Of a stretch of 35,099 nt of DNA, positions 1 to 35,099 are shown piece by piece (position 1 is the first letter of the stretch; every line of letters begins with the position of its first letter). Source of the DNA: Nitrosopumilaceae archaeon (GTDB lineage Archaea; Thermoproteota; Nitrososphaeria; Nitrososphaerales; Nitrosopumilaceae). Made by a program: the position numbers and the translations under genes. The notes below the pieces were generated by a model that saw only the letters and a list, made by a program, of their open reading frames with translations, had not been told where the DNA came from and made no database searches. Where the stretch lies: positions 1 to 35,099 of the forward strand of contig UYNY03000112.1 in assembly GCA_900620265.3 (NCBI GenBank), in the 5' to 3' direction.

Positions 1-236
1 CCGCCAGGCGATGACGTGTGGGCGTTGTCGTATGCGGCAAGGCGGCCGCGGAGGGCTGCCATCTCGGCGGCCATCTCTGCCACGATCTCGTGCAGCTTTG
101 CATTGTCCCTTTCCAGCCGGCCCCTGACGTCCTCGTACTCGGCCCTGATCTTGGCGTTCTCCTTCCTCAGCAGGCGTATCTCCCTGCTCTGGGCCGCCAG
201 CCTCTCCCCCATGGCTGCCTCCTCGGACGCCCCCAT
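1..236 (-). CDS. IS66-like transposase, N-terminal part (cut by window edge)
   Basis: Only the first 78 codons are in the window; the gene runs off the left edge. The visible part is a charged coiled coil rich in leucine, with LRKENAKIRAEYEDVRGRL followed by repeated MAAEMAALRGRLAAY, and then YDNAHTSSPGG. A leucine-rich coiled coil followed by a Y(D/E)N-x-HTxxS segment is how many archaeal IS66/TnpC-type transposases begin, before the zinc-binding and DDE domains. The ATG at 236 has GGAGG a few bases upstream and a TATA-like CTATTTAG about 25 bp upstream (257-264 on the plus strand). It could instead be another coiled-coil protein, because no catalytic domain is visible. The plus-strand reading frames over this stretch look like shadows. 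Confidence 0.5.
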   Translation of the reverse strand, partial: MGASEEAAMGERLAAQSREIRLLRKENAKIRAEYEDVRGRLERDNAKLHEIVAEMAAEMAALRGRLAAYDNAHTSSPG

Positions 237-332
237 GGGAGGCCTCCGGGGGCGGCCTAAATAGATCCGGGTGATCAGCTAGGATCCACCCCGTGCTTAA
301 CGTGAACTCATACGCGCGGCCAGTGACTTAGG

Positions 333-340
333 TTATTATA
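333..340 (+). promoter_or_regulatory. TATA box of the small gene at 362
   Basis: TTATTATA is centred about 25 bp before the GTG start, the spacing expected for a leaderless archaeal transcript. Confidence 0.6.
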
Positions 341-361
341 CCGAGGCTGCGGCGGGCCCCC

Positions 362-685
362 GTGAAGACAGAGTACGAGGAGTTCGAGTCCGTCGAGGAC
401 GTGTTCATGTACATGGCCGCCGCGTCGGTCCCAATGAAGAACACGATGCCCGTCCACTCGTACAAGGGGTACGTCTGCGCCCTGGTTCCGCTCAGCCCCA
501 CCACCGGCGAGTCGTACCTGATGATCTACTCGAGGGGCTCGCTTGATCCGGGCATCTACGAGTTTGACGTCTCTGAGAGGTCCTACAAAAAGGTCGAAAA
601 GATGGAGCGGGCCGACAAGTTCTACTTTGTCTCGCTCACCCCGAGGCGCAACACCATCGCGGACTCTGCCATATCGGGCCTATAG
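362..685 (+). CDS. Small conserved-looking protein of unknown function
   Basis: A 107-residue acidic, soluble protein with no signal peptide or membrane segment. I do not recognise the family. It begins MKTEYEEFESVEDVFMYMA and has a central stretch (VCALVPLSPTTGESYLMIYS) that looks like paired beta strands, which suggests a small alpha/beta fold. The GTG start is supported by a TATA box 25 bp upstream. Its last codons overlap by 6 bp the end of the convergent radical SAM gene, so the two transcripts are antisense at their 3' ends. Codon use matches the surrounding genes, so I take it as real. Confidence 0.65.
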   Translation: MKTEYEEFESVEDVFMYMAAASVPMKNTMPVHSYKGYVCALVPLSPTTGESYLMIYSRGSLDPGIYEFDVSERSYKKVEKMERADKFYFVSLTPRRNTIADSAISGL

Positions 686-2269
686 CTTCTTTGCCTCTAT
701 CCTGGGGGCCGAGACCGACCTTGCCCTGGCGTACTTTTCGACTATCTCGTCGGGCATCCTGCCGTTGAAGAGGTCCTTGCAGAGCCCCCTGAGGTACCTC
801 ATTATGGCCCACGTGCCGGCCTTTAGGATCCCGTACATGAAGACCTTCATGGGCGGGCCGTACGTCTTGTTCCGCAGTATTATCGGTATGATGTCGTTGA
901 TGACCCGCAGGTTGTTCTCCCAGCACTTCCAGAAGAGGGTGAACTGGGCCTCGTTGAGGTTCCCAAAGTGCATCGAGTTCTTCTCGCTAAAGTCCTGGTA
1001 GAGGAGCGGGGCGACCAGCCCCCTAAAGTCCATCGACCTAAAGTCTGACATCATGTCGATCGTATACCTGATGTCGTCGGGCGTCTCGTCGGGCCACCCG
1101 ATTATTATGGTGGCCGCCGGGAACCAGTGGTTCTCATTCAGTATGCGCGCCCCCTCCCGGACGACGCTGCCCCACTCGTCGGCCGAGAACGGCTTTGTCT
1201 TGACGCCGAGGTGCTTTTTGACCATCGGCGGCGAGACCGTCTCGATGCCCAGGTTCGTGGCAAGCCACCTGCCCGTCTCGTCCTGCCTGTTTATCCTGGA
1301 TATGTCGGCCATCAGGTCCGGGTCGGCCGCCACGGCCGAGAACGTCATGTGGGTCGTGCCGATGAAGTTGGCCCCGAGCCCCTTTAGCCCCTTCCAGAGG
1401 CCCGTTATGGCGTCCCTGTTGGGGATAAAGTCCCTGTTGTCGCACCCGTACAGCAGCATCTCGTCCGAGTGCAGCCACACCGAGTCGAACCCATAGTCGA
1501 GGTTTATCTTGGCCTCCCTCTGCAGCCTCTCCAGCGGCAGGTCCTTCTTTGACCTCTTGTTCACGTCGCAAAAGTCGCACCCGCGCCCGCACCCGCGCAT
1601 GGCCTCGATGAGCGAGTTTATCGTGGGGCCCTCTATCACCGGTATGTTCTCAAGGTTCCTCACAAAGCAGTGCATCATCTCGGGCGCGTCGCCGGACTCG
1701 AGGTCGCGGAATAGGTCGACTGCCAGCTCGTCTGCCTCGCCGACGACCACCGTGTCGATGCCGTGTATCCTCATCCTGTCCGACTTTGCAAGCTCCCACG
1801 CGCCGTTGCCGCCCACGACCACCTTGAAGTCGTACTTTTTCTTGAGCTGGATTATCTCGGCGCACATCCTCTTGAACTTCATGGCGACATACGAGAGCTT
1901 TTCGGGGGACATCGTCGTCGTGACCGGGGCCATCCCGAGCGGGTCCATCACGTTTATCCCGACCACCTTGGTGTCCGGCCCCACCGACTTTGAGAGCATC
2001 TCGGGGTGCGCCAGAAATACGTCCTCCCTGGCATAGCCGCCCTGGAGCAGCGAGCTCTCGACCCTCCGGAGGCCCACCTGGGCCACCTCGACGCGGCCCG
2101 TCGCCGGGTCCGTCTTTACCGACGGGCAGAAGACCCTGTCAAAGACCCACTCGGGGAGCACCTCGTACGGGCCGCACGCTATGAACCCGTAGAGAAAGTT
2201 GCCCCTGTAGTTCGTCATCAGGCTCCGGTCGGCCGTGAGCACTATCCGTCTTCCCGCCAACTTGGGCAT
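680..2269 (-). CDS. Radical SAM protein with B12-binding-like N-terminal domain
   Basis: A 529-residue enzyme. The N-terminal ~200 residues look like the Rossmann domain that precedes many radical SAM cores (VVGINVMDPLGMAPV, then FKVVVGGNGAWELA and IDTVVVGEADEL). The [4Fe-4S]/SAM motif CGRGCDFC lies near residue 228, followed by barrel elements such as FDSVWLHSDEMLLYG and AATIIIGWPDETPDDI. The order matches the B12-binding/radical SAM superfamily, but I do not see a clear DxHxxG cobalamin motif, so cobalamin use is uncertain and the substrate unknown. The start is ambiguous: ATG at 2269 lies only 19 bp from the TATA-like element, while an in-frame TTG at 2260 lies at the 28 bp typical of this window. 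Confidence 0.85.
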   Translation of the reverse strand: MPKLAGRRIVLTADRSLMTNYRGNFLYGFIACGPYEVLPEWVFDRVFCPSVKTDPATGRVEVAQVGLRRVESSLLQGGYAREDVFLAHPEMLSKSVGPDTKVVGINVMDPLGMAPVTTTMSPEKLSYVAMKFKRMCAEIIQLKKKYDFKVVVGGNGAWELAKSDRMRIHGIDTVVVGEADELAVDLFRDLESGDAPEMMHCFVRNLENIPVIEGPTINSLIEAMRGCGRGCDFCDVNKRSKKDLPLERLQREAKINLDYGFDSVWLHSDEMLLYGCDNRDFIPNRDAITGLWKGLKGLGANFIGTTHMTFSAVAADPDLMADISRINRQDETGRWLATNLGIETVSPPMVKKHLGVKTKPFSADEWGSVVREGARILNENHWFPAATIIIGWPDETPDDIRYTIDMMSDFRSMDFRGLVAPLLYQDFSEKNSMHFGNLNEAQFTLFWKCWENNLRVINDIIPIILRNKTYGPPMKVFMYGILKAGTWAIMRYLRGLCKDLFNGRMPDEIVEKYARARSVSAPRIEAKKL

Positions 2270-2284
2270 CCGGCCCGATGATGG

Positions 2285-2291
2285 TATATAT
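2285..2291 (-). promoter_or_regulatory. TATA-like element of the radical SAM gene
   Basis: The minus strand reads ATATATA here. Its centre is 19 bp from the ATG and 28 bp from the in-frame TTG three codons later, so it bears on the choice of start. Confidence 0.5.
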
Positions 2292-2337
2292 CGCTTGTCA
2301 AGCGCGGCGCGACTCGGCTGACAGGCGGCCCGATCCC

Positions 2338-2359
2338 GGCCATATCCGGGCCATATCCG
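2338..2359. repeat. Tandem 11-bp direct repeat upstream of the surface protein gene
   Basis: GGCCATATCCG occurs twice in succession, about one helical turn apart. It lies 20-40 bp upstream of the TATA-like element of the secreted protein gene. It may be a paired regulator-binding site; that role is inference. Confidence 0.5.
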
Positions 2360-2378
2360 TGGCCGAATTCATCAAAGG

Positions 2379-2387
2379 GGTTAAAAG
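2379..2387 (+). promoter_or_regulatory. TATA-like element of the secreted protein gene
   Basis: GGTTAAAAG is centred 28 bp before the ATG at 2411. Confidence 0.55.
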
Positions 2388-2410
2388 CAAGCGGCCCCCT
2401 CCCGCCGTGG

Positions 2411-4252
2411 ATGAGCCCGTACCTGCCCGCCCTGATCGCCGCGCTGGCACTGGCCGCGTCCGCCCCCCACGCCGACGGCCTCACCGTGGCCCTTGACCGG
2501 GACCCCTACACGTGGATAGACCGGGTCCTCATAACCGTCACCGCGCCCTCGCTGAACCTTGACGGCGGGGCGGTCGAGGAGATGGGGGAGGATACGCTCG
2601 AGATCTATACGCGGGAGGGCCGGATCAGCGGGTACGCGCTGCGGGAGACCGGTCCTGACACGGGCGTCTTTGCCGGCAGCGTCATGCTCACGGGGTTTGC
2701 CTATGACGCAAAGGGGACCGCCGTCACGCCGCGCGGCCCCTCGGGGACCGGCCCCGACGACGGCCTGCTGCCGGCCGGCGACGATGACGGGATCACCGTC
2801 TCCTACGAGGGCCCCGGCGGCGAGACGGCCGTCGCCGCCTCCTACATACGGTGGAACTTTGGCCAGGTCGAGTGGGTCGGCGCCCCGTACGCCGGCGGCG
2901 AGAGGGGGACCGTCCGGGTCACCGACCCCGACATGGACCTTGACCGCGGCGCGGCCGACAGCTTTGCAGTCACTGTCTCGTCCGGCGGGTCAGAGGTCGA
3001 CGTCACGGTGACAGAGACGGCCGCATCGACGGGCGTCTTTGAGGGCGGCCTGGCGCTCCGGGGGATCGCGTCTGACGGCGACACCGTCACCGCCACGTAC
3101 ATGGACGCGACGCTCCCCCTGCCGTACCTGCGCGGGGACGAGACTGCCATCGAGGCCGGGACGATCCTGGGCGCCGAGGAGCCCGACGTCCGCATCTCCG
3201 GCGCGAGGATCCTCACCATAGGCGGCGCCGAGCTTGACGAGGTGCAGGTCGGCCAGCGGATCCGTGTGACCGCGGACATACACAACGGCGGCGCCTCGGA
3301 CCTGCCGTTCGGGTACGTCGTCACCATACCCGGCGGCAGGGAGGGCGGGGACGCCGTGATGTGGATATCGGGCGCCGTGCCGGCGTCCGGGTCGCTTGAC
3401 CCGTCCATCACGTGGACCGCCCAGGCGCCGGGCAGCTATGAGGCCGTCATAGATCTGCGGCCCTCAGTCTCCAGCAGGGAGGCGCTGCTGCCCCCCGTCA
3501 GGATCCCCTTTACGGTCGTGGCGCCAGAGCCCGTGCCGGGCCCCGTCCCGGATCCCGCCGCCGGCAGGGTCTCGATATCCGACGCCCGCGTGGCCGACAC
3601 CTATGGCAACCCCGTCACGGGGGTGAACCCGGGGGAGATCGTCCAGCTTGCCGCCACGTTCAGGAACCTTGACTCCTCGTACCTGCCCGTGACCTACGTG
3701 GCAGAGGTCACCGGGGGCCCGGGCCCCGAGACAAAGTTTGCCAGCACCCAGCTTGCCCCCGGGTCGTCTGCCACGATGTCGATATCCTGGACGCCGGAGG
3801 CGGCCGGCACCTATGATATCCGGGTGCACGCCAGGCCGTCGGCGTCAAGCACCGAGGACCTTGCCCCCCCGGTAAGCTATTCGGTGCCGGTCGGCGGCGC
3901 CACGGGGGGCGGCGCGATCCCGTCCACCGAAAAGTCGTCCGCCAGCGCCCCCTCCGTGGACGGCGAGGCCCGGCCCGGCCAGGAGGTCGACATCACGGGC
4001 CGCGTCACCAACAACCAGGACAGGAGCCAGATGCAGGTCTACATCGTCCAGATAACCGACGGGGAGGGCACGGTGGTGCACATCTCGTGGGCGTCAGAGG
4101 ACGTGGCGGCCGGCGGCGTCTTTGTCCCGTCGGTCCCCTGGGTGCCGCCGGGGCCCGGCACGTACACGGTGACCACGTTCGTCTGGTCGTCGTTATCGGG
4201 CAGCCCCGAGGCGCTCGCGCCCCCGAGCACGGCCACGATCACGGTCTCCTGA
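2411..4252 (+). CDS. Secreted surface protein with Ig-like (CARDB-like) repeats
   Basis: A 613-residue exported protein. Residues 1-23 form a signal peptide (PALIAALALAASAPHADG). Two repeats follow that carry an ET-x3-[ST]G-x-F signature (ETGPDTGVFAGSVMLTGF, then ETAASTGVFEGGLALRG) around an acidic DPDMDLD segment that could bind calcium. From about residue 257 there are three ~110-residue beta-sandwich repeats of the CARDB/adhesin kind, starting near 257, 386 and 507, each ending in a W-x-P/A-x2-PG-x-Y element. No C-terminal helix or PEFG signal is present, so the protein is probably released or held non-covalently. It is clearly paralogous to the secreted protein at 20524, sharing the N-terminal repeats and the final repeat but having extra repeats in the middle. 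Function is unknown; adhesion or cell-envelope structure is a guess. Confidence 0.85.
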   Translation: MSPYLPALIAALALAASAPHADGLTVALDRDPYTWIDRVLITVTAPSLNLDGGAVEEMGEDTLEIYTREGRISGYALRETGPDTGVFAGSVMLTGFAYDAKGTAVTPRGPSGTGPDDGLLPAGDDDGITVSYEGPGGETAVAASYIRWNFGQVEWVGAPYAGGERGTVRVTDPDMDLDRGAADSFAVTVSSGGSEVDVTVTETAASTGVFEGGLALRGIASDGDTVTATYMDATLPLPYLRGDETAIEAGTILGAEEPDVRISGARILTIGGAELDEVQVGQRIRVTADIHNGGASDLPFGYVVTIPGGREGGDAVMWISGAVPASGSLDPSITWTAQAPGSYEAVIDLRPSVSSREALLPPVRIPFTVVAPEPVPGPVPDPAAGRVSISDARVADTYGNPVTGVNPGEIVQLAATFRNLDSSYLPVTYVAEVTGGPGPETKFASTQLAPGSSATMSISWTPEAAGTYDIRVHARPSASSTEDLAPPVSYSVPVGGATGGGAIPSTEKSSASAPSVDGEARPGQEVDITGRVTNNQDRSQMQVYIVQITDGEGTVVHISWASEDVAAGGVFVPSVPWVPPGPGTYTVTTFVWSSLSGSPEALAPPSTATITVS

Positions 4253-4328
4253 CCCGCGGCCGTCCGGCCAGCCCGGATGACGCGCCCCTCCCATGCGACC
4301 CGCCCCCGTGCTGAAAAACCCGCGCCCC

Positions 4329-5117
4329 CTATCCCTGGTACCTGCGCCGCGGCCGCCGCGCCGCCCCCCTTGCTATGCTCGAGGCGATGGCGCCGGCAGC
4401 TATGCCGCCGTCAATGTTGACGACCGCCATGCCGAGCGGGCACCCCTGCAGCATCGAGGCGAGCGCCGCCACGCCGCCCCTTCCATACCCGTACCCGACG
4501 GAGACTGGCAGCCCCACCACCGGCACGTCCACCAGCGAGGCCACCAGCGTGGCGAGCGCCCCCTCCATGCCGGCGGCCGCGATGATGCAGCCGGCTCCCG
4601 CCGAGAGCGCCCCCCTTACCGCCGGAAAGACCCTCTGCATGCCGGCCACCCCCACGTCGTACGCCGTGGTGCACCTGCACCCTGACGCCATGCACATCAG
4701 CCGCGCCTCCTCGGCGACCCCGATGTCCGACGTGCCGGCAGCCAGTATCCCGACCGTCCCGCGCGGCCTCGGCAGCGACCTTGCAAGCAGGACCGACGTC
4801 GAGTTCCTCCCCCGGTGGACGGCCGCGCCGGCCCCCCTTGCAACGGCCCCGAGCCCCGCAATCTCGCCCCTCCTGGTCCTGGATACGAGCACCCTGCCGG
4901 ATCCGGCGAGCGCACGCGCCGCTATCTTTCTTACCTCCTCCCTCGTCTTTGACTCTGCAAGCACCACCTCGGGTATCCCGCGCCGCGCCGCCCTTCCGGC
5001 GTCAAGCCTTGCAAACCCCTCGACCTCCTCGACGGCGTGGATCGAGAGCAGCCTCCTTGCCTCGCGGACCGTGGACCTGCCGTCCCTGACGGCGCCAAGC
5101 ACCTCCTCTATGTCCAT
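4329..5117 (-). CDS. larB: LarB, pyridinium-3,5-biscarboxylate mononucleotide synthase
   Basis: A 262-residue protein that carries out the first step of nickel-pincer nucleotide synthesis: carboxylation and hydrolysis of nicotinic acid adenine dinucleotide. Residues ~1-115 form the N-terminal domain; ~118-255 form the PurE-like carboxylase fold (GTVGILAAGTSDIGVAEEA, IIAAAGMEGALATLVASL, VVGLPVSVGYGYG). The family's covalent catalytic cysteine corresponds to Cys226 in LQGCPLGMAVVNIDGG. The gene lies 29 bp after mdh on the same strand and has its own TATA-like box there, giving a leaderless ATG, so it can be transcribed alone or with mdh. larC and larE sit just beyond mdh on the other strand. 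Confidence 0.92.
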   Translation of the reverse strand: MDIEEVLGAVRDGRSTVREARRLLSIHAVEEVEGFARLDAGRAARRGIPEVVLAESKTREEVRKIAARALAGSGRVLVSRTRRGEIAGLGAVARGAGAAVHRGRNSTSVLLARSLPRPRGTVGILAAGTSDIGVAEEARLMCMASGCRCTTAYDVGVAGMQRVFPAVRGALSAGAGCIIAAAGMEGALATLVASLVDVPVVGLPVSVGYGYGRGGVAALASMLQGCPLGMAVVNIDGGIAAGAIASSIARGAARRPRRRYQG

Positions 5118-5138
5118 GCGCGATGTACCGCCCCGCCG

Positions 5139-5146
5139 GATAAAAA
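5139..5146 (-). promoter_or_regulatory. TATA-like element / T-tract between mdh and larB
   Basis: The minus strand reads TTTTTATC directly after the mdh stop. Its centre is 26 bp before the larB ATG, so it fits a larB promoter. The five T residues could also serve as an archaeal terminator for mdh. Confidence 0.5.
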
Positions 5147-6055
5147 TCAGATCCCGGCGAGCGCCGCCCTGACGCCGTCGGCCCCCCTCTCAAAGACGGC
5201 CCTCTCGTCCGCGTCAAGGTCCAGCTCTATTATCTTCCTGACGCCGCCCCTGCCTGCCACCACCGGCACGCCTATCGAGACGTCCCTCTGCCCGTACTCG
5301 CCGTCAAGCGGCGTGGACGCCGGGATCACCTGGTTCCTGTCGCGCACCACCGCCTCGATCATGGCGGATATGGCGTTGCCGGGCGCGTGGACCGTCGCCC
5401 CCTTCAGCCCTATCACCTTGGCCGCGACCCCCCTCGTCTCCTCCACTATGCGCGCAGCCTCGCCCGCCGGCAGCATGTCCAGCAGCGGTATCCCGGAGAC
5501 GGACGCGAACCTTGCAAGCGGCAGCATGTTCTCGCCGTGCTCGCCTATCACGAGGGCGCGCACGGACTCGCGCGAGCGGCCCGTCGCGGCGCAGATGAGC
5601 TGCCTGAACCTAGAGAGATCCAGCATGCCGCCCATGCCGAGCACCCTTGACCTCTCAAAGCCCGACTCGAGGTACGCCGTGTGCACCATGGGGTCAAGCG
5701 GGTTGGTCACCGGGACCAGCACGGCGTCGGGCGCGTGCCTCTTTACGTCCTGGGCTATCTTTCTGACGATCCCCGAGTTGATCTTTAGCAGGTCCATCCG
5801 GGTCATGCCCGGCTTGCGGCCGGCCCCTGCCACCACCACCACGACCTGCGAGCCGGCCATCTCAGCTGGGTCGTTGGAGCCCCTGACCTCGACGTCGATC
5901 CCCTGCTCTGCCAGCATGTGGTTGATGTCCATCGCCTCCCCCTGCGGCAGCCCCTCTGCCACGTCGAGCAGCAGCACCTCGCCGTCAAGACGCCTGAGCG
6001 CCGTAAAGAGGGCCGCGTCGCCGCCCACCTTGCCGGATCCTATTATGGTTATCAC
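5147..6055 (-). CDS. mdh: Malate dehydrogenase (LDH/MDH superfamily)
   Basis: A 302-residue NAD(P)-dependent enzyme that interconverts malate and oxaloacetate. It has the dinucleotide-binding [10 protein letters not shown] (residues 6-15), the beta-2 acidic residue in LLLDV, the mobile loop [15 protein letters not shown], substrate residues in NPLD and GMLDLSRFR, and the catalytic His in IGEHGENM. The arginine in GRKPGM sits where lactate dehydrogenases carry glutamine, so malate is the likely substrate. The frame stays open upstream of the family start; I chose the GTG directly before the Rossmann strand because a TTTAAT box lies 28 bp ahead of it. It is divergent from larC and upstream of larB. 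Confidence 0.92.
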
Positions 6056-6080
6056 GAGCGGCGGCCCCCGGCCCGCTTCA

Positions 6081-6113
6081 ATTAAACCTAGTGCGGCCTC
6101 GTCGGATTTATAA
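6081..6113. promoter_or_regulatory. Divergent promoters of mdh and larC
   Basis: On the minus strand TTTAAT (6081-6086) lies 28 bp before the mdh GTG. On the plus strand ATTTATAA (6106-6113) lies about 28 bp before the larC ATG. The TATA boxes are only about 25 bp apart, so the two transcription units share one short regulatory region. Confidence 0.65.
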
Positions 6114-6137
6114 CCGATTTTGGCACCGGCAACGGGC

Positions 6138-7349
6138 ATGGTGCTGGTGGTGGACCCGCAGGTCGCGGGCGTCTCGGGGGACATGTTCCTCTGCTCGCTG
6201 CTTGACATGGGCGCGGATCCCGGGCGCGTCAGGTCGCGCATCCTCGAGTGCGCAGACCTTGCGGGGCAGCGCATCACGCGGCTCGAGTTTGCAAGGGTGC
6301 GCCGCGGCGGCGTCTCGGCGTTCGGCATGGAGCTCGAGGCCGAGGGGCCCACCTCCCGCACGGGCGCCTCGATGAGGGGGGCGATCGGCGAGGCGGCGGG
6401 GCGCCTCGGGCTGTCCGGCGACGCGCGGGCGTTTGCGGCCTCGTGCATCGGGGCGCTCGTCGGCTCCGAGTCGCGCGTGCACGGCGTGCCGGAGGACTCT
6501 GTACACCTGCACGAGGCGGCCGGGGCCGACACGCTGGCCGACATCATCGGGGCCGCCTCGGCGATGGACGACCTCGGGCTCTTCGGGGAGAGGGTCGTCT
6601 GCATGCCGGTGGCAGTCGGCGCCGGCACGGTCGAGTTCTCGCACGGGGTGATGTCAAACCCCGGCGGCGCCGTGCTCGAGATACTGCGCGGGACGGGCGC
6701 CGTGATACGCGGCGGCCCCGGCGGGTCCGAGCTTGCCACGCCGACGGGCGCGAGCATCATCGCCTCGCTCGGCGCAGAGCACGCCGCCTCGTACCCGGCC
6801 ATGCGCGTCGAGGCTGTCGGGTACGGCGCCGGCAGGGCGGAGGCGGCGTTCCCCAACGTGCTAAAGGTGGTGCGCGGCGCAGAGGAGGCCGCCCCCCCGG
6901 CGGGCCGAGTCTCGGTGCTGGAGACCAGCGTGGATGACGTCACCGGCGAGGCGCTCGGCGGGCTGCCCGACCGCCTGGTCGACGGCGGTGCGCTTGACGC
7001 GGCCGTCCTCCCCGGGACCGGCAAGAGGGGCCGCCCCTCGTGGCTTATCCGCGTCGTCTGCAGGCCCGGCGACGCGGCGGGGCTGGCAGGCAGGCTCATC
7101 CGCGAGACGGGCACCCTGGGCGTCCGCGTCTCCGTATCCGAGAGGATCGAGGCGGCAAGGGAGGAGCGCCGCGCCACCGTCAGGATATCCGGAAGGAGCT
7201 TTGACGTATCGTACAAGGTCTCCGAGTTCGGCGGCGTCCGCGGGTACAAGATCCAGTTTGATGATTCAAGGCGCGTCGCCGCGGAGACGGGCATGGCCGT
7301 GCGCGACGCCGAGGCGGCGATCAGGAGGTGCATTGACGGCCAGGCTTGA
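6138..7349 (+). CDS. larC: LarC, nickel-inserting enzyme of nickel-pincer nucleotide synthesis
   Basis: A 403-residue protein (formerly DUF111) that inserts nickel into the dithiolated pyridinium mononucleotide in a CTP-dependent reaction. It shows the family opening [20 protein letters not shown] (residues ~5-24), the histidine-rich [20 protein letters not shown], the [15 protein letters not shown] segment, [11 protein letters not shown], and the C-terminal [14 protein letters not shown] region. In Lactiplantibacillus plantarum LarC is made by a programmed frameshift; here it is one uninterrupted frame. The ATG at 6138 fits the TATA spacing better than a TTG six codons upstream. larE overlaps its end by 17 bp. 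Confidence 0.92.
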
Positions 7350-8127
7350 CGCCCTGGCGGGGTGGTTTGCCGGGCGCGGCAGGGTGCTCGTGGCGCTCTC
7401 AGGCGGCGTAGACAGCGCCCTCGTGGCGTACGCTGCGCACCGCTCGCTGGGATCCCTGGCGACTGCCGTGACTGCCGACTACCGGGCCCTCTCGCGGGAG
7501 GAGCTTGAATCTGCCGAGGCCGTCTGCTCTGAGATCGGCATATCGCGCCGCGTGCTGTCCTATGACGAGCTTGAGAACGAGGGCTTTGCAAGGAACGGCC
7601 CCGACAGGTGCCTCCACTGCAGGGGCGAGCTGGGAGGGCGCCTTGCCGCGATGGCGCGGCGCCTCGGGGGCGTGGTAGTCGACGGGACGAACCTTGATGA
7701 TCTCGGGGACTACCGGCCCGGCATATCTGCGATGAGGGCAAGCGGGGTCCTCTCGCCGCTGGTCGAGACCGGCATGACAAAGGCTGACGTGCGCGAGGCC
7801 GCGCGCTCTGCCGGCCTCTCGGTGCACGACCGGCCCTCCAACTCGTGCCTCGCATCAAGGATACCCTGGGGGACGCGCGTCACGGCCGAGCGGCTGGCAA
7901 GGATCGAGGCCGGCGAGATGATAGTGAGGCGCCACGCGGGCGCCAGGCAGGTGCGCGTGCGGGACATGGGGGGGACGGCCCGGATCGAGGTGGACGCCGG
8001 CTCGATACCGTCCCTCCGGGCCGCCATGGGGCCCATCTCCGAGGGGCTCCGCGCAGTCGGCTTTGGGAGGTCCGAGGTGGACGGGCGCGGCTACCGGCAG
8101 GGCGGCACGAACGTGGTGGCCGATTGA
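7333..8127 (+). CDS. larE: LarE, sulfur insertase with three conserved cysteines
   Basis: A 264-residue PP-loop ATPase that adenylates the pyridinium biscarboxylate and inserts sulfur to form the two thiocarboxylates. The PP-loop is SGGVDS at residues 23-28. Cysteines lie at 93 and 96 (RCLHCRGEL) and 172 ([13 protein letters not shown]). Cys172 aligns with the sacrificial cysteine of the L. plantarum enzyme; the additional CxxC matches the class that binds a [4Fe-4S] cluster and uses it catalytically. The TTG start lies inside the end of larC behind a strong AGGAGGTG, and no better start is in frame. The stop overlaps the TTG of the desulfurase gene (TTGA), so the three genes form one translationally coupled unit. 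Confidence 0.93.
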
Positions 8128-9239
8128 TCTACCTTGACAACGCCGCCTCGACGATGGTGCGCCCGGAGGTCGCCGCCGAGATGGCGCCCTACACGGGCCC
8201 CGAGTACTCGAACCCGTCCTCGCCGCACCGGGGCGGGCGGCGCGCGCGCAGGGCGGTAGAGGCGGCACGGAGGGAGGTGGCCGCCCTGGTCGGGGCCCGC
8301 CCCTCCGAGATCATATTCACGTCGGGCGGGACCGAGTCAGACAACATGGCCGTCCGGGGCGCCCCGCCGGGCCCCGTCACCACCACGTCCATCGAGCACG
8401 AGGCTGTCCTCGAGCCGTGCCGCGCCCGCGGGGATGCCAGGTACGTGGCGCCCGACGGGGCCGGGATGGTCGGGATCCGCGACGTCATCGACGCCTCGGA
8501 CGGGTCGGCGCTCGTCTCGGTGATGGCGGCCAACAACGAGGTGGGCACCATCCAGCCGGTCCGGGAGATGGCCGCCGGCTGCGGCCTCTTCCACACGGAC
8601 GCCGTCCAGGCGGCCGGCAAGATCCCGCTGGACGTGGGGGACCTCGGGGTGGACATGCTCTCGATCTCCTCCCACAAGATACACGGCCCCAAGGGGGCCG
8701 GCGCCCTCTACGTGCGGGAGGGGACCGCCGTGGGGCCCCTCGTGCTCGGCGGCGGGCAGGAGGGCGGGATGCGCTCGGGGACCGAGAACGTGGCGGCGAT
8801 CGTGGGGTTTGGCGCCGCGTGCAGGATCGCCCGCGAGGGGATGGCGTCCGACATGGGGCGGGTGCGCCGCATGCGCGACGAGCTTGCAAGGCGGGCGCTC
8901 GAGATCCCCGGGTCCCGGATCAACGGGGACCCCGGCCGCGTGCTGCCCGGCTGCCTCCACATGACGTTCCTCGGCGTGGACGGCGAGGACCTGGTGGTAA
9001 AGCTTGACGAGAACGGGGTCGCAGCATCCACCGGGTCGGCCTGCTCGGTGAACTCGCAAAAGGCGTCCCACGTGCTAGAGGCGATGGGCTTCTCGCACGA
9101 GGAGATCTCGGGGTCCCTCCGGATGACCCTCTCCCCGCTCAACACGATGGAGGATGTCGAGGGGGCGGCAGCGGCGCTCGCAAGGGTGGTCCCGGAGCTG
9201 CGCGCCGTCTCGCCGTTCAGCGAAAAGTACGGCCTCTAG
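8124..9239 (+). CDS. iscS: Cysteine desulfurase (NifS/IscS family)
   Basis: A 371-residue PLP enzyme that takes sulfur from cysteine as a persulfide and yields alanine. The opening [15 protein letters not shown], the GGTESDNMA loop, SIEHEAVLEP, the PLP lysine in SSHKIHGPKG (Lys185) and the catalytic cysteine in STGSACSVNSQKASHV (Cys307) are all present. The TTG start gives the classic family N terminus and overlaps the larE stop by four bases. This coupling suggests that it supplies sulfur to LarE or its cluster, although it may also be the cell's general Fe-S or thiolation desulfurase. Its last 23 bp overlap the convergent PEFG-CTERM gene. Confidence 0.93.
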   Translation: MIYLDNAASTMVRPEVAAEMAPYTGPEYSNPSSPHRGGRRARRAVEAARREVAALVGARPSEIIFTSGGTESDNMAVRGAPPGPVTTTSIEHEAVLEPCRARGDARYVAPDGAGMVGIRDVIDASDGSALVSVMAANNEVGTIQPVREMAAGCGLFHTDAVQAAGKIPLDVGDLGVDMLSISSHKIHGPKGAGALYVREGTAVGPLVLGGGQEGGMRSGTENVAAIVGFGAACRIAREGMASDMGRVRRMRDELARRALEIPGSRINGDPGRVLPGCLHMTFLGVDGEDLVVKLDENGVAASTGSACSVNSQKASHVLEAMGFSHEEISGSLRMTLSPLNTMEDVEGAAAALARVVPELRAVSPFSEKYGL

Positions 9240-10026
9240 GGCCGAGCCTTGCAGAGAGGCCGGCGGCGGCGGCGCCGCCGGCGGCCATCACCAGGGCGGC
9301 GGCCGCCCCGAACTCTGGCACCGCGAACGTGCCTATCACCTCGATCCTGCTCTCCCCCTCCAGAAAGTCGATCACGATGCGCCGGTGGTCGGGCCCGGCA
9401 TCCTCCTCGACCACGTCGATGTCCGTCCCGTCGATCACCACGATATATGGGATCTCCCTCCCGTTCTCCTCCGACCTGACGTACTCGTTTGGTATCTCAA
9501 GCCTCAGGCTGCCGCCCCTGTCCGCCTCTATCTCGGCCACGAGCCCCAGGTTCTCCGGCACCAGCACCAGGCTCGTGAGGCTGCCGCCCCTTATCTCGTA
9601 CCTGACGTCGAACGTGCCGTCGATGCCGTTGTCCACCTCGTAGTTGGCCCATGTGGCCGGATCCTCCCTGCCTGCCGTGTACTCGAACTCGGCCTCGGCC
9701 GTGTACCCGCCATAGTTTGCCACGGCCCGGTACGTGCCGTCCGCGTCCCAGCCCCTCGTGACAAAGGTCGCCACAAAGTTGTTGTCAAGGGCCGGCTCGC
9801 CCTGCCGGACCTCGATCCTCTTGTCGCCGGGCGCCCAGACGGTGATGATGACGTGGCTGCCGTCGGCCAGCCTGTTCTCGACGCTCACCGACACCACGAC
9901 GGTGTCGTCCCTCACGTACGACCCCTTGTTGGATGATATCTCGAGCGGGGCCCGCTCCGCCTCCTGCGCCGCGGCGTGGGGGGCGGCAAGGACGGCCAGG
10001 GCCAGCAGCAGGACGACGTACCTCAC
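9217..10026 (-). CDS. PEFG-CTERM surface protein 1
   Basis: A secreted, membrane-anchored protein of about 269 residues and the most divergent member of a four-gene tandem array. It has a signal peptide (VVLLLALAVLAAPHAAAQ), an Ig-like domain with ISSNKGSYVRDDTVVVSVSV, a second beta domain, and a C-terminal signal of VPEFG, hydrophobic helix and basic tail (GPRGRTFR). PEFG-CTERM tails are known targets of thaumarchaeosortase (ArtE). The start is revised: an ATG at 10041 is only 12 bp from the TATA box, whereas the in-frame GTG at 10026 lies at 27 bp and directly precedes the signal peptide. The 3' end overlaps the desulfurase gene. Confidence 0.82.
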   Translation of the reverse strand: MRYVVLLLALAVLAAPHAAAQEAERAPLEISSNKGSYVRDDTVVVSVSVENRLADGSHVIITVWAPGDKRIEVRQGEPALDNNFVATFVTRGWDADGTYRAVANYGGYTAEAEFEYTAGREDPATWANYEVDNGIDGTFDVRYEIRGGSLTSLVLVPENLGLVAEIEADRGGSLRLEIPNEYVRSEENGREIPYIVVIDGTDIDVVEEDAGPDHRRIVIDFLEGESRIEVIGTFAVPEFGAAAALVMAAGGAAAAGLSARLGPRGRTFR

Positions 10027-10048
10027 GGGAGGGGACGGCATGGGTTTT

Positions 10049-10057
10049 CTATATTTC
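10049..10057 (-). promoter_or_regulatory. TATA box of PEFG-CTERM gene 1
   Basis: The minus strand reads GAAATATAG, centred 27 bp before the chosen GTG start. Confidence 0.6.
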
Positions 10058-10068
10058 CGTTGCGCGGC

Positions 10069-10173
10069 TCAGAGGCGTGGCATGATTGCCTGCCTCGACC
10101 TAGAGGTCACGGCCACCACCGCCACGACGGCGGCAGCCAGCACCAGCACCGCGATGACGCCGAACTCTGGTAT
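10069..10173. repeat. 105-bp PEFG tail, copy in gene 2
   Basis: This is the 3' end of gene 2, which encodes the PEFG helix and basic tail. From 10097 onward, 77 bases differ from the gene 3 copy at only three positions by my alignment. Confidence 0.7.
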
Positions 10174-10932
10174 CACGAACGTCCCGATGACCTCGATCAC
10201 CTCGGCCCCCGGCGGGAACTCGACCCTGATCTCGTTGCCGTCTATCTCGGCCTCGTTCGAGTCCTCGCCGTCGACCAGCACCATGAATATGCCGTCCTGG
10301 ACCGACGCGTCGGGGCTCAGCGTCAGGACGCCGCCGTCTGCAGTGTCAATCATGATGACTATGGACATGTCCCTCCCGTTTATCGAGGCCCCCGTCACGG
10401 TGCCGCCGGTGATGGTATACGGGACGCAGTAGCCGCCGACGTCCAGCTCGCCGCTGCCGCACTCGGCAGACGGCTCCGGGGCCGCCGGCCTGACGTCGAT
10501 GCCGCCGGTGACCACGGCAAGCTCCCTATAGTCGGCGCTCCCGTGGTTTGCATACACGACGTACGTGCCGTCGTACTTCCAGTTGGCCGTGTTGAACGAG
10601 GCCTCAAAGCTGCCGTCGTCCCTGATCATGGCAGGGTCCAGCTGGGCCACCCCGATGACGGAGTTGAGGGGGTTGATGATCCTGATTATAACGGGGAACG
10701 TGGGATCCGGGTGGGAGACCATCCCCGAGACGGTCATGATGTCCCCGATGGCGTACGAGTCGTCCACCTCGATGAAGACCGGTATCTGCTCCATCAGGAT
10801 CCCGCTTGCCTCCTCGCGGAGGTCGTCAAGGGTGCATTCGGGGCACTCTGGGGTCTGGGCGTATGCCGGCGCCGCAAGCGCACCTGCCGCCGCCGTCACT
10901 GCCAGCAGCGAGAGCACGGCCCGGTAATCCAT
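10069..10932 (-). CDS. PEFG-CTERM surface protein 2
   Basis: A 287-residue exported protein. After the signal peptide (LSLLAVTAAAGALAAPAYAQ) comes a short segment with two cysteines (PECPECTLDD), then an Ig-like domain (YAIGDIMTVSGMVSHPDPTF), a second beta domain that contains another cysteine pair (ECGSGELDVGGYCVPY), and the tail VIPEFG, membrane helix, SRSRQAIMPRL. The four cysteines could form two disulfides outside the cell and are not seen in the other three array members. The ATG at 10932 is preferred over an upstream GTG at 10956 because the TATA box lies 28 bp from the ATG. Ligand and role are unknown. Confidence 0.85.
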   Translation of the reverse strand: MDYRAVLSLLAVTAAAGALAAPAYAQTPECPECTLDDLREEASGILMEQIPVFIEVDDSYAIGDIMTVSGMVSHPDPTFPVIIRIINPLNSVIGVAQLDPAMIRDDGSFEASFNTANWKYDGTYVVYANHGSADYRELAVVTGGIDVRPAAPEPSAECGSGELDVGGYCVPYTITGGTVTGASINGRDMSIVIMIDTADGGVLTLSPDASVQDGIFMVLVDGEDSNEAEIDGNEIRVEFPPGAEVIEVIGTFVIPEFGVIAVLVLAAAVVAVVAVTSRSRQAIMPRL

Positions 10933-10955
10933 TCTGCCGCTCCCCTGAAGTATCA

Positions 10956-10969
10956 CTATTTATGTATTT
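10956..10969 (-). promoter_or_regulatory. Promoter of PEFG-CTERM gene 2
   Basis: CTATTTATGTATTT (plus-strand reading) contains the TATA box CATAAATAG of the minus strand, centred 28 bp before the ATG. The same 14-mer precedes gene 3. Confidence 0.65.
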
Positions 10970-11001
10970 GAAAAGGTGCCGGATCCGGCCCGCCGCGGGC
11001 C

Positions 11002-11106
11002 CTAGGCCCTGGGGGCTATTGCCAGCCGGGACCTCGAGGTCACGGCCACCACCGCCAGGACGGCGGCAGCCAGCACCACCACCGCGATGACGCCGAACTC
11101 TGGTAT
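11002..11106. repeat. 105-bp PEFG tail, copy in gene 3
   Basis: Matches 11896-12000 at all but four of 105 positions, including synonymous sites, while the parts of the genes upstream are far more diverged. Confidence 0.85.
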
Positions 11107-11823
11107 GACCAGCCCGTCCTTGATCTCGACCTCGGTGGTCACCTTGTAGATCGGGTTCTGGTTCTGCTGCCCGACCAGCACGTAGATGCCGTCCTCCTTC
11201 CACGTGTCGCCGACCATGATGGTCTCGGCGAACGTGCCGTCGGCCTCGGGGGTTATCTGCCCGATGTCCACCACGTCGCCGGTCGGGGTCGTGATGGTCA
11301 GTGCAATGTCCTCGTTGGCCCTGTCCGTATCCCCGGTTATCATTATCGTCTTGGTGTTGATCACCCCGTCGGCCATCATCACCAGGCCGGCGTCCCTCCT
11401 CGGCTCGGGCGTCCCGGCCAGTGTGACGGGCCTGGTCGACTGGGCCTCCTCCACCTGGGTGACGACCCCGCCCATAACCTCGAACTCCGTCTTTAGGTGG
11501 TACCTGTCGGACTGGCCCTGCCTCACCTCGATGGTGTACCAGCCGTCCTCGCTGAGGATCCCGGTGTTAAAGTCATAGGAGAAGGCGCCGTCTGCCCCGG
11601 GCGAGACCTGCCCGAGCTGTACCACGTTAAAGCTGGGGGCCGTGACCTTTATCGTAATGTCGGTCCTGTCGGACGCGGTTATCCCGGATATGGAGAGCCT
11701 GTCGCCGTCGGCCTCGGCCATCATCGAGATGCCCTGCTGGGCGTACGCCCCCGGGAATGCCGCGAGCGCGGCCACCGCCACAGCAAAGATTGCTGCCGAT
11801 GCCGCCGAGCGTCTTGCGTCCAA
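11002..11823 (-). CDS. PEFG-CTERM surface protein 3
   Basis: A 273-residue exported protein. The signal peptide ends near residue 29 (AALAAFPGAYAQQ). Unlike its neighbours it consists of two similar Ig-like repeats of ~90 residues, each with an element of the form VVxxGQ(V/I)(S/T)PxADG(A/T)F followed by W-x-x-x-G-x-Y; the second runs directly into LVIPEFGVIA, the membrane helix and the tail SRSRLAIAPRA. The predicted start is TTG at 11823, 28 bp from the TATA box, and no ATG is available nearby. Its tail is almost identical in DNA sequence to that of gene 4. Probably anchored by thaumarchaeosortase; function unknown. Confidence 0.83.
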   Translation of the reverse strand: MDARRSAASAAIFAVAVAALAAFPGAYAQQGISMMAEADGDRLSISGITASDRTDITIKVTAPSFNVVQLGQVSPGADGAFSYDFNTGILSEDGWYTIEVRQGQSDRYHLKTEFEVMGGVVTQVEEAQSTRPVTLAGTPEPRRDAGLVMMADGVINTKTIMITGDTDRANEDIALTITTPTGDVVDIGQITPEADGTFAETIMVGDTWKEDGIYVLVGQQNQNPIYKVTTEVEIKDGLVIPEFGVIAVVVLAAAVLAVVAVTSRSRLAIAPRA

Positions 11824-11846
11824 CCTGACCGGCCCGTAAACCCTTG

Positions 11847-11860
11847 CTATTTATGTATTT
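11847..11860 (-). promoter_or_regulatory. Promoter of PEFG-CTERM gene 3
   Basis: CTATTTATGTATTT (plus-strand reading) is the same 14-mer as upstream of gene 2. The TATA box is centred 28 bp before the TTG start. Confidence 0.65.
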
Positions 11861-11895
11861 AAAATCTGGATCCTGATCGCGCCTTTGGCCCGGAA

Positions 11896-12000
11896 CTAGG
11901 CCCTGGGGGCTATTGCCAGCCGGGACCTCGAGGTCACGGCCACCATGGCCAGGACGGCGGCAGCTAGCACCACCACGGCGATGACGCCGAACTCTGGTAT
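11896..12000. repeat. 105-bp PEFG tail, copy in gene 4
   Basis: Near-identical partner of 11002-11106. It covers the stop codon, basic tail, helix and PEFG codons. Confidence 0.85.
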
Positions 12001-12747
12001 CACAAAGGTGCCGATTATCTCGATCTCGGTGTTGCCCGCCGAGAATGGTATCTCGAGCGTCCTGGTGGTGGGGGTGGTGCTGGTCTCTGCAAAGTCCCTC
12101 TCCTCGGCGTCGATGAGGACAAAGAACTCTATGTCCTGATCGTCCTGCGTCGCGTCAAGGACCGTCCTCGGTATCACGAGGGTTATCATGCCGTCCTCGT
12201 CCGCCTCGATGCCCAGGATGAGCGAGGTGGTCGACGGGCTGGGGGTCACGCTGAGGACCCTGCCGCCGGTGATCTGATACTCGATAAGGTCGGTCGACCC
12301 GTCGACCCTGATGGTCGTGTCGGTGATATCCGGATCCTCGACCGGCTCCGGGGCCGCCTGAGCCTGCCCGCCCGTGAACTGGAATGTCGTCTCGGCCGAG
12401 CGCTGGGCCCCGCCGTACTCTGCCCTGATGGTGTACTCGCCGGGCCACTTCATCAGCGAGCCGCCCGCCGCGAACTGGGCCTCAAAGCTGCCGTCGGCGT
12501 TGAGCGTCGGCTGGCCCCTGAATACGACGTTGCCGAACCCCTCGGCGGGGGCGAAGACCTGGATGGTGACCCCGAACCCGAGGATGCTGCCGACCTGGCC
12601 TGTGACCGTGATCTGCTCGCCCGCGTCGTACGACTCCTTGTCCGTCGAGATGGTGACCGACTGGACGACCTGCCCGAATGCGGGGGCAAGGCCGATAGAC
12701 ATTACCAGTACCGCGCTTGCCGCTACCATCGCGAGCCGGGCGTTCAT
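11896..12747 (-). CDS. PEFG-CTERM surface protein 4
   Basis: A 283-residue exported protein. It has a signal peptide (ASAVLVMSIGLAPAFGQ), an Ig-like domain starting ISTDKESYDAGEQITVTGQV with an FRGQPTLNADGSFEAQF core, a linker rich in A/P/E, a second beta domain (YQITGGRVLSV to LEIPFSAG) and the tail IIGTFVIPEFG, hydrophobic helix, SRSRLAIAPRA. Genes 1, 2 and 4 share this two-domain plan. The KESYDAGE opening is common in thaumarchaeal and other archaeal surface proteins. The ATG lies 26 bp from a TATA box. Genes 1-4 each have their own promoter, so the array is probably not a single operon. Confidence 0.86.
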   Translation of the reverse strand: MNARLAMVAASAVLVMSIGLAPAFGQVVQSVTISTDKESYDAGEQITVTGQVGSILGFGVTIQVFAPAEGFGNVVFRGQPTLNADGSFEAQFAAGGSLMKWPGEYTIRAEYGGAQRSAETTFQFTGGQAQAAPEPVEDPDITDTTIRVDGSTDLIEYQITGGRVLSVTPSPSTTSLILGIEADEDGMITLVIPRTVLDATQDDQDIEFFVLIDAEERDFAETSTTPTTRTLEIPFSAGNTEIEIIGTFVIPEFGVIAVVVLAAAVLAMVAVTSRSRLAIAPRA

Positions 12748-12768
12748 GCCGTAGCCCCCGCCCGACTA

Positions 12769-12777
12769 CTATTTAAG
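12769..12777 (-). promoter_or_regulatory. TATA box of PEFG-CTERM gene 4
   Basis: The minus strand reads CTTAAATAG, centred 26 bp before the ATG at 12747. Confidence 0.65.
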
Positions 12778-12839
12778 GTTATTATCAATATTTTTTGCAG
12801 ATGGGTAAAATCGGGTTCCCCCGGGCCGTGCCTGCTAGG

Positions 12840-12847
12840 TATATATT
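12840..12847 (+). promoter_or_regulatory. TATA box of the RNA polymerase operon
   Basis: TATATATT is centred 27.5 bp before a GTG at 12871 but 80 bp before the rpoH start. This predicts a leader of about 50 nt on the rpo transcript, unlike most transcripts here. Confidence 0.6.
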
Positions 12848-12870
12848 GATCCGGCCGGGGCCAAATCCCG

Positions 12871-12921
12871 GTGTCCGCATCCATCTACTCCACGCTTTGC
12901 GCCGCCCCGGGGGCACCATAA
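12871..12921 (+). CDS. Possible leader mini-ORF upstream of rpoH (16 codons)
   Basis: A GTG sits exactly where a leaderless transcript from the TATA box would begin. It opens a 16-codon frame (VSASIYSTLCAAPGAP) whose TAA ends one base before the rpoH TTG. This geometry would allow terminating ribosomes to re-initiate on rpoH. It may equally be chance within an ordinary 5' leader; the only evidence is position. Confidence 0.25.
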   Translation: MSASIYSTLCAAPGAP

Positions 12922-12922
12922 C

Positions 12923-13174
12923 TTGGCCGTAAAGAAGAACCAGATCCTGGTCCCGGACCACGCGTTCGTCCCAAAGCACGAGATCATGTCAAAGGCCGAG
13001 GCAGAGGCCGTCATCAAGCAGTACAACTGCAAGCCGACCGAGCTCCCCCTGATACTTGCGAACGACCCGGCAATCCTCGAGCTCGGCGTAAAGCCGGGCG
13101 ACATGATAAAGATAACCCGAAAGAGCCCCACTGCCGGGGAGAGCCTCTACTACCGGTATGTGGTGGAAGTCTAG
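12923..13174 (+). CDS. rpoH: RNA polymerase subunit H (RPB5-like)
   Basis: An 83-residue subunit matching the C-terminal assembly domain of eukaryotic RPB5, which contacts downstream DNA near the jaw. Family signatures are LVPDHAFVPKHEIMSKAEA, the LPLILANDPAI segment and the LGVKPGDMIKITRKSPTAGE core. The TTG start gives the expected N terminus (AVKKNQILVPDH). The stop codon directly abuts the rpoB ATG, with no spacer, so the two are co-translated in the standard archaeal order. Confidence 0.95.
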   Translation: MAVKKNQILVPDHAFVPKHEIMSKAEAEAVIKQYNCKPTELPLILANDPAILELGVKPGDMIKITRKSPTAGESLYYRYVVEV

Positions 13175-16100
13175 ATGGCCGACCCCTCCAACAAGCGCTG
13201 GCCCGTGATCCAGGACATACTGAGGCGCGAGGGCATCGCCCGCCAGCACCTCAACTCGTTTGACGAGTTCCTCAAGAACGGCCTGCAGAGCATCATCCAC
13301 GAGGTGGGCCAGATAGACGTCGAGAACGCAGAGTACCCCTACAAGATCCAGCTGGGCAAGATAAAGCTCCAGGAGGCCCGCCTGATGGAGCTTGACGGCT
13401 CGATAACCAGGATCACCCCCGCCGAGGCCCGGCTCCGGAACGTCTCCTATACGGCCCCCCTCCTGATGGAGGCGACCGTGATAGAGGACGGCCACGTGCT
13501 CGAGTCGAGGCACGTCCACATCGGGGACATACCCGTGATGATAAAGTCCGACGCCTGCCGGCTCCGCGACCTGCCCGACGCAAAGCTGGTGGAAAAGCAG
13601 GAGGACCCCAACGACCCCGGCGGCTACTTTATCATCAACGGCTCCGAGCGCGTCATCGTCGGGCTCGAGGACCTCTCCTACAACAAGATAATCGTGGACC
13701 GGGAGACGCAGGGCGGCAACACCGTCTACAAGGCAAAGGTCTACTCGTCGATCGTCGGGTACCGGGCCAAGCTCGAGCTGATAATGAAGAACGACGGCCT
13801 CATCGTGGCCCGGATTCCCGGCTCCCCCGTGGACATACCCGTCGTGACCCTGATGAGGGCCCTCGGCATCGAGTCCGACAAGGACATCGCCGGGGTCGTC
13901 TCGCTGGTCGACGGCATCCAGAACGAGCTGGAGGCCTCGTTCGAAAAGGCCGGCGACGTGCCCACCTCCAAGGACGCCATCGTCTACATCAGCAAGAGGA
14001 TCGCCCCGGGGATGCTCGAGGAGTTCCAGATAAAGCGGGCCGAGACCCTGCTGGACTGGGGCCTGCTGCCCCACCTCGGCAAGCACCCCGAGAACCGGCG
14101 GGAGAAGGCCCAGTTCCTGGGCGAGGCCGCCTGCAAGCTGCTCGAGCTAAAGCTCGGCTGGATAGTCCCCGACGACAAGGACCACTACGGCAACAAGGTG
14201 ATAAAGTTCGCCGGCCAGATGCTCGCCGACCTCTTCAGGACCGCCTTTAGGAACCTGGTCCGGGACATGAAGTACCAGCTCGAGAGGTCGGGGCAGAAGC
14301 GCGGCATAAACGCGGTGGCCGCCGCCATCCGGCCCGGCATCATCACCGACAAGCTCAACAACGCCATCGCGACGGGCAACTGGGGCCGCGGCAAGGTCGG
14401 CGTCACGCAGCTGCTCGACCGCACCAACTACCTGTCCACCATCAGCCACCTCCGCAGGATCCAGTCCCCCCTGAGCCGGACCCAGCCAAACTTCGAGGCC
14501 CGGGACCTCCACGCCACCCACTTTGGGCGCATCTGCCCCAGCGAGACCCCCGAGGGGTCAAACTGCGGGCTGGTCAAGAACCTGGCCCTCTCGGGGATCA
14601 TATCGGTCAACGTGCCGTCCGAGGAGATCGTCGCAAAGATACACGACCTCGGGACCTCCTGCCTCTTTGACGCCGGCGACGAGCTCAAGAGGGACGGCAC
14701 CCGCGTCTTCGTGGACGGCCGCCTCATCGGGTACCACCGGGACGGGCGCGAGCTGGCAGAGTCCCTCCGCTCCCTCCGCCGCTCCTCCAAGATCCACGCC
14801 CACGTCGGGGTCTCGTTCCACGACCCGAGGACGGAGGGCGCCACCAAGCGGCTCTACATCAACTGCAACGCGGGCCGCGTCCTCCGGCCCCTGATCATAG
14901 TGAGGGACGGCAAGCCCCTGCTCACCGCGGACCTGCTTGACAAGCTCTCCACAAAGCAGTTCTCCTGGATGGACCTGCTGAGGATGGGCGTCCTCGAGAT
15001 GATCGACGCCAACGAGGAGGAGAACTGCTACATCACGATAGACGAGCCTGGCTCGAAAAAGTACACGCATCTTGAGGTCTTCCCGCCGGCCATACTGGGG
15101 GCGGGCGCCTCGATAATCCCGTACCCGGAGCACAACCAGTCCCCCCGCAACACGTACGAGTCGGCCATGGCAAAGCAGAGCCTGGGGTTCTCGACCCCGA
15201 TGATGAACACGAGCACCTACGTGAGGCAGCACTTCATGCTGTACCCGCAGACCCCGATAGTCAACACAAAGGCGATGAACCTGCTGGGCCTCGAGGACCG
15301 CCCGGCCGGCCAGAACTGCGTGGTGGCCGTCATCCCGTTTGACGGGTACAACATCGAGGACGCCATCGTGCTGAGCAGGGCGTCAGTCGACCGCGGGCTC
15401 GGGAGGACCTTCTTTTACAGGATCTACGACGCCGAGGCAAAGCAGTACCCCGGCGGCATGCGGGACAGCTTTGAGATACCGAGCCCCGATGACAACGTGC
15501 GCGGGTACAAGGGCGAGCGGGCCTACCGCCTGCTGGAGGAGGACGGCGTCGTGGCCTCCGAGTCGGATATCGAGGGCGGCGACATACTGATCGGCAAGAC
15601 GAGCCCGCCCCGGTTCACCGAGGAGTACCGCGAGTTCGAGGCGGCCGGCCCGGCAAGGCGCGACACCTCGATAGGGGTGAGGCCGTCAGAGTCCGGCGTG
15701 GTGGACACCGTGGTGATGACCCAGTCCAACGAGGGCGGCAAGATGTACAAGATACGGGCCCGCGACATGCGGGTGCCCGAGATAGGGGACAAGTTCGCCT
15801 CGAGGCACGGGCAGAAGGGGGTGCTCGGGATGCTAGCCAACGCCGAGGACCTCCCGTATACCGCAGAGGGCATGTCGCCGGACGTCCTCATCAACCCGCA
15901 CGCGTTCCCGTCCCGGATGACCGTCGGCATGATGATGGAGTCGATCTGCGGCAAGGCCGCCGCCCTCCGCGGCAGGCGGTTTGACGGGTCGGCGTTCGTG
16001 GGCGAGAAGATGGACGAGGTGCGCGCCGTCATGGACGCGCACGGGTTCGAGTACTCGGGCAAGGAGATAATGTACGACGGCCGGACCGGCAGGGCGTTCC

Positions 16101-16522
16101 CCGCCGAGGTCTTCATCGGGGTCGTCTACTACCAAAAGCTCCACCACATGGTCGCCGACAAGATCCACGCCAGGGCGCGCGGCCAGGTGCAGATGCTCAC
16201 AAAGCAGCCCACCGAGGGCAGGGCCCGCGGCGGCGGCCTCCGCTTCGGGGAGATGGAGCGCGACTGCCTCATCGCGTACGGGGCGTCCATGATACTAAAG
16301 GACAGGCTGCTTGACGAGTCGGACAAGTCCGACGTCTTCATCTGCGAGAGGTGCGGGCTTGTGGCCTACCACGACGTAAAGCAGAGAAAGTACGTCTGCA
16401 GGGTCTGCGGCGACAAGGCAAAGGTCTCGTCCGTGTCGGTCGCCTACGCGTTCAAGCTGCTCCTGCAGGAGATGCAGAGCCTCAACGTCGCGCCGAGGCT
16501 GCTCATCAAGGAGAGGGTCTGA
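13175..16522 (+). CDS. rpoB: RNA polymerase subunit B, unsplit
   Basis: The second-largest polymerase subunit, 1,115 residues. It is a single chain, whereas many euryarchaea split B into B'' and B'. Visible landmarks are DPGGYFIINGSERVIVGLEDL (~145-165), CPSETPEGSNCGLVKNLAL (~450), the YNIEDAIVLSRASVDRGLGR region (~727), GDKFASRHGQKGV (~871), HAFPSRMTVGMMMES, GEMERDCLIAYGAS, and a C-terminal zinc site CERCG...CRVCGDKA (~1056-1078). Its TGA overlaps the rpoA ATG by one base (TGATG). Confidence 0.97.
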   Translation: MADPSNKRWPVIQDILRREGIARQHLNSFDEFLKNGLQSIIHEVGQIDVENAEYPYKIQLGKIKLQEARLMELDGSITRITPAEARLRNVSYTAPLLMEATVIEDGHVLESRHVHIGDIPVMIKSDACRLRDLPDAKLVEKQEDPNDPGGYFIINGSERVIVGLEDLSYNKIIVDRETQGGNTVYKAKVYSSIVGYRAKLELIMKNDGLIVARIPGSPVDIPVVTLMRALGIESDKDIAGVVSLVDGIQNELEASFEKAGDVPTSKDAIVYISKRIAPGMLEEFQIKRAETLLDWGLLPHLGKHPENRREKAQFLGEAACKLLELKLGWIVPDDKDHYGNKVIKFAGQMLADLFRTAFRNLVRDMKYQLERSGQKRGINAVAAAIRPGIITDKLNNAIATGNWGRGKVGVTQLLDRTNYLSTISHLRRIQSPLSRTQPNFEARDLHATHFGRICPSETPEGSNCGLVKNLALSGIISVNVPSEEIVAKIHDLGTSCLFDAGDELKRDGTRVFVDGRLIGYHRDGRELAESLRSLRRSSKIHAHVGVSFHDPRTEGATKRLYINCNAGRVLRPLIIVRDGKPLLTADLLDKLSTKQFSWMDLLRMGVLEMIDANEEENCYITIDEPGSKKYTHLEVFPPAILGAGASIIPYPEHNQSPRNTYESAMAKQSLGFSTPMMNTSTYVRQHFMLYPQTPIVNTKAMNLLGLEDRPAGQNCVVAVIPFDGYNIEDAIVLSRASVDRGLGRTFFYRIYDAEAKQYPGGMRDSFEIPSPDDNVRGYKGERAYRLLEEDGVVASESDIEGGDILIGKTSPPRFTEEYREFEAAGPARRDTSIGVRPSESGVVDTVVMTQSNEGGKMYKIRARDMRVPEIGDKFASRHGQKGVLGMLANAEDLPYTAEGMSPDVLINPHAFPSRMTVGMMMESICGKAAALRGRRFDGSAFVGEKMDEVRAVMDAHGFEYSGKEIMYDGRTGRAFPAEVFIGVVYYQKLHHMVADKIHARARGQVQMLTKQPTEGRARGGGLRFGEMERDCLIAYGASMILKDRLLDESDKSDVFICERCGLVAYHDVKQRKYVCRVCGDKAKVSSVSVAYAFKLLLQEMQSLNVAPRLLIKERV

Positions 16523-19500
16523 TGTCGCTGCAGACGGTAAAGTCGATAGACGGGATCCGGTTCTCGGTCTGGTCCCCCACAGAGATACGAAAGTACTCCG
16601 TCGCCGAGATAACGGCCCCCGAGACGTACGACGAGGACGGCATGTCCGTCCAGGGCGGCCTGATGGACGGCCGGCTCGGGACGCTCGAGCCCGGTCAAAA
16701 GTGCCTCACGTGCGGCAACACGGCGGCCCGCTGCCCGGGCCACTTTGGGCACATCGAGCTCGCGGAGCCCGTCCTGCACATCGCCTTCATCGACAACATA
16801 CACAAGCTGCTCCTCTCGACGTGCCGCTCGTGCGCCCGGCTCAAGGTGCCGCAGGACCAACTCGACGCGTTCCAGCGCGTGCGCGAAAAGGAGGCCGCCT
16901 ATACCGTCATATCGCAGAAGAGGATCCCCGAGCAGATAATCGACAAGGCAAAGAAGGCAAAGGACTGCCCCCACTGCGGCAAGCCCCAGTACGAGATGAT
17001 ATTCACAAAGCCGACCATATTCGTCGAAAAGACAGAGGCCGGCGAGCACCGCCTCCTCCCCATCACCATCCGGGACAGGTTCTCCCGGATACCCGACGAC
17101 GACCTCCGCCTGCTCAACTACGACCCGGTGACCGCGCGCCCAGAGTGGTTCGTCATGCAGGCGCTCCCCGTCCCGCCCGTGACGGTCCGCCCCTCGATAA
17201 TACTCGAGACGGGCATCAGGTCCGAGGACGACCTTACACACAAGATGGTAGACATCATCCGCGTCAACCAGCGCCTAAAGGAGAGCAAGGAGGCCGGCAC
17301 CCCGCCCCTGATCGTGCAGGACCTGGTGGACCTGCTCCAGTACCATACGACCACCTACTTTGACAACGAGGTGTCCGGGATCCCGCAGGCGCACCACCGC
17401 TCGGGCCGCCCCCTAAAGACGCTCACGCAGCGCCTAAAGGGCAAGGAGGGCCGGTTCCGCGGCTCGCTGTCGGGCAAGCGCGTGGACTTTTCGAGCAGGA
17501 CGGTCATATCGCCGGACCCCAACCTTGACCTCTCGGAGGTCGGCGTGCCCGTCTCCGTCGCCACAAAGCTCACCATCCCCGAGATCGTCACGGAGTGGAA
17601 CATCGAGCGCATGAGAAAGCTGGTCATAAACGGCCCCGAGACGTTCCCCGGCGTCAACTATATCGTGAGGCCCGACGGCGTCAAGATCCGGCTCGACTAC
17701 GTCGAGGACCGCTCGACGATGGCAGAGACGATCGAGATCGGCTACCTGGTGGAGAGGCACCTCTCGGACGGCGACATCGTGATGTTCAACAGGCAGCCCT
17801 CGCTGCACCAGATGTCCATAATGGCCCACTATGTCAAGGTGCTCCCCGGCAAGACGTTCCGCCTGCACCCGTCGGTCTGCCCCCCGTACAACGCGGACTT
17901 TGACGGGGACGAGATGAACCTGCACGTGCCGCAGAGCGAGGAGGCGAGGGCCGAGGCGATACTCCTGATGCGGGTCCAGGACCAGCTGATATCGCCGCGG
18001 TACGGCGGCCCGATAATCGGGGCGCTGCGCGACTTTGTCACCGGCGCCTACCTGCTCACAAAGGACGACACGCTGCTCACCGTCCAGGAGTTCTCCAACC
18101 TGGCCATGCTCGGCGGCTACGAGGGCGACCTCCCAAAGCCCGGCGCAAAGGGGCCCGACGGCCCCGCCTATACCGGCAAGCAGCTCTTCTCGCTCTTCCT
18201 CCCCAAGGACTTTAACTACGTGCTGACCTCAAAGTGGGCAAAGGGGACGGGCGGCGCGCAAAAGGACGTCGTGATAAAGAACGGCGAGCTGATAAGCGGC
18301 GTCATCGACAAGACCTCGATAGGCGCAGAGGAGCCGGAGAGCGTCCTGCACCGCATCGCAAAGGACTATGGCAACGCCGTCGGCAAGAGGTTCCTCAACT
18401 CGATACTGATCATGGTAAAGCAGTTCATCACCCACTACGGGTTCAGCTACGGGTTCGGGGACCTCGAGGTCCCAGAGAAGGACCGCAGGCAGATACTCGA
18501 CGATATCGAGGAGACGTACGGGACCGTCTCCGACCTCATACGGCAGTACGAGGACGGCTCGCTAAAGCTGACCCGCGGAATGCGCCCCCAGGAGGCGCTC
18601 GAGGCGTACATCGTCAACGAGCTCGGCAAGGCCCGCGACCGGGCCGGCTCTACTGCCAACGACTCGCTTGACGACTCGAACGCCGGCAAGATAATGGCGA
18701 CCACCGGGGCCCGCGGCTCGTCGCTCAACGTGGGCCAGATGGCCGGCGCCCTCGGGCAGCAGTCCCGCAGGGGGAACAGGCTGCACGAGGGGTACAGCAA
18801 CAGGGCCCTCACCCACTACCAGGAGCACGACAACAACCCCGACGCGCACGGGTTCGTAAAGTCCAACTACCGCGAGGGGCTCTCGGCGCTGGAGTTCTTC
18901 TTCCACGCGATGGGCGGCCGCGAGGGGCTCGTCGACACCGCCGTCCGCACCCAGCAGAGCGGGTACATGCAGCGGAGGCTCATCAACGCGCTAGAGCACA
19001 TCCGGCTCGAGTACGACGGGACGGTCAGGGACCCGCACGGCCACATCGTCCAGTTCCTGTACGGCGAGGACGGCATCGACGTCGCAAAGAGCGACCACGG
19101 CGAGGCGTTCAACGTGGACCGCCAGGTAGAGTCGCAGAAGATAGTCGACTCTGGCGCAAAGGCGACGAGGGAGGAGGTCGACGCGCTGGCCAAAAAGTAC
19201 ACGAAGACATTCAACCCGAGGCTGACCGAGATGGTGACGGCGGCCCTGCGCGGCTCCGGGCTCAGCAGGGCCGGCGTCGAGTCCGTCTGCAAAAAGGGGC
19301 TCATGCTCTACAACAAGGCAAAGGTCGAGCCGGGGCAGGCGGTCGGCATCATCACAGCCCAGTCGATAGGCGAGCCGGGCACCCAGATGACGCTCCGCAC
19401 GTTCCACTTTGCCGGCATAAAGGAGCGCAACGTCACGCTGGGGCTCCCGAGGCTCATCGAGCTGGTCGACGCCAGGAAAAAGCCCGTCACCCCGACGATG

Positions 19501-20313
19501 GACATCTACCTTGACGAGGCCTCGCGCTCCTCGCGCGAGCGCGCCATCGAGGTGGCAAGGAACGTGCTGCAGACGCGCGTGAGCGACCTCATAGACAGCG
19601 CCGACACCGACTATTCGACCTGGATACGCCTTGCGCTGAGCCCCGAGAGGCTGCGGGACCGCGGGTGCACGGAGGCCGACGTCGAGGCGGCGCTCTCGTC
19701 GAACAAAAAGTTCAAGATGGAGGTGACAGGCACGCTCTTCAACCTGGCTCTGGTCGAGGAGGGGGACACGGCGTCGGTGATAGGAATCCGCAACAAGGTG
19801 CTCAACGCGACGGTCAAGGGGGTGCCGGACATCGAGCGCGTCACGCTGGTCCAAAAGGACGACGAGTGGGTCATCCAGACGACCGGCTCGAACGTGGCAA
19901 GGCTGCTCGAGGTGGGCGGCATCGACAGGAAGAAGGTGCACACCAACAACGTCTTTGAGATAGCCGGGACGCTGGGGATCGAGGCGGCGCGCAACGCCCT
20001 CATAAGCGAGCTGAACCACACGCTCGAGGACCAGGGGCTCGAGGTTGACAACCGGTACATCATGCTGGTCGCCGACCTGATGTGCTCGCGCGGGTACATG
20101 CAGCAGATAGGCAGGCACGGCATCGCCGGCACCAAGGACAGCGTGCTTGCAAGGTCGGCCTTTGAGATAACGGTGCCGACGATCGCCCACGCGGCCCTCG
20201 GGGGCGAGGTCGAGCGCCTAAAGGGCATAACGGAGAACGTCATCGTGGGCAGCAACATACCCATCGGCAGCGGGACGGTCGACCTGTACATGCAGGTGTC
20301 CAAGAAAAAGTGA
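16522..20313 (+). CDS. rpoA: RNA polymerase subunit A, A' and A'' in one chain
   Basis: The largest polymerase subunit, 1,263 residues. Residues ~61-77 hold the clamp zinc site (CLTCGNTAARCPGHFGH), followed by CRSC and a second CPHC site. The catalytic magnesium loop NADFDGDEMN is at ~457-466 (Asp 459, 461, 463). The trigger-loop region ITAQSIGEPGTQMTLRTFHF begins near 944, which in most archaea belongs to a separate A'' gene. The uninterrupted A'-A'' fusion is a recognised thaumarchaeal trait. The ATG overlaps the rpoB stop; a longer in-frame extension into rpoB is rejected because the chain starts as in the family (VKSIDGIRFSVWSPTEIRKYSV). Confidence 0.97.
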   Translation: MSLQTVKSIDGIRFSVWSPTEIRKYSVAEITAPETYDEDGMSVQGGLMDGRLGTLEPGQKCLTCGNTAARCPGHFGHIELAEPVLHIAFIDNIHKLLLSTCRSCARLKVPQDQLDAFQRVREKEAAYTVISQKRIPEQIIDKAKKAKDCPHCGKPQYEMIFTKPTIFVEKTEAGEHRLLPITIRDRFSRIPDDDLRLLNYDPVTARPEWFVMQALPVPPVTVRPSIILETGIRSEDDLTHKMVDIIRVNQRLKESKEAGTPPLIVQDLVDLLQYHTTTYFDNEVSGIPQAHHRSGRPLKTLTQRLKGKEGRFRGSLSGKRVDFSSRTVISPDPNLDLSEVGVPVSVATKLTIPEIVTEWNIERMRKLVINGPETFPGVNYIVRPDGVKIRLDYVEDRSTMAETIEIGYLVERHLSDGDIVMFNRQPSLHQMSIMAHYVKVLPGKTFRLHPSVCPPYNADFDGDEMNLHVPQSEEARAEAILLMRVQDQLISPRYGGPIIGALRDFVTGAYLLTKDDTLLTVQEFSNLAMLGGYEGDLPKPGAKGPDGPAYTGKQLFSLFLPKDFNYVLTSKWAKGTGGAQKDVVIKNGELISGVIDKTSIGAEEPESVLHRIAKDYGNAVGKRFLNSILIMVKQFITHYGFSYGFGDLEVPEKDRRQILDDIEETYGTVSDLIRQYEDGSLKLTRGMRPQEALEAYIVNELGKARDRAGSTANDSLDDSNAGKIMATTGARGSSLNVGQMAGALGQQSRRGNRLHEGYSNRALTHYQEHDNNPDAHGFVKSNYREGLSALEFFFHAMGGREGLVDTAVRTQQSGYMQRRLINALEHIRLEYDGTVRDPHGHIVQFLYGEDGIDVAKSDHGEAFNVDRQVESQKIVDSGAKATREEVDALAKKYTKTFNPRLTEMVTAALRGSGLSRAGVESVCKKGLMLYNKAKVEPGQAVGIITAQSIGEPGTQMTLRTFHFAGIKERNVTLGLPRLIELVDARKKPVTPTMDIYLDEASRSSRERAIEVARNVLQTRVSDLIDSADTDYSTWIRLALSPERLRDRGCTEADVEAALSSNKKFKMEVTGTLFNLALVEEGDTASVIGIRNKVLNATVKGVPDIERVTLVQKDDEWVIQTTGSNVARLLEVGGIDRKKVHTNNVFEIAGTLGIEAARNALISELNHTLEDQGLEVDNRYIMLVADLMCSRGYMQQIGRHGIAGTKDSVLARSAFEITVPTIAHAALGGEVERLKGITENVIVGSNIPIGSGTVDLYMQVSKKK

Positions 20314-20317
20314 TAGG

Positions 20318-20527
20318 ATGGGCGGCATACCTTCCATGATGGACTCGTGCCGCGGGAGGAGGATCCTCCTGCGGATGAGGGACGGGGGGACGATCCGCGG
20401 CACGCTGGCAGACTATGACATACTGATGAACATCTCGCTGCTGGCAGCCGAGGAGGGCGGCCGGGACCTCGGGGACGTGCTGATACGGGGCGACAACATC
20501 GTGGCCGTCGCGCCCGACGGGCAGTGA
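20318..20527 (+). CDS. Sm-like (LSm) RNA-binding protein
   Basis: A 69-residue Sm-fold protein. The Sm1 motif is ILLRMRDGGTIRGTLADYDI with MNISL after it, and the Sm2 motif is DVLIRGDNIVAVAP. Such proteins form hexa- or heptameric rings that bind U-rich RNA. The ATG lies four bases after the rpoA stop, and its own TGA overlaps the next gene's GTG (GTGA), so it is embedded in the rpo operon. An LSm gene directly behind rpoA is not the usual archaeal order (rpl30e normally follows). Confidence 0.9.
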   Translation: MGGIPSMMDSCRGRRILLRMRDGGTIRGTLADYDILMNISLLAAEEGGRDLGDVLIRGDNIVAVAPDGQ

Positions 20528-21642
20528 CGCACGGGGCCGCGGCGCTCGCCGCGCTCGCCGCCCTTGCACTCGCGGCCGCCGGCCAGGGCGCGCAGCAGGA
20601 CGCGCTGGCGCAGCCCGTCTCGCTCGGCGGGCCGTACACGTGGACGGACCTCGTGGTGATAACCATAAGGGCGCCCGACTGGAACACGAGCCCGCACTCG
20701 ATAGACTCGATAGGCGGGTCCGAGGACCGCGCCGTGCGCGTCAGCACCGGCAAGGGATCCATCGGGCCGTACAGGCTCGCCGAGACGGGGCCGGACACCG
20801 GCGTCTTCAGGGGCGAGGTGCGGCTGACCGGCTTTGCGTTTGATGCAGACGGGGACGGCCGGCCCGACACGGCCCCGCGCACCGGCGGGTCCGGCCCGTC
20901 GGGCGGGCTGCTCGAGGCGGGGCACGATGACGCCGTCACCGTCTCGTTCGAGTACTCGGAGGGGACTGTCTTCCTCGAGTCTGCCCCGGTATCGTGGTCG
21001 GAGGGATCCATATCTGCGCGCATCGAGGCCGGGCACGTCCTGGTCGACGTGTGGGATCCGGACATGGACCTTGACCCGCGCGCGGCCGACACCGTCATGG
21101 TGCGCGTCACGTCCGGATCGGACCTTGCGGGGGTGTCGGCGCGCGCGACCGAGACGTCCGAGTCCTCCGGCGCCTTTGTTGCAAGCGTGCCGCTTGATGA
21201 CCGGCTCGCGGGGGAGATCGAGGCATCGTACGCGGACAGGACGCTGCCTGCCCCGGCGCAGCTCGGATCGCGCCTTGACCTCGTGGCGCGCGCGGTCCGG
21301 CCCCACGTGATGCCGCTCGAGCTCTCCGCGCCGCTCGTCTCCCAGGAGCGGGGCGGGGTGCCGCACCCCGGCGAGCAGGCCTGGATATCGGGGATCGTGG
21401 GCAACCCCGGCCCCGCCGAGCAGCGGTTCGCGTACGTGGCGCAGGTGCGCGACGCGTCGGGGGCCGTGGTCCACATCGGGTGGGTCACCGCGTCGGTGCA
21501 GGCCGGCTCGTCGGTGACGGCGGCCGTGCCGTGGGTGCCGGGGGGCGCCGGCGACCACCTGGTCGAGACGTTCGTATGGGCGCACGACTTTGCGCTGGCG
21601 CTCTCAGAGCCGGCGTCGGCCCCGGCGCGGGTGGGGCGCTAG
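20524..21642 (+). CDS. Secreted surface protein, paralogue of the protein at 2411
   Basis: A 372-residue exported protein. It has a signal peptide rich in Ala/Leu (ALAALAALALAAAGQGAQQ), then the same opening as its paralogue (GGPYTWTDLVVITIRAPDWN versus RDPYTWIDRVLITVTAPSLN), the ETGPDTGVFRGEVRLTGFAF repeat, an acidic DPDMDLDPRAADT segment, and one C-terminal Ig-like repeat (ASGAVVHIGWVTASV...VPWVPGG). There is no membrane helix or PEFG signal at the end. The start overlaps the LSm stop, so it is translated from the polymerase transcript. A surface protein inside an rpo/ribosomal operon has no obvious functional link to its neighbours; it looks like an insertion of a duplicate. Confidence 0.85.
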   Translation: MTHGAAALAALAALALAAAGQGAQQDALAQPVSLGGPYTWTDLVVITIRAPDWNTSPHSIDSIGGSEDRAVRVSTGKGSIGPYRLAETGPDTGVFRGEVRLTGFAFDADGDGRPDTAPRTGGSGPSGGLLEAGHDDAVTVSFEYSEGTVFLESAPVSWSEGSISARIEAGHVLVDVWDPDMDLDPRAADTVMVRVTSGSDLAGVSARATETSESSGAFVASVPLDDRLAGEIEASYADRTLPAPAQLGSRLDLVARAVRPHVMPLELSAPLVSQERGGVPHPGEQAWISGIVGNPGPAEQRFAYVAQVRDASGAVVHIGWVTASVQAGSSVTAAVPWVPGGAGDHLVETFVWAHDFALALSEPASAPARVGR

Positions 21643-21672
21643 GCGCCGCGCCCCGGCGCGGGCATGCAATAG

Positions 21673-21679
21673 TTATAAA
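21673..21679 (+). promoter_or_regulatory. TATA box of rpl30e
   Basis: TTATAAA is centred 28 bp before the L30e ATG. The ribosomal half of the block therefore has its own leaderless promoter and need not depend on read-through from rpo. Confidence 0.65.
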
Positions 21680-21703
21680 GCCCCAGACCGGCGCACGCCG
21701 AGA

Positions 21704-22018
21704 ATGGGAAAGGTGCTGGAAAAGTCCCTAAAGGACGCGCGCAAGGAGGGGGCGCTGCTGCTGGGCTCGAGGCGCGTCCTCGGGTCCCTGCCGGGCTCGA
21801 AGCTGGTCGTGCTCTCAAGGTCGGCGGCGGGATCCGGGCTTAGGGAGGGCGCCATCAAGGCCGGCGTGCCGGTGGTCGAGTACGGCGGGACGTCGGTTGC
21901 CCTGGGAAAGGCGTGCGGCCTGCAGTTCCGCGCGTCGGCCGTGTCGCTTACGTCCATCAGCGACTCTGGCGTAAAGTCGGTCCTGAAAGAGGCGGGGGAC
22001 GGGGGCGCCCCCGCGTAG
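21704..22018 (+). CDS. rpl30e: Ribosomal protein L30e
   Basis: A 104-residue large-subunit protein of the L7Ae/L30e fold. It reads LKDARKEGALLLGSRRVL, then KLVVLSRSA, GVPVVEYGGTSVALGKACG and a C-terminal AVSLTSISDSGVKSVL, all in family order. L30e normally sits between rpoA'' and nusA in archaeal operons; here two extra genes separate it from rpoA. A short stretch with GGAG spanning its stop serves as ribosome-binding site for nusA. Confidence 0.92.
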   Translation: MGKVLEKSLKDARKEGALLLGSRRVLGSLPGSKLVVLSRSAAGSGLREGAIKAGVPVVEYGGTSVALGKACGLQFRASAVSLTSISDSGVKSVLKEAGDGGAPA

Positions 22019-22025
22019 GAGTTCC

Positions 22026-22487
22026 ATGTGCATGAAACAGTCCATAAAGATCACCTCTGATCAGATGCGGCTGCTTGCCCTCTTTGACAGGGTGACGCAC
22101 GCGTCCGCGCGCGACTGCATCGAGGACGAAAAGCAGGACCGGGTAACGTTCGTGGTGGAGCCGGGGATGATGGGGCGCGCCATCGGCAAGGGCGGCGCGA
22201 ACATAAAGTCGCTCGAGGCGGCCGTCGGCAGGTCGGTCGACCTCGTGGAGTTTGACGAGGATCCGGCAAGGTTCATCGCAAAGCTCTTCGGCCCAAAGCT
22301 CGTGCTTGATTCAAAGCTCGACAAGAGGCACGACGGGTCGGCGCAGGTGATACTGTACGTGGACCCGATGAAGAAGGGGCTCGTGGTCGGGCGCGAGGGG
22401 CGCAACGCCGAGCGCGCAAGGATGCTGGCGCGGCGCTACTTTGGCATCGACAAGATAACCATCTCGACGAGGGAGGGCGGCGCCTGA
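22026..22487 (+). CDS. nusA: Archaeal NusA-like protein with two KH domains
   Basis: A 153-residue short archaeal NusA, lacking the N-terminal polymerase-binding and S1 domains of the bacterial protein. Two KH cores are visible: VEPGMMGRAIGKGGANIKSLEAAVG (about residues 45-68) and VDPMKKGLVVGREGRNAERARMLA (about 117-140), each with a G-x-x-G loop (GKGG; GREG). It presumably acts in transcription termination or antitermination. Start choice lies between ATG 22026 and ATG 22032; the first has GGAG four bases away and the second about ten, so both are usable. The stop abuts the rps12 ATG. Confidence 0.93.
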   Translation: MCMKQSIKITSDQMRLLALFDRVTHASARDCIEDEKQDRVTFVVEPGMMGRAIGKGGANIKSLEAAVGRSVDLVEFDEDPARFIAKLFGPKLVLDSKLDKRHDGSAQVILYVDPMKKGLVVGREGRNAERARMLARRYFGIDKITISTREGGA

Positions 22488-22928
22488 ATGTCCGGCAAGT
22501 CGCCGCTGGGGCTGTTCGCCGGGCGCGTGCTCACCTCAAAGAAGAAGAGGCAGAGGTGGGCCATCTCCACCTACAAGCGGAGGGAGCTTGGCATCGACAA
22601 AAAGGCCGACCCGCTCGGCGGGTCGCCGCAGGCCAGGGGGATAGTGCTCGAGAAGGTGGGGATCGCCGCAAAGCAGCCGAACTCCGCCGTCCGCAAGTGC
22701 GTCCGCGTCCAGCTGATAAAGAACGGCAAGACGATAACTGCGTTCCTGCCGCGCGACGGCGCGATGAACTTTATCGACGAGCACGACGAGGTGCACGTGC
22801 AGGGGATGGGCGCCACCCAGGGGGGCGCCATGGGCGACATCCCGGGCGTGCGGTTCAAGGTCTTCAAGGTGAACGGGACCTCGCTGCACGAGCTTGTAAT
22901 CGGCAAGAAGGAGAAGCCGAGGAGGTAG
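22488..22928 (+). CDS. rps12: Ribosomal protein S12 (uS12)
   Basis: A 146-residue decoding-site protein of the small subunit. Diagnostic segments are the basic N-terminal [40 protein letters not shown] (the conserved loop near the A site), [20 protein letters not shown], and [20 protein letters not shown]. Length and order are typical of archaea. It is followed after five bases by rps7. Confidence 0.96.
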
Positions 22929-22933
22929 CGGGG

Positions 22934-23533
22934 ATGGCGCACACCAAGAACCTCCTCCTCTTCCGCAAGTGGGACATGACCAAGATAAAGGTCGTGGACC
23001 CGGGGCTCAAGACGGCCATATCGCTGCGGCGGCAGATACTGCCGTACACGTACGGGCGCTCGGCCCTCAAGAGGTTCAACAAGGCCGACGTCAACATCGT
23101 GGAGCGGCTCATCAACAAGACGATGCACTTTGGAAAGAGGTACGCAAAGAACACGGGCCGGATGGCCGGGAAAAAGGCGCGGGCGCTCGCGACCGTCGAG
23201 GCCGCGTTTGACATCATACACCTAAAGACGGGCCAGAACCCCGTCGAGCTGCTGGTCAGGGCGGTCGAGCACTCCGCCCCCAACGAGGACACGACCCGCA
23301 TCGTCTACGGCGGGACCGTCTACCACGTATCGGTCGACGTGGCCCCGATAAGGAGGGTGGACCTGGCGCTGCGGTTCATAGCAGACGCGGTAAAGGAGGC
23401 GTCGTTCTCCAACCCGTCGACCGTCGAGGAGAACCTGGCAGAGCAGCTGATGATGGCGGCCGCCGGCGACCCGACGGCCCCGTCCGTAAAGAAGAAGAAC
23501 GAGCTGGAGCGGATAGCGCAGGCGTCAAGATAG
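22934..23533 (+). CDS. rps7: Ribosomal protein S7 (uS7)
   Basis: A 199-residue small-subunit head protein. Recognisable regions are SLRRQILPYTYGRSALKRFN, KADVNIVERLINKTMHFGKR, the KTGQNPVELLVRAVEHSAPN segment, GGTVYHVSVDVAPIRRVDLA and the C-terminal SFSNPSTVEENLAEQLMMAA. The ATG follows the rps12 stop by five bases, with GGAGG ahead. Its TAG codon is shared with the 3' end of a tRNA gene on the opposite strand. In many archaea the EF-1A gene would follow here; it does not in this window. Confidence 0.96.
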   Translation: MAHTKNLLLFRKWDMTKIKVVDPGLKTAISLRRQILPYTYGRSALKRFNKADVNIVERLINKTMHFGKRYAKNTGRMAGKKARALATVEAAFDIIHLKTGQNPVELLVRAVEHSAPNEDTTRIVYGGTVYHVSVDVAPIRRVDLALRFIADAVKEASFSNPSTVEENLAEQLMMAAAGDPTAPSVKKKNELERIAQASR

Positions 23534-23565
23534 CCCGAGGCAGATTCGAACTGCCGCCTCCGCCT

Positions 23566-23580
23566 GTCCCCCGGGGATGT
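23566..23580 (-). other. tRNA-Gln canonical intron at 37/38
   Basis: 15 nt. The precursor folds as anticodon stem CCGCC/GGCGG, central 4-pair helix CUCU/GGGG (two C-G and two U-G pairs), 3-nt bulges GGA and ACA, and an 8-nt loop. Cutting after the second base of each bulge (GG^A, AC^A) leaves a 7-nt anticodon loop. Confidence 0.75.
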
Positions 23581-23596
23581 CCAGAGGGCGGAATCC

Positions 23597-23617
23597 TTGG
23601 CCCGGCGCACGCGCCGA
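23597..23617 (-). other. tRNA-Gln noncanonical intron in the D arm
   Basis: 21 nt, between tRNA positions 21 and 22. The precursor has a central 4-bp helix GGUC/GGCC flanked by 3-nt bulges AAU and AAG, capped by the intron stem CGGCG/CGCCG with loop CGUG. Cutting at AA^U and AA^G removes exactly the 21 nt that spoil the D arm. This is a complete bulge-helix-bulge motif for the tRNA splicing endonuclease. Confidence 0.8.
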
Positions 23618-23663
23618 TTGACCGCTAGACTATCGGGCTACGTCATCCGCCCCGCCGATCCCG

Positions 23664-23673
23664 TGATATAACC
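23664..23673 (-). promoter_or_regulatory. TATA box of tRNA-Gln
   Basis: The minus strand reads GGTTATATCA, about 29 bp before the mature 5' end, so the transcript probably starts at or next to the mature end. Confidence 0.6.
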
Positions 23674-23776
23674 ATTTGGCAGCGGGATCATGCGCGGTGC
23701 CGTGCCACGGGGGGGCCGGGACGGCTGCGGCGGGGCGTCCCGTACCACGGGCCGGCCCGGATCGCCGGCGGCAGGG

Positions 23777-23783
23777 TTATAAT
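23777..23783 (+). promoter_or_regulatory. TATA box of the membrane protein gene
   Basis: TTATAAT is centred 28 bp before an ATG at 23808 and 81 bp before the TTG of the membrane protein. Confidence 0.6.
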
Positions 23784-23807
23784 GGCGGCCGGCCCGCCCG
23801 GGCGGGG

Positions 23808-23864
23808 ATGGGGGACAGGCGCCCCGGGCCGGGGGCACCCCGCGCGGGGGCGGGGCCGTCTTGA
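23808..23864 (+). CDS. Possible leader mini-ORF (18 codons) coupled to the membrane protein
   Basis: The ATG is at leaderless distance from the TATA box. The frame (MGDRRPGPGAPRAGAGPS) ends in a TGA that overlaps the downstream TTG by four bases (TTGA), the same coupling seen between larE and iscS. Its Gly/Pro/Arg composition is what any frame in this very GC-rich stretch would give, so it may be only a leader or a mis-called start. Confidence 0.25.
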   Translation: MGDRRPGPGAPRAGAGPS

Positions 23865-25621
23865 GCGGCGTCGAGCCGGGCACCAGCAGCCCGAGCGGGC
23901 TTGGCGACCACAACGTGCCGTGGATATTCAAGATCGGCACGATAATGGGGATCTCCGCCGCCGGGATGGCCGGGATCGCGGTGCTGGTGATGGTGGCCGA
24001 GATACCGGTGCACGATGCCAGCACGTTCCTGCACACCAACATCGAGATCCTGGTCAACACGTTCGCAGTCACGCTGGGCATCACGCTGCTGGGGTTCCAG
24101 TTCAGGGCCCAGTCGTACCCGGTGCAGGTGCTGATGAAGTACATCAAGGACCGCGTCGTGTGCGGCTTTATCGGGATCTTCATAGGCCTGATATCGCTGA
24201 ACATGGTCTTCGGGTTCATGTTCGCATCCGACCCGGCCCTCGAGCCGGAGATAGGCAGGTACGTCCTGCTCCCTATGATGGGGCTGACGGCGTTCGCGCT
24301 GTACTATCTTGCCGGGTACATATTCTTCATGGTGGAAAAGACGCACCAAAAGTACATCCTCGAGTACATCAAGCACGAGATAGAGGAGATCACGCTCAAG
24401 ATAGAGCGGGACGACCAGGACAGGTACGGGGACGCGCTGAACACGCCGTTCCAGATATGGGAGCAGGTGGCCCTGAAGGCCGTCGCCGACCGCAACGTGT
24501 ACATCTTTTACGAGTGCATGGACGTGATATTCGAGGTGCGGGACGGGTTCCTCGACAAGAACCGGGCCAGAAAGTGGAACAAGTTCCTGCTGGACCTGCT
24601 GAGGGCCGTGATGATCCAGTGCGTAAAGATGGACCGGGTGAGGATGACCGAGAGCTTCCTGAGCAGGCCCGCCATGCCGTCGAGGAACAGCGTCAGCTCG
24701 ATAATGGACGCCGACGGGAACCTCAACTATGAGAACGTGCTGCTCGCAAAGGTCTGGACCACCCTCATGCGCGACGCCATCACCTACAACGACGACATAC
24801 TGTACATGTGCGGCGAGTACATGATACGGGCCGCCGACACCAACATGCGGAACTGCGAGAGGGACGGGATCAGGGCGGGCGCGGTGGTGGACTTTTTCCA
24901 CGCCCAGTTCTCGTCGCTGGTCGGCCACGCCATCTCCAACGACCACCGGGCGTACACGAAGAGGTACCTTGACTTCCTGTTCCAGGAGTTCCACCACATA
25001 GCAAGGGAGCCGGTGCTGTACCCGTACGCGGTGGCCACCTGGGAGACCATCGTGTCCCACGCGCAGGACGACAAGAACTACCGGGTGTTCGAGATCGGGG
25101 TCACGAGGATGCTCTACTATGTGGACAGGATCCTCGGCATGGACGGCGTCGATGCCGGGCGCGTCACCGGGGAGTTTGACGCGGCGATGACGAGGCTGGC
25201 AAAGCGGCTCTGCGCGCAGTGGGACGCAAGATACGTGGACGTGCTGTTCCGCAAGTACCCGTCGTGGAGGGCGGAGCGGCCCGACGCGGCGTGGGCGCGC
25301 GTGATGGACGAGGCCGTCCGCAGGGGCGACCCGGAGGTCTTTGCGGCGGGGATCACCTGCATGAAGTCCTACACGAGGGAGCGGCGCGAGCTTGGGGAGA
25401 TTGCAACCTATTACCCCGTCGACGAAAAGTACGAGGACAGCACGCACACGGGGATGATCGAGGAGTCCGACCCGGTCGACTCTGGCATACTTGACGCGGA
25501 GGCGCTGCAGTCCCTTGAGGGGATCCTCGGCGAGCTGCGGCGGCACCCCGGCGAGGCGCCCGACGGGCGCGCCGAGCTGCGCGAGAGGTTCATGGGCGCG
25601 GTAAGGGGAGCGATCGGGTAG
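23861..25621 (+). CDS. Four-helix membrane protein with large cytoplasmic domain, unknown function
   Basis: A 586-residue protein. Hydrophobic helices lie at about 26-46, 61-79, 101-121 and 134-157, followed by ~425 mainly helical, soluble residues rich in charged and aromatic amino acids (KTHQKYILEYIKHEIEEITL onward). The layout recalls DUF2254-type membrane proteins, but I cannot confirm the family. No catalytic motif stands out. The TTG is the only start between an in-frame stop at 23780 and the first helix. The extreme GC of the preceding 60 bp contrasts with the rest of the gene. A transport, channel or sensor role is conceivable but unsupported. Confidence 0.85.
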   Translation: MSGVEPGTSSPSGLGDHNVPWIFKIGTIMGISAAGMAGIAVLVMVAEIPVHDASTFLHTNIEILVNTFAVTLGITLLGFQFRAQSYPVQVLMKYIKDRVVCGFIGIFIGLISLNMVFGFMFASDPALEPEIGRYVLLPMMGLTAFALYYLAGYIFFMVEKTHQKYILEYIKHEIEEITLKIERDDQDRYGDALNTPFQIWEQVALKAVADRNVYIFYECMDVIFEVRDGFLDKNRARKWNKFLLDLLRAVMIQCVKMDRVRMTESFLSRPAMPSRNSVSSIMDADGNLNYENVLLAKVWTTLMRDAITYNDDILYMCGEYMIRAADTNMRNCERDGIRAGAVVDFFHAQFSSLVGHAISNDHRAYTKRYLDFLFQEFHHIAREPVLYPYAVATWETIVSHAQDDKNYRVFEIGVTRMLYYVDRILGMDGVDAGRVTGEFDAAMTRLAKRLCAQWDARYVDVLFRKYPSWRAERPDAAWARVMDEAVRRGDPEVFAAGITCMKSYTRERRELGEIATYYPVDEKYEDSTHTGMIEESDPVDSGILDAEALQSLEGILGELRRHPGEAPDGRAELRERFMGAVRGAIG

Positions 25622-25879
25622 GTGGACCGGACGCGGTCTCGTCCGGGCTTCCCCCCTGCCCGGGATTGTGGACCGCGGCGCGCTTGCCCGCGCTATGTTT
25701 ATTGGGCGCGGGGCAGGCTCCGTGAATACGACGCGATAAAGGCAAATATCGCCCACCTGATCGTCTCACTGGTAAGGAGGGGGGCGGTGACATCCGGGCG
25801 CGCCTCCCAGCTGCCGAACATGCCGATAAGAGACATAGTCCACATGGTAAACGGGAAAGACCCGCAGGTTGCCGACTGA
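25622..25879 (+). CDS. Doubtful small ORF, start uncertain
   Basis: At full length this frame gives 85 residues from a GTG right after the membrane protein stop, but the first ~30 codons are Arg/Pro/Gly-rich and not protein-like. The C-terminal part (YDAIKANIAHLIVSLVRRG, then QLPNMPIRDIVHMVNGKDPQ) looks more like a folded peptide. An internal in-frame GTG at 25787 has an AAGGAGG ribosome-binding site seven bases ahead and would encode only 31 residues. A TTTATT element near 25700 has no in-frame start at the usual distance. It may be a small real protein or a degraded gene. Confidence 0.35.
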   Translation: MDRTRSRPGFPPARDCGPRRACPRYVYWARGRLREYDAIKANIAHLIVSLVRRGAVTSGRASQLPNMPIRDIVHMVNGKDPQVAD

Positions 25880-25937
25880 CGCCGCAAATGTTAGATTCGT
25901 CGCCAATAACGGCCCCGGTGCCCGGGCCGGGCGGCCC

Positions 25938-26252
25938 TCACATCCCCGACTCGCTCATGGCGGTCGGATAGTCGCACGCGGCGCCCACCCTCATGTACGG
26001 GATCAGCCTGTAGTGTATCGAGTACGTCTCGCCCTCCTTGAAGAGCGCCCCCTTCTGTATCAGCGACGCGAGCCCCCTCGAGGCGGCCTGGACGGTGACG
26101 CCCCCCCTCTGGCACGCCCCGTCGCGCATCACCCTGTACTGGCCGGCCGTGAACGCCTGGCTGCGCAGGGCCAGCACCAGCGGCCATACTATCTCCGTCC
26201 AGACGAACCTCCTGTTCTCCGTCGCGCTCGCGTGCTTGCCCTTCTCCCCCAA
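25938..26252 (-). CDS. Small winged-helix-like protein (possible regulator)
   Basis: A 104-residue basic protein. The stretch WTEIVWPLVLALRSQAFTAG, then VTVQAASRGLASLIQKGALF and YSIHYRLIPYMRVG has the helix-turn-helix plus beta-wing pattern of small archaeal DNA-binding proteins, in which a partly exposed wing follows a 'recognition' helix. This is fold recognition by eye, not a family match. The TTG start lies 27-28 bp from the palindromic TATA box AGTTATAACT. It is divergent from a YkgJ-type gene and the two promoters interlock, so autoregulation or cross-control is plausible. Confidence 0.65.
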   Translation of the reverse strand: MGEKGKHASATENRRFVWTEIVWPLVLALRSQAFTAGQYRVMRDGACQRGGVTVQAASRGLASLIQKGALFKEGETYSIHYRLIPYMRVGAACDYPTAMSESGM

Positions 26253-26253
26253 C

Positions 26254-26284
26254 GTTAATAACGGACGCGCCGCGAGTTATAACT
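26254..26284. promoter_or_regulatory. Interlocked divergent promoters
   Basis: Two palindromic TATA-like boxes, GTTAATAAC (26254-26262) and AGTTATAACT (26275-26284), lie between start codons only 35 bp apart. The left box is 30 bp from the rightward start (26288) and the right box about 28 bp from the leftward start (26252). Each box thus overlies the other gene's initiation region. Confidence 0.6.
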
Positions 26285-26287
26285 TGA

Positions 26288-26986
26288 TTGTCCGGGATTG
26301 AGGAGTCCCTCGACCAGCTGGGGCGGGACTGGGACATTGACCCCGTGCTGAGGGGGTTCATGCTGGGCCGGGTCACGGACGTCTCTGACAGGCAGGTCCG
26401 GGTGGGGCGGGTCGTATTCCACATCCCGTACCTCCGCGGCCACGACAGGCACGTCCTCTGGGGGTGCCGCTGGCCCGACTGTGACAACTGCTGCAAAAAG
26501 CAGGGCCGCCTGCCGCTCACCTCGTCGGACATGATCACCATCGGGAGCGGCCTAAAGTACAAGAGCCGCTCCGAGTTTCTCAGGTCCGAGGCGCTCGTGG
26601 CGACGCACGCCGAGCCGGGCCCCGGCTCTGGCAGCGTCGTGATGACCACCGTCAACCTCAAGCGGATGGAGGGCGAGACGGAGGCCGACGACGGCACGCG
26701 CGTCCCGTGCAGGTTCCTCGGCTCCGACGGGGCGTGCACGCTGCACCCGGGGCGGCCCGGCGTCTGCTACATGTACCCCTTCTCGGCGTGGATCGAGTCG
26801 GAGGGCGGCATGGCGCGCGTCCACGCCTCGTACCAGTTCGACGGGTGCTGCCCCGGGTTCTACCTCGACCGCGGCACGGATCCCATGCGGGACGTGCTCG
26901 CAGAGTACTCTGGGATAATCCACGGCTATGTGATGGAGGCCGAGCGCACCGCGCGGGAGGGCCTCTCGTCGGTAAGCATCGCCTAG
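26288..26986 (+). CDS. YkgJ-type cysteine-cluster protein
   Basis: A 232-residue protein with the metal-binding cysteine pattern of the YkgJ / zinc- or iron-chelating family: GCRWPDCDNCCKKQGRLPL near residues 60-78, CRFLGSDGACTLHPGRPGVC near 140-160, then YMYPF and DGCCPGF. These proteins bind a metal or Fe-S centre; their reactions are poorly known. The TTG start fits the upstream TATA box and gives MSGIEESLDQL. Its stop TAG is formed from the same CTAG palindrome as the stop of the convergent flavoprotein gene. Confidence 0.85.
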   Translation: MSGIEESLDQLGRDWDIDPVLRGFMLGRVTDVSDRQVRVGRVVFHIPYLRGHDRHVLWGCRWPDCDNCCKKQGRLPLTSSDMITIGSGLKYKSRSEFLRSEALVATHAEPGPGSGSVVMTTVNLKRMEGETEADDGTRVPCRFLGSDGACTLHPGRPGVCYMYPFSAWIESEGGMARVHASYQFDGCCPGFYLDRGTDPMRDVLAEYSGIIHGYVMEAERTAREGLSSVSIA

Positions 26987-27993
26987 GCGCGCGCCACCTT
27001 TAGCAGGTTGCCCATCCGGATCTCCATGCCGAACCTGGCCTCGTTGCGCTTCATGTACCTGAATATCGTCAGCAGGTCCGGCAGCGACCTCACGACGCTA
27101 AAGTCCCTGCGTATCTTGGCCCTCACGAACCTGAACACGCGCCCGTACACCTCGTAGTGCTTTTCGACGGCCCTCTCGTAGGCCGGCACGTCGTCAAGGT
27201 GCTCCATGAAGATGTCCGCGCACTGCATGGACGGGATTATCCCCTCGCCGAGCAGCGGGTAGACGGTCCCGATCGACTCGCCGACACCCACGACCTTGCC
27301 GGAGCTGTACGGCCTGCACATGTCCGGTGTGGCAAGCCGTATCGGGCGCCCCTTTGTCTGCACTATCCTGCCGCCGTGCTCCCTTACGAACCCGTCGACG
27401 GCCTTTATGTGCCCCTTGTTGTAGTCGCCGGCGCCGACGTGGGCCGCGTTTTCGCCCAGCGGAAAGTACCAAAAGTACCCCGACATGCCGGGGAACGGCT
27501 CGATGTAAAAGTCCTCGAACGGGACGCCGCCCTCGTACACGACCTTGTGCTCGTAGGTCGGCAGGAAAAAGTCCTGCTCGAGCTTTGGCAGGTACGACCT
27601 GTGGAACCCCGTGCAGTCTACCACCCTGTCGTACCCGTCCAGCTCCGAGAGGGGCGGGGCGCTCCCGTACCTGACGTCGTGCCCGGCCAGCAGGTCCTTT
27701 ATGAGGCGGAGCTTGTCATAGGTGCACAGCCCCGACAGCCCTATCCCGAACTCGCTCCCGTCGGACATCCTCACCTGCATCCTCTTGCCGTCGTGGATGA
27801 GGTACCTTGCAAAGTCCATGCCGGCCCTCCCGCAGAACCCCTCGAGCTCCCCCTTGATCGTCCCCCAGGCGCAGATCGAGTCGTGCCTCTCCTCGGCGGC
27901 CCTCTCGAACCCGGTGACCTCGTGGCCGGCGGCCGCCAGCCTCGCCACCAGGTAAGAGCCGGCGACGCCCATCCCCATGACGGCGACCTTCAT
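26983..27993 (-). CDS. Geranylgeranyl reductase-like FAD oxidoreductase
   Basis: A 336-residue flavoprotein. It opens with the FAD-binding MKVAVMGMGVAGSYLVARLA and closes its FAD site with KVVGVGESIGTVYPLLGEGI, the pattern of the geranylgeranyl reductase/digeranylgeranylglycerophospholipid reductase family that saturates archaeal lipid chains or side chains of quinones. It is somewhat shorter than the ~400 residues of typical lipid reductases, so the substrate is open. The ATG at 27993 is preferred to a TTG eight codons upstream because the TATA box lies 27 bp away. It ends tail-to-tail with the YkgJ-type gene. Confidence 0.85.
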   Translation of the reverse strand: MKVAVMGMGVAGSYLVARLAAAGHEVTGFERAAEERHDSICAWGTIKGELEGFCGRAGMDFARYLIHDGKRMQVRMSDGSEFGIGLSGLCTYDKLRLIKDLLAGHDVRYGSAPPLSELDGYDRVVDCTGFHRSYLPKLEQDFFLPTYEHKVVYEGGVPFEDFYIEPFPGMSGYFWYFPLGENAAHVGAGDYNKGHIKAVDGFVREHGGRIVQTKGRPIRLATPDMCRPYSSGKVVGVGESIGTVYPLLGEGIIPSMQCADIFMEHLDDVPAYERAVEKHYEVYGRVFRFVRAKIRRDFSVVRSLPDLLTIFRYMKRNEARFGMEIRMGNLLKVARA

Positions 27994-28016
27994 GGCGCGG
28001 GCCGCGCGCAGGCCCA

Positions 28017-28024
28017 ATAAATAC
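28017..28024 (-). promoter_or_regulatory. TATA box of the flavoprotein gene
   Basis: The minus strand reads TATTTATT, centred 27 bp before the ATG at 27993. Confidence 0.6.
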
Positions 28025-28051
28025 CGCGGCCGCCCGCGCGCCTAGTGGCGC

Positions 28052-30850
28052 CTACTCGACGAGTATGGCCGGCTTGAAGGGCCTCGCGTGGGCCGCCTTG
28101 CCCCTCGGGTCGCGGATCCCCGGCGCCCCGGCCTCGAGCACCTCGATCTCGGCGCCAAACTCGGCGCGTGCAAGCGGCGCCAGCTCGTCCCGCAGTATGG
28201 CCGCCTCGTCAAGCGGGCCGGCCGCCAGCCGGTCGGCGCGCGCCTCTGCCGTCTCGGAGAGCACCTCCTTGAGGCACTTTTGCACGAACCCGGGGTCCTT
28301 CTTGACCCAGGCCGTCTCGGCGCCTGCGAGGAGCCCCCTCATCACCGACTTCATGTCCGCCCCGCCGCCCGCCGCCGCCCCGAGTATCGCCTGGTAGGCG
28401 GCGCGCGCCCGAGCGCCCGCCGCATAGATCGTGATCCTTGACGGGCTCATCCCCGTGGTGCGCAGTATCCTTGCAATGTCCTCCATGGTCCCGCTTACCA
28501 GCCCCTCGGAGCTTGCCGCCGCGCCGTCCGCGGCGCCGCCCGGCTCCGGCCACGGCGACCTTGCCGCCGTGCCCCCGCCGCCGAGCCTCTCCCACATCTC
28601 GTCGGCCGCGTGCGGCGCGAACGGCGAGAGCATCAGCACCCTCGCCTCGAGCACCCTCCTCTCTATCGACGGGTCCGGCTCCTTCCCCTTGGACCTTGAC
28701 CTCCTGCGCCACCACTGCAGGTCCGACTCGATGTCAAAGAGGACTGCGCGAAGCGCCTCGCGCAGCCTCATCCCCTCCATCGACGAGGTTGCCGCCAGGA
28801 CGGTCCTGCGCAGCCTCTCGAGCATCCACCTGTCCTCGGCCGCCGGCGCCCCCGGCCCGGCGCCCCCGGGGCCGCACGATCCGAGCAGCGCCTCGAGCCT
28901 TTTGGATATCCCGGGCACGGCCCCCATGTCCATGTCCGCGTCCTGGAGGAGCTCTGCCGAGAGCAGGGTGGCAAGGCGCACCGGGTCGGCGCCGTGCTCG
29001 GCGACCGCCGCGCGCAGCGGCACGATGTTCCCCATGCTCTTTGACATCTTCTTGCCGTCCATCAGCACCGACCCGTTCACCACTATCTGCCTCGGCCAGT
29101 GCTCCCTCGGGAAGAGCGCCGCGTGGTTCATCACGAAGAACGTCAGGTGGTTCGGCACGAGGTCCCTCCCGGAGTGGCGCGAGTCCACCGGGTAATAGTA
29201 CAGGAACTCGTCCCTCATCCTCGATATGGCGGGCGAGGGCGGGTCCCCGATCCCGAGGAAGACGTGGTCGAGCGCCCCCGGCGTCAGCTCGTCCGGCGAT
29301 ACCTCTCCGGCGCCGACGAACCTTGCCACGACATAGAACGCCATGTAGATTACAGAGTCCGACAGGCTCTCCACTATCCAGTCCCCGTCCCACGGGAGCG
29401 GCGTGCCGAGTCCGCGCTGCCTGGCGCACGCCCGCTCGCGCAGCCACTCTAGCACGCGCGGGAACTCCTGCTTTATTGCGGGCGGAAGGACCTCCATGGC
29501 GCCGAGGCACGAGGCGGCATCCCTCTTCCATGCGTCGTCCCCGTAGTTTAGGAACCACTGGTCGTCAAGCACCCTGACCACGCACCTCTCGCCGCACCTG
29601 CACTTGACCTCGGCGTCAAGCTCGAGCAGCCTCCACGGGACGGCAAGCCCCTCGCGCGCCGCGTCCCGCGCCTCTGCGACCCTCATGCCCGCAAGGTCCC
29701 CGCACGCGCCCGTCATCCTGCCGCCATAGAACTCCTTGCCATAGATCTCCGACGTGGCCTCCTCGAGCCGCCGGTCGTCCTGGTCCTTTATGCCCAGCCT
29801 CTCGCACGCCTCGCGCGCGGGACAGTCCCCGAGCCCCTCGGTCTCTATTATCGTGACCGGCTCCGGCAGATCATCGCCCCCCAGGTCGGCGAGCGCCTGC
29901 CAGTCGTACGGCGCGTGGGCCGGCACCGACATCACCAGCCCCGTGCCCGTGCCGGGGTCGGCGAACCGGGCCGGCAGCACCGGCACCGGCGGCCCCCCGT
30001 GCGGCGGCTCGGCGGACGCGCCGACGAGCTCCGAGCCGCGGACGGTCCCCCTCGGCTCTACATCCCTGCCGAGGTGGACGAGCTTTGCGGCGCACTCCTT
30101 GGATATTATCCACTCCTCGCCGTCGACCGCGGCCACCTCGTACTCGACGTCCGGGTTTGCCCAGATGTTGGTGGCGCCGTGGACCGTCTCGGGGCGCAGC
30201 GTCGCGACCGGGATGCGCCTGCCGCCCGATTTGAACAGCATGACATCGTACTCTGTGAACGAGGGCTCGACGTCCCCCATCGTGTCGTGCTGGGAGACGG
30301 GGTTCCCGTCGGCCGGGCACCACCCGACCGGGTGCGACCCCCTGCCGATGAGCCCCCTGTCGCGCAGCCGGAGCACCTGCCACTCGACGAACCTCCTGTA
30401 GGCCGGGTCCACTGTGGTGAACTCGCGCCTCCAGTCTATCGAGTATCCTATCTCGATCATGCCGCGCCTTATCTCGGCGCGGAAATAGTCCGCTATCTTC
30501 ATGGGATCGACGAACGTCGCGATCGCATCATCGGGCACCCCGAATATGTCGCGCAGCCCCGAGAGCACCTCGGGGTCGCCGTCTTTTATGCGCCGCGCCA
30601 TCCCCAGTATCGGGGTCCCCGTATAGTGGAACCCCATCGGGAAGAGCACGTTGTACCCGCGCATGCGGCAGTACCTTGCATGCACGTCCGCTATGGTGTA
30701 CGTCCTGCCGTGCCCGAGGTGCTGCGGCGAGTTGGGGTACGGGTAGGCGACCGTGATGAATTTCTTCTCCCTCCTGTCCGGCTCTGCCTCAAAGTCGCGC
30801 CCCTCCTCCCACCTTGCCTGCCACTTTGCGTCTATGTCCCGCCAGTTCAT
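28052..30850 (-). CDS. leuS: Leucyl-tRNA synthetase, archaeal type
   Basis: A 932-residue class I aminoacyl-tRNA synthetase. The HIGH-type signature is in PNSPQHLGHGRTYTIADVHA near residue 43; the KMSKS loop is DGKKMSKSMGN near residue 600. Between them lies the CP1 editing insertion (with TLRPETVHGATNIWANPD); the C-terminal part carries the anticodon-binding helical bundle (LSPFAPHAADEMWERLG). The start is the ATG whose first bases overlap the alaS stop (ATGA), so LeuRS is translated from the alaS transcript. A long upstream extension of the frame lies inside alaS and is not part of the protein. Confidence 0.96.
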   Translation of the reverse strand: MNWRDIDAKWQARWEEGRDFEAEPDRREKKFITVAYPYPNSPQHLGHGRTYTIADVHARYCRMRGYNVLFPMGFHYTGTPILGMARRIKDGDPEVLSGLRDIFGVPDDAIATFVDPMKIADYFRAEIRRGMIEIGYSIDWRREFTTVDPAYRRFVEWQVLRLRDRGLIGRGSHPVGWCPADGNPVSQHDTMGDVEPSFTEYDVMLFKSGGRRIPVATLRPETVHGATNIWANPDVEYEVAAVDGEEWIISKECAAKLVHLGRDVEPRGTVRGSELVGASAEPPHGGPPVPVLPARFADPGTGTGLVMSVPAHAPYDWQALADLGGDDLPEPVTIIETEGLGDCPAREACERLGIKDQDDRRLEEATSEIYGKEFYGGRMTGACGDLAGMRVAEARDAAREGLAVPWRLLELDAEVKCRCGERCVVRVLDDQWFLNYGDDAWKRDAASCLGAMEVLPPAIKQEFPRVLEWLRERACARQRGLGTPLPWDGDWIVESLSDSVIYMAFYVVARFVGAGEVSPDELTPGALDHVFLGIGDPPSPAISRMRDEFLYYYPVDSRHSGRDLVPNHLTFFVMNHAALFPREHWPRQIVVNGSVLMDGKKMSKSMGNIVPLRAAVAEHGADPVRLATLLSAELLQDADMDMGAVPGISKRLEALLGSCGPGGAGPGAPAAEDRWMLERLRRTVLAATSSMEGMRLREALRAVLFDIESDLQWWRRRSRSKGKEPDPSIERRVLEARVLMLSPFAPHAADEMWERLGGGGTAARSPWPEPGGAADGAAASSEGLVSGTMEDIARILRTTGMSPSRITIYAAGARARAAYQAILGAAAGGGADMKSVMRGLLAGAETAWVKKDPGFVQKCLKEVLSETAEARADRLAAGPLDEAAILRDELAPLARAEFGAEIEVLEAGAPGIRDPRGKAAHARPFKPAILVE

Positions 30851-33471
30851 CGCGCTTCCCCGAGCATGATCCTTCTTGCCGCCTCCTCTGCCGCGCCCCG
30901 CCCGGACGCGTCCCTGCCGCCGCCCCGGGCGAACCGCGCGTCGCCGCCGGCCGACCCGCCGAGCTCGCCTGACACGGCGCGGGCGATCTCGAGCGCGTCC
31001 CTGCCCGACTCGGGGCCGCAGTACGCGACCACGCGGACGGTCGGCCCCGCCTCGAATATCCCGCAGTACGAGGCACCCCCGTCCCTTTCGACCAGCCTGC
31101 CGCCGAGCGTCGTGTGGAAGAACTCGTCGCGCCCCGTGTGGAACGCCGCGGATCCCGCGCGCTCTATCCCCGCGTCCCCGCCCGACTCGATCCCCTCGAT
31201 GATGGCCGCTATCTCTGCGCGCGCGGCCTCCCTCGAGCCTGCCCTCTCCGCCTTTCTCCTGGCGTCGTCGGCCTCTGCCTGCGCGCGCCTTGCCGACTCT
31301 GCCTCGCGCCCGGCGTCCACGCCGGCGGCCGCCTCGCCGGAGACGAACTCGAGGCGCACGACCCCGTCCTGGACCCTCTTTGTCCTGGTTATGCGGATCT
31401 TGCCTATCTCCCCGGTGCTGCGCACGTGCGTCCCGCCGCACGCCTCGACGTCAACGCCGCGTATCGAGACCGTCCTGACCTGGCTGACCGGCACGACCCC
31501 GCCCTGGTATATGCCGAACCCGTGCTCGCGCTCGGCCTCGCCCCGCGGCGACACCCTGATGTCGACCGGCAGGTCGGCCGCGACCGTCCTGTTGGCCTCC
31601 TCCTCGATCCGCCTCGTCTGCTCGCCTGTCAGCGGCGAGTGGTGCGTGATGTCCAGCCTGGCGTGGTCGTGGTCCTTGAACGCCGAGTGCTGCCAGACCC
31701 AGGATCCGAGCACGCCCCTTGACGCGGCGTTGAGCACGTGGGTGCTGGTGTGGTTCTTTGTTATGGCGCTCCGCCTCCCCGCGTCGACCGCGCATCTCAC
31801 GGTGGATCCCTCGGCCGGCAGGTCCCCCTCCACCTGGTGTATGATGACGCCTGCGTGCTTTTGCACGTCGGTGACGCGGGCGCCCCCTATGGTGCCGTGG
31901 TCGGGTTCCTGCCCGCCGCCGCGCGGGTAGAACGCGGTGCGATCCAGGACGACCCCGCCGCCGGAGCGCAGCACGCGCGCCTCGAACTCGAGCGGGTCGT
32001 CCCCGTAGTAGAGCGGCTCCGTCTCGGGCAGGCCGCCGGCGAGCGCTGCCGCGCCCGCCTCCTTTTTGGCCGGCCTCCGTATCTCGTCAAGCCCCGCATA
32101 GAACTCCGGGGGGACCCGCTCGATTATCCCCTCCTGGACCAGATAGTCGGGGGTTATCCCGTCCGACTCGTAGAGCGTGACCAGCTGCGCCGGCGTCGGG
32201 TTGCTCACGCGCGAGGCCTTCTTTTTCATCGCCTCGAGAGAGCCGGCGTACCTTGACCCCTCGATGGCAAGTATCTCCTTTACGTCGCCCCGCCTCTCGT
32301 CCAGCTCCGGGTACGTGCCGCGAAGATAATCCACGTGCGCGTCGACCAGGGCCGCGACGTCAAGGCCCCCGAGGCGCCCGGCGGCCGCCATGACGCGGCG
32401 CAGCATCATGCGCAGGTTGTGCCCGCCCCCGACGTTGCTCGGCAGGGCGCCGTCCGATATGGCAAAGACGAGCGTGCGCACATGGTCGGCTATCATGTAG
32501 GCCGTCTCCAGCGGCGCCACCTCCTTCTCATAGTCGCGCACGGTGATGCCCGCCTCCCTCATCACCGCCTCCCTGGCCCCGGGATCGCCCTCCTGCGCGC
32601 GCGCCATCGCGGCATAGTACCTGGCCGCGATGCCCGGGTCGGAGTTGCCGGCGCCGGCCGCCTCGAGCACGGCGCCGCCAAAGCAGCAGTCATAGGCCGT
32701 CGGCGTCCCGCACGTTATCCAGGCCAGCCTCTCAAGCCCCGCGCCCATGTCGATTATCCTCCGCTGAAGGCGCCTCCTCTGGCCGCCGGCCCACTGGAAC
32801 TCCGTGAACACGGCGTTGCCAAGCTCCAGCCCGCCGACAAAGTACTCGAGCGACGGGCCGAACGAGCCGCCGCCCTCCCACGCGTCCTCGACGAAGACCA
32901 CCCTCTCGGGCGGTATCCCGAACGGGCCCGTCAGCAGCCCAAAGTCAAGCTCTATGCACCTGTCCTTCCAGTACCCGCCGGGGCCGTCGACGGCGTGCTG
33001 CCCCACCATGCAAAAGCTCGAAAAGTGCCTGCCGGTGACGCCAACGTTCTCGATGTCCTTGAAGCGGAGGCACGTCTGCGGGACCACCAGCTGGTCGGCG
33101 GGCAGCTCGAATACGACCTCTGATCCGACCACCCTCTGAAAGTCCACCACCGACGCTATGGTAAAGTGCAGGTCGTCGCGCCACCTGCAGACTGTCGGGT
33201 ACCTGCCGACCGACTCGTGGCCGTTGGCCGTAAAGAACCCCTCGACCTGCCGCCATGCCTCCGCGTAGTCGAACCGCCGCGCGGTGGGCGGGTCCCCGAT
33301 GAACGAGAACGCGTCGGGCGAGTGCTCGGGACACGACTCTGACGGGCCGAGCGTCCAAAAGTGCCTCCCGCACCGGCAGCGCCTCCTCTCAAAGCCGCGC
33401 TCGGCAAAGAGGGCCGTCCCGTAGTGGGTGTCGGGGTCGGCGGCGAACTCGGCGAGTATCTCGTCCTTCAT
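30847..33471 (-). CDS. alaS: Alanyl-tRNA synthetase, archaeal type
   Basis: An 874-residue class II synthetase with the archaeal N-terminal zinc-binding segment (RRCRCGRHFWTLGPSESCPE). The catalytic core holds PTVCRWRDDLHFTIASVVDF and FCMVGQHAVDGPGGYWKDRC; the editing domain has the zinc ligands HTSTH (~573-577) and CGGTH (~676-680). A coiled-coil segment (ARRAQAEADDARRKAERAGS) and the C-Ala domain follow. The ATG lies 28 bp from a TATA box that itself sits on the stop codon of the upstream PIN gene. Its TGA overlaps the leuS ATG. Confidence 0.96.
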   Translation of the reverse strand: MKDEILAEFAADPDTHYGTALFAERGFERRRCRCGRHFWTLGPSESCPEHSPDAFSFIGDPPTARRFDYAEAWRQVEGFFTANGHESVGRYPTVCRWRDDLHFTIASVVDFQRVVGSEVVFELPADQLVVPQTCLRFKDIENVGVTGRHFSSFCMVGQHAVDGPGGYWKDRCIELDFGLLTGPFGIPPERVVFVEDAWEGGGSFGPSLEYFVGGLELGNAVFTEFQWAGGQRRRLQRRIIDMGAGLERLAWITCGTPTAYDCCFGGAVLEAAGAGNSDPGIAARYYAAMARAQEGDPGAREAVMREAGITVRDYEKEVAPLETAYMIADHVRTLVFAISDGALPSNVGGGHNLRMMLRRVMAAAGRLGGLDVAALVDAHVDYLRGTYPELDERRGDVKEILAIEGSRYAGSLEAMKKKASRVSNPTPAQLVTLYESDGITPDYLVQEGIIERVPPEFYAGLDEIRRPAKKEAGAAALAGGLPETEPLYYGDDPLEFEARVLRSGGGVVLDRTAFYPRGGGQEPDHGTIGGARVTDVQKHAGVIIHQVEGDLPAEGSTVRCAVDAGRRSAITKNHTSTHVLNAASRGVLGSWVWQHSAFKDHDHARLDITHHSPLTGEQTRRIEEEANRTVAADLPVDIRVSPRGEAEREHGFGIYQGGVVPVSQVRTVSIRGVDVEACGGTHVRSTGEIGKIRITRTKRVQDGVVRLEFVSGEAAAGVDAGREAESARRAQAEADDARRKAERAGSREAARAEIAAIIEGIESGGDAGIERAGSAAFHTGRDEFFHTTLGGRLVERDGGASYCGIFEAGPTVRVVAYCGPESGRDALEIARAVSGELGGSAGGDARFARGGGRDASGRGAAEEAARRIMLGEAR

Positions 33472-33495
33472 CCGGCGGGGGCCGCGGCCGGCCGG

Positions 33496-33503
33496 TATTA
33501 AAT
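33496..33503 (-). promoter_or_regulatory. TATA box of the alaS-leuS operon
   Basis: The minus strand reads ATTTAATA, centred 28 bp before the alaS ATG, and touches the PIN gene stop codon. Confidence 0.65.
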
Positions 33504-34165
33504 CAGACCCGCCACGGCGGGGAGGAGGCGTCCAGCACGTCGACGGGGAGGAGCCTGCCTATGGTGCCGGCAAAGGCCGCAATGTCGGCATCGCGGCTTG
33601 CAAGGACCGACCTGCCGGCGCCGGCGGCGAGGACGGCCGTCGCCAGTATCTCTATATCCTTGGTGCCGCCGTGGGGCGGCTGCGTCCGCCTCGTGCCCGC
33701 GTCCAGCGCGGCCCAGGGGGCATGGTGCTTTATCATGGACCACCTGTCCCTCTCGGCCGCCGCCCCCGGGTCGGTCCTGGCCGCCGCGTACGCCCCCTCG
33801 GCGGCCCTGTACGCGCCGCGGTCATAGTCGGTCGGCATCGGTATGCCATCAAAGATCCTCCTCGCCTTCCTGGCGGCCCGGCCGAGTATCTTGTCCCTGT
33901 TCTTGCCGAGATCGATCCCGTGGTCGGGCGATATCTTGTACCTTGCCACCCCGTACACCTCCTTGGCTATGACGCTTGGCACCCTGAGGTTCCCGCCTGC
34001 AACGGCCCTGTCAAGCAGGGCCGCCATGGCGGCGGGGTTCGGCAGCCTCTTGCGGGACTTTTTCTTTCTGGCGTTGATCCTGTACGCCTCGAGCCCCACG
34101 AGGCAGTCTATCCAGACGTTCGTGTCGGCGACCAGGGGCCGCCCCTCGTAGGATGCCGGGTCCAT
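33503..34165 (-). CDS. PIN-domain protein (probable ribonuclease)
   Basis: A 220-residue PIN-fold protein. The acidic residues that bind the metal ions are visible in order: Asp14 in VADTNVWIDCL, Glu in SVIAKEVYG, Asp in TKDIEILATAVLA, and Asp in VLASRDADIAAF. It is longer than a typical VapC toxin (~130 residues), having a ~60-residue basic insertion (KKKSRKRL; GIDLGKNRDKILGRAARKAR), and no antitoxin-like partner is next to it, so an RNA-processing role is as likely as a toxin. The ATG at 34165 lies 27 bp from the TATA box; a longer N-terminal extension upstream is low-complexity and rejected. Confidence 0.85.
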   Translation of the reverse strand: MDPASYEGRPLVADTNVWIDCLVGLEAYRINARKKKSRKRLPNPAAMAALLDRAVAGGNLRVPSVIAKEVYGVARYKISPDHGIDLGKNRDKILGRAARKARRIFDGIPMPTDYDRGAYRAAEGAYAAARTDPGAAAERDRWSMIKHHAPWAALDAGTRRTQPPHGGTKDIEILATAVLAAGAGRSVLASRDADIAAFAGTIGRLLPVDVLDASSPPWRV

Positions 34166-34187
34166 CGCCCGGATCACCCCCGCCTGG

Positions 34188-34196
34188 TAAATTAAA
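34188..34196 (-). promoter_or_regulatory. TATA box of the PIN gene
   Basis: TTTAATTTA, nearly palindromic, centred 27 bp before the PIN start. It could also act rightward. Confidence 0.6.
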
Positions 34197-34197
34197 G

Positions 34198-34368
34198 GGA
34201 TCTGTGGGCGATTACGCCTATGATTCGGGCCTTGGGGCACGGATCCCCCGGGCGCCCCGGCACCGGCCCCCGGCAAGCGGGGACGATCATCCGGAACGCC
34301 GGCAGCCGCCGCCGGAGGCATGGAAGGGGGCCCGGGGCCAAAGACCCGGATCACAGACGGAATCAATG
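34198..34368. other. Intergenic stretch with no convincing gene
   Basis: Very GC-rich and Pro/Gly/Arg-biased in every frame until about 34360, where base composition drops abruptly to AT-rich. I see no RNA gene or repeat in it. Confidence 0.5.
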
Positions 34369-34989
34369 TTATTTTGAAAATAAATACTGATTATTACTTG
34401 GGGATAAATTCTCAAATCCGTAAAACAGCATATTGTCATCACCGGGAACGGGTTGAAAGTCAAATTGTGTATAATAATTGTACAATTTTACATTAGCAGG
34501 ATCAAGTACCAGCCCGGTACAACCCAGATACTGTGGAATATGGTTTGCCATGTTGATCGACCAATAAAGCATGCATTTTCCCACTCCTTTGTATTTATCA
34601 CCTTCTTGTCTGGCAAGGCGATCAAGCGATATCATGGGTATCGTAATCGGCTCATTCGTAACCTTGTCACGTTTGGTATCTGTATACATGCATAATGTTA
34701 CAAAGCCGGCCAAGACGTCGTTCCTATCATGCCACACATACGTTGTGCTATATCGCTTGCATTGGTCGCCAAGAGCATAGTCCCTCAAGTATGATTCCAT
34801 TGCTGGTTTTAGATGGCCAGTCCTAAATTCCCAAATTCCGGGTGTGCTAGAGCTTGTTCCAGAGCAGACGAAATTTTTGTTAAATGATCCTGGGTTTATC
34901 ACTGTCACTCCTGTATCTCGTTCCATTGAATACTTCTGCCGCCGCCCTATCGACCTTCTTTTTGGTATCTGATCTATAGTGCAGCTCAT
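34369..34989 (-). CDS. GNAT acetyltransferase resembling TacT/AtaT-type toxins
   Basis: A 206-residue protein in DNA far more AT-rich than the rest of the window. Residues ~60-100 (HLKPAMESYLRDYAL, STTYVWHD, LAGFVTLCMY) match the opening of toxin-type GNATs; PMISLDRLARQEGDKYKGVG with KCMLYWS is the acetyl-CoA loop (KGVGK); GLVLDPANVKLYNYYTQFDF is the C-terminal strand/helix. TacT-type enzymes acetylate charged tRNA and are normally paired with a small antitoxin; none is adjacent here. The start is unsure: the ATG at 34989 has neither a ribosome-binding site nor a TATA box at the usual distance, and ATG 34926 is an alternative. Codon use and composition suggest recent acquisition. Confidence 0.75.
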   Translation of the reverse strand: MSCTIDQIPKRRSIGRRQKYSMERDTGVTVINPGSFNKNFVCSGTSSSTPGIWEFRTGHLKPAMESYLRDYALGDQCKRYSTTYVWHDRNDVLAGFVTLCMYTDTKRDKVTNEPITIPMISLDRLARQEGDKYKGVGKCMLYWSINMANHIPQYLGCTGLVLDPANVKLYNYYTQFDFQPVPGDDNMLFYGFENLSPSNNQYLFSK

Positions 34990-35025
34990 AATTAATTTTC
35001 AAAAGAAAAAGGCGCACGTTGAAAG

Positions 35026-35033
35026 GTTTTTAG
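35026..35033 (+). promoter_or_regulatory. TATA-like element of the last gene
   Basis: GTTTTTAG is centred about 27 bp before the ATG at 35057. Confidence 0.5.
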
Positions 35034-35052
35034 ATCCCCCGTGCAGGGGGTC
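35034..35052. repeat. Inverted repeat between TATA box and start
   Basis: CCCCC-GTGCA-GGGGG (35036-35050) with partly matching flanks. It lies just downstream of the TATA-like element and could be an operator that blocks polymerase, which is inference. Confidence 0.4.
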
Positions 35053-35056
35053 GGCC

Positions 35057-35099
35057 ATGACGAACGCAAGAGAGATGCGCAGTCACATAAGGAGGATGA
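35057..35099 (+). CDS. Start of a gene cut by the window end
   Basis: Fourteen codons (MTNAREMRSHIRRM) are visible, from an ATG at leaderless distance from a TATA-like element. GC returns to the level of the genome here, so this is probably a native gene. Family unknown. Confidence 0.5.
   Translation, partial: MTNAREMRSHIRRM

Follow-up and report, generated by a model that had tools for sequence, protein, structure and literature searches.

D-arm introns, tRNAs with two introns and noncanonical introns in Thaumarchaeota have all been published already. The tRNA-Thr(UGU) of Aeropyrum pernix carries an intron 22 bases from its 5' end, the splicing of which is confirmed by cDNA, and the D-arm intron of Sulfolobus tokodaii tRNA-Glu is cut by EndA in vitro (PMC4307357). 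Two or three introns in a single tRNA gene have also been described (PMC3218864), and the description of tRNAscan-SE 2.0 counts 107 noncanonical tRNA introns in Thaumarchaeota (PMC8450103). Here, we describe a tRNA-Gln(CUG) gene with two introns, one of them in the D arm, on a contig of 35,099 nucleotides from a Nitrosopumilaceae archaeon, a marine ammonia oxidiser (UYNY03000112.1; hereafter, the window). Genes of the RNA polymerase large-subunit, NusA, S12 and S7 types stand in one row in the window, which is archaeal; its S7 protein is 75-85% identical to those of Nitrosopumilaceae and relatives.

A tRNA-Gln(CUG) gene with two introns

The gene occupies the complement of 23531..23639, so that the tRNA runs from position 1 at 23639 to the discriminator base at 23531. 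After excision of 23597-23617 and 23566-23580, the mature tRNA comprises 73 nt without an encoded CCA (AGCCCGAUAGUCUAGCGGUCAAGGAUUCCGCCCUCUGGAGGCGGAGGCGGCAGUUCGAAUCUGCCUCGGGCUA), and ARAGORN names this spliced sequence tRNA-Gln(ctg). It contains cloverleaf stems of 7/4/5/5 bp, U8, a T loop of the TTCGAAT type and the anticodon CUG. The original prediction of a tRNA-Gln(CUG) at 23531-23639 with two introns, one of them at 21/22, is supported both by the ARAGORN call on the spliced form and by the orthologues described below. Gene, introns, conservation and enzyme genes were each established by computation. The features are as follows:

23664..23670, minus strand: probable TATA box, TTATATC (from the sequence; centre about 28 nt upstream of the tRNA 5' end)
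23531..23639, minus strand: tRNA-Gln(CUG) precursor, 109 nt, two introns (from the sequence, ARAGORN on the spliced form and same-locus orthologues)
23618..23639, minus strand: exon 1, with the acceptor 5' strand, the D stem 5' strand and the D loop to A21 (alignment with intron-less orthologues)
23597..23617, minus strand: D-arm intron, 21 nt, site 21/22, UCGGCGCGUGCGCCGGGCCAA, with bulge-helix-bulge GGUC/GGCC and bulges AAU/AAG (fold, exact absence in intron-less orthologues, covariation)
23581..23596, minus strand: exon 2, from the D stem 3' strand to G37, with the anticodon CUG inside (ARAGORN; alignment with intron-less orthologues)
23566..23580, minus strand: intron of 15 nt at the canonical site 37/38, ACAUCCCCGGGGGAC (ARAGORN after removal of the D-arm intron; orthologues)
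23531..23565, minus strand: exon 3, with A38, the anticodon stem 3' strand, the variable loop, the T arm, the acceptor 3' strand and the discriminator A (ARAGORN)

Judged from its sequence and place, TTATATC is the probable TATA box of the gene, and most relatives likewise have an A+T-rich element of the TTATAT type upstream of their tRNA-Gln(CUG) gene. At its other end, the gene converges on rps7 with zero spacer in the window, the discriminator base facing the T of the rps7 stop codon TAG (23531-23533, other strand); in relatives, the gap is longer.

Structure of the introns

Free folding of the 109-nt precursor recovered all four cloverleaf stems (acceptor, D, anticodon and T) and, with them, the D-arm bulge-helix-bulge. 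The geometry proposed for the D arm from inspection of the sequence, GGUC/GGCC with bulges AAU and AAG, thus reappears when the whole precursor is folded de novo to minimum energy, with pair probabilities of 0.71-0.87 for the four central pairs, and the intron itself forms a hairpin of five pairs, CGGCG-CGUG-CGCCG. In the same minimum-energy fold, the motif takes a relaxed form, because G22 of the second bulge remains paired in the D stem; the exon helix flanking the bulge is short, consisting of the 4-bp D stem with two G-U pairs. Because the triplet CAA repeats at both borders of the intron, the exact cut is unreadable from the sequence and could slide by up to 3 nt with the product unchanged; the same splice-border ambiguity is described for Sulfolobus tokodaii (PMC4307357). 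The folding energy of the whole precursor did not differ significantly from that of shuffled sequences (z = -1.62).

For the anticodon-loop intron, ARAGORN and the homologues bear out the position first proposed, but not the helix register that came with it (CUCU/GGGG, bulges GGA/ACA), which is worse by about 6 kcal/mol than a register shifted by one nucleotide; the latter has a probability of about 0.95-0.97. As the canonical register is energetically disfavoured, placement of this intron at 37/38 rests on the anticodon loop and the homologues. An A repeats at its borders, and the cut could slide by 1 nt with the same product.

Orthologues and covariation

Orthologues of tRNA-Gln(CUG) are present in 56 of the 60 genus members searched, and of 80 named relatives nearly all have the gene next to rps7. 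Counting the window, 107 copies were parsed: in 57 the D arm is uninterrupted, and in 50 an insertion of 14-22 nt lies at exactly the point of the window's D-arm intron. Single-base variation aside, the 57 uninterrupted D arms are identical to the predicted splice product: removal of the D-arm intron from the window gene yields the sequence of the intron-less orthologues, and the spliced D arm TAGTCTAGCGGTCAAGGAT occurs among these relatives. All 57 keep an intron of 14-18 nt at 37/38.

Base pairing in the D-arm motif is conserved as well. Across 50 distinct D-arm segments, drawn from copies at the locus and from pattern searches, 199 of the 200 cells of the central helix are paired; when the 3' strand is slid by one to three bases as a control, at most 57% pair. 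Within this helix, U20 pairs with A or G and C20 with G only, and exchange of U-A for C-G is seen; the U20/C20 partner counts are 24, 9, 0 and 17, for an association of p = 3.5e-7 with kinship ignored. The intron hairpin is rebuilt with different letters, CGGCG/CGCCG in the window versus UAA/UUA in relatives. At the level of sequence comparison, the presence and absence of the insertion among orthologues, taken together with covariation, exclude a chance origin of the D-arm motif.

The locus also shows some local irregularities. In six copies (L051, L053, L089, L095, L096 and L099), the tRNA-Gln gene is inverted relative to rps7, and all six are without the D-arm intron. In the Nitrosopumilus sp. 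H13 MAG (L031), the tRNA-Gln gene just downstream of rps7 is without its acceptor 5' strand and TATA region (junction CAAATGGTTAGTCTAG), a gap that could stem from a deletion or from faulty assembly. A contig titled Candidatus Rhodobacter lobularis (L058) carries a thaumarchaeal rps7 locus with tRNA-Gln and is most likely a mislabelled or mixed assembly.

Distribution and history of the D-arm intron

Pattern searches were carried out over 200 genomes of the class with narrow patterns, so that absence outside the family means little. Intron-bearing matches were counted by pooling three such searches and leaving out chance matches, with one doubtful case counted: in a 0.8-Mb genome of the family (G182:C48:15540-15573), the D-arm insertion is shortened to 11 nt and has one broken central pair, possibly as a decaying or differently cut intron. 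Among these 200 genomes, matches to the intron-less form all fall in the window's genus (38 of 46 genomes); the other 55 genera, those of the same family included, gave none. The other 8 of the 46 (the window's own genome among them) have the intron-bearing form, as do 58 genomes from elsewhere in the family, and outside the family the narrow patterns gave no true match.

Since the genus is mostly intron-less and every match in the other genera of the family bears the intron, loss within the genus is the simplest reading. On this comparison of sequences, the D-arm intron probably dates back at least to the family ancestor, and most of the genus has since lost it, perhaps in more than one event. 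A different history, also compatible with splicing, would have the insertion gained repeatedly, through transposition of introns or their exchange between species. The tree built from three ribosomal/NusA proteins, in which the window sits on a long branch, does require 7 changes of intron state, at least 3 of them forced by well-supported branches, and intron transposition has been described in Thermoproteales (PMC4090602). Repeated gain nevertheless fits poorly with the finding that every family match outside the genus carries the intron, the intron-less form being absent there, and with an intron core that is similar across genera; we consider it improbable. With inheritance and loss, this single conserved locus would present an old noncanonical intron that many genera keep and that has gone, exactly at its splice junction, within one genus, and the intron-less orthologue provides a control for studying gain, loss and co-evolution with EndA.

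Glutamine tRNA genes and splicing enzymes in the same genome

The original prediction had left open the matter of another CUG tRNA-Gln gene; no intact second copy was found in the assembly (2.0 Mb in 113 contigs, 96% complete). The sole other Gln gene among its tRNA hits is an intron-less UUG gene, and BLAST with the spliced tRNA returned only two full-length Gln genes, CUG and UUG. The genome also encodes RtcB and two PF01974 proteins, which are EndA paralogues. One matches the archaeal subunit of the catalytic type and has Tyr, His and Lys in the active-site columns; in the other, His is missing where the comparison shows one. Two PF01974 paralogues, one of them of the catalytic type, fit the alpha2-beta2 endonuclease attributed to Thaumarchaeota in a review (PMC4090602).

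These gene counts bear on the possibility that the locus is a decayed tRNA pseudogene, its D-arm insertion being junk and CAG being read by tRNA-Gln(UUG) via wobble. A tRNA-Gln(UUG) gene does exist, and another CUG gene could be absent from an assembly that is 96% complete. Every stem of the mature form pairs, however, the insertion lies at one site in dozens of genomes with its base pairing kept, and the flanking TATA-like element is retained; such features are not expected to persist across genera, and we regard decay as highly improbable. It is just as implausible that the 21-nt segment is retained and enlarges the D arm of the mature tRNA, although the stable hairpin of the insertion lends this some colour: from species to species the insertion is free to differ in length and sequence whereas the splice helix persists, 57 relatives have the same tRNA without the insertion, and G18 and G19 would stay paired and block contact with the T loop.

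Several other tRNA genes of this assembly are unusual. A 106-nt tRNA-Leu (L029; G000:C40:13401-13506), probably with the anticodon UAA, has an apparent D-arm insertion of ~20 nt with a strong hairpin, GGGCC-GCCA-GGCCC. A 147-nt candidate that ARAGORN names Gln(ttg) (L128; G000:C40:33530-33777) looks more like a tRNA-Trp(CCA) whose long intron contains C/D-box-like stretches (ATGATG, CTGA); a D-arm insertion may be present as well. Three tRNA genes with unusual, bacterial-looking bodies (L117 on G000:C36, L122 on G000:C87 and L124 on G000:C63) may lie on contaminating contigs; the reported contamination of the assembly is 2.67%.

Detection by gene finders

Standard gene finders had been expected to miss this tRNA, and ARAGORN and Rfam RF00005 both overlook the unspliced gene. 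ARAGORN returned nothing for it and, once the D-arm segment was removed, reported tRNA-Gln(ctg) with a 15-nt intron. RF00005 missed the unspliced gene in the window and in a whole-genome search, and at a permissive threshold produced only chance matches across the gene. With introns allowed, ARAGORN correctly named every one of the 57 copies in which the D-arm intron is absent. It failed on all 50 that carry this intron: 22 gave no call, 27 received the name of another tRNA and 1 was called Gln with the wrong intron. For annotation, this is a warning that an apparently single-copy tRNA gene is overlooked or misnamed by ARAGORN in every D-arm-intron copy tested, and overlooked genes of this kind can lead to false reports of missing tRNAs. 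tRNAscan-SE 2.0, which has thaumarchaeal intron models (PMC8450103), should detect the gene. Hidden genes as a cause of the clade-specific loss of CNN tRNAs (PMC6000648) were considered and are unsupported, as the losses described there concern Methanococcales and Methanobacteriales, with a single thaumarchaeon.

Proposed maturation of the tRNA

The sequence evidence makes us confident that the locus encodes a functional archaeal tRNA-Gln(CUG) that would have its own TATA box, two introns cut by EndA, exons joined by RtcB and a 73-nt product that reads CAG. Transcription, cutting and joining are modelled here on established archaeal tRNA processing. The gene would be transcribed on the minus strand from its TATA box, and the precursor would fold into a cloverleaf with two intron arms. 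G18-G19-U20-C20a of the D loop would pair with four intron nucleotides to create a bulge-helix-bulge for the splicing endonuclease, probably an alpha2-beta2 EndA assembled from the two paralogues, and a second pair of EndA cuts would free the 15-nt intron at 37/38. Ligation of the exons by RtcB, addition of CCA and charging would then lead to an otherwise normal tRNA-Gln.

In established tRNA structure, G18 and G19 contact the T loop. With both residues held in the splice helix of the precursor, contact between the D loop and the T loop would presumably form only after splicing. The D-arm intron might then act as a checkpoint, in which paired G18-G19 delay the L-shape, modification enzymes and charging until EndA has cut. 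We offer this as a speculation that is more probably wrong than right by a good measure; if it were true, intron loss in most of the genus would amount to a natural experiment on the order of tRNA maturation.

Comparison with known systems

The description of 21/22 as an uncommon position needs to be tempered: sites 20/21 and 22/23 appear in a review (PMC4090602), A. pernix offers a precedent (PMC4307357) and dozens of relatives share the intron. Among the papers searched, none names this tRNA-Gln intron. The A. pernix tRNA-Thr(UGU) and S. tokodaii tRNA-Glu genes likewise have bulge-helix-bulge introns in the D arm, in A. pernix at the same distance from the 5' end as in the window; they differ in being other tRNA species from Crenarchaeota, with no second intron stated in the sections that describe them (PMC4307357). 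The Thaumarchaeota set of tRNAscan-SE 2.0 comes from the same archaeal group, has the same intron motif and is known to include more than one intron per tRNA gene; its 107 introns may already contain this tRNA and site (PMC8450103). The window's intron is unusually G+C-rich. Variation of a D-arm-side intron has a parallel in the tRNA-Thr(GGU) of Caldiarchaeum subterraneum, which exists with two introns or one as the intron at 24/25 varies within the population (PMC3293823). That difference is tied to an inserted element (PMC3293823), whereas in tRNA-Gln(CUG) the absence of the intron is exact at the splice junction and extends across many species.
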